From Betaproteobacteria bacterium (GTDB taxonomy: Bacteria; Pseudomonadota; Gammaproteobacteria; Burkholderiales; SG8-41): a stretch of DNA of 59,960 bases. The stretch spans positions 1 through 59,960 of the forward strand of contig JANYDY010000083.1 of NCBI GenBank assembly GCA_025363435.1. Direction: 5' to 3'. Every line of letters begins with the position of its first letter. The stretch's first letter is position 1. The notes under the pieces are model-generated. The model had not been told where the DNA came from. It made no database searches and was given only the letters and a program-made list of their open reading frames with translations. Both the position numbers and the translations under genes were made by a program. Below are positions 1 to 59,960 of this stretch, one piece after another.

Positions 1-1
1 G

Positions 2-466
2 TTCAAATCGATGGCCGCGGTCGATATCGTCCACGTGCCGTACAAAGGCAGTTCCGAAGCGCGCACCGGCGTGATGTCGGGGCAGGTTGAAATGATGTTC
101 GACGCGATTACCACCATGACGCCGATTATCAAAGCCGGCCGTGTGCGCGCGCTCGGCACCACCGGGCTCAAGCGTTCGGCCGTGCTGCCCGAAGTGCCGA
201 CCGTGAGTGAAGCCGGCGTCAAGGATTATGAAGCGACGATCTGGCTGGGCGTGATGGCGCCCGCCGGTACACCGAAGGCGGCGATCGATCGTCTCAACGC
301 GGAAATCGTCAAAGTCGTCAGCCGTGCCGATGTGAAAAAAGCGTGGAACGAGCAGGGCGCCGAGCCGCTGAACATGAATCCTACCGAATTCGACAAATAT
401 CTCAACGACGACATCGCCAAGTGGGCGAAAGTGGTCAAGGCCTCCGGCGCGCGCGCGGATCAATAA
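2..466 (+). CDS. Bug-family (TctC-like) solute receptor, 3' part only
   Basis: This is the C-terminal 154 residues of a periplasmic solute receptor of the tripartite tricarboxylate transporter family; the start lies before the window. The reading frame is open from base 2 and begins in the family's central motif (FKSMAAVDIVHVPYKG), followed by the usual LGTTGLKRSAVLPEVPT segment and a C-terminal helix ending in KVVKASGARAD. Such receptors bind small carboxylates or related solutes in the periplasm and often have no cognate membrane partner. The FAH-family hydrolase gene follows after 63 bp on the same strand. The ligand cannot be inferred. Confidence 0.93.
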   Translation, partial: FKSMAAVDIVHVPYKGSSEARTGVMSGQVEMMFDAITTMTPIIKAGRVRALGTTGLKRSAVLPEVPTVSEAGVKDYEATIWLGVMAPAGTPKAAIDRLNAEIVKVVSRADVKKAWNEQGAEPLNMNPTEFDKYLNDDIAKWAKVVKASGARADQ

Positions 467-529
467 CTGCGGCGGCGAATAATTGTATTGCCGCAGCGGC
501 TTTCTGTATTTCAATCCTGGAGTTTTTAA

Positions 530-1417
530 ATGCGTCTGGTAACTTTTTCCGATGACAAGGGTGCGCGTATTGGTGTGCACGACGTCGAATCGAATACTGT
601 TGTTGATTTGGCGGCGACGACCCGCCTGCCGAAGGATATGACCGCGTTTATCGCGTTGGGAAAAAACGGCATCAAGCGCGCGCGTACTGCGGTGAAGAGC
701 GGCGAGGGCCGTGTCGCATTTGCGAGCGTCAAATTGCTGGCGCCGATTCCGCGTCCGGCGAAGAATGTATTGTGCGTCGGCAAAAACTATTACGACCACG
801 CGCATGAATTCCACAACAGCGGCGTGGACGCGAGCGCCGGCAAAAACGCGATTCCCGAACTGCCGATTCCGTTTACAAAATGGCCGAATTCGGTAATCGG
901 GCCCGGCGAGCCGATTTTGAGCTATCTCGATTACAGCAATTCGACCGATTACGAAGGCGAGCTCGGTGTCGTCATCGGTACCGGCGGCCGCGGCATCGCG
1001 AAAAAAGATGCCTACGATCACGTCTACGGTTACACGGTGATCAACGATGCCACCGCGCGCACGCTGCAAAACCAGCATCGCCAGTGGTTTCTCGGTAAGA
1101 GTCTCGACAGCTATTGTCCGATGGGGCCGTGCATCGTCACCGCCGATGAGATCAAGGACGTCACCAAGCTACGCCTGATTACCAAAGTGAACGGCGAGCT
1201 GCGTCAGGATGCGCTGGTCAGCCAGCTCATATTCGATATTCCGACCCTGATCGAAACCTTTGCGCGCGTAATGACGCTGGATCCGGGCGATCTCATCGCT
1301 ACCGGCACTTGCGCCGGCGTCGGTATCGGTTTTAATCCGCCGAAGTATTTGCAGAAGGGCGACGTTGTCGCGATTACAATCGAACCGATCGGCACGCTGG
1401 AAAATCCAGTAGCGTGA
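530..1417 (+). CDS. fumarylacetoacetate hydrolase (FAH) family protein
   Basis: A 295-residue protein of the FAH family, whose members hydrolyse or decarboxylate diketo acids such as fumarylpyruvate, acylpyruvates or homoprotocatechuate intermediates. The conserved block starts at residue 79 (NVLCVGKNYYDHAHE). The divalent-metal ligands appear intact as E142 and E144 (DYEGELG) and D173 (INDATAR), and the C-terminal segment DLIATGTCAGVG matches the family. A good ribosome-binding site (CCTGGAG at 519-525) precedes the ATG. It lies between a Bug receptor and a full TctCBA operon on the same strand, consistent with a catabolic module for an imported acid, but the substrate is not determinable. 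Confidence 0.9.
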   Translation: MRLVTFSDDKGARIGVHDVESNTVVDLAATTRLPKDMTAFIALGKNGIKRARTAVKSGEGRVAFASVKLLAPIPRPAKNVLCVGKNYYDHAHEFHNSGVDASAGKNAIPELPIPFTKWPNSVIGPGEPILSYLDYSNSTDYEGELGVVIGTGGRGIAKKDAYDHVYGYTVINDATARTLQNQHRQWFLGKSLDSYCPMGPCIVTADEIKDVTKLRLITKVNGELRQDALVSQLIFDIPTLIETFARVMTLDPGDLIATGTCAGVGIGFNPPKYLQKGDVVAITIEPIGTLENPVA

Positions 1418-1457
1418 GTCGGTCAGCAGTATCGGCCGAGGAGCGTCTGAATTACCT

Positions 1458-1494
1458 CTCCGTTCGTGGTGAGCTTGTCGAACCATGAACGGAG
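1458..1494. repeat. intergenic palindromic repeat (hairpin)
   Basis: Arms CTCCGTTCGTGGT and ACCATGAACGGAG pair at 12 of 13 positions around the core GAGCTTGTCGA. This core is typical of a dispersed intergenic repeat in proteobacteria. It lies downstream of the FAH-family gene and may act as a transcript-end stabiliser or weak terminator; no T-run follows. Confidence 0.7.
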
Positions 1495-1519
1495 CGCTGC
1501 GTAGAAACAAGGTGCGGGA

Positions 1520-1553
1520 CCATTCACCCTTGGACAGGCTCAGGGCGAACGGT
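1520..1553. repeat. second intergenic palindromic repeat of the same type
   Basis: An imperfect inverted repeat, ACCATTCACCCT / AGGGCGAACGGT, surrounds GGACAGGCTC. The core is the complement-type partner of the element at 1458-1494, so the pair forms a composite repeat in the 173-bp gap before the TctCBA operon. Confidence 0.6.
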
Positions 1554-1590
1554 GGCTTTTGAGCGTTTCCCGCAAAAAATGGGAGGGGAT

Positions 1591-2562
1591 ATGAAACACG
1601 GACTCGCGTTATTGACGCTTGCGCTGGTGACCGTCAGCGCCAACGCGCAGGAAGTCTACCCGTCACGTCCGATCACCATGATCGTGCCGTTTCCGCCTGG
1701 CGGCGTTGCCGATATTACCGGCCGGCCGACGGCTGCAGCACTGGAAAAAATTCTCAAGCAACCGGTGACGATTGCAAACCGTCCCGGCGCCGGCGGCAAG
1801 GTCGGCAATGCTGCGGTTGCAAACGCCAAACCCGACGGCTATACCATCATGATGGCGCTCTCGAGTGTGTCGGTGCTGCCGGAGGCCGACAAGCTGTTCG
1901 ATCTGAAGCCCGCCTACACGCTGGATCAACTCGCGCCGATTGCCTTGATCACGGCCGATCCGGTGATACTGGTGACGCATCCGTCGCTGCCGGTTAAAAC
2001 GCTGCCGGAACTGGTGGCGTTGGCACGCGCGAAAAGCGGCCAGTTGTCGTTTTCCACCTCCGGCGTCTACGGCGCACTGCATCTGCCGATGGAAATGTTT
2101 CTGCATGCGTTCAAATTGAAAATGCGCGCGGTGCACAGCACCGGCGGCGGCCCGGCAATCACCATGGTGCTCGGCGGCCACGTTGAAATGACGGTCGGCG
2201 GGCCGGCTTCCATCAGCGCGCAGATCAATGCCGGCAAGTTGCGGCCGATCGTCAGTTGGGGCGCCAAACGTCATGAGGCGTTTCCGGCGGTGCCGACGTT
2301 CAAGGAGCTCGGCCACGACGTCGAGTACTACATCTGGGCCGGCATGTTCGCGCCGAAGGCGACACCGGATGCAGTGCTCAAAACGCTGCGCGACGCAACG
2401 AAGAAGGCGGTTGAAGATGCCGATTTCCGCACCACCATGGCGCGGGTGAATTCGCCGGTGCAGTATCTCGATGCGCCGGAGTTCGCCAGATACTGGGCCG
2501 CCGATGCGAAGCGGCTTGGCGAAGTGGTCAAGACCATCGGCAAGGTTGAGGAGCAAAAATAA
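1591..2562 (+). CDS. tctC: TctC/Bug-family solute receptor of a TTT transporter
   Basis: A 323-residue periplasmic solute-binding protein, the first gene of a complete tripartite tricarboxylate transporter operon. The start at 1591 is preceded by GGGAGGGG and gives a clear Sec signal peptide ending near NAQ (residue 20). The mature protein opens with the family signature VYPSRPITMIVPFPPGGVAD and continues with ANRPGAGGK. An upstream in-frame start at 1552 would add 13 residues and spoil the signal peptide. The tctB gene starts 2 bp after the stop. Family knowledge suggests a carboxylate or similar ligand; which one is unknown. Confidence 0.92.
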   Translation: MKHGLALLTLALVTVSANAQEVYPSRPITMIVPFPPGGVADITGRPTAAALEKILKQPVTIANRPGAGGKVGNAAVANAKPDGYTIMMALSSVSVLPEADKLFDLKPAYTLDQLAPIALITADPVILVTHPSLPVKTLPELVALARAKSGQLSFSTSGVYGALHLPMEMFLHAFKLKMRAVHSTGGGPAITMVLGGHVEMTVGGPASISAQINAGKLRPIVSWGAKRHEAFPAVPTFKELGHDVEYYIWAGMFAPKATPDAVLKTLRDATKKAVEDADFRTTMARVNSPVQYLDAPEFARYWAADAKRLGEVVKTIGKVEEQK

Positions 2563-2564
2563 GC

Positions 2565-3044
2565 ATGGCCGATCCAATTTCGGCCGGTGTTTCGCAAAAC
2601 GGCATACGCGGCGATCATTTCGCCGGTGCAGTGCTGGTGGCGATTGCGGCGTTTGTGGCATGGGAGAACCGTGCCTATCCGCTCGGCTCGCTGGCTTCGC
2701 CGGGGCCGGGCAGTGTGCCGCTGATGCTGGCGCTGCTGCTCGGCGGCCTAGGCCTTTTGATCATCGTGCGCGGCGGCGCATCGCCGCTGCTCAACAGCAT
2801 CGACTGGAACGAAAGCAAACGCGGGCTGGTGTTGTTGATTGCCTGTGGCGTGGCGACGTTTGCGTTGGAACGTATCGGCTATCGGTTGACCATGATCGCG
2901 CTGCTGGTTTTTATTCTCGGCGTGATTGAACACAAAAAAGTACTGCCGACTGCGCTGGTCGCGCTCGGCTTCGCCTTCGGTTCGTATTTCATGTTTGCGA
3001 CGCTGCTTAAAGTACAGCTGCCGCGCAGCCCCTGGGGTATTTGA
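2565..3044 (+). CDS. tctB: TctB-like small membrane subunit of TTT transporter
   Basis: A 159-residue hydrophobic protein with about four predicted membrane segments, the poorly conserved small subunit (TctB/DUF1468) of tripartite tricarboxylate transporters. The first segment (residues ~16-32) and the paired segments around 85-120 and 125-145 are visible. It starts 2 bp after the receptor stop and its stop codon overlaps the tctA start by one base (TGATG). The assignment rests mainly on position, length and hydrophobic pattern. Confidence 0.88.
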   Translation: MADPISAGVSQNGIRGDHFAGAVLVAIAAFVAWENRAYPLGSLASPGPGSVPLMLALLLGGLGLLIIVRGGASPLLNSIDWNESKRGLVLLIACGVATFALERIGYRLTMIALLVFILGVIEHKKVLPTALVALGFAFGSYFMFATLLKVQLPRSPWGI

Positions 3045-4570
3045 TGGACGGCGTTTTTGCCAATCTGATGCTGGGTTTTTCGGTGGCGCTGCAACCCTCG
3101 GTGTTGGCATACGCGTTCGCCGGTTGCGTGATCGGCACGCTGGTCGGCATGTTGCCGGGTCTGGGGCCGCTGGCCGGTATCAGTTTGCTGCTGCCGGCGA
3201 CCTTCGGTTTGAATCCGATTGTCGCGATTGTGCTGCTTGCCGGCGTGTATTACGGCGCCATGTACGGCGGCTCGACGACTTCAATATTGATGCGCATTCC
3301 CGGCGAGGCGGCGTCGGTGATGACCTGCATCGACGGTTACGCGATGACGCAGCGCGGGCGCGCCGGCCCGGCGTTGGCGATTGCGGCGATCGGTTCGTTT
3401 GTGGCGGGAACATTGTCGGTAGTCGCCTTGATGTTGCTGGCGCCGACACTTGCTACTTTTGCGCTGCGCTTCGGGCCGCCCGAATACACAGCGCTGCTGA
3501 CCATGGGGTTGCTGGTGCTTTCGTACATGAGCGGCGGTTCGATGCTGAAGACGCTGGCGATGGCTACGGTCGGTCTGGTGCTCGGCATGATCGGCATCGA
3601 TGCCATGAGCGGCTACACGCGTTTCAGCTACGGCCAGACCGAACTCTCAGACGGCATCGGCATCGTGCCGGTGGCCGTCGGCTTGTTCGGCCTGTCGGAA
3701 ATTCTGATGACGGCGGGGCAACCGGCAACACCGCCGGCGCAAAAGCCGACGCTGCGCCAGCTGATTCCCTCGATGGAGGAAATGCGTCTGTCGGTCGGGC
3801 CGATTGCGCGCGGCAGCGTGATCGGTTTTCTGATCGGCATTATCCCGGGGGCGGCGCATATTATTTCTTCGTTTGTGTCGTACGGCATCGAGCGCCGCAT
3901 GTCGGACACGCCGGAGCGATTCGGCAAAGGCGCCATTGAGGGCGTTGCCGGCCCCGAGTCGGCGAACAATGCGGCCGCTACAGGCGCATTTGTGCCGATG
4001 CTGGCGCTTGGCGTGCCAACCGGACCGATTACCGCGGTGATGCTGGCGGCCATCATGGTGCACGGTATCGCGCCGGGCCCGATGCTGATTACCGAACAGC
4101 CGCAGCTGTTCTGGGGTTTCGTTGCCAGCATGTATGTCGGCAACGTCGTGCTGCTGATTCTCAATCTGCCGCTGGTCGGTTTATTTGTGAACCTGCTGCG
4201 TATCCCGTATTCGTATTTGTATCCTGCGATTCTGTGTTTCTGCGTGCTCGGCGTCTATTCGGTCGGTAACAGCGTGGTTGATGTCTGGATCATGCTGGTG
4301 ATGGGCGGCATCGGTTACGTGCTGCGCAAGTTTGAATTCGATCTCGCGCCGGTGGCGCTCGGTCTGGTGTTGTCGCCGATGCTCGAATTGTCGGTGCGCC
4401 AGTCGCTGGCGATGTCGGGCGGCAGCTATGGCATTTTCCTCGACCGTCCGATCGCGATTGCGATGTTCGGCGCGGCCGCGGTGTTGATACTGCTGGCGCT
4501 GAAGCCGCTGGTGTTCAAGAGCAAGGACTGGCGCAGCGACGTCGGACTCGACGAGACAACGTCTCAATAG
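3044..4570 (+). CDS. tctA: TctA large membrane subunit of TTT transporter
   Basis: A 508-residue polytopic inner-membrane protein, the permease subunit of the TTT system. Family features include GTLVGMLPGLGPLAG near residue 31, YYGAMYGGSTTSIL near 70 and the second-half repeat IIPGAAHIISSF / GAIEGVAGPESANNAA around 265-310. About eleven hydrophobic segments are present, the usual number and length. The ATG at 3044 overlaps the tctB stop, indicating translational coupling; a TTG one codon earlier is unlikely. With the two preceding genes it forms a complete secondary importer driven by the ion gradient. Confidence 0.95.
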   Translation: MDGVFANLMLGFSVALQPSVLAYAFAGCVIGTLVGMLPGLGPLAGISLLLPATFGLNPIVAIVLLAGVYYGAMYGGSTTSILMRIPGEAASVMTCIDGYAMTQRGRAGPALAIAAIGSFVAGTLSVVALMLLAPTLATFALRFGPPEYTALLTMGLLVLSYMSGGSMLKTLAMATVGLVLGMIGIDAMSGYTRFSYGQTELSDGIGIVPVAVGLFGLSEILMTAGQPATPPAQKPTLRQLIPSMEEMRLSVGPIARGSVIGFLIGIIPGAAHIISSFVSYGIERRMSDTPERFGKGAIEGVAGPESANNAAATGAFVPMLALGVPTGPITAVMLAAIMVHGIAPGPMLITEQPQLFWGFVASMYVGNVVLLILNLPLVGLFVNLLRIPYSYLYPAILCFCVLGVYSVGNSVVDVWIMLVMGGIGYVLRKFEFDLAPVALGLVLSPMLELSVRQSLAMSGGSYGIFLDRPIAIAMFGAAAVLILLALKPLVFKSKDWRSDVGLDETTSQ

Positions 4571-4609
4571 ACTGCTGCACGCCGGGCGCGACTGGTTTAA
4601 GATTGCTGC

Positions 4610-4912
4610 ATGAAAATTTCAACGCCCATATTCAAAGCCGCCGCGGCACTGGCCATGGCATCGGCATGCGGCACCGCCCATGCCGCCGTCACCTGCGAAC
4701 AACTCGCCGAAATCGCCTTCGTCACCGAACGCCTGCGCGACAACGGCACGCCGCTCGCCGATGTGATGGGCGAGGCCGACCGTCTCGAGGCGTCGAAGAA
4801 ATTTACCGGCGCTGAAATTGCCGGCATACGCGAAGCCATCGATAACTCGTTCAAGCGCATCCGCACTTCCAACGAGACGCTGCTCGACTGCCGTGCCAAG
4901 CTGAAAAAATAA
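4610..4912 (+). CDS. small exported protein of unknown function
   Basis: A 100-residue protein with a Sec signal peptide (MKISTPIFKAAAALAMASA, cleavage near AHAA at residue 26). The mature part of about 74 residues is helical and charged, with only two cysteines (in VTCEQL and LLDCRAK, near the two ends), which could form a disulfide holding a helical hairpin. No domain was recognised. It follows tctA after 39 bp and precedes the lipoprotein gene at 4933 by 20 bp, so it may be transcribed with the exported-protein cluster that follows. Confidence 0.75.
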   Translation: MKISTPIFKAAAALAMASACGTAHAAVTCEQLAEIAFVTERLRDNGTPLADVMGEADRLEASKKFTGAEIAGIREAIDNSFKRIRTSNETLLDCRAKLKK

Positions 4913-4932
4913 TGTTGTTAGAGGAGGGGAGT

Positions 4933-5655
4933 ATGACGTTCCGCAATCTGTACGGTTTTTTTGCAATTGTTGCTTTTACCGTTCTGGCAGGTTGCGCGGC
5001 GCCGGGGCCCGATTATCAGGCGCTGCTGGCGGCGCCGGACCGCAGCGAAGCCGACCGCAACATCGACCAGCGCCGCAGTCCGCTCGATCTGCTCAGGTTT
5101 TACGATGCGCGGCCGGGCATGGTCGTCGCTGATATTGGCGCCTTCGGCGGCTACAATGTCGAACTGCTGGCGCGTGCGGTCGGCGCCTCCGGCAAGGTCT
5201 ACGCGCACAATCCGCCGGCGGCGGCCGGCCGTCTCGCCGAGCGCATGAAGTCACCTGCGATGCAAAACGTGATTGCCTCGAACCGTCCGTTCGACGACCC
5301 GCTGCCGCCGGAACTGCGCAATCTCGATCTGGTGGTGTTCAACTTCGCCTATCACGACACCGTCAACATGGACGTCGACCGCGCGAAAATGAACCGCGCG
5401 ATATTCACCGCGCTCAAAAGCGGCGGCACCTACGTGCTTGCCGATCATTCGGGACGGGCGGGTAGCGGCATCGGCGAAACAAAAACGCTGCACCGCATCG
5501 AAGAGGCCGCATTGCGCAAAGAGATCGAGGCCGCCGGATTCAGATTGGCGGCCGAGGGGGCGTTTCTGCGCAATCCGCAGGACCCGCGCACCGCGCCGTC
5601 GGGCAAGAATCCCGTGCCCAACGACGAGTTCGTGCTCAAGTTCGTAAAACCATAG
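4933..5655 (+). CDS. methyltransferase-like lipoprotein
   Basis: A 240-residue protein that starts with a lipoprotein signal peptide; the lipobox LAGC places the lipidated cysteine at residue 21. The remainder resembles a Rossmann-fold class I methyltransferase of the COG4798 type: GMVVADIGAFGGYNVELLA is a motif-I-like loop and GGTYVLADHSGRAGSG is typical of that group. The glycine motif is shifted compared with canonical DxGxGxG, so SAM binding is uncertain. GAGGAGGGG lies just upstream of the ATG; an ATG 21 bp earlier would place extra residues before the signal peptide. It opens a cluster of exported methyltransferase-like proteins. Confidence 0.85.
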   Translation: MTFRNLYGFFAIVAFTVLAGCAAPGPDYQALLAAPDRSEADRNIDQRRSPLDLLRFYDARPGMVVADIGAFGGYNVELLARAVGASGKVYAHNPPAAAGRLAERMKSPAMQNVIASNRPFDDPLPPELRNLDLVVFNFAYHDTVNMDVDRAKMNRAIFTALKSGGTYVLADHSGRAGSGIGETKTLHRIEEAALRKEIEAAGFRLAAEGAFLRNPQDPRTAPSGKNPVPNDEFVLKFVKP

Positions 5656-5682
5656 TCAAACCGCTTAACCTGGGAGGAAGTC

Positions 5683-6534
5683 ATGAATCGTTATTGGAAA
5701 ATCATCACTGTCGCGTTGGCATCACTGTTTCTGGCCTCATGCGCCGGCAATCCGCCGGAGGTCACGCGCAGCGGCAAGATCGAAGTGCAGTGGCTGGGCA
5801 ACGCGGCGATGAAAATCACCACGGTCAGCGGCAAGGTGATTCTGATTGATCCGTTTTTGAGCGCGAATCCGAAAACGCCGGCGCAGTATAAAAATCTCGA
5901 CGCGCTGGGCAAGATCGATCTGGTTCTGGTCACGCACGGCCACGGCGACCACATCGGCGTCAACGGCGACAAGGAGTTCGACTCGATCGTGCTGTCGAAA
6001 AAGCACAACGCGCCGCTCTACGGGCCGGCCGGCATGAACCAGGCGCTGATCACCATGGGCCTCCTGTCGCCAGCGTTGTCGCAGCGCTTCGGCAAGGGCG
6101 GCAGCTTCACGCCGTTTCCGGGCGTGCGCATCACCGCCACGCATGCCGAGCACAGCTCCGAGCTGCTCGTGGTTAACGCTGCAGGCAAGGGCGAAAGCCA
6201 CATCGGCGGCGAGCCGGTCGGCTTCATCATTGAGCTTGAAAACGGCTTCCGGATCTATCACATGGGCGACACCGGCCTGTTTGGCGACATGCGCATGATC
6301 GGCGAATACTACCGCCCCGATCTGATCATGATCCCAATCGGCGGGCACTACGTGATGGATCCGAAGGACGCCGCCTATGCGACGACCGCGCTGATCAAGC
6401 CAAAATTCGCGATGCCGATGCACTACGCAACCAATCAGTACCTGAAGGGCACGCCGGAGGAGTACATCACGGCGGTGGGGACGTTCCCGACGCGCATCAT
6501 CAACATCAATCCCGGCGACAAGGTCAGCTTCTGA
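5683..6534 (+). CDS. metallo-beta-lactamase-fold lipoprotein (UPF0173/UlaG-like hydrolase)
   Basis: A 283-residue predicted lipoprotein (lipobox LASC, Cys20) with a metallo-beta-lactamase fold. The metal motif HxHxDH is intact at residues 85-90 (THGHGDHIG), followed by the further ligands TATHAEHS, YHMGDTG and PMHYAT expected for the UPF0173/UlaG-like branch. LGNAAMKI at the N-terminus of the domain is also typical. It lies 27 bp after the methyltransferase-like lipoprotein with a GGGAGG ribosome-binding site, so the two probably form an operon. The substrate is unknown; an envelope hydrolase acting on an ester or phosphoester is the natural guess. Confidence 0.88.
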   Translation: MNRYWKIITVALASLFLASCAGNPPEVTRSGKIEVQWLGNAAMKITTVSGKVILIDPFLSANPKTPAQYKNLDALGKIDLVLVTHGHGDHIGVNGDKEFDSIVLSKKHNAPLYGPAGMNQALITMGLLSPALSQRFGKGGSFTPFPGVRITATHAEHSSELLVVNAAGKGESHIGGEPVGFIIELENGFRIYHMGDTGLFGDMRMIGEYYRPDLIMIPIGGHYVMDPKDAAYATTALIKPKFAMPMHYATNQYLKGTPEEYITAVGTFPTRIININPGDKVSF

Positions 6535-6547
6535 TCGTTAGACCGAG

Positions 6548-6573
6548 GCCTTCCCCCCTTCGCGGGGGAAGGC
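6548..6573. terminator. GC-rich perfect hairpin between genes
   Basis: A perfect 10-bp stem GCCTTCCCCC / GGGGGAAGGC closes a 6-nt loop (CTTCGC) 13 bp after the hydrolase stop. No T-run follows, so it is a repeat-type hairpin that may end or protect the upstream transcript rather than a standard intrinsic terminator. Similar TTCCCCC...GGGGGAA hairpins are widespread intergenic repeats. Confidence 0.6.
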
Positions 6574-6632
6574 AGGCGGGGTGACAATAATGCGCAATCC
6601 GGATTGATGATTGCCGTTTGATGGGGAAATTC

Positions 6633-7511
6633 ATGAAGCTCAGTTTTTCAAAAGCCGCGGCCTTGAGCGCGGCATTATTTATTGCTACGCCGGTTCCGGC
6701 GCAGGACATTGACAAGCTGAAGACCGGCGGGCCTTACGTGCCGACACCGCAGGTGGTGGTCGACCAGATGCTCAAGCTCGGCGCCGTCACCGAGAAGGAC
6801 TACGTCATCGACCTCGGTTCCGGCGACGGCGTGATCGTGCTGACCGCCGCGCGCACGTACAAGGCCGGCGGCATGGGCATCGATATCGATCCGGATCTGG
6901 TGCGGCAGTCGAACGCCAGCGCGCAGAAATTCGGTGTTGCCGACCGCGTGCGCTTCGTGCAACTCGACGTCTTCAAGGCTGATATGAGCAAGGCCTCGGT
7001 GCTCACGCTCTACCTGTTGCCGGGCATGATGATGAATCTGCGCACCAAAATTTTCACCGAGCTCAAGCCCGGCGTGCGCGTGGTTTCGCACGACTATCAC
7101 TTCGGCGAGTGGTCGCCCGACGATACGATCAGTTTCGACGTGCCTGAAAAGGAAATGGTTACCGGCGTGCCGCGCGCCACGCTCTACAAGTGGATCGTGC
7201 CGGCGAAGGTTGCCGGCAAGTGGGAGATCAAGGTCGTCGGTGGCGAGACTTATGAAGTGTCGCTGCGCCAGCGTTTTCAGAACATCACCGAATCGTCGGC
7301 CGCTGCCAACGGCCGTTTCATACGGCCGCAGGCGGTGGCGTTGAAAGGCGGCGACATCAGCTTCACGCTGCCCGACGGCAAAAATATTTCGCGTTTCAGC
7401 GGCCGCGTCAATGGCGAGACCATGGAGGGCATGGTTGAACTGCCCGGCGGCAAGGGCACGGCGAAGTGGACGGCGGCGCGGACGGCCGCGGCTGCGGTGG
7501 TGATGGAGTAA
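6633..7511 (+). CDS. exported class I SAM-dependent methyltransferase, paralogue A
   Basis: A 292-residue protein with a Sec signal peptide ending near VPAQ (residue 24), then the family entry motif PYVPTPQVVVDQML, motif I DLGSGDG at 60-66 and the acidic ribose-binding position in GMGIDIDP. It also has LTLYLLPGMMMNLR and SHDYHFGEWSPDD, which recur in the five related proteins downstream. The last ~100 residues (from YKWIVPAKVAGKWEI) look like a separate beta-rich domain shared by all six. The ATG at 6633 follows GGGGA; starts at 6618 and 6621 only lengthen the signal peptide. It is separated from the main array by the convergent gene at 7572. Confidence 0.9.
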   Translation: MKLSFSKAAALSAALFIATPVPAQDIDKLKTGGPYVPTPQVVVDQMLKLGAVTEKDYVIDLGSGDGVIVLTAARTYKAGGMGIDIDPDLVRQSNASAQKFGVADRVRFVQLDVFKADMSKASVLTLYLLPGMMMNLRTKIFTELKPGVRVVSHDYHFGEWSPDDTISFDVPEKEMVTGVPRATLYKWIVPAKVAGKWEIKVVGGETYEVSLRQRFQNITESSAAANGRFIRPQAVALKGGDISFTLPDGKNISRFSGRVNGETMEGMVELPGGKGTAKWTAARTAAAAVVME

Positions 7512-7526
7512 CGATTGTAGTTGTAG

Positions 7527-7553
7527 CCCGGAAGGAGCGCAGCGTATTCCGGG
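7527..7553. repeat. palindromic repeat with AGCGCAGCG loop, between convergent genes
   Basis: CCCGGAA and TTCCGGG form a 7-bp stem around a 13-nt loop containing AGCGCAGCG. It occupies the 60-bp gap between two converging genes (stops at 7511 and 7572), a place where it could serve as a bidirectional transcript end. The loop core recurs in the two hairpins at 40018 and 40076. Confidence 0.7.
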
Positions 7554-7571
7554 GAGGCCTGTACTACAAAA

Positions 7572-9185
7572 TCAATTGACGAAAAACGCCGCCGGCAGTG
7601 CTTCGACTACATATCGGCGGTTGACCAGCTGGCTCGATGCCATATCCGCCGCGACCGGATTGTTGGCGTCGGTGATGACGCGGCCGTCTCGCATCAACTG
7701 CTGATCGAGCGGGCGCGGTTCGCGCAGCATGGCGCCGAGCACGTCGAAGTGGCGTGAGGGCACGTGCGAGATGTCGGCGCCGGCGGGTGCGGCCAACGGC
7801 TGCGCGCCGGCGACGACGAAGCTGTTCACATGCGTGGCGACGCCGTAATCGGGGCGGTAGAGTACGATGTAAGGCAGTTCGGTGCGTAGTGTCGTCAGGA
7901 AATGCGCGTAAGGCCGCGGCTGGTCCGTATCAGCGAAGGTGTTGAACACGGCAACGCCGCCGGCAGCGAGGCAGTGCTTCAAGTCGCGGAAAATGTCGCG
8001 CGTGATCAGATAGTCGGGCACGCCGTCGCCGTGGAACAGATCGACCACCACCACGTCGTAGCTGCCGTCACAGCTACGCAGAAAGGTGCGTGCGTCGGCC
8101 TGCACGGTCTTGACTTTGGTGGTGTCGTAACCGAACAGTTCGCGCGCCGCGCGCAACGCCGCCGGATCGATCTCGACCGCGGTGACTTCCATGCCGCCTG
8201 CGGCGAGCCGCATCGGCAGCATGCCGGCGCCGTTGCCGAGCACCAGCACTTTCTTCAGGCCGGGCCGGTACGACTGCGCGAGCGCTTCGAGCGCATAGGT
8301 GTAGAGTGACATCGACTGGTTGTGCGCGCCGACCATGTTCTGCACGAGGCCGTCCTGAAAGTACATGCGGCTGAAGGCCTCGCCGTCGCGCGGCCCGCTT
8401 TTCAGGATCTTGATGGTGCCGAACATCGAGCGGTAGATTGCTTCGGGCGCCCACGTCGTGTTGTTGTAGGCGGCCGGCCACATGCGGCCGATGTAGAAGT
8501 CGGAGGCGGCGAGCATTCCGAGCGACGCGATTAATGCGACCACGGTGGTGGTGACGAGTCGTTTACGTTCGGCGAATCTGACCGATGAGCGAACGATGAT
8601 CGCCAACGGCAGTGCCGCCAGCACAATCGCCACCAGCAGCGTCGAGACGAAATTGCTCAGGTAGGGAATCATGCCGAATGCGGTGACGATGACGCCGGCG
8701 ACCGAGCCGATGGTGCTGACGAAAAACACGCCGCCTGAACCGCCATCGGCGGCTGCGCCTTTACTCGCGGATTGTTTGAGCAGCAGCGCCACCAGCAGCG
8801 GATTCATCGCCGAGGTGGCGAACAACGGTACGAACAGCAGCGCGATGCAGGCGATGAAGGCGCCGGCGATCAGATCCATGCGCGCGAGCTGGTAGAACAG
8901 GTACGGGTAAAGCAGGCAGGCGGCAACGATGGCGATCGATGCGACTGCCGGCATCAGTGCAAACAGGTAGGCGAGTTTGTCTGCGGCGAGCGCATTGCCC
9001 CTGCGGCCGGCGGCGAGGCGGCCGCCCCACCAGTAACCGAGCGCCAGCGACACCAGCGTGATCGAGAGGATGCCGCTCCAGATATAGAGGCTGACGCCGA
9101 AGTAGGGCGTCATGATGCGCGAGGCCAGGAGTTCCAGCGCGAGGATGGCGCCGCCCGTCGTGAAGATGATCGCCTGCAGCAGCAT
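7572..9185 (-). CDS. membrane-anchored spermidine synthase-like protein
   Basis: A 537-residue protein with two parts: an N-terminal half of about seven hydrophobic segments (residues ~1-240) that resembles the membrane domain of fused spermidine synthases, and a C-terminal SpeE-like Rossmann domain. The latter shows KVLVLGNGAGMLPMRLA, AVEIDPAALRAARELF and YDVVVVDLFHGDGVPDYL, the aminopropyltransferase-like motifs. The start chosen (9185) opens directly into the first membrane segment; the longer open frame to 9302 adds 39 residues with no family look. It is divergent from the methyltransferase array at 9326. Whether it makes polyamines or another aminopropyl or methyl product is not determinable. 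Confidence 0.88.
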   Translation of the reverse strand: MLLQAIIFTTGGAILALELLASRIMTPYFGVSLYIWSGILSITLVSLALGYWWGGRLAAGRRGNALAADKLAYLFALMPAVASIAIVAACLLYPYLFYQLARMDLIAGAFIACIALLFVPLFATSAMNPLLVALLLKQSASKGAAADGGSGGVFFVSTIGSVAGVIVTAFGMIPYLSNFVSTLLVAIVLAALPLAIIVRSSVRFAERKRLVTTTVVALIASLGMLAASDFYIGRMWPAAYNNTTWAPEAIYRSMFGTIKILKSGPRDGEAFSRMYFQDGLVQNMVGAHNQSMSLYTYALEALAQSYRPGLKKVLVLGNGAGMLPMRLAAGGMEVTAVEIDPAALRAARELFGYDTTKVKTVQADARTFLRSCDGSYDVVVVDLFHGDGVPDYLITRDIFRDLKHCLAAGGVAVFNTFADTDQPRPYAHFLTTLRTELPYIVLYRPDYGVATHVNSFVVAGAQPLAAPAGADISHVPSRHFDVLGAMLREPRPLDQQLMRDGRVITDANNPVAADMASSQLVNRRYVVEALPAAFFVN

Positions 9186-9203
9186 CGTGAGTAGCCCGTC
9201 GGT

Positions 9204-9209
9204 TATAAT
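9204..9209 (+). promoter_or_regulatory. possible -10 element ahead of the methyltransferase operon
   Basis: A perfect TATAAT lies 117 bp before the ATG at 9326, inside the gap between divergent genes. No clear -35 hexamer is seen at 16-18 bp. On the opposite strand the overlapping TATAAC lies about 17 bp from the start codon of the divergent gene, so the site could serve either direction. Tentative. Confidence 0.3.
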
Positions 9210-9325
9210 CGCTGCGTCCGCGCCGTTGCAGCAAAGGTTGATCGGCCCGCGGAATTTACCAGACTTTTTCCGCACTTGTAACGGCGTCGCGCCGCTCATC
9301 ATAAGCGCATGCCGGAGGAGGAGAT

Positions 9326-10231
9326 ATGTTGCGATTCATACCGCGTGTTTTTGCCTGTTTGGCGCTGGGCAGCGTTTCGTTGATGACCATCGCGGCCGAG
9401 CCGACCGTGCCTTATGTGCCGACGCCGCAGGAAGTCGTCGACAAAATGCTCGATATGGCGAAAGTTACGCCCAACGATTATCTGATCGATCTGGGTTCCG
9501 GCGACGGCCGTATTGTCGTCACCGCTGCGAAGAAATTCGGCGCGCGCGGTTTCGGCGTCGATCTGAACCCGGTGCGCATCAGGGAGGCGGTCGAAAACGC
9601 GCTGAAGAACGGCGTCAGCGACCGCGCCGAGTTTTTTCAGCGCAATCTGTTCGAAACCGATCTTGGCGGTGCCAGCGTGATTACGATGTATCTGCTGCCG
9701 CGCGTGAACATGGAATTGCGGCCGAAGCTGCTTAACCTGCAGCCGGGCACACGCATCGTTTCGCACGACTTCGACATGGACGACTGGAAACCCGAAGAAA
9801 CCGTGCATATGAACGTCAAGGAAAAATACGGTAGCGCCGGCGGCAGCAGCTCGGTGTATTTCTGGATTGTGCCGGCGAAGGTTGCGGGTGCCTGGGAGTG
9901 GCAGTTAACGGTCGGCGGCAAGGTGCAAACTTACGAACTGGCACTGGAGCAGAAATTCCAGATGCTGAGTGGTACGCTGCGCATCAACGGCGGTCTGTTC
10001 AAACTCGGCGAGGCGAAATTGCGCGGCGATCAAATCAGTTTCAGCGCGTCTGCCGAGATCAATGGTGTTACTACGAAGCAGACTTTCAGCGGGCGCGTCT
10101 CGGGCGATAAAATTTTCGGCAGTGTTGCGCTGGCGGGAACGCGGGCGCAAAGCCAGCTTGAATGGAGCGCATCGCGTGGCGCCAAAGCTGCTGCGCTTGT
10201 GACAAAACCAGTGCTGGCGGCGGTGCATTGA
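9326..10231 (+). CDS. exported class I SAM-dependent methyltransferase, paralogue B
   Basis: A 301-residue protein with a signal peptide (MLRFIPRVFACLALGSVSLM, cleavage near IAA at residue 24), the motif PYVPTPQEVVDKML, motif I DLGSGDG at 55-61, AKKFGARGFGVDLNP and ITMYLLPRVNMELRP. SHDFDMDDWKPEE precedes the beta-rich C-terminal domain, which opens with YFWIVPAKVAGAWEW. A strong ribosome-binding site (GGAGGAGGAG) precedes the ATG, marking the head of the five-gene array. The next gene starts 1 bp after the stop. The family is known as class I methyltransferase by fold, but no substrate has been assigned to my knowledge. Confidence 0.9.
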   Translation: MLRFIPRVFACLALGSVSLMTIAAEPTVPYVPTPQEVVDKMLDMAKVTPNDYLIDLGSGDGRIVVTAAKKFGARGFGVDLNPVRIREAVENALKNGVSDRAEFFQRNLFETDLGGASVITMYLLPRVNMELRPKLLNLQPGTRIVSHDFDMDDWKPEETVHMNVKEKYGSAGGSSSVYFWIVPAKVAGAWEWQLTVGGKVQTYELALEQKFQMLSGTLRINGGLFKLGEAKLRGDQISFSASAEINGVTTKQTFSGRVSGDKIFGSVALAGTRAQSQLEWSASRGAKAAALVTKPVLAAVH

Positions 10232-10232
10232 T

Positions 10233-11150
10233 ATGCTGAATTTTTGCAGGGCAGCGGTATTGCTGGTGGCCGCAGGCGCCGCCCTGGCGCAGGATTTCGG
10301 CGATACGCCCTATGTGCAGACGCCAATGAACGTGGTCGAGCGCATGCTGCAGATGGCGAAGGTTACATCGCGCGACTATGTGATCGATCTGGGTTCCGGC
10401 GACGGTCGCATGGTGATTACGGCGGCGAAGAAATACGGCGCGCGCGGATTCGGTGTCGATCTTGACCGCCGGCTGGTCGAACAAGCCAACCGCACGGCAG
10501 CGAAAGCGGGGCTCGCCGACCGCGCGGCGTTCTACGAACGCGATCTTTACGAAACTGATTTGAGCGCGGCGAGCGTAATGACCATATACCTGCTGCCCGA
10601 GGTGAATCTGATGGTGAGGCCGAAGTTGCTGGCGACCTTGAAGCCCGGCACACGCATCGTCACCCACGATTACGATATGGGCGAATGGCAGCCCGACGAG
10701 CAGATCGTCATGGACGCACCGGACAAGCCGGTCGGTCGCGACAAGAAGAGCAAAATTTTCTACTGGGTGATACCCGCCAATGCCGCCGGCAAGTGGCGTT
10801 GGGAGTTGCCGCTTGCCGGCAAGCCCGCGATATTTGAGATGGCGGTCGCGCAGAATTTTCAGATCATCAGCGGCAGTGCAAGCGTGGATGGGCGCACGCT
10901 AACCCTGAGCAAGGCGCGCCTGAGCGGTGAAAACGTGGCGTTCGCGCTGGCCGATGCGAGCGACGGCGCGCGTTATGAATTTTCGGGCCGTATCGTCGGT
11001 AACAACATCAGTGGTAGCGTGGCCGTGCGGGGTGCGACAGCGCAGCGCCAGCTCGAATGGGACGCGGCGCGCACCGAACTCGGCACGCCGGCGCACGCAT
11101 TGCTCAAGCGGCCGACCATGCAGGAGCTGCAGGAAAAATTGCAGCCATGA
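10233..11150 (+). CDS. exported class I SAM-dependent methyltransferase, paralogue C
   Basis: A 305-residue protein with a short signal peptide ending ALAQ (residue 20), then PYVQTPMNVVERML, motif I DLGSGDG at 52-58, AKKYGARGFGVDLDR, MTIYLLPEVNLMVRP and THDYDMGEWQPDE. The C-terminal domain has YWVIPANAAGKWRWEL and ends with a longer, helical tail than its relatives (PTMQELQEKLQP). Its start lies 1 bp after the preceding stop, and its own stop overlaps the next start (ATGA), so translation is probably coupled. It is nearest in organisation to paralogue B. Confidence 0.9.
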   Translation: MLNFCRAAVLLVAAGAALAQDFGDTPYVQTPMNVVERMLQMAKVTSRDYVIDLGSGDGRMVITAAKKYGARGFGVDLDRRLVEQANRTAAKAGLADRAAFYERDLYETDLSAASVMTIYLLPEVNLMVRPKLLATLKPGTRIVTHDYDMGEWQPDEQIVMDAPDKPVGRDKKSKIFYWVIPANAAGKWRWELPLAGKPAIFEMAVAQNFQIISGSASVDGRTLTLSKARLSGENVAFALADASDGARYEFSGRIVGNNISGSVAVRGATAQRQLEWDAARTELGTPAHALLKRPTMQELQEKLQP

Positions 11151-11998
11151 TCGCAGCCGCACTGCGGCGGGCATTGATTGGTTTGGTGTGCATCGCTGCG
11201 CTGCCGGTGGCGCGCGCACAATTCAGTTACGACGTGCCGTACGTGCCGACGCCGCTGGTGGTGGTCGAAGAAATGCTGCGTCTTGCCGAAGTCACGCGCG
11301 ACGATTTTGTCATCGATCTCGGCTCCGGCGACGGCCGCGTGGTGATCGCCGCGGTGAGTAAATTCGGCGCGCGCGGCATCGGTGTCGATCTCGACCCGGA
11401 GCGCATACTCGAAAGCGATTACAACGCCAGCGTTGCCGGCGTCAGCGACCGCGTGGCTTTCCACCGCCAGGACCTGTTCAAGTTCGAAATCAGCCGCGCC
11501 AGCGTCATCACCATGTATCTGCTGCCGTCGGTCAACATCAAATTGCGGCCGCGCCTACTGTCCGAGCTGAAGCCGGGCACACGCATCGTTTCCCACGACT
11601 TCGATATGGAAGACTGGAAGCCCGACGCGCGATCGACGGTGCGCAAGAATGTGTTTCTGTGGATCGTGCCGGCGAAGGTCGAGGGCCGCTGGCATGCTGA
11701 TCTTGCGCTGCCCAACGGCGCGCGCAGTTACGACATCGAGATCAAGCAGAAATTTCAGGAAATCGACGGTCTGGTGCGTTACGATAAAAAAGTCGCCGGC
11801 CTGTGGAACGCCAGTCTGCGCGGCGACCGTGTGCAGTTCACCATTGTGGATGACGGCGGCGCGCTCGATACCAATCTATATTTCGACGGTCGTGTCTCCG
11901 ATGACGTGATCGAAGGCGTGATCCTGCGCGGCATCGGTGCCGACCGGCAGAAAATCAGCTGGCGCGCCACGCGCGTTGCCGGGGTGGCGGCGCAATGA
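11147..11998 (+). CDS. exported class I SAM-dependent methyltransferase, paralogue D
   Basis: A 283-residue protein. The start at 11147 overlaps the previous stop (ATGA) and gives a proper signal peptide (cleavage near VARA, residue 24); the longer open frame from 11057 only reads through the previous gene. It carries PYVPTPLVVVEEML, motif I DLGSGDG at 57-63, GARGIGVDLDPERI, ITMYLLPSVNIKLRP and SHDFDMEDWKPDA. The linker between the methyltransferase and C-terminal domains is shorter than in B, C and F. Its stop overlaps the next start by ATGA. Confidence 0.9.
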   Translation: MIAAALRRALIGLVCIAALPVARAQFSYDVPYVPTPLVVVEEMLRLAEVTRDDFVIDLGSGDGRVVIAAVSKFGARGIGVDLDPERILESDYNASVAGVSDRVAFHRQDLFKFEISRASVITMYLLPSVNIKLRPRLLSELKPGTRIVSHDFDMEDWKPDARSTVRKNVFLWIVPAKVEGRWHADLALPNGARSYDIEIKQKFQEIDGLVRYDKKVAGLWNASLRGDRVQFTIVDDGGALDTNLYFDGRVSDDVIEGVILRGIGADRQKISWRATRVAGVAAQ

Positions 11999-12858
11999 TC
12001 AGGCGGTATGCTGCGCTGCTGGTGGCCATGCTGTTACCTGTCGTAGCGGTAGCGCAACCGAATACCCCGGACGTACCCTATGTGACAACGCCGTGGAATG
12101 TGGTCGAGACCATGCTCGAGATGGCGCAGGTGACGGCCGGCGACAATCTGATCGATCTCGGCTCGGGTGACGGTCGTATTGTCATCGAAGCGGTAAAAAA
12201 ACGCGGCGCACGCGGCACCGGCATCGAACTTAATCCGCATCTGGTGAAAATCGCGCTCGAAGAAGCAAAGAGGCAGGGCGTCACCGAGAAGGCGAAATTC
12301 CTCGAGGGCAATCTGTTCGACTTCGATCTGCGCGGCGCCAGTGTGCTGACCATGTATCTGTTTCCGCAAATCAACATCCGTCTGCGGCCGCGCCTGTTCG
12401 AACAGCTGAAACCCGGCACGCGGGTGGTCTCGCACGACTTTCACATGGACGAGTGGCGGCCGGATATGCAGCGCGAGGTGCCGGTGCCGGGCAAATCATA
12501 CGGCCCGCCGAAGAGCACGCTCTATATGTGGGTGATGCCGGTCAACGCGGCCGGCGTCTGGCGCTGGCGCCTGCCGTTGAACAATACGCCGGTGGCGTTT
12601 GAGGCGACTGTCATGCAGCGCTTTCAGAAACCGGAAATTACAGTAACTGCCGATGGCGTGAAAGCGGCGGTCAGCGAGCTGCAATTGCGCGGCGATGAAA
12701 TCCGCTTTCGGCTGCTACACAGCCCGTCGGCGACACTCGAATTCAGCGCCCGCATCAGTGGCGACGAGGCGGCGGGCACGGTCAAACGCGCCGGCGAGGA
12801 CGCTGCAACGGATTGGAAGGCAACCCGCACCGAGCGTGGCAAAATACGCCTTGATTGA
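11995..12858 (+). CDS. exported class I SAM-dependent methyltransferase, paralogue E
   Basis: A 287-residue protein with a signal peptide ending AVAQ (residue 21), then PYVTTPWNVVETML, motif I DLGSGDG at 54-60 and GARGTGIELNPHLV, where the usual aspartate is glutamate. It continues with LTMYLFPQINIRLRP and SHDFHMDEWRPDM. The C-terminal domain opens with YMWVMPVNAAGVWRWRL. It is the most divergent member of the five-gene run in its core motifs, but no catalytic-fold residue appears lost. It overlaps the previous gene by 4 bp and is followed by a 28-bp gap. Confidence 0.9.
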   Translation: MIRRYAALLVAMLLPVVAVAQPNTPDVPYVTTPWNVVETMLEMAQVTAGDNLIDLGSGDGRIVIEAVKKRGARGTGIELNPHLVKIALEEAKRQGVTEKAKFLEGNLFDFDLRGASVLTMYLFPQINIRLRPRLFEQLKPGTRVVSHDFHMDEWRPDMQREVPVPGKSYGPPKSTLYMWVMPVNAAGVWRWRLPLNNTPVAFEATVMQRFQKPEITVTADGVKAAVSELQLRGDEIRFRLLHSPSATLEFSARISGDEAAGTVKRAGEDAATDWKATRTERGKIRLD

Positions 12859-12886
12859 TTACCGAAACACCTTTCTGGAGAGTGGC

Positions 12887-13786
12887 ATGAAGCAGGTCAA
12901 ATGGTTGTTGCAAGCCGGCGTGGCGTTGGCGCTGATGTTGCCGCTGGCCGCGTGGAGCGCGGAAGAAAAGGAACGCGGCGTCGGCGACGTGGTTTACGTG
13001 CCGACCCCGCAGATCGTTGTCGACGAAATGCTGAAGATGGCGAAAGCGGGCCCGAAAGATTTCATCATTGATCTCGGCTCGGGTGACGGCCGTATGGTGA
13101 TTACGGCAGCGAAAAAATTCGGCGCGCGCGGTTTCGGTGTTGATCTGTCCGACGACCTGCTGCGCGAGGCGAACGCCAACGCCAAAGCCGAAGGGGTTGC
13201 CGACCGCGCGCAGTTCTTCAAGCAGAACCTGTTCGAAACAGATTTGAAACAGGCGACGATAATTTCGACCTATCTGTTGCCGGAAATGAACGAGAAGCTG
13301 CGGCCGAAAATACTCGCCTTGCCGCCGGGCACGCACGTGGTTGCGCACGACTATCACATGGGCGAGTGGCTGCCTGACGAAACCAAAACGCTTTCGGTGC
13401 CGGAGAAACTCGTTGGTACTCCGGGAGTCAGCTATACCTATATGTGGATCGTGCCGGCCAGGGTTGGCGGCCGCTGGCAGTCGGAACTGACGCACAGCGG
13501 CGGCGCGACCGCCATCGAATTCGAGTTTACGCAGACTTTCCAGGTCATCGGTGGCAGCGCCAGAATAGGCGCGCAGGCCATCAAGCTGCCGGATTCGCGT
13601 CTGATCGGCGATCAGATTGCATTCACAGTTTTTGTCAAAGCCGGTGACGCTGCGTCGAAGCATGAATTCCGCGGCACCATAAAAGGCGATGCAATCGACG
13701 GCATGGTTACCGTCGGCAGCAGCAATACGCAGAAGCAGTTGCCGTGGAAAGCCAGAATGGTGGCGCGCGCGGGCGGCGCAAAATGA
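12887..13786 (+). CDS. exported class I SAM-dependent methyltransferase, paralogue F
   Basis: A 299-residue protein; the ATG at 12887 follows CTGGAG and yields a signal peptide with cleavage near AWSA (residue 25). A longer open frame from 12695 overlaps paralogue E out of frame and is discarded. It carries VYVPTPQIVVDEML, motif I DLGSGDG at 62-68, AKKFGARGFGVDLSDDLL, ISTYLLPEMNEKLRP and AHDYHMGEWLPDE. The C-terminal domain begins YMWIVPARVGGRWQ. Its stop overlaps the start of the permease gene (ATGA), linking the methyltransferases with a transporter in one transcript. Confidence 0.9.
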   Translation: MKQVKWLLQAGVALALMLPLAAWSAEEKERGVGDVVYVPTPQIVVDEMLKMAKAGPKDFIIDLGSGDGRMVITAAKKFGARGFGVDLSDDLLREANANAKAEGVADRAQFFKQNLFETDLKQATIISTYLLPEMNEKLRPKILALPPGTHVVAHDYHMGEWLPDETKTLSVPEKLVGTPGVSYTYMWIVPARVGGRWQSELTHSGGATAIEFEFTQTFQVIGGSARIGAQAIKLPDSRLIGDQIAFTVFVKAGDAASKHEFRGTIKGDAIDGMVTVGSSNTQKQLPWKARMVARAGGAK

Positions 13787-15138
13787 GCGGCGCGCCGCAG
13801 GAGCAGGAGGGCGCCGCACCGCATCAGACGCTTTCGCTATTTGATGCGATTACGATGATCGTCGGCTTGATCGTCGGCGCCGGCATTTTCGGCACGCCGG
13901 CGATTGTCGCCGGTGCAGTGCAAAGCGAGGCGATGCTGGTTACGGTGTGGATCGCCGGCGGCATCTTCTCCATCATCGGCGCGCTGTGTTACGCCGAACT
14001 GGCGACGGCATTCCCTTCCGCCGGCGGCGAATACCATTTCATTCAGAAAGCATACGGACGTCAGATCTCGTTTCTCTACGGCTGGGCGCGCATGACGGTG
14101 ATCGTCGCCGGTTCGATTGCGGTGTTTGCTTATCTGTTCGGTGATTATTTCTCGCGCGTGGTCAATCTTGGTGCGCATTCGTCGGCGATCTGGGCGGCGC
14201 TGATCGTCGTCGTGCTGACGGCGGTCAACTATGTCGGCATCCGCGAAGGCAAGGCGACGCAGAACGTATTTACCGTGCTCGAAGTCAGCGGCCTGGTGCT
14301 GATCGTGGTGGCCGGTTTGATCTTCGCTCCGACGCCGGTGGCGGCGTCGGCCGCAGCTGCAGCGGTGGAAGGTTCGGGGCCCTGGTACATGGGCGCCGGA
14401 CTCGGCACTGCCATGCTGTTCGTATTGTTTACCTATGGAGGCTGGAACGACGCCGCCTACATATCGGCCGAAGTGCGCAATCCGCATCGCAATATGTCGC
14501 GCGCGCTGTTGTTTTCGATCGCGCTGGTCGCATTGCTCTATGTGCTGGTCAATCTCGCCTACGTCAAAGGCCTCGGCTACGACGCGATGGCGCGTTCAAG
14601 CGCGGTGGCGGCCGACCTCCTGAAGAACACCTGGGGCAGCGGTGGCGAAAAGCTGATCTCGGTCATGATCGCCATTGCCGCGCTGACATCGGTCAACGGT
14701 TCGATGATCGTCGGCGCGCGATCCAACTACGCGCTCGGCCGCGACTGGCATATGCTGCGCTTTCTCGGCCAGTGGCATCGTCCCAGTGGTTCGCCGCGCA
14801 ATGCGATGCTGGTGCAGGGCGTAATCGCGCTGGCGCTGGTCGGCCTCGGTTCATTTCAAAATTCCGGCTTCAAGGGCCTTGTCGAATATTCACTGCCGGT
14901 GTTCTGGGGCTTCTTCATGCTGGTCGGTATTTCGCTGTTCATCCTGCGCCATCGCGAGCCCGAAACGCCGCGGCCGTTTCGCGTGCCGTTTTATCCGGTA
15001 GTGCCGGCGATCTTCGTGCTGATGTGCGGCTACCTGCTCTATTCGAGCCTGACGTACCACGGCGGTCACGCGCTGGTCGGGTTGGGTGTGCTGGCGGTCG
15101 GTGCAGTACTGATGCTGTTCGCGAAGAAACGGGCCTAG
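13783..15138 (+). CDS. APC-superfamily amino acid/polyamine-type permease
   Basis: A 451-residue inner-membrane protein with about twelve hydrophobic segments. The first contains the APC signature SLFDAITMIVGLIVGAGIFG, whose GAGIFG loop binds the alpha-amino and carboxyl groups of substrates in characterised relatives. The second-half segments (YGGWNDAAYISAEVRNP and later) match the y+LAT/potE-like branch. Its start overlaps the stop of the last methyltransferase by 4 bp, so it is very likely co-translated with the array. Its substrate is unknown; an amino acid, a polyamine or a metabolite made or modified by the neighbouring enzymes are options. Confidence 0.88.
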   Translation: MSGAPQEQEGAAPHQTLSLFDAITMIVGLIVGAGIFGTPAIVAGAVQSEAMLVTVWIAGGIFSIIGALCYAELATAFPSAGGEYHFIQKAYGRQISFLYGWARMTVIVAGSIAVFAYLFGDYFSRVVNLGAHSSAIWAALIVVVLTAVNYVGIREGKATQNVFTVLEVSGLVLIVVAGLIFAPTPVAASAAAAAVEGSGPWYMGAGLGTAMLFVLFTYGGWNDAAYISAEVRNPHRNMSRALLFSIALVALLYVLVNLAYVKGLGYDAMARSSAVAADLLKNTWGSGGEKLISVMIAIAALTSVNGSMIVGARSNYALGRDWHMLRFLGQWHRPSGSPRNAMLVQGVIALALVGLGSFQNSGFKGLVEYSLPVFWGFFMLVGISLFILRHREPETPRPFRVPFYPVVPAIFVLMCGYLLYSSLTYHGGHALVGLGVLAVGAVLMLFAKKRA

Positions 15139-15143
15139 CGATT

Positions 15144-16220
15144 TCAGGCGGCAGGCAGCACGCTGACTGCTTTCGGATCAATGCCGAGTTTCACGCGCGC
15201 CCCCGGCGCGTGGCTGCTGCCGCCGAAATGCGGTGCGTCAGCAATCAGGGTTGTGCCGGCGATGTCGACGCGGTAGCGCATCGCTTCACCAAGAAACTCG
15301 CGTTCCGTCACCGTGCCGTTGACCCATACGCAATCCGCCGCCGGTGCAGCATCGGCAGCAATTACTTTGAGCGCATGAGGCCTGATCGCCAGTTCGGCGG
15401 CGCCGCTTAATGCCGTATCGACAGCGATTGTCTGCGCGCCGAACAGCGGTGAAACAAATTGCCGGGCGCTGTTGACGCTACCCGGCAGCAGATTGATGGT
15501 GCCGATAAAATTAGCGATGAAGCGATTGACCGGCCGGTCGTAGAGTTCGGTCGGTGCGCCGACCTGCTGAATCACACCGGCGTCGAGTACCGCGACGCGA
15601 TCCGCAATCGACAGCGCTTCCTCCTGATCGTGGGTGACGAAGATGGTCGTGATGCCGAGCTTGCGCTGCAGTGCCAGCAGTTCGGTGCGCATGTGCACTC
15701 TCAACTTGGCGTCGAGGTTGGAGAGCGGTTCGTCGAGTAACAACACTTTGGGTTCGATCGCAATCGTGCGTGCTACCGCAACACGTTGTTGCTGGCCGCC
15801 GGAGAGCTGGTTCGGCCGGCGCGCGCCGTAGTCGGCAAGGCCGACGAGTTCGAGTGCGGCGGCGGTGCGGCGCATGACCTCGGCGCGCGGCAGCTTGCGT
15901 TCTTCGAGACCGAAGGCGACATTCTGGGCCACTGTCATATGCGGCCACAATGCGTAATTCTGGAACACCATGCCGATGTCGCGCTGCCACGGCGAGACGC
16001 CGGTGATGTCGGCGCCGTCTACCTTGATCGCGCCTGTCTGCGACTGATTAAAACCCGCCAGCATGCGCAGCAGCGTCGACTTGCCTGAGCCCGAAGGTCC
16101 GAGCAGGGCGAAGAATTCACCGGGTTCTATGTTCAGGCTGACGTCGCGCAGCACTCTGGTCGTGCCGTAAGCGAGGCTGACGTTGTCGATTTCAACTCTG
16201 ACTTTGCGATGCGTTTGCAT
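15144..16220 (-). CDS. ABC transporter ATP-binding protein (FbpC/PotA-like)
   Basis: A 358-residue ATPase with Walker [10 protein letters not shown] (~residues 39-47), Q-loop [13 protein letters not shown], signature LSGGQQQR and Walker [17 protein letters not shown], followed by the H-loop FVTHDQEEA. The C-terminal ~110 residues form a TOBE-like regulatory domain, as in iron, spermidine, thiamine and phosphonate importers. It starts 2 bp after the permease stop on the same strand and completes a three-gene importer. Its 3' end converges with the permease gene at 13783-15138 with a 5-bp gap. Confidence 0.93.
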
Positions 16221-16222
16221 GA

Positions 16223-17920
16223 CTAGACTCCGGTCTTCAGCAGTTGCGCTTCCACGCCGGCTGCGCGATTGCGTATCAGGCGGTTCGAAAAATATGTGCC
16301 GATGGCGACGGTGACGACGGCAACCACGCCGAGTGCGGCACCCGGTCCGCGGCCGGCGATGCTTTGCATATAAAGATAGATGCCGTACGACATCGGCGCG
16401 TTACTTTGCGCAGTCACCAGCATGATGGTTGCCGACAGTTCGACCGCAGCAGTGAGAAAACTCGTCACGAACCCGGCGAGTATGCCGCCGGCCATCAGCG
16501 GCACCACTACTCGATAGATCGTGCGGTTCTTTGAGGCGCCGAGATTCTCAGCGGCTTCTTCGAGCGACACATGCAACTGCTGCAGCGCGGCCGTGCATGA
16601 GCGCAGCGCATAGGGCAGGCGCCGCACTGCGTAGGCGATAACGATGATTACCCAGAACGCAGTGAAAGGTTCATCGGTAAACGGTAACTGGAAATCCTTG
16701 AAGGTGCGGAGGTAGCCGATGCCGAGCACCACGCCGGGTATGGCGATGGCGCCGGTGGCGACGAGATCGAGCCACTGGCGTCCTGCCAGTTTGGTGCGCA
16801 GGATCAGATAAGCGATGGCGGTGCCGAGCACCACGTCGAGGCCGGCGGCGATGCCGCAATACAACAGCGTGTTGGTCATCATGCCAGACGAATCACGGAA
16901 CACGGTGACGTAGTTGTCGAGCGTATAAACGTCGGGTACTACTGAATAGCTCCAAACCTTGGATAGCGACAGCAGCAGGATGCCCAGATGCGGCGACAGC
17001 ACGACCAGCAGAACCAGAATGATCCAGCCGTAGGCGAGCACCGCCTGCCAGGGTTTTAATTCGCGTTTCGCCAGCGTCGAGCCGCCGCGCTGTTGCGTTG
17101 CGTAGTCGCGCCCGCGCATCAACCAGGTCGAACCCCACAGCGCGATGATGGATGCAATCACCATGATGACGCTGGCGACGTAGCCGATGGGGTCGTCGAT
17201 GCCGATCGAGGTTATACGCAGATAGGCCTGGGCGGCGAGGATGTTGGTGACGTTGAGCACCAGTGGTGTGCCGACGTCATCGAACACCTTGAGGAACACC
17301 AGCGCCGCGCCGGCGAGATAGCCGGGCATGGCGAGCGGGAAAACGATGCGGCGGAATAACCGGAAGCCGCTGGCACCGAGGTTCTGCGCCGACTCTTCCA
17401 TTGCGCTGTCGATATTGCCCAGCGCAACGGTGAGATTAAGCAGGATGAATGGAAAGTAATGCAGCGCCTCGACGAAAATCACGCCGTTCAAGCCTTCCAT
17501 GAACGGAATGCCGAAACCGAACCAGTCGTTGAGCAGCAGGTTGACCGAGCCGCTGCGACCGAACAGCAGTTGCATCGCAGCGGCGCCGACAAACGGCGGC
17601 ATGATCAACGGCAGCACGCCCAGCGTCTGGATTAACACCGCGCCGCGGAAGCGGAAACGCATGGTGAAGTAGGCGAGCGGCAGCGAAATGATCGACGAGA
17701 TCAGCACACTCATGCCGCCGACGTAGAGGCTGTTGTAGAACGATTCGCGCATTAGCGTCAGGCTGAAGAACGAGCCGAAATGCGAGAAAGTCAGACTGCC
17801 ATCGCTGTTGGTGAAAGCGACATAGATCACGGTCGCTACCGGAATCAGCAGGAACAAAATGAGAAACGCCGCAATCGCAACGGCGATTGCGGCGTGCGTG
17901 AAGCTCAGGCGTTGATTCAT
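16223..17920 (-). CDS. ABC transporter permease, FbpB-like two-domain protein
   Basis: A 565-residue membrane protein with two fused permease domains (about residues 55-270 and 335-550), each with the EAA-type cytoplasmic loop (ESAQNLGASGFRLFRRIVFP and EAAENLGASKNRTIYRVVVP). Such duplicated permeases occur in ferric iron, 2-aminoethylphosphonate and related importers, where one polypeptide replaces a homodimer. It lies 38 bp after the binding-protein gene and 2 bp before the ATPase gene. Confidence 0.92.
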   Translation of the reverse strand: MNQRLSFTHAAIAVAIAAFLILFLLIPVATVIYVAFTNSDGSLTFSHFGSFFSLTLMRESFYNSLYVGGMSVLISSIISLPLAYFTMRFRFRGAVLIQTLGVLPLIMPPFVGAAAMQLLFGRSGSVNLLLNDWFGFGIPFMEGLNGVIFVEALHYFPFILLNLTVALGNIDSAMEESAQNLGASGFRLFRRIVFPLAMPGYLAGAALVFLKVFDDVGTPLVLNVTNILAAQAYLRITSIGIDDPIGYVASVIMVIASIIALWGSTWLMRGRDYATQQRGGSTLAKRELKPWQAVLAYGWIILVLLVVLSPHLGILLLSLSKVWSYSVVPDVYTLDNYVTVFRDSSGMMTNTLLYCGIAAGLDVVLGTAIAYLILRTKLAGRQWLDLVATGAIAIPGVVLGIGYLRTFKDFQLPFTDEPFTAFWVIIVIAYAVRRLPYALRSCTAALQQLHVSLEEAAENLGASKNRTIYRVVVPLMAGGILAGFVTSFLTAAVELSATIMLVTAQSNAPMSYGIYLYMQSIAGRGPGAALGVVAVVTVAIGTYFSNRLIRNRAAGVEAQLLKTGV

Positions 17921-17958
17921 GTGTTCAGCGCGGCGGCGTCACAAACACAGCGCACATT

Positions 17959-19281
17959 CTATTTCGCCAGCGCCGCGGCCTGGCTGGCGAGTTCGACCGC
18001 ACGCGCATAATTCTTGCGCGCAGTATTGCTCCAGTATTCTTCGAGGGCGGTGGTCTGTTTGGTTTTTTCGGCGTCGCGTTTGGTGTTGCGGTAGAGCGCG
18101 AGAAATTCCTTGTCTTTGGATTTTTCTTCGCTGACGATGGGCGAAAAAGCCAGATCGCGCGCGTCGGTCAGCAGTTGCTGCGCCTGCGCATTGTGTTTGT
18201 TAGCGAGTTTGGCGGCAGCCTCGTTGATCGCTTTGGCCGCAGCGATCAGATCCTTGTGTTTAAACGTGATCGTTTGATCAAAAATAGAACTCACCACGTA
18301 ATAACGCGATTCAGCGAGGTCGGAATCGAAATTGACTTTGGGCTTGATGGTGCCGGTAAACGGGTTCGGAAAACCGGCTGGCGCTTTTTTATAAGCGGAG
18401 GGCAATACCGGCAGACGGCTGATCGCCGGATCGAACAGCAGTTCCTGGCCTTCGGGCGACATGGTGTAGTTGACGAACTTCTTGGCGTTTTCGGCGTTCT
18501 TGGCGCCGGCGACGATGCCGATATTGGCCGGCACGATGGCGGTTACCGACGGGTAGACAAACTCGACCGGAAATTTCGACGCCTTGCCGGCAAGCCCGAA
18601 GAAGTCGATAACGAGGCCGATACCGTACTGGCCGTTGTTGACGCCATCGGGCACGCCGAAGCTGCGTTCGGTAATGGCGGCGCTGTTGGCGGCAATCATC
18701 AGCATCTGGCGCCAGCCTTTGGCCCAGCCTTCGCCCTGCAATATGGTTTCAACCGTGAGGTGAGTCGTGCCCGAGCGCGACGGCGACGACATCGCGACGT
18801 GGCTGAAATAGACGGGTTTGGTTAGGTCGGCCCATTCTTTCGGATCGGGTAGCTTGTTGGCCTTGGTGTAACGCGTGTTCCACATGATGCCGTATCCGGC
18901 CAGCGCCTGGCCAAGGTAAAAGCCCTGCGGGTCGTTGATCGGATAGTTGCCGATCTTGGTCGGCACTTCTTTGGCCGGGGATTCGATTTTTGCGAGCAGT
19001 TTTTCCCCTGCCAGCACTTCAAACGCATCGGGCGCCGAGACCCAGAACACGTCGGGCTTGTTGGAGGCGGGGGCTTCGCGGATATAGGCGACGCCGGCCG
19101 GCGTGGGCTTATTAAGGATTTCGACTTTAATGCCGGGGTTTTTCGCTTCGAAGGCTTTTTTGTAGGCTTCGGTCAGCTCTTTCGGAAACGAGGTGACGAT
19201 CACAACCTGCTGCTGGGCAAGCGTCACGTTTGCAGCGCAACAGAGAACGATGGCGCCTAGTGCGAGTTGGAGTGATTTCAC
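17959..19281 (-). CDS. ABC transporter periplasmic substrate-binding protein
   Basis: A 440-residue extracellular solute-binding protein (family 1 type, as in Fe3+, AEP and polyamine importers). A GTG start at 19281 with upstream GGGAAA gives a clean signal peptide ending LAQQ; the open frame extends to a TTG at 19314 without improvement. The mature domain has VVIVTSFPKELTEAYKKAFE and DVFWVSAPDAFEVL. It exceeds the usual ~340 residues by a charged helical C-terminal extension of about 100 residues (from roughly LIAAAKAINEAAAKLANKH onward). First gene of the importer operon; the ligand is unknown. Confidence 0.88.
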   Translation of the reverse strand: MKSLQLALGAIVLCCAANVTLAQQQVVIVTSFPKELTEAYKKAFEAKNPGIKVEILNKPTPAGVAYIREAPASNKPDVFWVSAPDAFEVLAGEKLLAKIESPAKEVPTKIGNYPINDPQGFYLGQALAGYGIMWNTRYTKANKLPDPKEWADLTKPVYFSHVAMSSPSRSGTTHLTVETILQGEGWAKGWRQMLMIAANSAAITERSFGVPDGVNNGQYGIGLVIDFFGLAGKASKFPVEFVYPSVTAIVPANIGIVAGAKNAENAKKFVNYTMSPEGQELLFDPAISRLPVLPSAYKKAPAGFPNPFTGTIKPKVNFDSDLAESRYYVVSSIFDQTITFKHKDLIAAAKAINEAAAKLANKHNAQAQQLLTDARDLAFSPIVSEEKSKDKEFLALYRNTKRDAEKTKQTTALEEYWSNTARKNYARAVELASQAAALAK

Positions 19282-19359
19282 GTTTTTCCCGGAAGTCTGG
19301 TTCAAGGCGGCCAATCTTACCGGCGCATGGTGTAAATTGCCATCGCGCGGTGGCCGGGG

Positions 19360-19387
19360 CTTGAAATCCGGCCGTGCAACCCAATGT
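19360..19387 (+). promoter_or_regulatory. sigma-32 (heat-shock) type promoter of htpG
   Basis: CTTGAAA at 19360-19366 and CCCAATGT at 19380-19387 are separated by 13 bp. They match the sigma-32 consensus elements (CTTGAAA and CCCCATNT) at all and seven of eight positions. The ATG of htpG is 43 bp downstream, giving a short leader. HtpG is a classic RpoH-regulon member, which supports the reading. Confidence 0.75.
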
Positions 19388-19430
19388 GGCTAGGGCTCGA
19401 ATTGAACACCATGAACAGGAATAAACCGTA

Positions 19431-21350
19431 ATGAACACCGCAACCAAAGAAACAATGGGCTTTCAGGCCGAGGTTACCCAACTGCTCGACCTGATGATTC
19501 ACTCCTTATATAGCAACAAGGAAATCTGCATACGCGAGCTCGTCTCGAACGCATCAGACGCCTGCGACAAGCTGCGCTTTGAGGCGCTGACCAATAAAGA
19601 CCTGTTCGAGAACGATGCCGATCTGAAAATCCGCGTCGGTTTCGACAAAGCGGCGCGCACCATCACGATAGCCGATAACGGCATCGGCATGTCGCGTGAA
19701 GAGGTCATCGCAAATATCGGCACCATCGCCAAATCCGGCACGCGCGAATTTTTCAAGGCGCTGACCGGCGAGCAGGCCAAAGACGCCAATCTGATCGGCC
19801 AGTTCGGCGTGGGTTTCTATTCTGCGTTCATTGTTGCCGACAAGGTCACGTTGACCACACGCCGTGCCGGTGCGTCAGCAGCGGATGCCGTGCGCTGGGA
19901 GTCGGCCGGCGCCGGCGATTTCACCATTGAGCCGTTTGCAAAAACCGCGCGCGGCACCGAGGTCACGCTGCATTTGCGCGACGGCGAAGATGAATTCCTC
20001 GAAGGCGGTCGCCTGCGCAGCATCATCCACAAGTACTCGGATCACATCGTGTTGCCGGTGGTGATGCAGAAACAGGAGTGGGACAAGGATAAGTCGGAAT
20101 TCGTAATCAAGGACGAAGACGAGACCGTCAATCAGGCCAATGCGCTATGGGCGCGCTCGAAAACCGACATTACGCAGGAACAGTACGACGATTTCTATAA
20201 ACACGTCGCCCACGATTTCGAGGCGCCGCTGTGTTATGCGCATGCGCGCGTCGAAGGCAGCAAGGAATACACGCTGTTGTTGTACGTGCCTTCTAAAGCG
20301 CCGTTCGATCTGTTTGACCGCGAGCACCGTCACGGCATCAAGCTGTATGTGCGGCGCGTTTTCATTATGGACGATGCTGATCAGTTGATGCCGAACTATC
20401 TGCGTTTTGTGCGTGGCGTGATTGACTCGAGCGATCTGCCGCTCAACGTCTCGCGTGAGATTTTGCAGCAATCGAAAGACATCGACGCGATCCGCGCCGG
20501 CGCGACGCGGCGCGTGCTTGGCATGATCGAAGAGCTGATCGAAAACGACAAAGAGAAATTCACCAAATTCTGGGGCGAATTCGGCAGCGTTTTCAAAGAG
20601 GGCATCGGCGAAGATGCCGTCAACCGCGAGCGCATTGCAAAAATCTGCCGCTTTGCGTCGACCAAGGCCGATAACAATGTGCAGGAGGTATCGCTGGCCG
20701 AATACATCGCGCGCATGAAGCCGGAACAGGACAAGATCTATTACGTCACCGCCGACAGTTTTGCCGCAGCGAAGAACAGTCCGCACCTTGAGGTGTTCCG
20801 CAAGAAGGGCATCGAAGTGCTGCTGCTGTCAGACCGTATCGACGAGTGGGTGGTGTCGCATCTGCACGAGTTCGAAGGTAAATCGCTGCAGTCGGTGGCC
20901 AAGGGCGAACTTGATCTCGGCAAGCTCGCCAACGAAACCGACAAGCAGGAGCAGGAGAAGGACGCCGGCGAGTACAAGGGACTGGTCGAGAAGATAAAGA
21001 AAGCGCTCGGTGAAGGTGTGAACGATGTGCGCACGACGACGCGGCTGACCGAATCGCCGGCCTGTCTGGTCTCCGAACAATTCGGCATGGGCGGCAATCT
21101 TGAAAGGCTGTTGAAGGCCGCCGGGCAGAAGGTGCCGTCGTCAAAACCGATACTCGAGATCAACCCGCATCATCCGCTGTTGCAGCGCTTGAAATACGAA
21201 GCCGAGGGTCAGCGTTTCGATGACTGGTGTCACGTGCTGTTCGACCAAGCCCTGTTGTCGGAGGGCGGGCAGCTCGAAGATCCGGCGTCGTTCGTCAAAC
21301 GCCTGAATCAGTTGATGCTGGTCCTGGGCGACGGCAAAGCCGCGACTTGA
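19431..21350 (+). CDS. htpG: HSP90-family molecular chaperone HtpG
   Basis: A 639-residue protein, full length for bacterial HSP90. The N-terminal ATPase domain has the expected motifs: [20 protein letters not shown] with the catalytic Glu, [18 protein letters not shown] and [11 protein letters not shown]. The middle domain ([13 protein letters not shown]) and the C-terminal dimerisation domain ([14 protein letters not shown]) follow. HtpG is a cytosolic ATP-dependent chaperone acting late in folding. A sigma-32-type promoter lies just upstream. The gene is divergent from the ABC importer and converges with the cysteine-rich protein gene, with a 3-bp gap between stops. Confidence 0.98.
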
Positions 21351-21353
21351 GCC

Positions 21354-21860
21354 TCAGGGCTTGAGCAGGTGCTCAGGCAGTTTTCCCTTGTTGGCGAGGC
21401 ACAGGAAGTAGCCGAGCGGCTCGCCGAGGCATTTGGCGTAGAACGTGTTGCGCGCCGTGCAGGTGTTTTTCATGTCGGCTTTTTCGCGCCCGCAGTTGGC
21501 GGCGACCGGCGCCTTCACATTCGGAATGAATCCGCTGAAGCATGCCGCGAAGTCCGGATACTTTGCCTTGTTGCGGCAGCTCAGAATGATTTCGTTGCGG
21601 CCGATGCAGAAGTCCAGATCGGCCGCTAGCACACGCGTACAGTTGGCGGGCATTGCGGGGTCCGGCGGCGGCGGTTCAACGGCTTCCAGTTTCGGCACGA
21701 TTTGCGTGACAGTAATGTCGCGCACGCATTTGTCGAGCGCTTCGCCGTTGAGGCTGGCGCAGGTCGGCGGCAGCAGGCTCATCTGCGCAGGCGCGCTGGT
21801 GGCCGCCAGACCGAGGCAGGCGACCAGCAATTGCGCCAACACTATGTTGCTGAATCGCAT
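21354..21860 (-). CDS. exported cysteine-rich protein with CX9-11C repeats
   Basis: A 168-residue protein with a Sec signal peptide (cleavage near PAQ, residue 26). The mature part has ten cysteines, at 34, 45, 74, 85, 95, 107, 123, 134, 144 and 154. They fall into a half unit C-x10-C and two full units with spacing x10/x9/x11 and x10/x9/x9, each full unit starting with NC. Regular Cx9-10C spacing suggests disulfide-linked helical hairpins. No family was recognised. Its stop lies 3 bp from the htpG stop (convergent), and the LysR fragment gene ends 60 bp upstream of its start on the same strand. Confidence 0.8.
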   Translation of the reverse strand: MRFSNIVLAQLLVACLGLAATSAPAQMSLLPPTCASLNGEALDKCVRDITVTQIVPKLEAVEPPPPDPAMPANCTRVLAADLDFCIGRNEIILSCRNKAKYPDFAACFSGFIPNVKAPVAANCGREKADMKNTCTARNTFYAKCLGEPLGYFLCLANKGKLPEHLLKP

Positions 21861-21920
21861 AGCAGAGCATTTTCCGTTGTTCCGGCCGGGTGTTGTCGTG
21901 CTGCATGGCCGCTCGGGCGA

Positions 21921-22277
21921 TTATAGCCGGATGCGTTTTGCCGGTATGGCGTCAACGCGGTGGTCGTTCGGCGCTGCCGCGCAACGCAGGCCGGCGAGGC
22001 TCTCCTCGGTACGGTTGAGCAGTGCAAACAGCTCTTCGCACATGGCATAGAGACGGCGGCCGGCTTCAGTCAGGCGGGCCTTGCGGCCGACCTGCTCGAA
22101 CAGCGGCAGGCCGATCGTTTCGCCGAGCTTTTTGATATGCACCGAGACGGTCGGCTGCGCCATATACAGTTCTTCGGCGGCGCGGGTGTAGTTGCCGAGA
22201 CGGGCAACGGTTTCGAAAACGTTTAGTTGCGGCAGGGTGCCGTGTTTGAGATAACGGCGGATTTTTGTTCGCGGCAT
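21921..22277 (-). CDS. LysR-type DNA-binding domain protein lacking the sensor domain
   Basis: A 118-residue protein consisting of a LysR-type winged helix-turn-helix (residues ~15-75: LNVFETVARLGNYTRAAEEL, then AQPTVSVHIKKLGETIGLPL and LTEAGRRLY) plus the start of the linker helix. The ~200-residue ligand-binding domain is absent and no remnant is seen in the 60 bp before the next gene. A GGAG ribosome-binding site precedes the ATG. It is clearly related to the N-terminus of the full LysR at 24174-25157. A yybP-ykoY-like leader lies directly upstream on the same strand. It could be a degraded gene or a genuine DNA-binding-only regulator. Confidence 0.75.
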   Translation of the reverse strand: MPRTKIRRYLKHGTLPQLNVFETVARLGNYTRAAEELYMAQPTVSVHIKKLGETIGLPLFEQVGRKARLTEAGRRLYAMCEELFALLNRTEESLAGLRCAAAPNDHRVDAIPAKRIRL

Positions 22278-22352
22278 GTCTGATCTCCGGACAGGTTAAA
22301 GACGCCGCACCTTTGCAGGCGCAGACCATTACCTCGGACGGACCATGGGCGT

Positions 22353-22384
22353 AAAAAAAGACCATTGCCCGTCGGGCAAAGGTC
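22353..22384 (-). terminator. intrinsic terminator of the minus-strand riboswitch
   Basis: Read on the minus strand, GACCTTTGCCC pairs with GGGCAATGGTC (10 of 11 bp) across a 3-nt loop and is followed by seven T. The 5' arm contains CCTTTG, which also forms the closing P1 helix of the upstream aptamer, so the terminator and aptamer are mutually exclusive. This is the arrangement expected for ligand-induced antitermination. Confidence 0.82.
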
Positions 22385-22500
22385 TCGCTTGCAGCCGGAA
22401 AACGCTGCCGGCATGACCGGGAACAATGCCGCCGTTCCGTATTGACGATCATGCTGTAGTGACACATTGCGTGCCACCGAAGCTACTCCCCTTTGGAGGG
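22374..22500 (-). promoter_or_regulatory. yybP-ykoY-type (Mn2+) riboswitch aptamer, minus strand
   Basis: The minus strand shows the hallmark pieces in order: CCAAAGGGGAGTAGC (22496-22482), CGTCAATAC (22447-22439) and GCGAGACCTTTG (ending near 22377). P1 can form between CAAAGG and CCTTTG. yybP-ykoY RNAs sense Mn2+ and usually control manganese exporters. Here the downstream gene on this strand is the 118-residue LysR-type protein, 75 bp past the terminator. Assigned by conserved sequence and pairing only. Confidence 0.8.
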
Positions 22501-22526
22501 GGCCGGCTTCTTCACCGGACAGGGAA

Positions 22527-22554
22527 ATTATACGGATACCTTTTCGAAATGCAA
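22527..22554 (-). promoter_or_regulatory. probable promoter for the minus-strand riboswitch transcript
   Basis: On the minus strand a perfect -10 TATAAT (22532-22527) lies 16 bp after TTGCAT (22554-22549), a weak -35. Transcription would start near 22520, about 20-25 bases before the conserved aptamer sequence. Confidence 0.55.
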
Positions 22555-22631
22555 GCGGTGCCGTGTCGCTGCCGGTCATTGCGAAACGTAATGCATGCGA
22601 TCCCGTAAGGGTTGCTATTACGAATCTTCAT

Positions 22632-22660
22632 TTATCAAGCTTGCAACGCATCCGCATAAT
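22632..22660 (+). promoter_or_regulatory. possible promoter for the plus-strand riboswitch transcript
   Basis: TTATCA (22632-22637) and CATAAT (22655-22660) are spaced by 17 bp. The predicted start near 22667 is about 45 bases before the aptamer core. Weak match; tentative. Confidence 0.35.
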
Positions 22661-22667
22661 CAGTCGC

Positions 22668-22700
22668 GTTGATGCAGATTTTTTCGCGGTACGCATCAAC
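22668..22700. promoter_or_regulatory. 8-bp perfect inverted repeat upstream of the plus-strand riboswitch
   Basis: GTTGATGC (22668-22675) and GCATCAAC (22693-22700) form a perfect inverted repeat with a 17-base spacer containing TTTTTT. It sits between the putative promoter and the aptamer and could be an operator or a 5' RNA hairpin. Nothing identifies a binding protein. Confidence 0.4.
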
Positions 22701-22712
22701 ACAGTACATTCT

Positions 22713-22867
22713 CCCCAGGGGGAGTAGCTTGCGGGCGGCGTTAAGCCGCACGTGGCAGGGTCGTCAACACGGGTTATGCCCCGGCCCTGTCTGCAACCTC
22801 AAGGTTGCGAGCGAGACCTTGGTCGAACCGGCAACGGTTCGGCTGGCCGCTTACAAACGCCTTGAGG
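22713..22867 (+). promoter_or_regulatory. yybP-ykoY-type (Mn2+) riboswitch upstream of the TerC-UspA gene
   Basis: GGGGGAGTAGC (22718-22728), CGTCAACAC (22762-22770) and GCGAGACCTTGG (22811-22822) are the conserved parts of the yybP-ykoY aptamer. P1 can form between CCAGGG (22715-22720) and CCTTGG (22817-22822). A 7-bp GNRA-capped hairpin follows (22824-22841), and CCTTGAGG at 22860-22867 is perfectly complementary to CCTCAAGG at 22797-22804 inside the aptamer. No T-run follows, so control is more likely at translation; the ribosome-binding site GGAGAG is at 22885-22890. The downstream TerC domain fits the known role in manganese export. Confidence 0.85.
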
Positions 22868-22898
22868 ATGCAACCGCAACACCTGGAGAGAGAAAAAT

Positions 22899-24167
22899 AT
22901 GGAAATATTTTCACCTGAGTTCCTGTCTGCACTGATGGCGATCGTCGTCATCGACCTCGTGCTGGCGGGTGACAATGCAATCGTGATTGCGCTGGCGGCG
23001 CGTAATGTGCCGAAGCATTTACAGAAGCGCGCCATTCTGTGGGGCACGGTCGGCGCGATTGTCGTGCGCAGTTCACTCACCATGGTGGTGGTGTGGCTGC
23101 TCAAGGTGCCGGGGCTGATGCTGGCAGGTGGCGCCCTGCTGATCTGGATCGCCTACCGGTTGCTCAATCCCGCCGAAGAGGGCGGCGGCCATAACGTCGC
23201 CCCGGCCAGCACCTTCTGGGGCGCCATGAAGACCATTATCGTCGCTGACGCGCTGATGGGGCTGGACAACGTGCTGGCGGTGGCCGGCGCGGCGAACGGC
23301 AGCTTCCTGCTCGTTGTGCTCGGCCTGTTGATCAGTATTCCGATCGTGATCTGGGGCAGTCAGCTCATCCTGAAGTATGTCGAGCGTTTTTCCTCGATTG
23401 TTTATATCGGCGCTGCGGTGCTGGCATGGACTGCCGCCAAGATGATGCTGGGTGAACCTTTACTGCAGGAAACCGTGCAGGCCAACGCACTGATTGCGCC
23501 GCTGCTGTATTTCGCGGTGATCGGCGCGGTGCTGTGGTACGGTTTTCGCGGCAATCACCGCCGCCTCGAACGGAGCATCGAAGTGAAGCTCGCCGTGATT
23601 GCGGCGCCGTCGCTTGATCAATTGCCGCACAACACACCCACTGACGAAGGAGGAAACGCCATGAAACGCATACTGTTGCCGATTAACGCCTCTGAAAATT
23701 CACTGAAGGCAGTGCAGCACGTGATCGGCGGGTTTGTCACCGACCCTGCTATCGAACTGCACCTCTTGCATGTCTGCACGCCGTTTACGCAGCACATCGC
23801 GAAGTTTGTCAGCGGGCGCAGTCTCGCCGATTATCACCGCGACGAGGCGGCGAGGGCGATGCAGGCGGCGCGTCACCTGCTTGATGCGCGCAACATTCCG
23901 TATGTCACGCACGTCGAACTCGGTAACAGCGCCGAGGTCATCACCGCGACGGCGCAGCGCATAGGCGCCAGCCGCATCGTCATCGGCACGGCGCGCAAAA
24001 ATTCACTGACGCGCATGATCGAAGATTCAGTGACTAACCGCGTTCTCGAACAAACGCAGGTTCCGGTCGAGGTGATTGCCGGTAACGCGGTTGCAAGGCT
24101 GGAGCGCGTCGGTGTGCCTGCCAGCATAGGTGCAGTACTCGCTGCGCTGGTGATCGCGCTCGATTAG
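22899..24167 (+). CDS. terC: TerC-family membrane protein fused to a UspA domain
   Basis: A 422-residue protein. Residues ~1-215 are a TerC/Alx-like membrane protein with about seven segments and the motif IDLVLAGDNAIVIALAAR, repeated in the second half as ADALMGLDNVLAVAGAA; these acidic motifs bind metal in relatives implicated in Mn2+ export. Residues ~255-400 are a universal stress protein (UspA) domain (MKRILLPINASENSLKAVQH, ending ASRIVIGTARKNSL and QTQVPVEVIAG). An in-frame ATG at 23661 is preceded by a near-perfect ribosome-binding site, so the UspA part may also be made alone. A manganese riboswitch precedes the gene. Confidence 0.9.
   Translation: MEIFSPEFLSALMAIVVIDLVLAGDNAIVIALAARNVPKHLQKRAILWGTVGAIVVRSSLTMVVVWLLKVPGLMLAGGALLIWIAYRLLNPAEEGGGHNVAPASTFWGAMKTIIVADALMGLDNVLAVAGAANGSFLLVVLGLLISIPIVIWGSQLILKYVERFSSIVYIGAAVLAWTAAKMMLGEPLLQETVQANALIAPLLYFAVIGAVLWYGFRGNHRRLERSIEVKLAVIAAPSLDQLPHNTPTDEGGNAMKRILLPINASENSLKAVQHVIGGFVTDPAIELHLLHVCTPFTQHIAKFVSGRSLADYHRDEAARAMQAARHLLDARNIPYVTHVELGNSAEVITATAQRIGASRIVIGTARKNSLTRMIEDSVTNRVLEQTQVPVEVIAGNAVARLERVGVPASIGAVLAALVIALD
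23647..23663 (+). promoter_or_regulatory. internal ribosome-binding site and ATG for the UspA part
   Basis: AAGGAGG at 23647-23653 lies 7 bases before an in-frame ATG at 23661 (residue 255 of the fusion). Initiation here would yield a stand-alone 168-residue UspA protein. The site looks like the intact start of a once separate gene. Confidence 0.65.
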
Positions 24168-24173
24168 CCCGGT

Positions 24174-25157
24174 TCAGCGACCGGAAGGCCGCGGCGACCG
24201 GCGGGTTGCCGCGGCTCTGCGCGCTCGTAACGGCGGAACTGACAGCTCTTCCTGGATTGTCGACGCTTCCTGTTGCAGATATTCGAAAAACGTTTTTGCC
24301 ACGACCGAGAGCTTTTTGCCGGCAGGGTAAACCACGTACCAGGAGCGCCGGATCGGAAAGCCCTTCACGTCGAGCACCGCCAATCGGTCGTGCATTGGTT
24401 CCATCATCAGCGCGTGACGCGAAACAATGGCAATGCCGAGGCCGGCGGCAACGGTCCATTTAACCGCTTCATTGTTGCCGAGTTGCATGCGAATGCGCGG
24501 TTTTATGCGGTGCGAAGCGAGAAATTTTTCCGAGGCGATGCGCGTGCCTGAGCCAGGTTCGCGCGCAATAAACTGTTCATGCGCCAGCTTGTTGAGATCA
24601 ATGCGGCGTTTGCCCGCAAGCGGATGCTCGCCAGGCGCAATCACCACCAGCGGATTTTCGAGAAACGGATGCCGCTCGGTCGGCAGATTGTCCGGCGGCA
24701 CGCCCATGATGTAGAGGTCGTCACGATTGGCGGCCAGGCGCTCGATGACCTGGTCGCGATTAACGACTTCAAGCGCTACGTCGATACCCGGGTGCAAACG
24801 GCAGAAAGGGCCAAGCAGTCTCGGAATAAAATATTTTGCCGTAGTCACAATCGCGACGTGCAGGGTGCCTGTTTTTACGCCCTTGATATCAGCCGTTTTC
24901 ATTTCAAAGCGCGACCAGCAGTCGAACATTTCTGCGCAGGTTGCATGCAATTCGCGGCCGGCGGGCGTTAGATAAATTTTTTTGCCGATTTGCTCGAACA
25001 ACGACATGCCCACCGCAGTGGACAGCAATTTGATCTGTGCCGAAATGGTCGGCTGCACAACATGCAGTTCGGCAGCGGCGCGCGTGTGGCTGGAGAGGCG
25101 TGCGACTGCGTCGAAGATACGCAGCTGGTTCCATGTGAAGTGCACGGTAGTTTTCAT
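24174..25157 (-). CDS. LysR-type transcriptional regulator (CbbR/CmpR-like)
   Basis: A 327-residue LysR-type regulator: winged helix-turn-helix at ~10-70 (LRIFDAVARLSSHTRAAAEL, VQPTISAQIKLLSTAVG), then a full effector-binding domain (TGTLHVAIVTTAKYFIPRLL onward). TAKYFIPRLLGPF and similar segments are reminiscent of CbbR-type regulators of carbon fixation, and the nearby sbtAB pair would fit an inorganic-carbon response, but the ligand is inferred only. The C-terminus ends in an Arg-rich tail. A palindrome 7 bp upstream of its start may be its own operator. Its stop is 6 bp from the converging terC-uspA stop. Confidence 0.92.
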   Translation of the reverse strand: MKTTVHFTWNQLRIFDAVARLSSHTRAAAELHVVQPTISAQIKLLSTAVGMSLFEQIGKKIYLTPAGRELHATCAEMFDCWSRFEMKTADIKGVKTGTLHVAIVTTAKYFIPRLLGPFCRLHPGIDVALEVVNRDQVIERLAANRDDLYIMGVPPDNLPTERHPFLENPLVVIAPGEHPLAGKRRIDLNKLAHEQFIAREPGSGTRIASEKFLASHRIKPRIRMQLGNNEAVKWTVAAGLGIAIVSRHALMMEPMHDRLAVLDVKGFPIRRSWYVVYPAGKKLSVVAKTFFEYLQQEASTIQEELSVPPLRARRAAATRRSPRPSGR

Positions 25158-25163
25158 AAAAGC

Positions 25164-25177
25164 ATAGTAAAAACTAT
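25164..25177. promoter_or_regulatory. palindrome between lysR and purE, probable operator
   Basis: ATAGT-AAAA-ACTAT is a perfect 5-bp inverted repeat in an AT-rich stretch immediately upstream of the LysR start codon. LysR-type regulators usually bind such T-N10/11-A dyads in the region between themselves and a divergent target, here the purEK-sbtAB run. Position-based inference. Confidence 0.45.
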
Positions 25178-25245
25178 ATGGTAAGTATCAAAATTTATCA
25201 TTTTTATTAATGCATGTGAACTGCTATCTTTTGCCCGAATTACGG

Positions 25246-25329
25246 ATGGCTGAATTAAATGAACCTCTCGAAATCGACGCTAATGCAAAGGCCTGGATTG
25301 ATCTTCGTAAACAGGCCTGCCGGCAGTGA
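25246..25329 (+). CDS. possible 27-residue leader peptide
   Basis: An ATG at 25246 opens a 27-codon frame ([20 protein letters not shown] plus seven residues) ending 53 bp before the purE start. The composition is balanced and helical, unlike random high-GC translation, and the stretch is less GC-rich than its surroundings. Ribosome-binding sequence is weak (TTACGG). It could be a leader peptide, the start of a lost gene, or chance. Confidence 0.25.
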
Positions 25330-25382
25330 GGGCATTTTGCCGGCGCCGTTCGATGGTTTTTGCGCAGTGCGGTGGTCATAAG

Positions 25383-25895
25383 ATGGCGGCGGCGAAAGAA
25401 ACGGCGGCCCCCGCGGTCGGTATCGTGATGGGCAGCCAGTCCGACTGGGAAACGATGGTGCATGCCGCCAATACCCTGCGCGATTTTGGCGTCGCCTGTG
25501 AGGCGAATGTCGTCTCGGCGCATCGCACGCCTGACTTGCTGTGGACGTACGGTGCCGCGGCATGTCAGCGCGGCCTTAAATGCATTATCGCCGGCGCCGG
25601 CGGCGCCGCACATCTGCCCGGCATGATGGCGGCACTAACGACGGTGCCGGTACTCGGCGTGCCGGTGGCATCCAGGCATCTGAAGGGCATGGACTCTCTG
25701 CTGTCCATCGTGCAAATGCCGCGCGGCGTGCCAGTGGCGACATTTGCCATCGGCGAGGCGGGGGCGTTTAACGCGGCGCTGTTCGCGATTGCCATGCTTG
25801 CCAACGGTGATGACAAGCTGGCAGCGAAACTCAAACGCTATCGGCAGACGCAGGCGGCCACGGTGCGCGATGCGCGACTGGAAACCGCGAAATGA
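25383..25895 (+). CDS. purE: N5-carboxyaminoimidazole ribonucleotide mutase PurE
   Basis: A 170-residue class I PurE, which converts N5-CAIR to CAIR in purine synthesis. Motifs are intact: [13 protein letters not shown] near the N-terminus, [10 protein letters not shown] and [35 protein letters not shown]. The ATG at 25383 is chosen because the family begins only a few residues before the GSxSD motif; a longer open frame from 25326 adds 19 residues of no similarity. Its stop overlaps the purK start by 4 bp, as usual for coupled purEK genes. Confidence 0.96.
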
Positions 25896-27031
25896 ACACC
25901 CATGGCGCGTGGCTGGGGATACTCGGTGGTGGCCAGCTCGGCCGCCTGTTCGTCATGTCCGCGCAGTCGCTGGGTTACCGCGTCATGGTGCTCGATCCCG
26001 ACGCCGACAGCCCGGCCGGGCGCAGTGCGGATTGTCATTTGTGCGGCGCCTACGACAATGAGGCGATGCTGGCGGTGATGGCTTCTCGCTGCGCGGCGGT
26101 AACCATCGAATTTGAAGGCGTGCCGGCGAAAACGCTTGCCTGGTTATCGACGCGCTGCCGCGTTACGCCTGATGCGGCGAGTGTGGAAATTGCGCAGGAT
26201 CGGATTGCCGAAAAGGCGCTGCTGTCGCGACTCGTCGGCGTGGCGCCGCACGCAGTTATCCGCGGCGAAGCCGACATTGCGCGAGTGCCGGAGAACCTGT
26301 TCCCGGGTATTTTAAAGACTGCGCGTATGGGTTACGACGGCCGCGGTCAGATTGCAGTTGCCGACCGCACCTTGCTGCGTGCGGCGTTCATGCATCTCGG
26401 ATATGTGCCGTGCGTTTTCGAAAAGCGCGTTGATCTCGCGCGCGAGCTGAGCGTGGTGCTGGCGCGCGACGTCAGCGGCGGCCTTGCCACCTATGCAGTT
26501 GCCGAAAACCAGCACGTCAACGGCATCCTCGACACATCCATTGTACCGGCCCGCATTTCCACCGCACAGGCGCGGACGGCGACCGACGCAGCAGTCGCGG
26601 TAGCGGAGACGCTGGGCTATACCGGCGTGATGTGCCTTGAATTGTTTGAACTCGGCGATGGCAGCATCATCGCCAATGAAATGGCGCCGCGCCCGCACAA
26701 CAGCGGGCACTGGACACTGGACGCGGCGATGACCTCGCAATTCGAGCAACAGGTGCGCGTGACCGCGGGCCTGCCGCTCGGTAGTACGCAGCAGACGATG
26801 CCGGCGGCCATGATCAATCTGCTCGGGGATTCCTGGCAGCACGGCACGCCGGATTTTAAAATGCTGCTTGGCGACCCCCAAACGCGGCTTTGGCTGTACG
26901 GCAAGGCGCAGGCGCGGCCGGGGCGCAAAATGGGGCATTACACCTGCCTTGCCGTCGATGTTAATGCAGCACTGGCGCGCGCCGCAGCTTTGCACGTCAC
27001 CGCGGCACGGTCGGTTTCGCATGCGGCTTGA
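25892..27031 (+). CDS. purK: N5-carboxyaminoimidazole ribonucleotide synthase PurK
   Basis: A 379-residue ATP-grasp enzyme that uses ATP and bicarbonate to carboxylate AIR to N5-CAIR. The N-terminal [20 protein letters not shown], the ATP-grasp lysine region [17 protein letters not shown] and the C-terminal [18 protein letters not shown] are typical. It overlaps purE by ATGA. A bicarbonate transporter gene begins 59 bp downstream, which is notable because bicarbonate is its substrate. Confidence 0.96.
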
Positions 27032-27090
27032 GCATACGTTTTTCCACCAACGCTGGCGCCTGGCGCAGGCGCGGCCGCCGGCCGGCTGAC

Positions 27091-28026
27091 ATGGATCCCG
27101 TTGTCTATTTTTTTGTGCTTGGATTCGTGGCGCGATTGTTGCGCTCGGATCTCAAGCTGCCCGGCGTGCTCTACGAGTCGCTGACGATTTATTTGCTGCT
27201 CGCAATTGGCATCAAGGGCGGCGTCGAACTGGCGAGTCATGTCTACGGCGCCATTGCCATACAGGCGCTGATTGTGGTGGCGATGGGCGCCGCGCTGCCG
27301 TTGATCGCGTTTCCCCTGCTGCGTTATATCGGCCGCTTCGACACGCATAACGCCGGTGCGATTGCCGCGCACTATGGTTCCGTCAGTGTCGTGACTTTTG
27401 CCGTCGGTGTGGCCTACCTTGCGAAACGCGGGGTGGAATACGAATCCTATATGCCGCTGTTTGTCGCGCTGCTCGAAGCGCCGGGCATCATCGTCGGTGT
27501 GATACTCGGCCGCATGTCCGAACGCGGGCGCGAGATGAATTGGGCCGCGTTAATGCGGGAAATCCTGCTTGGCAAAAGCATTGTGTTGCTGCTGGGCGGT
27601 CTGGCGATCGGGTGGCTGGCTGGTCCCGCGGCGATCGCGCCGGTGAAACTGTTCTTTTTTGATCTATTCAAAGGAGCGCTTTGTCTGTTCCTGCTTGAAA
27701 TGGGGCTGATTGTCGCATCTCGCATCGGCGATTTGCGCAAGGCCGGCATTTTTCTGACCGGTTTCGGCGTGCTGATGCCTTTGCTGGCGGGCAGTGCTGG
27801 CGCCCTTGTCGGCACGCTAATGGGGTTGTCGGTCGGCGGCACCACGTTGCTGGCAACGCTGGCGGCGAGCGCGTCTTATATCGCCGCACCGGCGGCAGTG
27901 CGCATTGCGCTGCCGCAGGCCAATCCCGGCCTCTCGCTGGCTGCCGCGCTGGGCATAACGTTTCCGTTTAACATCACGCTGGGTATTTCTCTCTATCACG
28001 CCATTGCGCAGTTTCTGCACGCATGA
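27091..28026 (+). CDS. sbtA: SbtA-family sodium-dependent bicarbonate transporter
   Basis: A 311-residue membrane protein of the SbtA (DUF897) family with about ten hydrophobic segments and an inverted repeat topology. Family sequences include GAIAAHYGSVSVVTFAVG in the first half and AASASYIAAPAAVRIALPQA with LGITFPFNITLGISLYHAI near the end. Cyanobacterial SbtA imports HCO3- with Na+. The ATG at 27091 starts directly at the first membrane segment; a TTG at 27028 overlapping the purK stop would add 21 Arg-rich residues and cannot be ruled out. The sbtB gene overlaps by 4 bp. Confidence 0.9.
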   Translation: MDPVVYFFVLGFVARLLRSDLKLPGVLYESLTIYLLLAIGIKGGVELASHVYGAIAIQALIVVAMGAALPLIAFPLLRYIGRFDTHNAGAIAAHYGSVSVVTFAVGVAYLAKRGVEYESYMPLFVALLEAPGIIVGVILGRMSERGREMNWAALMREILLGKSIVLLLGGLAIGWLAGPAAIAPVKLFFFDLFKGALCLFLLEMGLIVASRIGDLRKAGIFLTGFGVLMPLLAGSAGALVGTLMGLSVGGTTLLATLAASASYIAAPAAVRIALPQANPGLSLAAALGITFPFNITLGISLYHAIAQFLHA

Positions 28027-28337
28027 ATACACCGATGAAGATACACCCGAAGAAACTGCTGATGATCATTGCCGAAGCAGCGCTCGAAAGGCAATTGGTC
28101 GCGGATGTCAAACGACTTGGCGCGAACGGCTACACAGTGATTGATGTGCGCGGCGGCGGCGCCCGCGGTGACCGCGGCGCCGACTGGGATGCCGATCGCA
28201 GCATACAAATGGAAGTGATTTGCGATGACGCAGTGGCAACCAGGATTGCCGAGCATGTTTACAGCAGTTATTTTGAAAACTACGCAGTCACCGTTTGCGT
28301 GACAGATGTCGGCGTATTACGGCAGGAAAAATTTTGA
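28023..28337 (+). CDS. sbtB: PII-like signalling protein SbtB
   Basis: A 104-residue PII-superfamily protein that follows sbtA with an ATGA overlap, the usual arrangement of SbtA with its regulator. KKLLMIIAEAALERQLVADV forms the first strand and helix, GYTVIDVRGGGARGDRGADW the T-loop region, and IQMEVICDD / AEHVYSSYFENYAVTVCVTD the second half. Cyanobacterial SbtB binds adenyl nucleotides including cAMP and gates SbtA. The C-terminal cysteine R-loop found in some cyanobacterial forms is absent here. Confidence 0.87.
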   Translation: MNTPMKIHPKKLLMIIAEAALERQLVADVKRLGANGYTVIDVRGGGARGDRGADWDADRSIQMEVICDDAVATRIAEHVYSSYFENYAVTVCVTDVGVLRQEKF

Positions 28338-28480
28338 GAGCAGCGGAAAAGGTTGATTTTGATGCTGCAAAATTGAAGGGTACAGGCAAGGTAGCGCTTG
28401 AATGATTCGATCGCAACGCAGTGGGTGCGGCGTTGCGAACTACTGGCATGGTTGCGGCTACTGCTGCGATAATACGCGGC

Positions 28481-29590
28481 ATGTCCATGCCTTTTCGAGT
28501 TGCACACGCCGCCGGTGAAGACTGGCGCGCAATCGCTCAGCATTGCCTGCAGCAACTAGCCGGCGCGCACGGCACCCTGGGTTTCATTTATCTGACCGAT
28601 CTGCTGGCGGCGCACGCTGACGACATCACTGCGTTTTTTCGTGAGAAAACCAGTGTGCAGCACTGGGTCGGCTCGGTCGGCATCGGTGTCTGCGCAACCG
28701 GCCGTGAATATCTTGATGTGCCGGCGATGGCGGTGATGCTCGCCGATTTTGCGCCGGGATCGTTCCAGGTGTTTTCCGGCTTGCGCACGGCCGACGACCT
28801 GAATATCAGAAAGTTTAACTGCGGCGAACGCGCGGCGAACTTCGCGATCGTGCATGCCGATCCTGCCAACAGCAGCGTGCCCGAATTGATCGCCGGTCTT
28901 GCCGAAAAAGTTGAAAGCGGTTTTGTTGTCGGCGGCCTGAGCAGTTCGCGTGCCGAAAACTGGCAGATCGCTGAAAAGACACACGAAGGCGGGCTTTCCG
29001 GTGTGTTGTTGTCGGACGAAGTAACCGTGGCGACGCGCCTGACGCAGGGCTGCTCGCCGGTCGGGCCGAAACACAAGATCACCGAAGCGCAACGCAATAT
29101 CATCCTCAAACTCGACGACCGGCCGGCGCTGGACGTGTTGAAAGAAGATGTCGGTGAGAAACTCACGCGCGATATGCAGCGCCTCGGCAGCGTGGTGTTT
29201 GCCGGGCTCTCGGTGGCCGGCACCGACACCAGCGACTATATGGTGCGCAACCTCGTCGGTATCGATGCCAGTCGCGGACTGGTCGCCATCGGCGACACCG
29301 CCGAAGAGGGCGGCGAACTGATGTTCTGTCTCCGCGATAATGCCAGCGCGGTCGAAGACATGCGCCGCATGCTCGCCAGCATTCAGCAGGGCCTTTACAG
29401 CAAACCGCGCGGTGCGCTCTATTTCTCCTGCCTCGGTCGTGGCGCCAACTTGTTCGGGCCGGATTCTGATGAATTGAAACTGATAAAGTCCGCACTCGGC
29501 AATCTGCCGCTGGTCGGGTTTTTCTGTAACGGCGAAATTTCGCACAACCGGCTGTATGGCTACACCGGTGTCTTAACTTTATTTGCTTGA
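28481..29590 (+). CDS. FIST-domain signal transduction protein
   Basis: A 369-residue protein with FIST_N (about residues 20-230) and FIST_C (about 230-360) domains, a presumed small-ligand sensory module (amino acids have been proposed). Recognisable pieces are SVGIGVCATGREYLDVPAMA, VVGGLSSSRA, GVLLSDEVTVATRLTQGCSPVGP and PRGALYFSCLGRGANLFG with PLVGFFCNGEI at the end. No signalling output domain is fused to it. The ATG at 28481 (MSMPFRVAHA) fits the family start; a longer frame to 28421 exists. It lies 143 bp after sbtB with no obvious terminator. Confidence 0.88.
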   Translation: MSMPFRVAHAAGEDWRAIAQHCLQQLAGAHGTLGFIYLTDLLAAHADDITAFFREKTSVQHWVGSVGIGVCATGREYLDVPAMAVMLADFAPGSFQVFSGLRTADDLNIRKFNCGERAANFAIVHADPANSSVPELIAGLAEKVESGFVVGGLSSSRAENWQIAEKTHEGGLSGVLLSDEVTVATRLTQGCSPVGPKHKITEAQRNIILKLDDRPALDVLKEDVGEKLTRDMQRLGSVVFAGLSVAGTDTSDYMVRNLVGIDASRGLVAIGDTAEEGGELMFCLRDNASAVEDMRRMLASIQQGLYSKPRGALYFSCLGRGANLFGPDSDELKLIKSALGNLPLVGFFCNGEISHNRLYGYTGVLTLFA

Positions 29591-29610
29591 GCCATTTTTA
29601 CATAAATTAT

Positions 29611-30309
29611 ATGAACAATTTTTTCAATTCATTGTTTCTGCCCTGGCTCGACCTGCTGGCGCTGGCGTGGTTTGCCGCGTGGTGGTCGGGCTATGTCTGG
29701 TACACCGATCACCGCGTGACGACACGGCCGACTTTGCGCCGTCAGATGGATAAATACGTCCGTGAATGGATTGTGCAGATGGTCGGGCGCGACAATCGCA
29801 TGCTCGACGTCAACATCATGCGTAACCTGACGCGCAGCTCGCAGTTTTTTGCTTCAACGACAATGCTGATACTCGGTGCACTGGTCGCGTTGATGGGTTA
29901 TGCCGAGAAGGCGGCCGGTGTCATCGCCGAGCTGCCGTTCACGCAGCAGGTTTCCGAGCGCGTGTGGGAACTCAAAATATTGCTGCTGGTGCTGATTTTC
30001 ATTTTCGCATTTTTCAAACTGAGCTGGTCAATCCGCCAGTTCGGCCTCGCCTCGGTGCTGGTTGGTTCGACGCGCAAGACGCCGCAGGACGTCGAGGAAT
30101 TCGCACCGCACATTGACCGCATCGCGGCGCTGGCTTCATTCGCCAGCGGCAATTTCAACAACGGCCTGCGCGCCTATTACTTCGGCGTTGCGGCGTTGTC
30201 GTGGTTTTTGCACCCGATACTGATGATCGCAATGACGGTCAGTGTCGTTTACGTGCTGCATCAGCGCGAGTTCAGGTCGAAGACGCTGCAGATTCTCTGC
30301 GGCGGCTAG
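29611..30309 (+). CDS. DUF599-family membrane protein
   Basis: A 232-residue protein with four membrane segments (about residues 8-28, 72-92, 116-136 and 192-214), matching DUF599: WLDLLALAWFAAWWSGYVWY at the N-terminus, MRNLTRSSQFFASTTMLIL and ELKILLLVLIFIFAFFKLSW. The family has no known biochemical role. The ATG at 29611 begins just before the first segment; the upstream TTG at 29587 overlaps the FIST gene stop. The 5' end is noticeably AT-rich. Confidence 0.88.
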   Translation: MNNFFNSLFLPWLDLLALAWFAAWWSGYVWYTDHRVTTRPTLRRQMDKYVREWIVQMVGRDNRMLDVNIMRNLTRSSQFFASTTMLILGALVALMGYAEKAAGVIAELPFTQQVSERVWELKILLLVLIFIFAFFKLSWSIRQFGLASVLVGSTRKTPQDVEEFAPHIDRIAALASFASGNFNNGLRAYYFGVAALSWFLHPILMIAMTVSVVYVLHQREFRSKTLQILCGG

Positions 30310-30324
30310 CTGCATCGCGATGCG

Positions 30325-30879
30325 CTAGGATCGCAGCATGCGAATGTCGATTTCACGGTCGACGTAACGCCACTCTGGCGAGCTGCGCAGTTCGGCAAGT
30401 AGCTCGTCGAATGCAGACGCGTGTTCGGGTGCATACTCAAACCATGTGATGAAATCGAACGGTTCAGCGGTGGCGAGATCACGGCAGTGGTGCAGTTTGC
30501 GCGCGATAGCCGGCAGATATTTCACGCCGATTTTGATGTGTTCCGATTGGTCTTCAAAAATAGCGCGTCGTTCATCCTGCGAAAGCACCCACCACGCATT
30601 ATTCTTGCGAAGCGGAATCAAGGCCGCACAAACTGCCTCAGGACGGGCCAGCCCCTGCTGCTTGCTAGTCAAAATGTTTTTTTCATCGCGTACGACGTAA
30701 CGCTCGTTACTGGTGACGCCATGCAGCAGCCAAGTCGCGTTTGCAGGCGCTTCATCTGCAGCGGCAAGGACACTGACTGATTTCACGGCTGGCAAGGGAT
30801 CGCCGCAGACGGTTCGGCTGCTCGTGACCGTCCATATGCCATTGTCGCCGCCTGCAAAGCAAAACAGCCGCTGATTCAT
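30325..30879 (-). CDS. cld: dimeric-type chlorite dismutase (heme Cld family)
   Basis: A 184-residue protein of the short, dimeric chlorite dismutase lineage. From residue 87 (LIPLRKNNAWWVLSQDERRA) the sequence runs through the heme-binding segment with His114 (proximal ligand) and Arg127 (distal catalytic arginine), then CRDLATAEPFDFITWFEYAP. Both residues fall at the same positions as in the characterised Nitrobacter enzyme, which splits chlorite to chloride and O2. The physiological role outside chlorate respirers is unsettled. It is the last gene of a minus-strand run with osmC-like and gamma-glutamyltransferase genes. Confidence 0.9.
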   Translation of the reverse strand: MNQRLFCFAGGDNGIWTVTSSRTVCGDPLPAVKSVSVLAAADEAPANATWLLHGVTSNERYVVRDEKNILTSKQQGLARPEAVCAALIPLRKNNAWWVLSQDERRAIFEDQSEHIKIGVKYLPAIARKLHHCRDLATAEPFDFITWFEYAPEHASAFDELLAELRSSPEWRYVDREIDIRMLRS

Positions 30880-30955
30880 CTCTCGAACTCCCGTCTTGAC
30901 GGTTGTGAATATCAGACGGTCGTTCGCAAAAGCGTTTCCTTACATGCACGCAAAA

Positions 30956-31405
30956 TTATTCTGCGACAACCCGAACCTCGGTTGTCACCGAATTCGCAAT
31001 AAAACATTCCTTGTGCGCCTTGTCGTGCAGCCAGTCGAGATCGGCCTGTGCCGGCAGCTTGGCGCCGCTGAAGGCGATCTGCGGATGCAGATCGACGCTC
31101 AGCATGGCCATTTTTCCATTGACGTTTTTGCCTAGATGGCCGATGGCGGCGTCTTCATAGACGTCGACTATGAAACCCTTGTTCGAGGCGAGGGCCAGAA
31201 ACGTCAGCATGTGGCAGCTCGACAGTGCGGCGACGAAAGCGCCTTCGGGATCGACGCGATCGGGATTTCCAAAATACGCCGGCGCCGCAGAGCCCGGCAC
31301 TTCAACGCCGTTGTCGAAACGCCAGACGTGATCGCGCGAGTAGGTTTTGTAGCCGAAGTCCGGCGTGCCGCGTTTCCAGACGATGGTGGCTTTGTGTTCG
31401 GACAT
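30956..31405 (-). CDS. OsmC/Ohr-family peroxide-reducing protein
   Basis: A 149-residue OsmC-family protein. The catalytic cysteines are conserved at Cys64 (ALSSCHMLTFLALA) and Cys134 (AHKECFIANS), with Glu54 in DPEGAFVAAL; such proteins reduce organic hydroperoxides. The N-terminal WKRGTPDFGYKTYSRDH is typical of the OsmC subgroup rather than Ohr. It lies 35 bp downstream of a gamma-glutamyltransferase gene and 76 bp upstream of the chlorite dismutase gene, which suggests an oxidant-defence pairing. Confidence 0.9.
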   Translation of the reverse strand: MSEHKATIVWKRGTPDFGYKTYSRDHVWRFDNGVEVPGSAAPAYFGNPDRVDPEGAFVAALSSCHMLTFLALASNKGFIVDVYEDAAIGHLGKNVNGKMAMLSVDLHPQIAFSGAKLPAQADLDWLHDKAHKECFIANSVTTEVRVVAE

Positions 31406-31440
31406 TGTTGATCCAGGATTCAGGAATCGGGATTCAGTGA

Positions 31441-33030
31441 TTAGTAGCCGACGGCCTGGCCGTCAGTGCGGCGTTCCGATGCGGCGAGATAACCGTCTTC
31501 CATTTTGTAAATCAACTGTGCGCGGCCGAAGTCGGTGCTCCAGCGGTCGGCCTGCACGAGATTGTGGCCGCGGCGTTTGAGTTCATCGACTACATCGGCG
31601 TTGATGCCGTGTTCGATGCCGACGCTGAGACCGTTATCGATGCGCCAGCGCGGCGCATCGGCGGCAGCCTGCGGATTCTGTTCGTAGTCGGTAAAGCGCA
31701 CTATCACCTGCGAGTGGCCCTGTGCCTGCATTGAGCCGCCCATCAAGCCGTAACTCATCACCGGCTTGCCGTCTTTGGTGACGAAGGCGGGGATGATGGT
31801 CTGGAAAGGCCGCTTGCCTGGCGCCACGACGTTGGCGTGACCGGGCTTCAAGCTGAAACCGTAACCGCGGTTCTGCAGGCTGATGCCGGTGCCATCGACT
31901 ACGCAGCCGGAACCGAAGCCGGCAAAATTCGATTGAATGTACGAGACCATCATGCCCGAGGCATCGGCGGCGGTCAGATACACGGTGCCGCCGGTCGGCG
32001 GTGTGCCGAATTGCGGGTCCTGCGCTTTTTTCATGTCGATCAGTTTGGCGCGGTCTTTCAAATAAGCCTTGTCGAGCATCTGCGACGGTTTCACCCGCAT
32101 GGTTTTCGGATCCGACACGTATTCGTAGATATCGGCGAAGGCGAGCTTCATCGCTTCGATCTGCACGTGCAGACTGTCGGCGGAATCGACCGGCAGCGCG
32201 CGCATGTCGAAGTTGTCGAGTATGCCGAGCGAAACCAGCGCGCCTATGCCCTGGCCGTTGGGCGGCAGTTCGTGCAGCGTGTAGCCGCGGTAATCCTGCG
32301 CCAGCGGCTCGACCCAGTCGAGCGTATGCGCGGCGAGATCGGCGATAGTCATCGCGCCGCCGTTTTGTTTGGCATGCGCGGCGATTTTTTCAGCGAGTTC
32401 GCCGCGGTAAAAAGCTTCGCCTTTGCTCTCGGCAATTTTGCGCAATGTTGCAGCTTGATCGGGAAATACAAATTTTTCGCCGGGCAGCGGCGCGCGGCCG
32501 TTCGGCATGAAGGCGGCGGCAAAGCCCGGTTGCGATTTAAGTTCCGGCACCTGGTTTTTCCACAGCCGCGCGATGGTCGGCGTGACCATATAGCCGCCGG
32601 CCGCATATTCGATTGCCGGCTCGAACAAATCGGCGAACGGCAGCTTGCCGTATTGCGTCGACATTTCTACCCACGCTGAGACGCAACCCGGTACCGTGAC
32701 GGCGTCCCAGCCGCGCATCGGCATGGCGCTCTTGCCTTTGAAGCGGTCGGGCGTCCATGCGGCGGGCGAACGTCCTGAGGCATTGAGGCCGCGCAGTTTA
32801 TTGCCGTCCCACAAAATGGCGAAAGCATCGGAACCGATGCCGTTGCTGGTCGGTTCCAAGACGGTCAAGGCAATTGCGGTGGCGAGTATTGCATCGACTG
32901 CGCTGCCGCCTTTGAGCAGCATGCGCAGGCCTGCTTGCGCGGCGAGCGGTTGCGAAGTCGCGACGCAATTGCGCGCGAGGATGGGCATGCGTTGCGACGG
33001 GTAGGGGAAATCCCAGCTGAATGAGGTCAT
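31441..33030 (-). CDS. gamma-glutamyltransferase-family Ntn hydrolase (1)
   Basis: A 529-residue GGT-family protein without signal peptide. The self-cleavage and nucleophile threonine is Thr349 in TPPTGGTVYLTAADASG, followed by SYIQSNFAGFGSG and, later, GLMGGSMQAQGHSQVI. The N-terminal part has GGSAVDAILATAIALTVLEP as usual. Many GGT-like enzymes of this branch are cytosolic hydrolases of gamma-glutamyl or cephalosporin-type amides. It lies 58 bp after a Bug receptor gene on the same strand; a second GGT-family gene is divergent to that receptor. Confidence 0.92.
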   Translation of the reverse strand: MTSFSWDFPYPSQRMPILARNCVATSQPLAAQAGLRMLLKGGSAVDAILATAIALTVLEPTSNGIGSDAFAILWDGNKLRGLNASGRSPAAWTPDRFKGKSAMPMRGWDAVTVPGCVSAWVEMSTQYGKLPFADLFEPAIEYAAGGYMVTPTIARLWKNQVPELKSQPGFAAAFMPNGRAPLPGEKFVFPDQAATLRKIAESKGEAFYRGELAEKIAAHAKQNGGAMTIADLAAHTLDWVEPLAQDYRGYTLHELPPNGQGIGALVSLGILDNFDMRALPVDSADSLHVQIEAMKLAFADIYEYVSDPKTMRVKPSQMLDKAYLKDRAKLIDMKKAQDPQFGTPPTGGTVYLTAADASGMMVSYIQSNFAGFGSGCVVDGTGISLQNRGYGFSLKPGHANVVAPGKRPFQTIIPAFVTKDGKPVMSYGLMGGSMQAQGHSQVIVRFTDYEQNPQAAADAPRWRIDNGLSVGIEHGINADVVDELKRRGHNLVQADRWSTDFGRAQLIYKMEDGYLAASERRTDGQAVGY

Positions 33031-33088
33031 GAATTAATTTGCGTGCATCGTAAAGGGAGGCGTGATGATACACCACGCATGCGAGGCG

Positions 33089-34072
33089 CTATTTAGCCAG
33101 TCCGATTTCAGAAAGCACACTTTTAAATTCGGCGTGTTGCGCCGCAAAGTACTTGGCAAGCTCGCGGCTGCCCATGAAGTGCGCTACCGCACCGGTCTCA
33201 GCCATCTCGCGTTTCCATTCGTCGGTTTGCGTGAAGCGCGACAGCCGCTCTTCCCAGTAAGCGACCTGTTCGGCGCTAAGACCGCGCGGGCCGATCACCG
33301 GCCGCCAGTTGGCGACGACGACATCGAAACCGAGTTCCTTCCACGTCGGCACGTTCGCCAGCGGGCCTTCGAGCCGGCGCGGTGCTGCTACGGCGAGCAT
33401 GCGCAGCGCGCCGTTCTGCACCTGCGGCGCGGCAGTGGCGGCGGGTGTGGCGACTACGCTGACGTGGCCGCCCATCAGTGCAGTAGTCGATTCGCCGCCG
33501 GAACCGAAGACCACGATTTTCAGTTTTTTGGCGTCACCGCCGGCGCGTTTGGTCAACAGCGCAAGCGTGATGTGATTGGTATTACCGGCGCTGGTGGCAA
33601 TGCCGGCGGCAATTGCGCCGGCGTCATTTTTTAACAATGTAGCGAGATCGCGCCCGTCTTTCAGCGATGAATCGGTTTTGACGGCGATACCGATATATTC
33701 GTCGCACAGCAGCGCAATCGGCGTGAAGGCATCCCAGTTGTTGGGACTCTTGCCGTTAATGTGATTGGTGAGTATCGAGGTCGCGGTAATCTCGAAGTAG
33801 TGCGCATCGCCTTGATGCTGATTGAGATAGGCCTGCACCAGCATGCCGCCGCCGCCCGGTTTGTTGATCACCGAGGCGGTGGTTTCGATCAGCTGTTTTT
33901 CCGTCAACACGCGCTGCAGCAGCCGCGCCGTGCGGTCGATGCCGCCGCCGGGGCTGACGCCAACCAGAATTTCGACCGGCTTGACCGGCTTCCACGCAGT
34001 TTGTGCGAGTGCGGGGGTGCCGCAAAACAGCGCAAGTGCAATGCCAAACCAGCGGAGTTGCGATTGAGACAT
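33089..34072 (-). CDS. Bug-family solute receptor
   Basis: A 327-residue periplasmic receptor with a signal peptide ending ALAQ (residue 24). It belongs to a more divergent Bug branch: KPVEILVGVSPGGGIDRTAR replaces the usual IVPFPPGG motif and NKPGGGGMLVQAYLNQHQGD follows. The receptor at 51213 shares this branch's traits (HAGD/HQGDAHY, ILTNHI). No TctA/TctB is adjacent. It heads a run with GGT 1, osmC-like and chlorite dismutase genes and is divergent from GGT 2, so a gamma-glutamyl or related amide is a possible ligand (inference). Confidence 0.92.
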   Translation of the reverse strand: MSQSQLRWFGIALALFCGTPALAQTAWKPVKPVEILVGVSPGGGIDRTARLLQRVLTEKQLIETTASVINKPGGGGMLVQAYLNQHQGDAHYFEITATSILTNHINGKSPNNWDAFTPIALLCDEYIGIAVKTDSSLKDGRDLATLLKNDAGAIAAGIATSAGNTNHITLALLTKRAGGDAKKLKIVVFGSGGESTTALMGGHVSVVATPAATAAPQVQNGALRMLAVAAPRRLEGPLANVPTWKELGFDVVVANWRPVIGPRGLSAEQVAYWEERLSRFTQTDEWKREMAETGAVAHFMGSRELAKYFAAQHAEFKSVLSEIGLAK

Positions 34073-34164
34073 GGTGCCGCCATTGTAGCGGATGCCGCCC
34101 CGGCTGTTCGCGGCTACAATGTTCGTTTTACGATCGTGCGCATGCGCAACACCTGAGGTGAAAG

Positions 34165-35916
34165 ATGAAACTCGAAGACCCGACCCGCATCAGACCTGCG
34201 CCCTCCAACCGCCCGACCATCATGGGCACGCGCCACGTGATCGCCGCTGGGCATTACTTGGCCGCGCATGCGGGTTTTGAAATTCTCGAGGCCGGCGGCA
34301 ACGCCATCGACGCCGGTGTGGCGGCCGGTATCGCGATCGGTGTGTTGCAAACCGACAAGGTGAATTTCGGCGGTGTCGCACCGATGATTATTTACGTGGC
34401 AAAGACGCGTGAGATTCATTGTATCGACGGCCTCGGCGTGTGGCCGCAAATGATGACGCCGGATTATTTTCAGAAGAACCACGGCAGCAAAATTCCGCCG
34501 GGTATTTTGCGCAGCGTGGTGCCGGCAGCGCCGGACGCGTGGATTACTGCGCTCGAACGTTTCGGCACCATGACCTTTGCCGAGGTTGCATCGGCAGCCA
34601 TTCGATTCGCGCGCCACGGCTTTCCGATGTATCCGCTGATGTCGCAATTCATTACCGATAACCGTTCGTCGTACGAGCGCTGGCCGTCGAACAAAAAAGT
34701 GTTTCTGCCGAAAGGGCAGCCGCCGCAACCCGGCGACGTGTTCATTCAAACCGAGCTTGCGAATACGCTGCAATATCTGGCGGACGTGGAAAAAGCCAGC
34801 AAGCGCAAGGGCCGTAGTGCGGCACTGCGCGCGGCGCGCGATGCGTTTTACAAGGGCGACGTTGCCGCCACCATCGTCAAGTTCCATCAGAAGAACGGCG
34901 GCTTTATGCGCATGGAAGACTTCGCCGACTACAGCATCAAGTTCGAGCCGACGGTGAAGGCGCGCTTTAATGGCATCGACGTGCACGCCTGCGGCCCGTG
35001 GTCGCAGGGGCCGGTGCTGCCGATGGCGCTGAATATTCTGAAAGGCGTCGATCTGAAAAGCCTCGGCCACAACTCGCCGCAGTACATCCATTTGATCACC
35101 GAAGCGCTGAAGCTGGCCTTCGCAGATCGCCACCATCATTTCGGCGATCCGGATTTCGTCAAGGTGCCGATCAAGGGCCTGATGTCGGACGCTTATGCGA
35201 ACCACCGTCGCGGATTAATCAAAGACAATCGCGCCTGGCCGGAAATGCCGCCACCCGGCGATCCGGCAAAATTGACGGAACTTGAACCACGCTGGATCCC
35301 GAAACCGCAATCCGAAGAAGCGCCGGGCCCGGGCGATACGAGCTATCTGTGTTGTGTCGATCGTCACGGCAATGCGATGTCGGCAACACCTTCGGATGGT
35401 TCGAACAATTCAACCCTGATACCAGGCGTCGGCATTCTGTGTTCGGGCCGCGGCACGCAATCGTGGTCGGACCCGACGCATCCGAGTTCGGTGGCGCCGG
35501 GCAAACGCCCGCGGCTGACGCCGAGCCCCGCACTTGCTTTCAAAAACGGCAAAGTGCATATGCCCTTTGGCACGCCCGGCGGCGACGTGCAGCCGCAGGC
35601 GATGCTGCAGGTGTTTCTCAACGTCAACGTCTTTGGCATGGACGCGCAGACGGCAATCGAGGCGCCGCGTGTCGCCAATTACAGCTATCCCGGTTCGTTC
35701 GAACCGCACGAATATTTCCCCGGCCGTCTATATCTCGAATCGCGTATTCCGAAAGCAACCGGCGACGCGCTGGCGAAAATCGGCCACCAGGTTTACTGGT
35801 GGGACGACTGGACGTGGCTGGCCGGTGCGCCGTGCACCATTGTTGTCGATCACAAAACCGGCGTGCGGCATGGCGGCGCTGATCCGCGACGGCCTGCCTA
35901 TGCGCTGGGATGGTAG
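34165..35916 (+). CDS. gamma-glutamyltransferase-family Ntn hydrolase (2)
   Basis: A 583-residue GGT-family protein without signal peptide. The likely nucleophile is Thr392 in PGPGDTSYLCCVDRHGNAMS; the motif FGTPGGDVQPQAMLQVFLNV marks the small subunit, and LEAGGNAIDAGVAAGIAIGV the N-terminal region. It differs from GGT 1 by an insert around 180-220 and poor overall similarity, so the two are not recent duplicates. It is divergent from the Bug receptor gene with a 92-bp gap that must hold both promoters. Confidence 0.92.
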   Translation: MKLEDPTRIRPAPSNRPTIMGTRHVIAAGHYLAAHAGFEILEAGGNAIDAGVAAGIAIGVLQTDKVNFGGVAPMIIYVAKTREIHCIDGLGVWPQMMTPDYFQKNHGSKIPPGILRSVVPAAPDAWITALERFGTMTFAEVASAAIRFARHGFPMYPLMSQFITDNRSSYERWPSNKKVFLPKGQPPQPGDVFIQTELANTLQYLADVEKASKRKGRSAALRAARDAFYKGDVAATIVKFHQKNGGFMRMEDFADYSIKFEPTVKARFNGIDVHACGPWSQGPVLPMALNILKGVDLKSLGHNSPQYIHLITEALKLAFADRHHHFGDPDFVKVPIKGLMSDAYANHRRGLIKDNRAWPEMPPPGDPAKLTELEPRWIPKPQSEEAPGPGDTSYLCCVDRHGNAMSATPSDGSNNSTLIPGVGILCSGRGTQSWSDPTHPSSVAPGKRPRLTPSPALAFKNGKVHMPFGTPGGDVQPQAMLQVFLNVNVFGMDAQTAIEAPRVANYSYPGSFEPHEYFPGRLYLESRIPKATGDALAKIGHQVYWWDDWTWLAGAPCTIVVDHKTGVRHGGADPRRPAYALGW

Positions 35917-35935
35917 TCGAGGCGCTGGGGATGCC

Positions 35936-36576
35936 ATGAGTTACGGGCGCATTATTGCGGTATCGGGATTTTTTTGACTTTGATCGCGGGATGTTCGGCG
36001 CCCGGCAAGATTCATATTGAGAATATAAAGGTTCTCGGTACAGAAAATTTTTCGCTGATCGATGCGCGAACCATGTCGCAGATTGCTGGGGACAATCGCT
36101 CTACCGACGTGAGTGAGTGGATCGAGTATGGGGACGATCAACTGACGCCGCCGCGAATGTCAATACTACGCGCGTCCATTGAAAATGCGTTGGGGAACCG
36201 GGTTGCAGGAAAAACGATTTCGGTCAAAAAGTACTCCGTTTAGATTAATCGTTATAAACCCGGTAGTCAGGGCTTGGCTTATGTTCCGTCAGTCGGGACT
36301 TTTCTGGGCGACGTAATCGTTGGTGTGTTCGGGGGTGCCATTCGTAGCGGGTTGGCGAATGCAAAGACTGATCGAACCGTAGCCTGCGAAATTGAGATAT
36401 CTCTGGACGGCGTTGAAATTGAATCCAGAGTTACAGAGTCGGTATCCGGTTCAGCGGTAAACGAACGTTTGCAGGGCGTTGTTGTGGGTGCCGTCAATGT
36501 TATTGTCGAAAAAATTGCAAAGTCCCTGGACGCAAAAATATCAACGTCACCGACAGAGCCGGAAAATCCAAAGTGA
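35936..36576 (+). pseudogene. disrupted lipoprotein gene (frameshift at T7 and in-frame TAG)
   Basis: ATG at 35936 opens MSYGRIIAVSGFF and stops at TGA after a run of seven T (35969-35975). A one-base shift in that run continues into LTLIAGCSAPGKIHIE, which together make a complete lipoprotein signal peptide with lipobox IAGC. The shifted frame runs to a TAG at 36241-36243 and then stays open (INRYKPGSQGLAYVPSVGTF and on) to 36576. About 213 residues would result if both lesions were bypassed. The second part has a Gly-rich hydrophobic helix. No domain was recognised. The region is markedly AT-richer than its neighbours. Confidence 0.6.
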
Positions 36577-37175
36577 GTAGCGGGCGGTGGTTGGCTTTTC
36601 TGATTGCAATCCTGTTTTTTAACGCGCCAACGTTCGGACAGGGACGGCTTGTTCCGGTCACAGATCCGGATACCGCACTTCAATTCAATGGTTTTCGTAT
36701 CAAACCGCCGTCTGGAAAAAACTGGTTTATTGGTGGGCGTGATGATAGAAACGTTTTCTTTGGGAAACGGGTTGATTCACGTACGCACTCGTTTGTTGCA
36801 GCAGCGTTTTCCCGGGAATTAGAGGTTGCCTCGAGCAATGCGACAGAATTCTTCGAATTTGCGCGAAAAATCAAGTTGACTGGAATGGATCCACAGAGGC
36901 AAACGATGGTTGGTCAGGAGTTCGTTGAGGTAAATTCGCCTGCACCGGAGTGTCTGCGTTACAGGATCAAAGTGGCGGATCGTGGCGCACCGAACGCAAA
37001 AGGGGAGTCTTTAATGCTCGAGATTTCCGGAAATATATGTCTGCATCCAAATAGTCGGAAGCATTTTGTTGATGTCAATTATTCGGAACGCGGAGGGCCG
37101 CAGCCGTCGAGTATGCAATTGCGTGAAGAGGGCGAAGCATTCCTGCGGAGCCTGCTGTTCACTCAGATAAATTGA
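36573..37175 (+). CDS. exported protein of unknown function in AT-rich islet
   Basis: A 200-residue protein starting at GTG, which overlaps the preceding stop (GTGA). It has a signal peptide (RWLAFLIAILFFNAPTFGQ, cleavage after GQ near residue 24). The mature domain is mixed alpha/beta with ALQFNGFRIKPPSGKNWFIG near its start and two cysteines (in PECLRYRI and GNICLHP) that may pair. No family was recognised. Base composition near 48 % GC contrasts with over 60 % around it, a sign of foreign origin shared with the disrupted lipoprotein gene. Confidence 0.72.
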   Translation: MSSGRWLAFLIAILFFNAPTFGQGRLVPVTDPDTALQFNGFRIKPPSGKNWFIGGRDDRNVFFGKRVDSRTHSFVAAAFSRELEVASSNATEFFEFARKIKLTGMDPQRQTMVGQEFVEVNSPAPECLRYRIKVADRGAPNAKGESLMLEISGNICLHPNSRKHFVDVNYSERGGPQPSSMQLREEGEAFLRSLLFTQIN

Positions 37176-37211
37176 TTTTTGGGATTTTTCGAGATTGAGC
37201 TCGTAATAAGC

Positions 37212-37937
37212 GTGAGCAAGCGACGAAATTTCGTGCGCCGGAGTTTGGGTGCGTGCACGCTGCTATTGTTTGCCGTGCCGCACGGGGCGATAGCGGCGGC
37301 GACCATCGCGATCGATGTCGGGCACTATCTTGAAGCGCCGGGGGCTATCAGCGCGCGCGGCCGGCCCGAGTTTGAATTTAACCGCGACCTCGCGCAGGAA
37401 ATCGATGCACAGTTGCAAGCACGCGATCGCAGCACACAGCTGATCGGTGCAACCGGCAACATGAATTCGCTGGCGGCGCGTCCGCATCTGGCCGCCGGCG
37501 CCGGGTTGTTTTTATCGGTGCATCACGATTCGATGCAGGAGTTTCTGCTCTCGACCTGGACCTATGAAGGCGTCGAACGCCGTTACGGCGACCGCTTCGA
37601 TGGTTTTTCATTGTTTGTCTCGCACGAGAACCCGGGCTGGCGCAAAGGCCTGCGCTGCGCGTCGGCAATCGGCGCCGAACTGATCAAAGCCGGCTTCAAG
37701 CCTTCGCTGTATCACGCGGACAAAAAAGTCGGCGAAAACCGGCCGTTTGCGGATAAACGCAACGGCGTGCATTATTTCGACCGGCTGGCGGTGTTGCGCA
37801 ATGCGCGCATGCCGGCTTTGCTGTTCGAGGCCGGCGTGATTGTCAATCGCGAAGAGGAAAAGCGCATGGCGGACCCGGAAGTGCGCAAGCGGATTGCCGC
37901 AGCTGTTGTGAACGGGATAGAGGAGTGCATGCCATGA
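37212..37937 (+). CDS. exported N-acetylmuramoyl-L-alanine amidase (Amidase_3)
   Basis: A 241-residue zinc amidase that cleaves the bond between N-acetylmuramic acid and the stem peptide. With the GTG start at 37212 the protein has a signal peptide (VRRSLGACTLLLFAVPHGAIA). Zinc-site residues are visible as IAIDVGH (His38), the Glu in RPEFEFNRDLAQEI, the His in FLSVHHDSMQ and the catalytic Glu in LLFEAGVIVNREEE. There is no AMIN or SPOR domain. The longer frame to a TTG at 37179 precedes the signal peptide. Its stop overlaps the next Bug receptor start (ATGA). Confidence 0.87.
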   Translation: MSKRRNFVRRSLGACTLLLFAVPHGAIAAATIAIDVGHYLEAPGAISARGRPEFEFNRDLAQEIDAQLQARDRSTQLIGATGNMNSLAARPHLAAGAGLFLSVHHDSMQEFLLSTWTYEGVERRYGDRFDGFSLFVSHENPGWRKGLRCASAIGAELIKAGFKPSLYHADKKVGENRPFADKRNGVHYFDRLAVLRNARMPALLFEAGVIVNREEEKRMADPEVRKRIAAAVVNGIEECMP

Positions 37938-38899
37938 AATGGAAATCCGCTTTGGTCTTTGCGGCTGTATTGATCGCGTTGCCGTTCGCCGCTGCTGCGC
38001 AGACTTATCCGGCGAAGACTGTACGTTTCATCGTGCCTTATACGCCGGGCGGCGCCGCCGACATTCTGGCGCGCGCGGTCGGCGCCAAGCTGACCGAGAC
38101 ATGGGGGCAATCGGTGGTGGTGGAAAACCGCGCCGGCGCCGGCACCAATCTCGGCAGCGAGATTGCCGCGAAGTCGGCGCCCGACGGCTATGTGCTGTTC
38201 ATGCCGACGATCGCGAACGCGATCAATCCGACGCTTTATCCGAAACTGAATTACGACCCGGTCAAGGATTTTTCCTATGTGACGAATATCGCCAAGGTGC
38301 CGGGCATCGTGGTGGTACACCCGAGCGTGCCGGCAAAAAACATCAAGGAGTTGATCGCGCTCGCGAAGTTGCATCCGAACCAGTTGCGCCACGGCTCGAC
38401 CGGCATCGGCAGCCCGCACCATCTGGCCGGCGAGTTGTTCAAGACCATGGCGGGCGTGAAAATGATACACGTCCCGTACAAGGGCGCATCGGGGGCGCTG
38501 GTCGACAATGTCGCCGGGCATATCGAAGTTTATTTCGGCGCGATGGTGTCGGTGATCCCGCATGTGAAAAGCGGCCGGCTGCGCCCGCTTGGCGTCACCA
38601 GCCTCAAACGCACCGCCGCCGTGCCGGACGTGCCGACGCTGGATGAACAGGGGCTCAAGGGTTTTGAGACCGGTTCGTGGTTCGGTATGGCAGCGCCGGC
38701 GGGTACGCCGCGCGAGATCATCAGCAAACTGCACGCCGACGTCGTGCGCATTATCAAGCTGCCGGAAGTGACCGAGCGCATTGCCTCTGAAGGCGCCGAT
38801 TTTGTCGGCAACACGCCGGAGGAATTCGGTACTTTTGTCAAAGACGAGATCGTCAAGTGGGGCAAGGTCGTGAAAATGTCAGGCGCAAAAGTAGATTGA
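37934..38899 (+). CDS. Bug-family solute receptor
   Basis: A 321-residue canonical Bug receptor. Signal peptide ends AAAQ (residue 22); then TYPAKTVRFIVPYTPGGAAD, VENRAGAGTNLGSEIAAKSA, MIHVPYKGASGALVDNVAG and a C-terminus KWGKVVKMSGAKVD almost identical in pattern to the partial receptor at the window start. Its ATG overlaps the amidase stop, which is unexpected functionally and suggests shared transcription. No transporter partner is adjacent; the next gene but for 125 bp is another Bug receptor. Confidence 0.94.
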   Translation: MKWKSALVFAAVLIALPFAAAAQTYPAKTVRFIVPYTPGGAADILARAVGAKLTETWGQSVVVENRAGAGTNLGSEIAAKSAPDGYVLFMPTIANAINPTLYPKLNYDPVKDFSYVTNIAKVPGIVVVHPSVPAKNIKELIALAKLHPNQLRHGSTGIGSPHHLAGELFKTMAGVKMIHVPYKGASGALVDNVAGHIEVYFGAMVSVIPHVKSGRLRPLGVTSLKRTAAVPDVPTLDEQGLKGFETGSWFGMAAPAGTPREIISKLHADVVRIIKLPEVTERIASEGADFVGNTPEEFGTFVKDEIVKWGKVVKMSGAKVD

Positions 38900-38950
38900 A
38901 GTAGGAATCGGGAGTCAGGATTTTGAAACGAGGACTGAGTTATTTTTGTG

Positions 38951-38975
38951 ACGCAGGCGCCTCGCCTGCGCGAAG
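38951..38975 (+). repeat. 25-bp dispersed palindromic repeat, copy 1
   Basis: GACGCAGGCGCCTCGCCTGC plus five bases (to 38975) contains the palindrome GCAGGCG-CCT-CGCCTGC. All 25 bases recur exactly, in reverse orientation, at 46111-46135. It lies in the 125-bp gap between two Bug receptor genes. Confidence 0.85.
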
Positions 38976-38999
38976 CGCCGTGCCAATTTGAATCGCGTG

Positions 39000-39016
39000 C
39001 AGGCGGGGCGCCTGCG
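39000..39016. repeat. related palindrome GCAGGCG-GGG-CGCCTGC
   Basis: It has the same 7-bp arms as the element 29 bases upstream but a different 3-base loop, so the two form a paired (BIME-like) repeat just before the next Bug receptor gene. Confidence 0.75.
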
Positions 39017-39024
39017 CCACAACA

Positions 39025-40005
39025 GTGAAGACGCTTTTCATGAACAATACCGTCATTGCCTTATTTTCCTCTGCAATTATGAGTTTTACCGCGTCTGCCG
39101 CAGCACAAATCTATCCGACCAAACCAGTCCGCCTGATTGTCGGTTTCCCGCCCGGCGGCGCCGCCGATATTCTCGGCCGCGTTGCTGCGCAGCAGATGTC
39201 GCTGGCGTTGCACGAGCAGGTAGTGGTCGATAACCGCGGCGGCGCCGGCGGGCTGGTGGCAACAGAAATTACCGCGCACGCGGCGGCCGACGGTTACACG
39301 CTGCTGTTTACCTCGATTCCGCATGTGATCAATCCGCATCTGTATCGCAAGGTTGGCTACGACGCGATCAAGGACTTCGATGCGGTGCTTCAGTTTGTCT
39401 CAGTGCCTTTGCTGCTGGCTTCCAATGTCAGTTTTGCGCCGCGCACGGTGCAGGAACTTGTCGCGCTGGCGAAGTCGCGTCCGGGGCAGATCAATTACGC
39501 CTCGGCCGGGGCCGGCTCGTCGAGCCATCTGGCGATGGAGTTGTTCAAATCAATAGCGGGTGTGGATATGAACCACATTCCATACAAAGGCACCGGCCCA
39601 TTAATGACCGACCTGATTGCCGGGCAGGTGAGTGTGACGATTGCGAGTGCGGTGCCGCTGATCCCGCAGGTGCGCGCCGGGAAGCTGCGCGGCCTCGCGG
39701 TGACCGGCAACAAACGCGCCGGCGCGCTGCCTGATCTGCCGACCATCGCTGAGACCGGTGTCGCCGGTTATGAAGTGATCAACTGGTTCGGCGTCGTCGC
39801 ACCTGCCGGTACGCCGAAAACAATTACCGCGCGCATCAATGACGATCTGAACAAGGCGCTGGCAACGCGTGCGTTGATCGACAGCCTGCATGCGCAGGGC
39901 GCCGACCCGGCGGGCGGCAGTGCCGCGGAATTCGCAGCGATGATACGTCGCGATTACGCAAAGTGGCAAAAGGTCGTCAAGGACTCGGGCGCGCGCGTCG
40001 ATTGA
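39025..40005 (+). CDS. Bug-family solute receptor
   Basis: A 326-residue canonical Bug receptor with a signal peptide ending SAAAQ (residue 28). Motifs are IYPTKPVRLIVGFPPGGAAD, VDNRGGAGGLVATEI, DMNHIPYKGTGPLMTDLIAG and KVVKDSGARVD. The GTG at 39025 and the ATG at 39040 both give plausible signal peptides; the longer is kept because it supplies the basic N-region. It is tandem to the receptor at 37934 but not a recent copy. It converges with an exported hydrolase gene across two palindromic repeats. Confidence 0.93.
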   Translation: MKTLFMNNTVIALFSSAIMSFTASAAAQIYPTKPVRLIVGFPPGGAADILGRVAAQQMSLALHEQVVVDNRGGAGGLVATEITAHAAADGYTLLFTSIPHVINPHLYRKVGYDAIKDFDAVLQFVSVPLLLASNVSFAPRTVQELVALAKSRPGQINYASAGAGSSSHLAMELFKSIAGVDMNHIPYKGTGPLMTDLIAGQVSVTIASAVPLIPQVRAGKLRGLAVTGNKRAGALPDLPTIAETGVAGYEVINWFGVVAPAGTPKTITARINDDLNKALATRALIDSLHAQGADPAGGSAAEFAAMIRRDYAKWQKVVKDSGARVD

Positions 40006-40017
40006 GTGCTGTGGCAG

Positions 40018-40043
40018 GTCGGAAAAGCGAAGCGCCTTCCGAC
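40018..40043. repeat. palindromic repeat with AGCG-AGCG loop
   Basis: GTCGGAA and TTCCGAC form a 7-bp stem around AAGCGAAGCGCC. It lies 13 bp after a Bug receptor stop, between convergent genes, and shares its loop type with the element at 7527. Confidence 0.7.
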
Positions 40044-40075
40044 GAATGTTTACGGTGAATTTCTCGCCCGCATCT

Positions 40076-40101
40076 GGCGGATGACGCTGCGCTTATCCGC
40101 C
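40076..40101. repeat. palindromic repeat with AGCGCAGCG loop (reverse orientation)
   Basis: GGCGGAT and ATCCGCC form a 7-bp stem around a 12-nt loop whose complement reads AAGCGCAGCGTC. It is adjacent to the preceding element and 10 bp from the stop of the converging gene, so the pair may act as a transcript end for both strands. Confidence 0.7.
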
Positions 40102-40111
40102 CTGCGAACGG

Positions 40112-41278
40112 CTACTGGATTTTTCCGCTGCGATCCGCCGCGTAATAACCTTCCGCTTTGCCGTTGACGGTGCCGTGCAGCAGCCATTCTTTTGACGCCG
40201 CATGCACGACCTTGCGCTGCCTTTCGTATTGCAGATAATGCGAGCCGCAGGCAATCTTCAAAAAGGCCTTGTGTTTGACGGCGAGTGCCTTCCAAGCGTC
40301 GTGGCGGCGTTCGAAGTTGTCGAATTCGCCGAGCATGATCAGCACCGGCGCCTTGATCAGCGGCACGGTTTTGCGCCAGCCGAAATTCATGCGGTTGGGC
40401 GCGCGCATGACGCCGCCCGGTATCCACTCGGCGCCGGCGCCTTCGACCTTCATCAACTCGCGCCACATCACGTCGCCGATGGCGGGGTCGTCGATCTGGT
40501 CGGTGCATTTGACGTCGGCCAGCCAGCGTTCTTTTTCCAGACGCTCGCGCGTCTGCAGTATCGTCGGTGCACCGGCTTCGGGGTACGTTGAGGGCGCTTC
40601 ATCGTTCTCAAAGAACGGTGCAGGAGCAAGGTAGACGATCTTGTCCACCATCTCCGGATGTTTCGCCGCGAAGCCGCCGATGCGCGGCGTGCCGGTTGAC
40701 CAGCCGATCATGCTGACTTTTTTCACGCCGCGCAGCGCGGCAATGTGTTTGACCACGGCTTCGACTTCGTCCCATTCGGATTGGCTGGAGACGAGCTTGA
40801 ACGGATAACGCGGCGCGCAGGGCGCTTTGAGCACGTGCGGAATCAGAATCTGCTGCTGCTTCGGATCGACATTGCAGGGGTCGTCCATGTAGGGTTTGGG
40901 GGAATAACCGTAGGCGGTGTGCGTCATGGCGAAGACGTCGAAGCCGGCGCGCGCGAGATACTCCATCCAGGAAAAATCCTTGTATTCGAGGTCGTAGGCG
41001 ACGGTCGCCGGCGAGAAGCCGCCATGCACAAACAGCACGACCTTTGGTGTTTTGCCGGCAGCGCTGCCGCGTTTGACACTTTCGAGCACGCGTTCACGCA
41101 GATGCAGCCCGACCGGCTGCCCGGTGTTGGCCGGCACGGTGGATTTGTGCGCGACAAAACTGTTGATCGACAGCACTTCGTCGGCTGCATGCAGAGAGCT
41201 GCAGCAGACCATGATGAACATGGTGAGGCATGCGAAGGCGAATCGACGCGCCGCAGTGCGATTGTGCAGAAACTGCAT
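40112..41278 (-). CDS. exported alpha/beta hydrolase
   Basis: A 388-residue alpha/beta-hydrolase-fold protein with a signal peptide (cleavage near LHAA, residue 32). The nucleophile elbow is GWSTG with Ser194; the oxyanion region is FVHGG at 84-88; the probable acid and base are Asp320 (LGEFDNF) and His347 (CGSHYLQYE). An insert of ~60 residues with several cysteines (DPCNVDPKQ, KAPCAPRYP) covers the active site, which may determine specificity. The likely reaction is ester or amide hydrolysis in the periplasm; the substrate is unknown. Confidence 0.88.
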   Translation of the reverse strand: MQFLHNRTAARRFAFACLTMFIMVCCSSLHAADEVLSINSFVAHKSTVPANTGQPVGLHLRERVLESVKRGSAAGKTPKVVLFVHGGFSPATVAYDLEYKDFSWMEYLARAGFDVFAMTHTAYGYSPKPYMDDPCNVDPKQQQILIPHVLKAPCAPRYPFKLVSSQSEWDEVEAVVKHIAALRGVKKVSMIGWSTGTPRIGGFAAKHPEMVDKIVYLAPAPFFENDEAPSTYPEAGAPTILQTRERLEKERWLADVKCTDQIDDPAIGDVMWRELMKVEGAGAEWIPGGVMRAPNRMNFGWRKTVPLIKAPVLIMLGEFDNFERRHDAWKALAVKHKAFLKIACGSHYLQYERQRKVVHAASKEWLLHGTVNGKAEGYYAADRSGKIQ

Positions 41279-41394
41279 GTTAAAATCCTCCCCGTTCAGC
41301 TCAAGCGGCCTGTGGTGGCAACTTGTTTAGTAATGCCGCATTTTCGCGGTCGTTGCCGAATCGTAGGTTTTCGACTGTCTCAAGTCAATCCGCA

Positions 41395-42462
41395 ATGACC
41401 TCAAATTCCATCGCAGTTCTGCCCGACCCGCGCTGTTACGGCGACGGTGCGCATGCCTGGCTGAAATTGGCGCCGGCGGAATTGCGCGATGTGTTGCGTG
41501 CAGATTGCGCAGCGGGGCAGGACGCTGATTTTTCTGCCGCCTTGCGTGCCGCGCCGTCGCCCGCCGAATACGCGCGGCTCCGGCATGCGGCCTGCGATGT
41601 CGCGCATCACGCTGGCGAAGCGACAACCGGTGAGGCACTGGTAGCGCGCGTATTTGCATTGCCGTTGATTATTGTTACCGGTAGCCGCAAACCGCTGCAA
41701 CTGGCGGGCGCGTTGCCGGACATCGCCGCCGTGAGCGAATTGTTTCTGCAAAATGGCGTGCTCGGCAAAACGCAGAACTTCGGCATCGGCAATGCCTTGT
41801 GTTCACTCGAAACGCTGGAGTCGGTGACGCCGGCCGAAGTGTTTGTGTGGACGCATGCGGGCGGCGTTGCGCGGCGCGAACTGCCGCCGTCGCCGATTGT
41901 GATGGACGAACCGGGCGAGCGGGTGCATTTGCGCTTTCTGGTTGGCGCCGGTATTGCGCCGGCGAGTGAGCCGGCCTTGACCGAAACCGCGTCGAACATC
42001 GGCGCCTGGGGTATGCACTTGACGCGCCTGCTGGCAAAGCAGCTAGCGCAGGCCGGTGCGGAAATTCTGCCGATGGCGCGGCCGCCGGCAGATCTGCTGC
42101 GCGCCGCACACGCCGGGCGCAGTGCGCAGCTGGAAACCGCGTGCAATCTGTTTGCCGGCAATGCGGTGCGGCGTTTCCGCAGCGCCGGCGGCGATCCGGT
42201 GGCGATATTAAGTGCGCATGACAACGCCGAGCTGCGTCTAACGCTGAGCCAGCCGTTCGACGACAGCATGATTGAGGGTTTTCGCTGGCCGCTGTATCCG
42301 CTCGACGATCTCGCTGCGATTACCGCATCGATTGCGGATCTGCTGATTGCCTGCCGTGTCGCCCGCAATGAGTGCGTGCCGCGTGTCCTGCCGGAAAATA
42401 ACGCGCAGGGCCTGCCGTGGTTTCCATCGTTACGTGAGTGGCCGTTGGCGGGCACGAACTGA
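41395..42462 (+). CDS. conserved-looking protein of unknown function
   Basis: A 355-residue soluble protein with no signal peptide, no membrane segment and no domain I recognise. Its composition and third-position GC bias are those of a real gene. Notable pieces are VLPDPRCYGDGAHAWLKLAP at the N-terminus, LIIVTGSRKPLQLAGALPDI, NFGIGNALCSLETLESVTPA and MDEPGERVHLRFLVGAGIAP, and a C-terminus ending WFPSLREWPLA. The start at 41395 is the third base-supported ATG; the open frame extends to 41323 without similarity cues. It precedes the porin gene by 95 bp. Confidence 0.75.
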   Translation: MTSNSIAVLPDPRCYGDGAHAWLKLAPAELRDVLRADCAAGQDADFSAALRAAPSPAEYARLRHAACDVAHHAGEATTGEALVARVFALPLIIVTGSRKPLQLAGALPDIAAVSELFLQNGVLGKTQNFGIGNALCSLETLESVTPAEVFVWTHAGGVARRELPPSPIVMDEPGERVHLRFLVGAGIAPASEPALTETASNIGAWGMHLTRLLAKQLAQAGAEILPMARPPADLLRAAHAGRSAQLETACNLFAGNAVRRFRSAGGDPVAILSAHDNAELRLTLSQPFDDSMIEGFRWPLYPLDDLAAITASIADLLIACRVARNECVPRVLPENNAQGLPWFPSLREWPLAGTN

Positions 42463-42557
42463 GCAGGTGTGCAGTTTGTTTTGTAACGGGAATTTAACGT
42501 GAGCGGCATACAATCAGCGTAGAATCGCTGCCGCCTAACAGCCATAGCCCGTTCACG

Positions 42558-43883
42558 ATGAAAAAATTTCTGCACTGCTGCGTAGTCCCGCTTGCCCTTT
42601 TGGCCGGGCTGGCCTGTGCGCGCGCGGCTGCGGCGGACGACGAAGTCGAGAACTGGCAGCTCAAGGGGCAGGCCACCGCTGTCTTGCAGCACAAGCCGGG
42701 ATTTTCGGCCAGTTACAGCGGCAGCAACAGTTTGCTCACCAACCGCGAATACAGTCGCACCGGTACGGCGACGCTGTATGCCGGCTACCGGCCGTGGGCG
42801 GGCGGTGAACTTTATTTCAATCCGGAAATGGCGCTGGGCGTGCCGTTTTCGGATTTGAAGGGGCTCGGCGGTTTTACCAACGGTGAAATCGCCCGCACTT
42901 CGGGCGCCGATCCGACGTTTTACCGCGCGCGGCTGTTTTTGCGCCAGACCTGGGGCCGGGGCGGTGGCCGTGAAAAGGTCGAGTCCGATCAAAACCAGCT
43001 GGCCGGCAGCGTTGATGCCCGGCGTTTTGTGCTGACTATCGGCAATCTTTCCGCGCTCGATATTTTTGACGACAACAAATTCAGCCACGATCCGCGTATG
43101 GCGTTTTTGAACTGGTCGTTGATGACGCACGGCGCCTGGGATTACCCGGCCGATGCGCGTGGTTACACCTGGGGCGCGGCGCTTGAATACATTACGCCCG
43201 ATTGGTCGCTGCGCGGCGGGCGTTTCATGATGCCGAAAGAAAGTAACGGACTGTCGCTCAATCCGCGCCTCGGCTCGAGTTACGGCGATGCGCTGGAGCT
43301 TGAACGCGGCTATAAGCTCGGCGAGCAGCGTGGACGCGTGCGCCTGCTGGCTTTCCGCAATCAGGCTGTGATGGGAAATTTCGCCGACGCTACAGCGCAG
43401 GGTGCTGCGGCCGCAACGACGCCGAATTTGAATAACGTGCGTAGCGCTCAGGCTAAACGCGGCGCCGGTATCAATGTTGAGCAGGCGCTGCGCGATGACA
43501 TCGGCCTGTTCATGCGCGCCAGCGGTAATGACGGGCATACCGAAACGTTCGCGTTTACCGAAATCGACCGTTCATTGAGCGGTGGCGTGGTGGTGAAAGG
43601 GGCGGCGTGGCAGCATGCCGGGGACGAAATCGGCATTGCAGTGGCGTTAAACGGGTTGTCGCCTTCGCACCGCGACTATCTTGCGCACGGCGGCAACGGC
43701 TTCTTTCTCGGTGATGGCAGACTCAATTACCGGCACGAGGAGATCGTCGAAACCTATTACAGTCTGAAAGTGCATCGCGCCGCATGGTTGTCGTTCGATT
43801 ATCAGCACATCGCGAATCCGGGTTACAACGCCGATCGCGGCCATGCGCATTTTTTCGGTCTACGCATGCACGCTGAAATATGA
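42558..43883 (+). CDS. OprB-type carbohydrate-selective porin
   Basis: A 441-residue outer-membrane protein with a signal peptide (cleavage near ARAAAAD, residues 22-27). The mature sequence alternates aromatic and small residues as in a beta-barrel and matches the OprB-like group: NWQLKGQATAVLQHKPGFSA at the N-terminus, RQTWGRGGGREKVESDQNQL, LTIGNLSALDIFDDNKFSHD and MTHGAWDYPADARGYTWGAA. The C-terminus ends HAHFFGLRMHAEI, close to the usual aromatic-terminated final strand. It would allow sugar or small-solute diffusion. Confidence 0.88.
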   Translation: MKKFLHCCVVPLALLAGLACARAAAADDEVENWQLKGQATAVLQHKPGFSASYSGSNSLLTNREYSRTGTATLYAGYRPWAGGELYFNPEMALGVPFSDLKGLGGFTNGEIARTSGADPTFYRARLFLRQTWGRGGGREKVESDQNQLAGSVDARRFVLTIGNLSALDIFDDNKFSHDPRMAFLNWSLMTHGAWDYPADARGYTWGAALEYITPDWSLRGGRFMMPKESNGLSLNPRLGSSYGDALELERGYKLGEQRGRVRLLAFRNQAVMGNFADATAQGAAAATTPNLNNVRSAQAKRGAGINVEQALRDDIGLFMRASGNDGHTETFAFTEIDRSLSGGVVVKGAAWQHAGDEIGIAVALNGLSPSHRDYLAHGGNGFFLGDGRLNYRHEEIVETYYSLKVHRAAWLSFDYQHIANPGYNADRGHAHFFGLRMHAEI

Positions 43884-43941
43884 AGCGCGCCGCAGCTGGT
43901 TTCTGATTTATTCATGTCAACCTCGATAGCATAATTTCAAC

Positions 43942-44688
43942 ATGCCGATGTTCTTTTTCATGCCAGTCGCTGCGCTCCATCCATTGTCGTTGTGTCTTGT
44001 GCTTGCATTTGGCCTGGCCCTGGCAGCATCGGCCGCGTACTCGGCGCGGCCGATGGTGGTGGATGACGCGCGCATTGTCGACCCCGGTTCCTGCCAGCTT
44101 GAGACGTGGCGGCGTTTCAATCGCGACAGCAAGGAAACCTGGGCGCTGCCCGGTTGCAATCCGACCGGCAATCTTGAATTGACGCTAGGCAGCGCCGAAC
44201 TGCCGGTCGATGATCTCGGCGCACGCAGTTATGCGCGCACCGTGCAGATGCAGGGTAAGACACTGTTCAGGAATCTTGAAACCAACAGCTATTCATACGG
44301 TGTCGCCGTTGGCGGTGTGTCGCGTTCGCGCGGACTCGCCGATCAGGTGCCGAACTACTATGCCTACGTGCCGATGACGCGTTCGTTGCTCGATGACCGG
44401 TTGTTCGTGCACGCCAACCTCGGCGTGCAGCGCGCCGGTGAAAACCCGCAAAATGGCATGACCTATGGCATCGGTACTGAATACGCCATTGCGCCGCGCG
44501 TTTTCCTGATGGTCGAGACCTATGGCGACAACCATAATCGCAATTCGTATCAGGGCGGGGTGCGCGTCTGGTTGGTGCCGAATCGCGTACAGATCGACGC
44601 CACAGCCGGTACGATTGCCGGCGACTACGGCGGTAGCCGCTGGTTTTCGATCGGACTGCGCCTGCTGTCGCCGCCATTTCTGAAATAG
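43942..44688 (+). CDS. outer-membrane beta-barrel-like protein
   Basis: A 248-residue protein with a signal peptide (cleavage near ASAAYSA, residue 30-35). The mature part begins RPMVVDDARIVDPGSCQLET and continues with alternating strands, for example SYSYGVAVGGVSRSRG, RLFVHANLGVQRAGENP and RVFLMVETYGDNHNRNSY, ending WFSIGLRLLSPPFLK. Such openings (VxDDAxIVxPGxCQLE) occur in uncharacterised outer-membrane proteins of proteobacteria. Two cysteines (in GSCQLET and PGCNPTG) may form a plug disulfide. It lies 58 bp after the porin gene. Confidence 0.78.
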   Translation: MPMFFFMPVAALHPLSLCLVLAFGLALAASAAYSARPMVVDDARIVDPGSCQLETWRRFNRDSKETWALPGCNPTGNLELTLGSAELPVDDLGARSYARTVQMQGKTLFRNLETNSYSYGVAVGGVSRSRGLADQVPNYYAYVPMTRSLLDDRLFVHANLGVQRAGENPQNGMTYGIGTEYAIAPRVFLMVETYGDNHNRNSYQGGVRVWLVPNRVQIDATAGTIAGDYGGSRWFSIGLRLLSPPFLK

Positions 44689-44732
44689 CCGCCGGTTAAT
44701 GGTATGGTCGGCAATTACCGATTGCTGACGCC

Positions 44733-45719
44733 ATGCCTGATGATCCGCATTATCAAAACCTCACCCCTGACCTGATCCTCGACGCAGTCGAGACCTGCGG
44801 CTATCGCTGCGACGGCCGCCAGCACGCACTGAACAGCTACGAGAACCGCGTCTATCAGGTGTGGCTGGAAGACGGTGTTCAACTGGTTGCCAAGTTCTAC
44901 CGCCCGCAGCGCTGGAGCGATAAGGCCATTCTTGAGGAGCATGTCTATTCTCAGGAACTCGTTGATCGCGAGATTCCGGTGGTGGCTCCATTGGCGATCA
45001 ACGGCCGCACACTGCACGCGCACGGCGGTTTTCGTTTTGCCCTGTTTCCGCGGCGGCCGGGCCGCGCCCCCGAACTTGATCGACCGGAGGTGCTGCAATG
45101 GATAGGCCGTTTCATGGGGCGCATACACGCCGTCGGCGCGTTGAAACCGTTTCGTGAACGGCCGCGCATCGATATCGCGAGTTTTGGTGAAGCACCGTCG
45201 CGTTTTGTGCTCGACAAAGGTTTTGTGCCGGTCGATATCAAGCCGGCCTATCAGGCCATTGTGCGCGATGCGTTCGAACGCGTACGCAGCTGCTACGCCG
45301 AGGCCGGCCGTGTCAAGGACATCCGCCTGCACGGTGATTGTCACGCCGGCAATATTCTGTGGACAGATGCCGGGCCGCATTTCGTTGACTTCGACGATTG
45401 CCGCAGCGGCCCGGCCGTGCAGGACCTGTGGATGCTGCTGTCGGGCGACCGCGAAGCAATGGCGATCCAACTCGCCGACGTGTTGCGCGGTTATCGCGAA
45501 TTCCAGAAATTCGATTTGCGTGAACTGCGCCTGATCGAAGCGCTGCGCACGCTGCGCATGATTCACTATGCCGGCTGGCTGGCGATGCGCTGGGACGATC
45601 CGGCGTTTCCGGTGAGTTTTCCGTGGTTCAACACGCAACGGTATTGGCAGGATCAGATTTTGGCGCTGCGCGAGCAGTGTGGGGCGATGGATGAGCCGGT
45701 GTTGGAGTTGCCGGATTGA
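44733..45719 (+). CDS. srkA: stress-response Ser/Thr kinase SrkA (YihE)
   Basis: A 328-residue protein, the same length as E. coli SrkA. The fold is that of aminoglycoside-phosphotransferase/choline kinases: LVAKFYRPQRWSDKAILEEH carries the ATP-binding lysine and glutamate, IRLHGDCHAGNILW the catalytic loop Asp, and FVDFDDCRSGP the metal-binding Asp. SrkA counters stress-induced death in enterobacteria, partly by opposing MazF. It is separate from the preceding outer-membrane gene by 44 bp with its own start region. Confidence 0.93.
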   Translation: MPDDPHYQNLTPDLILDAVETCGYRCDGRQHALNSYENRVYQVWLEDGVQLVAKFYRPQRWSDKAILEEHVYSQELVDREIPVVAPLAINGRTLHAHGGFRFALFPRRPGRAPELDRPEVLQWIGRFMGRIHAVGALKPFRERPRIDIASFGEAPSRFVLDKGFVPVDIKPAYQAIVRDAFERVRSCYAEAGRVKDIRLHGDCHAGNILWTDAGPHFVDFDDCRSGPAVQDLWMLLSGDREAMAIQLADVLRGYREFQKFDLRELRLIEALRTLRMIHYAGWLAMRWDDPAFPVSFPWFNTQRYWQDQILALREQCGAMDEPVLELPD

Positions 45720-46060
45720 GGGTGGTGTTGTGAATGGACTAGTCCTGCGTTACGCTTGCCAGCGTCAATGAGTTGTTCTCGATTCGATTGAATATCGATT
45801 TAGGTATTTTTATCGAACGTAGCCATTTTAATTTTCCGATCGTCATTGTCGAGTTTTTTGTTAAGTAGCGGCGCAACGATGCTGTAAGGATATGAGCTTC
45901 TAAGTTCAAAAAAGAATATGAGGAATTTGCAGTGAGCAAGGATCAAGCGAAGCCGTCCCCCGGGGCTTCTTCGATGATATGGATGACGATATCCCGTTTT
46001 AATAGCCAAGAAGGCCGAGCGCAGCGACGTTGAGCCACCATGCAAGAAATACCCGGCAAC

Positions 46061-46091
46061 GATGGGTTTCGGCCTGCGGCCTCTACCCATC
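46061..46091. repeat. palindromic repeat GATGGGT / ACCCATC
   Basis: A perfect 7-bp stem with a 17-nt loop containing GGCCTGCGGCC. Elements of this kind (GATGGGT...ACCCATCCTAC) are dispersed between genes in many proteobacteria. No transcription signal is evident. Confidence 0.65.
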
Positions 46092-46110
46092 CTACAAACC
46101 AGCGTGGTAG

Positions 46111-46135
46111 TTCGCGCAGGCGAGGCGCCTGCGTC
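46111..46135 (-). repeat. 25-bp dispersed palindromic repeat, copy 2 (inverted)
   Basis: The reverse complement is identical over all 25 bases to 38951-38975. The palindrome arms GCAGGCG and CGCCTGC are kept with loop AGG. It ends 23 bp before the stop of the minus-strand oxidoreductase gene. Confidence 0.85.
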
Positions 46136-46158
46136 CAAGTGCGTAGCGCGAGTAACGC

Positions 46159-47259
46159 TCAGTCGACCAATTCCCGCACGTACCCCGCAATCGCCATCGA
46201 CGACGTCAACCCCGGCGATTCAATTCCATAGAGATTGACCAGATTCGGTACGCCATGATCGCGCGGGCCGTGGATCATGAAATCAACTGCTTCCTTGCCC
46301 TGGCCGGTGAGGCGCGGGCGCATGCCGGTATAGCCGGGTTGCAGCGTGCCGTCTTTGAGGCCGGGGAAATAACGGCGGATCGCTTCGTAAAACAGGGGTT
46401 CGCGCGACTCATCGAATTTATAGTCGAGGGAATCGCGCCACGAGAAATCGGGGCCGAATTTGCAGCGCCCGCCAAGATCGATGGTGACGTGCACGCCCAG
46501 CCAGTCCTGACGCGCCACCGGATAAACCAGACGGTTGAACGGTGCTTTGCCGGTGAGCGTGTAGTAGTGGCCGATTGCGTAGTAACTCTGCGGGATTGTT
46601 TCTGCGGGTATGCCCGCGATCGAACGCGCGAGCGCCGGTGCGCCGTGGCCCGCCGCGTTGATCACCGTGCGGCAGGCGAGCTGCATCGGTTCGGCGCCGC
46701 CGACATCGAGCACAATGCCGTCATCGCTTATGCGGCCACTGAGTGCCGGGCTGTTCAGCACGAGGGTCGCGCCGGCGTTCTCGGCGTCACCGAGATAGGC
46801 CAGCATCAGGCCGTGGCTGTCGATGATGCCGGTTGATGGTGATAAAAAACCTGCAACGGCGATCACTTCGGGTTCGAGTGTGTTGACTTCTTCTTTTGTC
46901 AGCAGACGCAGATCGTCGACGCCGTTGAGTTCGGCCTGCTTTTTGTATTTGTGCAGACCGTCGAGCTGTTGCTCGTCGCAGGCCACCACGACCTTGCCGA
47001 TGCGTTTGTGGTTGATGCCGCGCTCGGCGCAATAGGTATAGAGCAGTTTGCGGCCGGCGACGCAGAAACGCGCTTTCAGCGAACCGGTCGGATAGTAGAT
47101 GCCGGCGTGGATGACTTCGGAGTTGCGTGCGCTGGTATGCGTGCCAAAGGCGTTTTCTGCTTCGAGGATGATTACTTCACGGCCGGCAAGGGCGAGTTCG
47201 CGCGCTATGGCGAGGCCAACGGCACCGGCGCCGATGACGGCGCAATCGATTTTTTCCAT
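46159..47259 (-). CDS. FAD-dependent oxidoreductase (L-2-hydroxyglutarate dehydrogenase-like)
   Basis: A 366-residue DAO-family flavoprotein. The N-terminal dinucleotide motif is VIGAGAVGLAIARELALAGR, followed by LEAENAFGTHTSARNSEVIH, which is characteristic of the LhgO/L2HGDH group. The C-terminal MRPRLTGQGKEAVDFMIHGP and NLYGIESPGLTSSMAIAGYV are the conserved substrate-side motifs. These enzymes oxidise L-2-hydroxyglutarate and related 2-hydroxy acids, passing electrons to the quinone pool. The ATG at 47259 begins exactly at the flavin fold; a longer open frame to 47475 overlaps the divergent DUF3025 gene and is rejected. Confidence 0.9.
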   Translation of the reverse strand: MEKIDCAVIGAGAVGLAIARELALAGREVIILEAENAFGTHTSARNSEVIHAGIYYPTGSLKARFCVAGRKLLYTYCAERGINHKRIGKVVVACDEQQLDGLHKYKKQAELNGVDDLRLLTKEEVNTLEPEVIAVAGFLSPSTGIIDSHGLMLAYLGDAENAGATLVLNSPALSGRISDDGIVLDVGGAEPMQLACRTVINAAGHGAPALARSIAGIPAETIPQSYYAIGHYYTLTGKAPFNRLVYPVARQDWLGVHVTIDLGGRCKFGPDFSWRDSLDYKFDESREPLFYEAIRRYFPGLKDGTLQPGYTGMRPRLTGQGKEAVDFMIHGPRDHGVPNLVNLYGIESPGLTSSMAIAGYVRELVD

Positions 47260-47336
47260 ACGGGAGTTATGCAAAGAGACAAATTCAGCCGCAATAGTAT
47301 CATCGCAACACCAGATTTTCGAATAGTGGATGACCG

Positions 47337-48167
47337 ATGGAGTTGCCGTGGGACGCTGGATTTGCAATGCGCGCGCCGATTTTCGAGCCGTTGCGCGCGC
47401 TTGCGCGCGAATTGCCGGATGTGGCGTGGCCGGACTGCGCGCTTCTGAATGCGCTGGCGGCGGCGCGCGACGCACGCAACGCTGCAGGGCTGCCGCTGCG
47501 CTTTGTGCCGCAGACCTTGCGGCAGGCGGCGTTCGAGGAAAAATACGAACCGCGAATATTCCTGCGCGGCGAAGTGCAGATGCGTGTAAACAACTGGCAC
47601 GATCTGTTCAATGCGCTGGTGTGGCTGACTTTTCCGCAGGCCAAAGCAGTATTGAACCGGCGGCATTATGAGGCGCTCTGCGCGCAGCAGGCGGCCGGCG
47701 GCGCCAATCGCGGGCCGCAGCAGGACGCGCTGACGCTGTTCGATGAGGGCGGTGTCATCGTTGCGAGCACAAATCCGGAACTGGCCGGACTTTTACGCCG
47801 GCATGAATGGCGCGCGCTGTTCTGGCAGCGACGCGCCGAACTTGCCGGCAGCATGCAGTTTTATGTTTTCGGTCACGCGCTTTATGAAAAAGCGTTGCAG
47901 CCGTTTGCCGGTGTCACCGGGCGTGGCGTGATTTTTGAGTGCGACGCCGGTTTTTTTCAGCAACCGCCGGTGGCACAACTGGCGGCGCTCGATGCACGGC
48001 TTGCTGAGGCACTAAGCGCAGATGAGCGATTTACGGCGACGCGGGAACTTGCCGCCGTGCCGATACTGGGAATACCCGGCTGGTGCGCGGAAAATACCCG
48101 CGAGTCGTATTACAACGACACGGCCTATTTTCGCCCGCTGCCGCTCAGGGCGCGGGATCGCCGCTGA
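47337..48167 (+). CDS. DUF3025-family protein
   Basis: A 276-residue protein matching DUF3025, a betaproteobacterial family of unknown function. Family traits are LPLRFVPQTLRQAAFEEKYE, the highly conserved VNNWHDLFNALVWLTFPQAK, FDEGGVIVASTNPELAGLLR and the C-terminal AVPILGIPGWCAENTRESYY with TAYFRPLP. There is no signal peptide. It is divergent from the FAD oxidoreductase gene and its last 23 bp overlap the 3' end of the converging diguanylate cyclase gene. Confidence 0.92.
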   Translation: MELPWDAGFAMRAPIFEPLRALARELPDVAWPDCALLNALAAARDARNAAGLPLRFVPQTLRQAAFEEKYEPRIFLRGEVQMRVNNWHDLFNALVWLTFPQAKAVLNRRHYEALCAQQAAGGANRGPQQDALTLFDEGGVIVASTNPELAGLLRRHEWRALFWQRRAELAGSMQFYVFGHALYEKALQPFAGVTGRGVIFECDAGFFQQPPVAQLAALDARLAEALSADERFTATRELAAVPILGIPGWCAENTRESYYNDTAYFRPLPLRARDRR

Positions 48168-49224
48168 CGGTGGTGTGGTTGCGGCCGGCGCGTTTGCTGT
48201 TGTAGAGCGCCTGATCGGCGCGGTTCATGATGACCGCGAGTTCTTCGCCGTGTTCGGGGTAATACGCCACGCCTACGCTGACCGTGGTCGGAACCTGTTT
48301 GCCCTGAGTATCGAGTGGCGTCGCCGCAATCAGTTTGCGGATGCGCTCGGCCACTTCGTAGGCGCCATCGGGTTTGGTTTGGGGCAGGAGGGCGATGAAT
48401 TCGTCGCCGCCATAACGCGCAAACACGTCGGTCTCGCGCAGCGATTGCTGCGCGCAAGTTACCGTCAGTTTAAGCAGCCGGTTGCCGGCTTCGTGGCCGT
48501 AGGTGTCGTTGACAGACTTCAGATTGTCGGAATCGATCATGACGATGGCGTAGGGGTGGCGGTAACGCAGCGATTGCTTGTGCGTGCGATTGGCAATTGA
48601 AGTGAAGGCGCGCACGTTGTAAATGCCGGTGAGCTCGTCGGTCTCGGAAATGATCTTGATGCGCGACAGCGCGCTGCGGATGTCGGCCGACAGCATGGTA
48701 GTGATGTAGGCCACCAGCAGCATCGGCGCCAGCTGCGACATGAAGTCGCCGGCGTTATACAGCCAGAACAGCGAGTCGTCGGTTGATGAGTAGCCGAGGA
48801 AGACGTAACAGGCGACGACCAGCGCCATTTCCAGCATGGTGATGAGCTTGCCCAGCGTTAGCGCGCTGGTGACGATGGTCAGCAGGTACAGATTGACCAG
48901 CGGGCTTTCGAGGCGGCCGCTGTGGAACAGGATCCAGGTAATGAAACCCAGCATCGCCCACGTTTCCATGGCGATTTTCCAGCGCGATTCGTTGCGATAG
49001 ATGTTGAAGTAGCGGAAGCCGATGACGAAGCCCGCATAGATCATGATGCCGAGATAAATCGGGCCGGCGCTGTCGTCGTCGCGCCCCTGCACGATCTGGT
49101 AGAGCAGCACCAGTATGACCAGCAGCCATTCGATTTCGGCAATGGTGCGGGCGAAGCCTTTGAGTTCATCGGCCTCGAAACCGGGTGCTTCGATCTGACC
49201 TTTGCCTAGAAAAGGATAGTCCAA
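48145..49224 (-). CDS. membrane-anchored diguanylate cyclase (GGDEF)
   Basis: A 359-residue protein: an N-terminal membrane region with five to six segments (residues ~33-185), then a GGDEF domain (~190-350). The active-site loop is intact (FARYGGDEFIALLPQ), the nucleotide-binding motif MIDSDNLKSVNDTYGHEAGN is present, and the inhibitory I-site RETD sits five residues before GGDEF, implying product feedback. It would make c-di-GMP in response to an unknown membrane signal. The gene overlaps DUF3025 tail-to-tail by 23 bp. Confidence 0.94.
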   Translation of the reverse strand: MDYPFLGKGQIEAPGFEADELKGFARTIAEIEWLLVILVLLYQIVQGRDDDSAGPIYLGIMIYAGFVIGFRYFNIYRNESRWKIAMETWAMLGFITWILFHSGRLESPLVNLYLLTIVTSALTLGKLITMLEMALVVACYVFLGYSSTDDSLFWLYNAGDFMSQLAPMLLVAYITTMLSADIRSALSRIKIISETDELTGIYNVRAFTSIANRTHKQSLRYRHPYAIVMIDSDNLKSVNDTYGHEAGNRLLKLTVTCAQQSLRETDVFARYGGDEFIALLPQTKPDGAYEVAERIRKLIAATPLDTQGKQVPTTVSVGVAYYPEHGEELAVIMNRADQALYNSKRAGRNHTTVSGDPAP

Positions 49225-49437
49225 CTGTGCTCTCCGGCATGCGATGCAATATTCATAGTATGCATATTAACGCAACTGTGGCCAGCTCTGGAAGCGCCTG
49301 CGGGAAGTAAACAATGCAACGCGATGAGGCGGCACTGCTGCCTGCTATGATATGGAGAAAATCAGCATGTTGTGCGGATGCGACAGCACTGCCGGCGGCA
49401 TGGTTACAACGCATATATACAATCCAGAGGGCGGCAG

Positions 49438-51195
49438 ATGAATTCAAAAGATAAAACGTTGACGGCGATCGTGCACGATACCCCGGTGCCGGGCAAAGAG
49501 GGCACGGAATTCTGGGGCAGCGATGCGGTGGCAGCAATGCTGCGCGAACTCGATATTCCGTATATCGCGCTGGTGCCGGGTTCGAGCTATCGCGGCCTGC
49601 ATGACAGCATCGTCAACTATCTCGGCAATCGCGCGCCGCAGATGATCATGACCATTCATGAAGAAACCGCGGTCGCGATTGCGCACGGCTATTACAAAAT
49701 CACCGACCGCATGATGGCGTCAGCCCTGCACGCCAATATCGGCCTGTTGCGCGCGCCGATGTCGATTTACAACGCGTGGTGCGATCGTGCGCCCATGCTG
49801 ATACTCGGTGCGACCGGGCCTTGGGATGCAACCCAGCGCCGGCCGTGGATCGACTGGATACACACAAGCTCCGATCAGGGCGGTTTGATCCGCAACTTCA
49901 CCAAGTGGGACAACCAGCCGGGTTCGCCCGTGGCGGCGATGGAAGCGCTGCTGCGCGCCACGCAAATTGCGCAGACCGCGCCGCGCGGCCCGGTCTATAT
50001 CAATCTCGAAGTCAAAATGCAGGAGCAGAAACTCGGCGCCATGCCGCCGCTGCCGGATATGGCGCGTTTTGCGGTGCCGAAAATGGTGAGTCCGGCGCCC
50101 GAGCTGGTGGCGCAGGCGGCGAAGCTGCTGTCGTCGGCGAAAAATCCCGTGATACTTGCCGGTCGCGCCTCGCGCGGCATGACGGGCTGGAAAGAGCGCA
50201 TTGCGCTGGCGGAAAAACTCGATGCGCCGGTGTTGTCGAGCATCAAGCTCGCGGCAGCGTTTCCGACCACGCATCGCCTGCACCCGATACCGCCGTTCCA
50301 GGCATTGCCGAAGAGCGCCGGCGAGTTGATCAAATCGGCCGACGTGATCCTGGCGCTCGACTGGCTGGACCTTGCGGGCACTTTCAAGCAGGCTTACGGT
50401 GACGCGCCGATAACCGCAAAAATCATTCACGTTTCCTGCGATGCGCACAGCCATCGCGGCTGGAGCGCCGATTATCAGGGCCTGCCGCCGGCTGATGTTT
50501 ACATGCTGTGCGAAACCGATGCAGCGGTGCCCTTGCTGCTCAATGCCTGCACTGCGCGTAAGGCGACCGTTGCATTGCCGGCGCGCGCAACGCTGCCGCC
50601 GGTGCCCGATGCGGTGGCATTGCGCAGTGTAGCGGCAACGCTGGAAGAAGCAACGCGCGGCATTGATGTCAGTTACACGCGTTTGCCGCTCGGCTGGAAC
50701 GGCGGTTATACGCAGTTCGTCGATCCCTTGTCGTACATCGGGCATGACGGCGGCGCCGGCGTCGGTTCAGGGCCCGGCATGACGATAGGCGTCGCACTTG
50801 CACTCAAAGGCAGCGGACGCGTGCCGATTGCGCTGATGGGCGATGGCGATTTTCTGATGGGCAATACCGCGTTATGGACAGCGACGCACTACAAGACACC
50901 GTGTTTGATGATCGTCTGCAATAACCGCTCGTTCTACAACGACGAACGACACCAGGGCCGCATGGCGATCAACCGCGGACGACCCGAGGAAAACCGCTGG
51001 ATCGGTTTGCGCATCGGCGAGCCGGATATTGATATCGCCGCCATGGCGCGCGCGCAAGGTGCACTCGGTATAGGGCCGGTGGAAAAGCTTGCCGATCTGC
51101 TGCCGGCATTCAAGCAGGGTATTGCCGCGGTGCAGGCGGGGCAGGTTTGCGTGATCGATGCGCGGGTGCTGCCTGGTTATGACGACCGCGGTTAG
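49438..51195 (+). CDS. ThDP-dependent enzyme, acetolactate synthase/decarboxylase-like
   Basis: A 585-residue enzyme of the pyruvate oxidase/AHAS/decarboxylase superfamily. The N-terminal domain has the catalytic Glu75 in MTIHEETAVAIAHGYYK; the C-terminal domain binds ThDP-Mg through GDGDFLMGNTALWTATHYKT ending VCNNRSFYND. The middle domain lacks a clear FAD signature. It does not look like IlvB proper (the loop sequences differ), so a 2-oxo acid decarboxylase or lyase is more likely. The ATG at 49438 has AGAGGG upstream; the frame to 49372 is longer. A Bug receptor gene follows 17 bp later. Confidence 0.88.
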   Translation: MNSKDKTLTAIVHDTPVPGKEGTEFWGSDAVAAMLRELDIPYIALVPGSSYRGLHDSIVNYLGNRAPQMIMTIHEETAVAIAHGYYKITDRMMASALHANIGLLRAPMSIYNAWCDRAPMLILGATGPWDATQRRPWIDWIHTSSDQGGLIRNFTKWDNQPGSPVAAMEALLRATQIAQTAPRGPVYINLEVKMQEQKLGAMPPLPDMARFAVPKMVSPAPELVAQAAKLLSSAKNPVILAGRASRGMTGWKERIALAEKLDAPVLSSIKLAAAFPTTHRLHPIPPFQALPKSAGELIKSADVILALDWLDLAGTFKQAYGDAPITAKIIHVSCDAHSHRGWSADYQGLPPADVYMLCETDAAVPLLLNACTARKATVALPARATLPPVPDAVALRSVAATLEEATRGIDVSYTRLPLGWNGGYTQFVDPLSYIGHDGGAGVGSGPGMTIGVALALKGSGRVPIALMGDGDFLMGNTALWTATHYKTPCLMIVCNNRSFYNDERHQGRMAINRGRPEENRWIGLRIGEPDIDIAAMARAQGALGIGPVEKLADLLPAFKQGIAAVQAGQVCVIDARVLPGYDDRG

Positions 51196-51212
51196 ATTCT
51201 GATTTGATTGTC

Positions 51213-52190
51213 ATGCAGTTTATGCGCGTCGCAACGCAACTGATACTTGCGCTCGTGTGGATGGCTTGCGCGCAGGCGCAGGACTGGAAGCCGCAGCGTA
51301 ACGTCGATCTCGTCGTCAATTCCGGCGCTGGCGGCGCGGCGGATCGCCAGGCCCGCGTAGCGCAGAAATTTCTGCAGAATTTCCCGGGCATACCGAGCAT
51401 CAGTGTGACCAATCGCGCCGGCGGCGGCGGACAACTGGCGTTCAGTTTCATGCAGCAGCATGCCGGCGACGCGCATTACCTGTGTGTGCTGTCGACCGGC
51501 ATACTGACCAACCATATTACCGGCTTGAGTCAGGTGCGTTATCAGGACTTCACGCCGCTGAATATTCTGATGCGCGAGTACGTGGTGGCGTGGGTCAGGA
51601 CCGAATCACAGATTGCTTCGGGGCGCGATCTCATCACGCGCATCAAACGCGATCCTGCCTCCGTCGTATTCGCGTTTTCGACTGCGCGCGGCAATCAGAA
51701 CCACGTTGTCATCGGCATGCTGGCGCGCGCTGCCGGCATCGATCCGAAAGCGTTGAAGACCGTGATCTATCCGGGCGGCGGGCAGGGCATGACGGCGGCG
51801 CTGGGCGGCCACGTCGATGTCTGGGTCGGCGCCGCCGGCGGTTCGATTCCCTATCTGCAGGCGGGGACGATACGCGTGCTGGGCATCACTGCGCCGCAGC
51901 GCCAATCGGGGAAAATGGCGGCGGTGCCGACCTTTCGCGAGCAAAGTATCGATTCGACCTATTACGCGTGGCGTGGTTTTCTTGCCCCCAAGGGCCTGAG
52001 TGCCGCGCAAATCGCGTTCTGGGATCAGGCTTTCGCGCGCGTCGCGCAAAGCGAAGAGTGGAAAAAAGAACTCGAAGACAATGCCTGGGCAGAAGGTTTT
52101 CTCGGCAGCGCCGATACGCGCAAGCATCTTGATGGCGAATACGAGATGTTGAGCCGCATGCTGGTCGACCTCGGCGTGGTCACGCGCTGA
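51213..52190 (+). CDS. Bug-family solute receptor, divergent branch
   Basis: A 325-residue periplasmic receptor with a signal peptide ending CAQAQ (residue 23). It belongs to the divergent branch also seen at 33089: RNVDLVVNSGAGGAADRQAR, NRAGGGGQLAFSFMQQHAGD and CVLSTGILTNHITG. Two ATGs (51213, 51222) and a TTG at 51204 are possible starts. It directly follows the ThDP enzyme gene, which suggests that the receptor delivers, or reports on, the 2-oxo acid or related compound used there. No TctAB genes are near. Confidence 0.91.
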   Translation: MQFMRVATQLILALVWMACAQAQDWKPQRNVDLVVNSGAGGAADRQARVAQKFLQNFPGIPSISVTNRAGGGGQLAFSFMQQHAGDAHYLCVLSTGILTNHITGLSQVRYQDFTPLNILMREYVVAWVRTESQIASGRDLITRIKRDPASVVFAFSTARGNQNHVVIGMLARAAGIDPKALKTVIYPGGGQGMTAALGGHVDVWVGAAGGSIPYLQAGTIRVLGITAPQRQSGKMAAVPTFREQSIDSTYYAWRGFLAPKGLSAAQIAFWDQAFARVAQSEEWKKELEDNAWAEGFLGSADTRKHLDGEYEMLSRMLVDLGVVTR

Positions 52191-52212
52191 AATTCCGCGG
52201 TGACCAGCGTTC

Positions 52213-55200
52213 CTACTGACTGAGCTGCGGATCCTTGAGGCTGCCGCCGACGCTGAGTGCGCCACGCGCCACCGTCAGCGCTTGTGAACCGAGCACGAGA
52301 TCAAGACGCCCGGACAGTTCCGAACCCGCGCCGACGTCCACCGTGCCGCTGCCGTTCAGCGGACCCGATACCAGCTTGAGATTGCGAAAGGCAATCCTGC
52401 CGCCTGCCGCCTGTGCGTCGCCGGTAATTTCGTTATAAGGCGTACGACCACCGCGTTGCGGCGCCTTGCTACGCGACTGGATCGCGCGCACCAGATCGAG
52501 GTTGTTGAGCGTGCCTTTGGTGACGCTGAAAGTCGAACTTGCGCTTGGCGCGCCGAACAGGTCGTCGAGTGTTGCGCCCTGGCTGGAAAATTTGCTGGTC
52601 ACATCAAGCGTGCCGCTCGATTGAAACTCGCGCGTGAAGCCAGGCAGCAAAAGCGACAGATCGGCGCCTTTGAGGTTTAATTCACCCTGCGCGCGAAACT
52701 GTTTTTCGCTCCAGGCCAAGTTGAATCCGCCGCTCAGCGAGCCATTCGCGACGCGCGCGTCGAGGCCGGAAATCACCGCCTGATTCATATCGACCACCGC
52801 GGTGCCGGAGAGAAAGGCGAATTCAAGCGCCGGCCCCACCGTGGATGCAATGCCCTTGCCGTTGAAATTCACCCGCATCGAGCCGGACTCCTTGATCGGC
52901 GCCAGATCGAGGGTGATTTTTGCCTGCTGAATCTGTGCTTTCTGAAATGCGCCGTTCGGGGTCAGTGTGACCGTGGCGTCGAATGACGGCAGTTCGATAT
53001 TGCCGAGCGTCATTTTCACGCCGCTTATTTTGAGCACGCCGAAATTGATCTGCGTTTCTGCCGTACGTGCTTTTGCGAAGGCGGCAAAGTTCGGCAGCGC
53101 GCTTTGGCTGATTTTTACGTTGGTTAGTTGCGCCTCTTCAAAATCCTTGTTTTCTTCAAGCAGCGTGCGCAACGGCACAGGCACCACGGCGGTTTCGATG
53201 GTGATCTCCTGCGCGCGGCCAATCGAGATGCGGTCTATGCGTATCTGCGGCGCCGGCAGCAGCATGAAGCGGAAACTCGCGATGCTGACCGGTTCCTGCA
53301 GGCGGTCGGACAACAGCGTTTCGGTGCGCACGCGCAGGCCCGTCAACGGCAGTATCTGCAGGGCGGCGACGCTGCAGCCGACAATTACCACCACGCCGAT
53401 GGCGACCAGGCGGCCCCACTTCGTGCGCTTGCGCGATGCCGCCACGGTGATGCCCTTGGCAGCGGCCTGTTCCTGTTCCATGACGCGTTGCGCGGCGTTG
53501 GCTTCGGCGCGTTGCTGCGCTTCCTGACGGGCGCGCAGGTCGGCATCAAACTCGGCCTGCTCGCGGGCTTTCAATTCCGCCTCGACCTTGCCGGCAATTT
53601 CTTTTTCGGCGCGTTGACGCGACTGGTGTTCCTGCATCACGCGCGCGACCGCTTCCTGTTTGGCGCGATCCTCGGCGGCAGAGCGCGCCTGCTTCTCCAT
53701 GATCGCCTTCTGCTCGGCCTGCACGCGCGCCATCATCTCGGCCTGCGCCTTGGCGACCGCCTGCTCGTGCGCGAGGCGCGCGGAATCGAGCATGCGCTGC
53801 GCTTCGGCGCGCGCTTTTTCCGCTTCACCGGTTTGTTTGTCGGCGGCTTCCTTGATCAATTTTTCGGCGGTTGCGCTGGCGCTCAATGCGGCTTTCGCCA
53901 TGCGTTCGGCATTTTCACGCGCGCGCCGTTCGGATTCGAGTTTGCTGTCGAGATCGGCCTGCGCATTGCGTTCGGCCTCTTCGCGCACTTTGCGCTCGGC
54001 GTCAGCGCGCGCTTCGGCTTCCTCGCGCGCCTTGCGTTCGGTCTCGACGCGCGCCTCGACTTCAACGCGCGCGTTGGCCTCGGCGGCTGCCCGCGCTTCG
54101 GCTTCGTCGCGCGCCTTGCGATCGGCCTCGCTGCGGATCTGCGCCTCTTCGCTGGCGCTGCGTGCCCTGGCTTCAACCTGCTCGCGTGCGGCAGTCTCTG
54201 CCGTTGCGCGCGCCTCGGCTTCGTCGCGTGCTTTGCGATCAGCTTCGCTGCGGACCTGTGCTTCAGCGCTGGCCGAACGCGCCTTGGCTTCCGCCTCTTC
54301 ACGGGCGGCGACTTCCGACTGCGCGCGTGCTTCGGCTTCAGTGCGTGCTTTGCGCTCGATTTCGGTTTGCGCCTGCGCTGCTTCATGTTGCGAGCGTGCC
54401 TGCGCTTCGTAGGCTTTGCGCTCAGTGGCGGCTTTCGCTTCGGCTTCTTCGCGCGCTACGCGCAGTTTTTCTTCGTATGACTTCAGTTCGGCGGCAGCGC
54501 GTGCTTCGGCTTCTTCGCGCTTGCGGCGCTCGGCGGCGATCATCACCTCGGCCTCTTCGCGCGCTTTGCGTTCGGCTTGTTCGCGCGCGCCGGCTTCTTC
54601 GCGGGTCTTGCGGATATTTTCCTCGAGCGCCTGCAGTTCGGCACGCGCTTTGGTTTCAGCTTCTTCGCGTGCGATCTGCAGTTCGGTCTCGCGTTGCAGT
54701 TTTTCGGCTTCTTCGCGCGTGCGGCGCGCGGTCTCATCCTGGGCGCGCGCTTCAGCGGCGGCGCGCGCGTCTGCTTCCAGTTTGGCTTTGGCCTGCGCTT
54801 CGGTCAGTGCGCGTTCGGCCTGTTCCGCTTTGGCCAGCGCTTCGGCGCGCGCAATTTCGGCGCCGCGTGCAATGGCGTCGAGTTCTGTTTTGGCTTGATC
54901 GCCTGCTTGTTCGCGCGCACGCGTTTCCGCTACACCGCGCGCCTCGGCTTCTGCTTTGGCGCGTGCTTCGGCTTCGGTCCTGGCCTGTGCCGCGGCTTCC
55001 GCCATCGCGCGCGCTTCGGCGATTGCCTGTTCGGCGGCCAGCGCGCGTGCTTCGGCTTCGGCACGCAGGATGGCCTCGCGTTCCGCTTTGGCGATAGCTT
55101 CTGCTTCGGCGCGCGCACGCGCCTCGGCTTCTGCCTGCGCCCGCGCTTCGGCGTCTTTCAACGCCTGTTCCATCGCGCGCATCTTGGCTTCGATGGCGAC

Positions 55201-55950
55201 GCGCGCGCGTGCTTCGGCAGCGGCGCGCGCCCGCGCTTCGGTTTCGGCTTTGGCGCGCGCTTCGGCTTCCGCACGCGCGCTGGCTTCGGCTTTGGCTTTG
55301 GCTTCGGCATTGATACGCGCGCGCGCCTCGGCGGCGGCGCGTGCCTGCGCCTCGGCGTCAGCTTTGGCTTTGTCCTGCATGGCCGCGCGCATGCGCGCTT
55401 CGGCTTCTGCCTTGGCCTTGCCCTCAGTGGCGGCTTTGGCTTCCTGCTGCGCCTTGGCGCCGGCCTGCGCGGCAGCGCGTGCCGCTTCTTCAGCTTTCAG
55501 TTTTGCGGCGGCTTCTTCGCGTGCCTTGCCTTCGGCGGCGGCGTGTTCGCGCGCCTGGGTTTCCTGCCGCGCCTTCGCTTCGGCAGCAGCGCGCGCCGAG
55601 GATTCAGCCTGCGCTTTGGCCGCAGTTTCGGCTTTGGCGCGTTCTTCGGCTTCGAGATTAAGCTTGGCAACCTTGGCGGGCGAGGTGAAATCAAGATCGA
55701 GGTCGTCGTCGCCGGCTTTAGCGGCGGGTTGTTCCGCCATCAATTTGATATAACCGTCGGCGACCAGTTTGCCGACGGCGTCGCGCAAAGCCTCGTCAGT
55801 CAATCCGGATTTCGCCGCCAGATCGGCAGCCGGCGTTTTGCCGTCGACGGCCAGGAACAGCAAACCAAGTTCACGTGTCAGGCGTATGGTCTTGTTCTTG
55901 ACCTCGAGGATGCCCTTAGCCGTCTTGGCGTAAATCGCGTTCGGTTGCAT
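52213..55950 (-). CDS. giant coiled-coil protein with C-terminal AsmA-like domain
   Basis: A 1245-residue protein in four parts. Residues 1-~85 form a compact domain (AIYAKTAKGILEVKNKTIRL, then a winged-helix-like segment). Residues ~90-825 are a near-uninterrupted charged helix of Ala, Glu, Arg, Lys and Gln (EARARAEAEAR-type), including an almost exact 39-residue duplication around 54124-54357. A membrane segment follows at ~843-863 (GRLVAIGVVVIVGCSVAALQ). The rest is an AsmA-like domain (LQEPVSIASFRFMLLPAPQI, ending LSGRLDLVLGSQALTVARGA), predicted periplasmic. AsmA-type proteins bridge or organise the envelope and may move lipids. Long opposite-strand frames are shadows. Confidence 0.88.
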   Translation of the reverse strand: MQPNAIYAKTAKGILEVKNKTIRLTRELGLLFLAVDGKTPAADLAAKSGLTDEALRDAVGKLVADGYIKLMAEQPAAKAGDDDLDLDFTSPAKVAKLNLEAEERAKAETAAKAQAESSARAAAEAKARQETQAREHAAAEGKAREEAAAKLKAEEAARAAAQAGAKAQQEAKAATEGKAKAEAEARMRAAMQDKAKADAEAQARAAAEARARINAEAKAKAEASARAEAEARAKAETEARARAAAEARARVAIEAKMRAMEQALKDAEARAQAEAEARARAEAEAIAKAEREAILRAEAEARALAAEQAIAEARAMAEAAAQARTEAEARAKAEAEARGVAETRAREQAGDQAKTELDAIARGAEIARAEALAKAEQAERALTEAQAKAKLEADARAAAEARAQDETARRTREEAEKLQRETELQIAREEAETKARAELQALEENIRKTREEAGAREQAERKAREEAEVMIAAERRKREEAEARAAAELKSYEEKLRVAREEAEAKAATERKAYEAQARSQHEAAQAQTEIERKARTEAEARAQSEVAAREEAEAKARSASAEAQVRSEADRKARDEAEARATAETAAREQVEARARSASEEAQIRSEADRKARDEAEARAAAEANARVEVEARVETERKAREEAEARADAERKVREEAERNAQADLDSKLESERRARENAERMAKAALSASATAEKLIKEAADKQTGEAEKARAEAQRMLDSARLAHEQAVAKAQAEMMARVQAEQKAIMEKQARSAAEDRAKQEAVARVMQEHQSRQRAEKEIAGKVEAELKAREQAEFDADLRARQEAQQRAEANAAQRVMEQEQAAAKGITVAASRKRTKWGRLVAIGVVVIVGCSVAALQILPLTGLRVRTETLLSDRLQEPVSIASFRFMLLPAPQIRIDRISIGRAQEITIETAVVPVPLRTLLEENKDFEEAQLTNVKISQSALPNFAAFAKARTAETQINFGVLKISGVKMTLGNIELPSFDATVTLTPNGAFQKAQIQQAKITLDLAPIKESGSMRVNFNGKGIASTVGPALEFAFLSGTAVVDMNQAVISGLDARVANGSLSGGFNLAWSEKQFRAQGELNLKGADLSLLLPGFTREFQSSGTLDVTSKFSSQGATLDDLFGAPSASSTFSVTKGTLNNLDLVRAIQSRSKAPQRGGRTPYNEITGDAQAAGGRIAFRNLKLVSGPLNGSGTVDVGAGSELSGRLDLVLGSQALTVARGALSVGGSLKDPQLSQ
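53450..55680 (-). repeat. low-complexity coding repeat (Ala/Glu/Arg/Lys helix)
   Basis: About 2.2 kb of degenerate short repeats encode the helical region of the AsmA-like protein; GCGCGCGCTTCGGCTTC-like units recur every 24-42 bp on the plus strand. One 117-bp unit is duplicated nearly intact (compare 54124 and 54241). Such tracts can change length by recombination or slippage and can be misassembled. Confidence 0.85.
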
Positions 55951-56169
55951 AGTGTTTTTGCTCGATAGGTTGCGCTGCTTTGTTCTGACGGCAGCAAATC
56001 CTTTGCAATTCGGGGATTTACAGCCGACGCCGGAGAAAAGGTGTTACCAAGCCACTGCAACGCACCAACTTCCGTACGTTGTGATCGCCTGCGAAAAGTA
56101 GCATGAAATCCGGTTGCTGCTGCCCCTTGATTATAGTTTAATACCGCCTGCAAACGAGGGGGGCTGGAT

Positions 56170-57132
56170 TTGTCAGCACTAAAGGCAGCGGCGGTGGATA
56201 GACGTAGCGATTACGACGTCACGAATTCAGTGCGTACCACGGACGTTGCCGCGGTTGCCAGGGAAGTTCGCCACCTTTACGTCGATTTGTATCGCAAGTC
56301 CGGTGCCGGCAGTCTGGAACAGCCGTTTCACGACTTCGAGGCCCTCTACAGCGGCGATTATCCGGGTTACCGCGCCTGCGACACCGATTACCACGACATT
56401 CAACATGTGCTGGATGTCACGCTGGCGATGGCGCGTCTGCTCGACGGTTATCAGCGCGTCGGGCGCGAGCCGATGAACGAACGCCTGTTTCGCCTTGGTG
56501 TAGTGCTGGCGCTGTATCACGACTGCGGCTATATCCGTCACCGCAACGATACGCGGCATAAAAACGGTGCCGAATATACGCTTACCCACGTCAGCCGCAG
56601 CGCGCGCTTTTTGCGTTCGTACCTGCCGATGATAGGCATGGCAGATCTCGCGCCGGTCGGCGCGCAGCTGGTGCATTTCACCGGCTACGAAACGCCGGTC
56701 GACCGCATCCGCGTCGAGCAGCCGGTGCACCGCGTGCTTGGCAACCTGCTCGGTTCGGCCGATATCATTGCGCAGATGGCGGATCGCTGCTATCTCGAAA
56801 AATGCTACGACCGCCTGTTTCCGGAATTCATGCTCGGTGGTGTGGCGCGGCGCAAAACCATTGAAGGCGAGCAGGTGATATTCGAGTCGGCCGCCGACCT
56901 GATCGCCAAGACGCCGGGTTTCTACAAGGGCGCTGCACAACGCCTCGATATCGCGCTCGAAGGCGCTTACCGTTACGCCGAGCCGCATTTCGGCGGCACC
57001 AATCACTACATGAATGCGGTCGAAAAAAATATTACTTATGCGCGAGTCTTGAAGGAAACCAACACCATTTCAAGCCTGCGCCGGCGCCCGCCCAAGGACG
57101 CCACCAGCGCGCGCCAGCCGCATTTGTTGTAA
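56170..57132 (+). CDS. HD-domain (PDEase-like) metal-dependent phosphohydrolase
   Basis: A 320-residue protein with an HD-type metal site: His79 (YHDIQHVLDV), His117-Asp118 (ALYHDCGY) and Asp198 (GSADIIAQMAD), with the YHN-like spacing seen in cyclic-nucleotide phosphodiesterase-type HD domains. Substrate is unknown; cyclic nucleotides or (p)ppGpp are possibilities. A TTG start at 56170 follows AGGGGGG; GTG at 56194 is an alternative. No sensor domain is attached. It is divergent from the giant AsmA-like gene across a 219-bp gap in which I see no further gene. Confidence 0.82.
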   Translation: MSALKAAAVDRRSDYDVTNSVRTTDVAAVAREVRHLYVDLYRKSGAGSLEQPFHDFEALYSGDYPGYRACDTDYHDIQHVLDVTLAMARLLDGYQRVGREPMNERLFRLGVVLALYHDCGYIRHRNDTRHKNGAEYTLTHVSRSARFLRSYLPMIGMADLAPVGAQLVHFTGYETPVDRIRVEQPVHRVLGNLLGSADIIAQMADRCYLEKCYDRLFPEFMLGGVARRKTIEGEQVIFESAADLIAKTPGFYKGAAQRLDIALEGAYRYAEPHFGGTNHYMNAVEKNITYARVLKETNTISSLRRRPPKDATSARQPHLL

Positions 57133-57151
57133 GCGCGTCGCCCGTTTACGC

Positions 57152-58147
57152 TTAATCAAGCGTCAGTAAAATCTTCCCGATGTGCGTGCTCGATTCCATG
57201 AGCGCATGCGCCTTGGCTGCTTCTGCCAGCGGAAACACTGCGTTGACGATCGGTTTTATTTTTCCCGCGGCGATCAGCGGCCAGACCTGCGCTTCGAGCT
57301 GGCGCGCGATTTCGTTCTTGTACGCGGGCGGGCGCGTACGCAGCGTCGAACCGGTGTAGGAGAGGCGTTTCAGCATCACCGGCATCATGTTGATTTCGAT
57401 TTTAGAGCCGGCGGCGAAGGCGAGTTGAATGATGCGCCCGTCGTGGTTGGCGGCTTTGAAGTTTTTTTCGATATTCGCGCCGCCGACGATGTCGAGTATC
57501 ACATTCGCGCCGCCGCCTTCGCGCACAATTTCAACAAAATCCTCATCGCGGTAATCGATGACGCGGTCGGCGCCGAGGCCGCGGCAGAAATCGCAGCGCG
57601 CCGCCGGGCTGTCGGTGGCGAACACTTTGACGCCGAACGCCTTGGCCAGTTGTATCGCCGTGGCGCCGATGCCGCCGGCGCCGCCGTGCACCAGAAATGT
57701 TTCGCCGGCTTTCAACCCGGCACCCATGAACACATTGCTCCACACCGTGAAGAAGGTTTCAGGCAGGCTGCCGGCGTCGCGCAGGCTGACGCCATCCGGA
57801 ACCGGCAGGCAGTGTTGCGCGTCGACGGTGCAATATTGCGCATAACCGCCGCCGTTGGTGAGTGCGGCGACTTTGTCGCCGGGTTTCCAACGCTTCACAT
57901 CCGCACCCGCGGCGACGATTTCCCCCGAGACTTCGAGGCCGAGCAGATCGGAAGCGCCGGGTGGCGCGGGGTAGAGGCCTTTGCGTTGCATCATGTCGGG
58001 GCCGTTCACGCCCGCGGCCGCTACCTTGATCAATACTTCATCGGCATTCGGCGCCGGCACCGCGCGTGTGGCGCTGCGCAGCACTTCGGGTTTGCCCGGC
58101 GCGCTGATTTCAACAACCTGCATTTCTTGCGGTAAAGCTGAACGCAT
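57152..58147 (-). CDS. NADPH:quinone oxidoreductase, zinc-independent MDR family
   Basis: A 331-residue medium-chain reductase of the quinone oxidoreductase/PIG3 (TP53I3) group. The NADPH fold shows FLVHGGAGGIGATAIQLAKA; the N-terminal half has VLIKVAAAGVNGPDMMQRKG and LLGLEVSGEIVAAGADVKRW. Zinc ligands of alcohol dehydrogenases are absent. These enzymes reduce quinones or enones with NADPH. It converges with the HD-domain gene (19-bp gap) and starts 25 bp after the thiol dioxygenase stop on the same strand, so the two are likely co-transcribed. Confidence 0.92.
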   Translation of the reverse strand: MRSALPQEMQVVEISAPGKPEVLRSATRAVPAPNADEVLIKVAAAGVNGPDMMQRKGLYPAPPGASDLLGLEVSGEIVAAGADVKRWKPGDKVAALTNGGGYAQYCTVDAQHCLPVPDGVSLRDAGSLPETFFTVWSNVFMGAGLKAGETFLVHGGAGGIGATAIQLAKAFGVKVFATDSPAARCDFCRGLGADRVIDYRDEDFVEIVREGGGANVILDIVGGANIEKNFKAANHDGRIIQLAFAAGSKIEINMMPVMLKRLSYTGSTLRTRPPAYKNEIARQLEAQVWPLIAAGKIKPIVNAVFPLAEAAKAHALMESSTHIGKILLTLD

Positions 58148-58172
58148 TGCTGCTCCTGATTTATTTAACGGT

Positions 58173-58787
58173 CTAGCGGGTAAGAGCAGCGCGCACTTCC
58201 GCCGAACGGTCCCAGAAATTCGGCATCAGCGGGCTTGAATATCCCGAGACGAAAGGTTTGATCGCACTGGTGGCCGGATCGTAAACGTGACGCGCTACTG
58301 CGCCGATGTTGGCGCCGTAAATGTGGATGCTGATCGACGGCTGGTCGGAGAGCGCATTGGCGACTTCGTGCACATCGCCGACTGTCGGCGAGACGCGATC
58401 GACCATGCCGGGATTGAGCGTGCAGCTTTCTTCAGCGCGCATCGGCTGGCCCGGTGCGCCCAGCGTGAAGCGGCGGCACAGTTCTGCACCGCGCAGCATG
58501 CCGATCATGCCCCACACGCAATGGTCGTGGACCGGGGTTTTCTGCCCCGGCCCCCAGACAAAGCTGACCACGGAAAAGCGCTCGAAGGGATCGCAATACA
58601 GCAGATACTGCTGGTAATACTGCGGATGCGGCTGGGTACATTCGTCGGGCAGCCAGTCGTCGTGGGCGATCAATGCGCCGAGCAGTTTTTCGCCGCGCGC
58701 AAAGACCGCGGCCTCATCGCCGGCCTTGTCTTCGACGAGGTGCGTGAAATCGGTGATGAAGCGGCGAAAGCGGGCGTGGTTTTTCAT
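58173..58787 (-). CDS. thiol dioxygenase (cysteine / 3-mercaptopropionate dioxygenase family)
   Basis: A 204-residue cupin enzyme that adds O2 to a thiol to give a sulfinate. The iron ligands are His87, His89 (TPVHDHCVWG) and His140 (GDVHEV), and the Ser153-His155-Tyr157 triad is present (SISIHIYG). Glutamine is found where mammalian cysteine dioxygenase has its substrate-binding arginine (YYQQYLLY), which in characterised bacterial relatives goes with 3-mercaptopropionate as substrate. No Cys-Tyr crosslink cysteine is seen. The gene is followed by a quinone oxidoreductase gene. Confidence 0.88.
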   Translation of the reverse strand: MKNHARFRRFITDFTHLVEDKAGDEAAVFARGEKLLGALIAHDDWLPDECTQPHPQYYQQYLLYCDPFERFSVVSFVWGPGQKTPVHDHCVWGMIGMLRGAELCRRFTLGAPGQPMRAEESCTLNPGMVDRVSPTVGDVHEVANALSDQPSISIHIYGANIGAVARHVYDPATSAIKPFVSGYSSPLMPNFWDRSAEVRAALTR

Positions 58788-58895
58788 GCGAACTATGCGC
58801 TGCGGCTATGGACTAAGGGAGTAACGATATACTAGCACGTGAGCCGGTTATATAACTGCGCCGCCCCGCGCGGTCAACCTCCAAGGAGCATCAAC

Positions 58896-59864
58896 TTGAA
58901 ATCGAAATTGTTTGGCATGGCAGTTTGTGCACTGGCTGCAACCGCGACCGCGGCGGTCGCCGCGGATAAGTATCCGTCGAAACCGGTGCGGCTGGTGGTG
59001 CCGTTTTCGCCCGGCGGCGGCAACGACATCGCGGCGCGTTTTGTCGCCGTGCGTTTGACCGAAGGTTTTAATCAAAGCGCGGTGGTCGATAACCGTCCCG
59101 GCGCCGGCAGTACGCTGGGCACCGATCTGGTGGCCAAAGCCGTGCCGGACGGTTACACGCTGCTGGTCACGCACAACGCAATTGCGATCAACCAGACGCT
59201 TTATTCGAAGCTGCCATACGACACCACGCGCGATCTCACCCAGGTCGCGATCATCGGCACGACCACCAATACACTGGTGGTCAATCCGACGGTGCCGGCC
59301 AAAAGCACGAAAGAGTTGATCGCGTTGGCGAAGTCGAAACCGGGCGCGCTGAACTATGCAAGCACCGGCGCCGGCGGCACTTCGCATCTGGCGATGGAAT
59401 ATTTCCGCATCGAAACCGGCACCAACCTTGTGCATATTCCATACAAAGGCACGGCGCCGGGATTGACCGACGTGGTAGCGGGGCAGGTGCAAGTCATGAT
59501 TTCGGCGCTGCCGGGCACCGTGCCCTTCATCAACTCGAAACGCGTTATTGCGCTCGCCACCACCGGCAAAAAACGTTCGGCCTTCCTGCCCGATCTGCCG
59601 ACACTCGGCGAATCGGGTGTGCCCGGTTATGAATTCGACACCTGGTACGGTCTGCACGCGCCGTCGAAAGTTTCGAAGGAAATTATCACCCTGTTGAACC
59701 GGGAAATCACCAAGGCGCTATCGCGTCCCGAAGTGAAAGACCAGTTGTTCAAGCAGGGCCTCGAAGCGGAAACCTCGACGCCGGAAGAGTTCGCCAAATT
59801 CGTGCGCAGCGAAGTCGGCAAGATGGGCAAGATCATCAAGGCGTCGGGCGCGAAGCCGGAGTGA
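58896..59864 (+). CDS. Bug-family solute receptor
   Basis: A 322-residue canonical Bug receptor. The best start is TTG at 58896, with AAGGAG seven bases upstream and a signal peptide (LKSKLFGMAVCALAATATAA, cleavage near AVAA). An ATG in the signal region (58917) lacks a ribosome-binding site, and the frame extending to 58839 is not family-like. Motifs are KYPSKPVRLVVPFSPGGGND, VDNRPGAGSTLGTDLVAKAV and LVHIPYKGTAPGLTDVVAG, ending GKIIKASGAKPE. It is divergent from the thiol dioxygenase gene. No partner transporter lies before the window ends 96 bp later. Confidence 0.94.
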   Translation: MKSKLFGMAVCALAATATAAVAADKYPSKPVRLVVPFSPGGGNDIAARFVAVRLTEGFNQSAVVDNRPGAGSTLGTDLVAKAVPDGYTLLVTHNAIAINQTLYSKLPYDTTRDLTQVAIIGTTTNTLVVNPTVPAKSTKELIALAKSKPGALNYASTGAGGTSHLAMEYFRIETGTNLVHIPYKGTAPGLTDVVAGQVQVMISALPGTVPFINSKRVIALATTGKKRSAFLPDLPTLGESGVPGYEFDTWYGLHAPSKVSKEIITLLNREITKALSRPEVKDQLFKQGLEAETSTPEEFAKFVRSEVGKMGKIIKASGAKPE

Positions 59865-59960
59865 CGCGCGGCCTGTCATCGTTTGAAATGACATAAGCGG
59901 CGCGCGGTTGCTCAATCCGATCCAAGGGGCTTTTCACGCCGCGCCCGCCCTTGTTCATGA

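Follow-up and report, generated by a model that had tools for sequence, protein, structure and literature searches.

A conserved array of predicted exported methyltransferases with two linked membrane proteins, a candidate for periplasmic SAM-dependent methylation in betaproteobacteria

SAM-dependent methylation in bacteria is generally taken to be cytosolic. The window analyzed here (a stretch of 59,960 nucleotides from a betaproteobacterial genome) raises the question of whether it might also proceed outside the cytoplasm: it encodes six methyltransferase-like paralogues (copies 1–6), all with predicted export signals. How would such enzymes obtain SAM, and what would they modify? We put at about one half the probability that the copies, a membrane protein (S), and a SAM-supplying permease form a periplasmic SAM-dependent methylation locus. 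The features concerned are:

4912..5655, forward: M, lipoprotein-type protein with a methyltransferase fold; the leader fits a start at Met 4933
5683..6534, forward: B, lipoprotein-type metallo-β-lactamase-fold hydrolase
6633..7511, forward: copy 1, 292 aa, putatively exported aKMT-like methyltransferase with β domain
7572..9185, reverse: S, 7-TM protein, C-terminal spermidine-synthase-like domain predicted periplasmic
9186..9325, no strand: intergenic region separating the divergent genes of S and copy 2, with GGAGGAG preceding the ATG of copy 2
9326..10231, forward: copy 2, 301 aa; mature form modeled
9878..10192, forward: C-terminal β-rich domain of copy 2; one such domain per copy
10233..11150, forward: copy 3, 305 aa
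11147..11998, forward: copy 4, 283 aa; ATGA overlap with copy 3
11995..12858, forward: copy 5, 287 aa; ATGA overlap with copy 4
12887..13786, forward: copy 6, 299 aa
13783..15138, forward: permease of the APC superfamily, probably LAT-type, 451 aa; overlaps copy 6 by ATGA

Array and conserved gene order

The preliminary description of this DNA had reported six paralogues of 283–305 residues at 6633–13786 of the forward strand, which was confirmed (ORFs of 292, 301, 305, 283, 287, and 299 aa), and five consecutive copies separated by 1–28-bp gaps or ATGA overlaps, which is borne out by the coordinates (from copy 2 to copy 6: a 1-bp gap, two ATGA overlaps, and a 28-bp gap). That range holds all six copies, but S, which also lies inside it, had gone unnamed, and the permease lies beyond copy 6; both had been left unconnected to the array, to which they are linked here (see below). 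Copies 2–6 are 38–43% identical to copy 1, and three further tandem copies reside on another contig (C53) of the same genome. No promoter-like match was obtained in the intergenic region 9186–9325, and promoter and terminator scans were close to chance level (4 versus 2.9 and 12 versus 11.8, respectively). An Rfam scan of positions 1–30000 of the window gave no match at the gathering threshold; thus, known SAM and SAH riboswitches stayed below threshold there. Upstream of copy 1, the cofactor loop of M is degenerate (DIGAFGG, without the acidic residue after strand 2); an M-related gene occupies the same side in some relatives. The tie of B to the methyltransferase system is weak.

The family survey yielded 338 members; of 457 domain matches, 33 were partial, 61 were duplicates, and 25 came from the short loci L019–L038, and these were set aside. 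Of 74 database record titles, 73 carry the label MAG. For order and linkage counts, 10 repeat loci were dropped, leaving 52 arrays, not all of which are independent (L113 represents two clusters, and assemblies are shared, e.g., by L051/L089 and L088/L091). Orthologous groups were defined as the largest clades containing one window copy in a midpoint-rooted FastTree phylogeny (support 0.78–0.96); 46 of the 338 members remained ungrouped, and the C53 copies fell only loosely into group 2. The six group labels followed one order in 39 of the 49 loci with at least three full-length copies (trivially so in L126 and L132, with three copies of one label each), and dN/dS was 0.09–0.18 in all 10 comparisons with same-genus orthologues, which rules out pseudogenes. 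The array is, as had been proposed, old and kept. Recent lineage-specific amplification, for which a phylogeny had been suggested as a check, is ruled out by the groups being kept in order across relatives. The same order deprives of support the earlier suggestion that array growth reflects substrates of graded specificity; rather, a fixed role particular to each copy is probable. In a few relatives, arrays have grown to 10–13 copies.

Export signals and cofactor site of the copies

A Sec-type leader was called in all six copies by a home-made rule. When ribosome-binding site and codon were the sole basis for picking the start, the rule called 252 of 318 members, compared with 29% of shuffled leaders (20 further members had no start in range); with any upstream start allowed, it called 299 of 334, compared with 2 of 18 HtpG (false calls) and 0 of 4 FAH-hydrolase controls. 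One orthologous group holds Sec, Tat-like, and lipoprotein leaders, which suggests that export itself, and not one route, is kept. Nine of 10 single-domain relatives inspected by eye carry twin-arginine leaders (RRxFL in six). AxA-like sites lie directly before the methyltransferase domain. From the entry motif on, cysteine is absent from the window's six copies and from 302 of the 338 proteins (42 in 90,926 residues, or 0.046%, compared with 0.32% for HtpG, 1.36% for FAH, and 0.14% for an ABC ATPase, controls that are few and varied). The predicted export of every copy, already proposed in the preliminary description, is thereby supported at the level of sequence.

An intact DLGSGDG SAM loop was present in all six copies, as previously noted. 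Two other motifs were less uniform than described: the entry motif reads YVPTP in four copies, but copy 3 has YVQTP and copy 5 YVTTP, and at the HD(Y/F)-(H/D)M-x-(E/D)W motif copy 1 reads HDYHFGEW, so the M is not common to all copies. Across the family, the motif-I Asp, two glycines, and the acidic residue after strand 2 are kept in 338 of 338 members and the full cofactor-motif set in 332 (259 of 265 without copies found by motif search); the Trp of the HD..W motif occurs in 338 and the His in 314. The earlier claim of an intact SAM site is thus upheld, and conservation of the site in the putatively exported copies is supported.

The best NCBIfam match of all six copies was NF041081 (103.4–134.5 bits, below its curated equivalog cut-off of 200 bits), which also matched all 88 aligned members, among them the six of the window. 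Foldseek matches listed for the model of copy 2 included SAM-/SAH-bound aKMT (5fa8, 5fad) and the SAH-bound structure 5bxy, and its methyltransferase half is 46–50% identical to aKMT and a Salinibacter homologue (TM 0.82–0.93). From this likeness we infer that the copies would transfer methyl groups, with lysine as the presumed target. The second, β-rich C-terminal domain of each copy, also previously described, is supported; no relative of it was found among PDB sequences (best E 0.35) or in Pfam with 20 members searched (best E 0.033), and in its own genome it occurs only on the nine copies (the six and the three on C53).

Two linked membrane proteins

S matched NF037959 (168.9 bits). Its listed ORF extends to 9302; relatives whose frame is open there, such as L128, start at Met 9185, and the nearest relative (L127) resembles S further upstream of 9185, so a longer form (to 9302) is conceivable. 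The model (pLDDT 89.2) has seven long helices followed by a spermidine-synthase-like domain, a plan like that of the fungal enzyme NHMT; among the matches listed, Foldseek returned spermidine synthases for S, and for copy 2 and S together only methyltransferase or spermidine-synthase structures. A plain hydropathy count gave seven membrane segments in 31 of 35 S proteins, six in three, and eight in one. Loop charges within the model's helix borders point to an external catalytic domain in all 35 sequences, whereas plain hydropathy gave the opposite orientation in one (L084); the domain is predicted to face the periplasm. In all 35, the motif is GxGAG and not GxG(D/E)G, whose acidic residue served as the spermidine-synthase criterion for NHMT in the available text of PMC10349129; a plain spermidine synthase is ruled out by this lack.

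S is encoded antisense in or beside 40 of the 52 arrays, and neither S nor the permease occurs at the 16 single-copy loci that have enough flanking sequence to either side. Among 250 genomes of the order (best nine and best five candidates per genome scored), 20 had at least nine array-type matches, and 18 of the 19 genomes with S (E ≤ 1e-60) were among these, with S at most 450 nt from a copy in all 18. Two genomes (G159, G197) had at least nine array matches and no S at this threshold, one (G236) had a weak S match and no copies, and one locus (L048) has copies 1–4 and lacks S. The linkage of S to the array is supported by this distribution, and an unrelated neighbor is ruled out by the co-occurrence.

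The permease scored 200 bits against AA_permease_2 (above cut-off); its best NCBIfam match was TIGR00911 (226 bits, below the 701.8 cut-off). It aligned over nearly its full length with the BasC-type structures PDB 9h76/6f2g and with LAT1. The start of its aligned part lies at most 96 nt downstream in 30 of the 40 arrays whose contigs extend far enough on that side (38 of 48 with the 10 repeat loci kept), but in 0 of the 16 single-copy loci; when the contig had to extend downstream only, one of 24 single-copy loci had the permease (L083, truncated where its contig starts). Two permease lineages, 65–83% and 42–50% identical to the window's, occupy the same place. At one locus (L079), S is present and HtpG takes the permease position. 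Linkage of the permease to the array is therefore supported by gene position. For the earlier proposal that SAM, or some other nucleoside ligand, gets into the periplasm, this permease now offers a candidate route, with SAM as its putative cargo. C53-type arrays and exported single-copy relatives lack both S and permease, and would need another SAM source.

A possible periplasmic methylation system

In the reading we favor, copies 1–6 would leave the cytoplasm by Sec (some orthologues by Tat or as lipoproteins), and these aKMT-type enzymes would act periplasmically. The most likely targets, a separate one for each copy, would be lysines on exported proteins, and the β domain would help to select or hold the target. 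S would be a membrane-anchored methyltransferase-like enzyme with its catalytic domain toward the periplasm, and SAM would be supplied by the LAT-type permease, which might trade it for SAH or a different amino acid. More tentatively, a betaproteobacterial group may maintain a periplasmic SAM pool through a dedicated LAT-type SAM/SAH exchanger, with a fixed aKMT-type set and S methylating envelope proteins, as a bacterial counterpart of fungal ER methylation. If true, this would add to the ways in which the bacterial envelope is modified and provide a candidate bacterial SAM exporter. Array, S, and permease suggest an unstudied modification of proteins or other molecules outside the cytoplasm, with many uncultured relatives alike, and the conserved locus turns extracytoplasmic SAM use into a directly testable question. 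In the literature searched (mostly listings and abstract openings), no report of SAM in a bacterial periplasm was found, nor a matching system under exported or periplasmic methyltransferases, bacterial SAM transporters, or periplasmic lysine methylation, nor an earlier description of a bacterial locus joining predicted exported methyltransferases, S, and permease.

The alternatives overlap, and their odds do not sum to one with those of the favored reading. LAT-type permeases, judging by family names (amino-acid transporters and exchangers), usually carry ordinary amino acids, and exported single-copy relatives manage without this one; the copies might be exported and active with SAM reaching the periplasm through a different carrier, through leakage, or in complex with a folded, Tat-exported enzyme. 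Tat carries folded proteins, and single-domain relatives do have Tat leaders, but SAM carried out by an enzyme would allow one turnover only, and the fact that the permease gene overlaps or closely follows 30 of 40 arrays, with two lineages at the same place, argues for a specific link; we regard this as rather unlikely. Somewhat less probable still is that the methyl acceptor of the exported enzymes is a small molecule or an envelope polymer, different copies covering different compounds. Class I methyltransferases change substrate class easily, and the β domain is without sequence relative in Pfam or PDB; however, the nearest characterized relatives (aKMT, FAM173A, and FAM173B) methylate protein lysine, according to the available text of PMC9006661 and PMC10238732.

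Reuse of the fold for binding, which the preliminary description had offered as an option, would make the copies periplasmic proteins that bind or sense SAM, SAH, or some other nucleoside, a ligand then imported by the permease. One operon with a carrier and several paralogous binding proteins would suit scavenging, and each copy has an extra β domain; however, APC permeases are not known to require binding proteins, conservation extends beyond the SAM loop to the His and Trp of HD..W, and S brings a second methyltransferase-like fold, which together make reuse improbable. Least probable is that the leaders represent anchors in the membrane or wrongly assigned starts and that the enzymes stay in the cytosol, acting, for example, on nascent or membrane proteins. 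ATG, GTG, or TTG does occur within 14 codons before the entry motif in 189 of 286 placeable rows (ATG in only 21), but in none of copies 1, 3, and 5, and copies 4 and 5 start within ATGA overlaps; the AxA-like sites, the Tat-like and lipoprotein variants, and the near-absence of cysteine speak against it as well. A precedent for such anchoring is that FAM173A/B appear membrane-anchored with target lysines on the matrix side (PMC10238732, available text).

Among known systems, aKMT/aKMT4 (5fa8, 5fad, 5jwj; NF041081) is closest, with a methyltransferase domain 46–47% identical to that of copy 2 (TM 0.82–0.90 by target length) and the SAM loop and H..W motif aligned. Its solved chains are single-domain (∼160 residues) and begin just before the YVPTP motif, whereas the window's copies deviate from this leaderless plan by an export signal, the β domain, the six-fold array, and scores below the NF041081 cut-off. 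FAM173A/B, set beside the copies by description only, are described as archaeal-KMT-like with homologues in α-proteobacteria (PMC9006661, PMC10238732). NHMT (AN4663), an N-terminal histidine methyltransferase, shares with S the 7-TM and spermidine-synthase-like plan (a likeness of plan, not of compared sequences) and a GxGxG without acidic residue; it resides in the fungal ER and acts on secreted proteins, but its 7-TM sequence was reported only in fungi by UniProt BLAST (PMC10349129, available text). KmtA and rickettsial PKMT1/2, likened by description only, are outer-membrane protein lysine methyltransferases acting on Gram-negative surface proteins; they differ in having a SAM-binding and a dimerization domain, and "signal peptide" does not occur in the text of PMC11784438. 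LAT/SLC7-type transporters differ from the window's permease in its gene being linked to methyltransferase genes. Neighbor clustering of 42 loci revealed no linked target protein; a Bug-type (TctC) receptor family was encoded near 21 of them, at a median of 4 kb upstream.

Layout of the array in the window

The six paralogous plus-strand genes reported in the preliminary description were found at their coordinates, and the array proved real, with a gene order stricter than that description had noticed. The genes in question are as follows.

6633-13786, plus strand: copies 1-6, six aKMT-like methyltransferase paralogues predicted to be exported
7572-9185, minus strand: S, a seven-transmembrane protein with a C-terminal spermidine-synthase-like domain
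13783-15138, plus strand: an APC/LAT-type permease

The products of copies 1-6 comprise 283-305 residues, with 38-43% identity to copy 1. S sits on the minus strand between copy 1 and copies 2-6. In the latter run, 1 bp separates copies 2 and 3, ATGA overlaps join copy 3 to copy 4 and copy 4 to copy 5, and 28 bp lie between copies 5 and 6; the run extends into the permease gene, the start codon of which overlaps the copy 6 stop codon (ATGA). With three tandem copies on another contig (C53), the genome contains nine. No description of such a locus was found in the openly licensed PMC literature searched. At 4912-5655, the window also encodes a lipoprotein-type methyltransferase-fold protein with a degenerate cofactor loop (DIGAFGG) and, following strand 2, HN instead of an acidic residue. 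At some loci, a relative lies upstream of copy 1.

Gene order and linkage across relatives

In a tree of 338 distinct family members, six orthologous groups contained one window copy each (58, 52, 40, 56, 34 and 52 sequences for copies 1-6, respectively). The window's group order was matched by 39 of the 49 loci with at least three full-length copies (repeated loci removed), trivially so for L126 and L132. The ten exceptions were L051, which has one additional group 6 copy, and nine loci with ungrouped copies, mostly large arrays. The commonest layout was 1 (S) 2 3 4 [4] [5] 6.

S was antisense within, or next to, 40 of the 52 arrays of at least three copies. Seven of the 12 arrays lacking it have less than 500 nt of sequence on the relevant side, and both clusters of L113 were counted as lacking S, which there sits just beyond the stretch examined; it is truly missing from L126, L132 and L048. 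An APC permease gene in the same direction and at most 96 nt away was present in 30 of the 40 arrays with at least 1,500 nt downstream, in ten cases at -4 or -7. Among the ten permease-less arrays, L113 and L086 have a permease further on, the contig ends of L073 and L098 hold other transporter-type genes, and in L079 HtpG occupies the permease position directly after the array (7816-9757 of that locus); the others are L126, L132, L084, L088 and L096. Neither S (0/16) nor the permease (0/16) was found at single-copy loci with sufficient flanking sequence on each side.

At E ≤ 1e-60, S was detected in 19 of 250 genomes of the order, 18 of which are among the 20 with at least nine array-type matches; judged from the listed coordinates, the S match lies no more than 450 nt from a copy in all 18. 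G159 and G197 have at least nine array-type matches and no S at this threshold, G236 combines zero array-type matches with a weak S (213 bits), and S was absent from the 32 genomes with one to eight such matches.

Some relatives carry 10-13 tandem copies (L098, L084, L073 and L113, the last at G036:C11:418000-437900), the L113 array being broken up by TctC-like and other transporter-type genes. L132 (G000:C53:1-10000) and L126 represent a second exported triple-array type, with a motif such as EGKDVIWVPTP and without S or permease. The window, too, encodes HtpG (19431-21350), downstream of its array.

Probable export and the methyltransferase domain

Leaders were called with a simple home-made rule, applied either to any upstream start or to a start chosen by ribosome-binding site and codon alone. 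A Sec-type leader was called in all six window copies. Allowing any upstream start, leaders were called in 299 of 334 family members (229 Sec, 42 Tat-like and 28 lipoprotein; 35 uncalled; four more, truncated, were left outside), compared with 2 of 18 for HtpG and 0 of 4 for FAH as controls. With the start chosen by ribosome-binding site and codon, the figure was 252 of 318 (20 rows without a start in range being set aside) versus 29% of shuffled leaders. Some rows missed by the rule appeared leader-like by eye, and are excluded from these counts. Sec, Tat-like and lipoprotein leaders all occur inside one orthologous group. From the entry motif (YVPTP-type) onward, only 42 cysteines were present in 90,926 residues of the 338 proteins (0.046%; controls, 0.14-1.36%). 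Leaderless starts are difficult to place, an ATG within the 14 codons before the motif being seen in only 21 of 286 rows (189 when GTG and TTG are counted). Short single-domain relatives (L019-L028; aKMT-like, ∼200 residues, DLGCGDG in 9/10) carry, by eye, twin-arginine leaders in nine of ten cases, six of them RRxFL. Taken together, these observations make export of the copies likely, and suggest that export itself is the conserved property.

The N-terminal half of the copies is a class I methyltransferase. NF041081 (archaeal protein-lysine N-methyltransferase) was the top NCBIfam match for all six, at 103.4-134.5 bits and thus under the cut-off of 200. By sequence, the closest solved structures to copy 2 were 5bxy and the aKMT entries 5fa8, 5fad and 5jwj. 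Mature copy 2 was modelled with AlphaFold2 (mean pLDDT 93.3), and a Foldseek search with this model placed 5bxy (with SAH), 5fad (SAH) and 5fa8 (SAM) at the top; TM scores normalised to target length were 0.89-0.93, at sequence identities of 47-50%. Assignment to aKMT proper was rejected on score and architecture. The last ∼100 residues form a beta-rich domain in the copy 2 model, which has no sequence relatives in Pfam or PDB and, in the window's genome, is found only on the nine copies.

The aspartate and two glycines of motif I (DLGSGDG, the SAM loop) are retained in 338/338 proteins, as is the acidic residue after strand 2. The complete cofactor-site set is present in 332, the six exceptions (DLGSFDG) being one copy each in L084, L086, L091, L092, L098 and L113; eight further rows have DLGSGNG. 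Because the collection scan relied on motif patterns, the set was recounted without scan-picked copies and was complete in 259 of 265. The tryptophan of the HD..W motif is present in all 338, and its histidine in 314. Conservation and fold thus support SAM binding by the copies. G38 of aKMT4 presumably corresponds to a motif-I glycine. The G38R variant of aKMT4 is reported as methyltransferase-deficient (PMC4639711), and aKMT is described as a lysine methyltransferase of broad specificity, with the mitochondrial relatives FAM173A/B likewise acting on lysine (PMC9006661, PMC10238732, PMC4639711). The best reading is that the copies work like aKMT, but outside the cytoplasm: the enzymes, for which both export and SAM binding are supported, would transfer methyl groups, by analogy with their relatives probably to lysines of exported proteins, and linkage suggests that SAM may be supplied through the permease.

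S, the permease and a possible SAM supply

The model of S (pLDDT 89.2) combines a spermidine-synthase-like domain with seven long helices. With the helix borders of the model, loops N, 2-3, 4-5 and 6-7 are jointly richer in lysine and arginine than the other loops in 35/35 proteins, the stretch following helix 7 still containing 1.34 Lys/Arg on average; a plain hydropathy count yields seven segments in 31/35, and the opposite charge direction in L084. This bias would place the N-terminus inside, with the catalytic domain predicted to face the periplasm. C372 and C405 of this domain are invariant, as would fit a putative disulfide between them. All 35 proteins have GxGAG instead of GxG(D/E)G, and all have an acidic position after strand 2. 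In a report on fungal NHMT, the GxG(D/E)G criterion separates methyltransferase from spermidine synthase, the seven-transmembrane part is required, the enzyme resides in the ER, and SAM supply there is raised as a possible limit, with plant Golgi SAM transporters cited (PMC10349129).

The permease resembles LAT-type transporters (TIGR00911, 226 bits, under the cut-off; related solved structures include 6f2g/9h76 and LAT1). Since SAM is itself an amino acid, an exchanger of this type is a plausible candidate SAM carrier. The yeast permeases for SAM and S-methylmethionine belong to the same superfamily. Two permease lineages, 65-83% and 42-50% identical to that of the window, occupy the same position, and either is found within the window's own genus (L127 and L128 versus L120).
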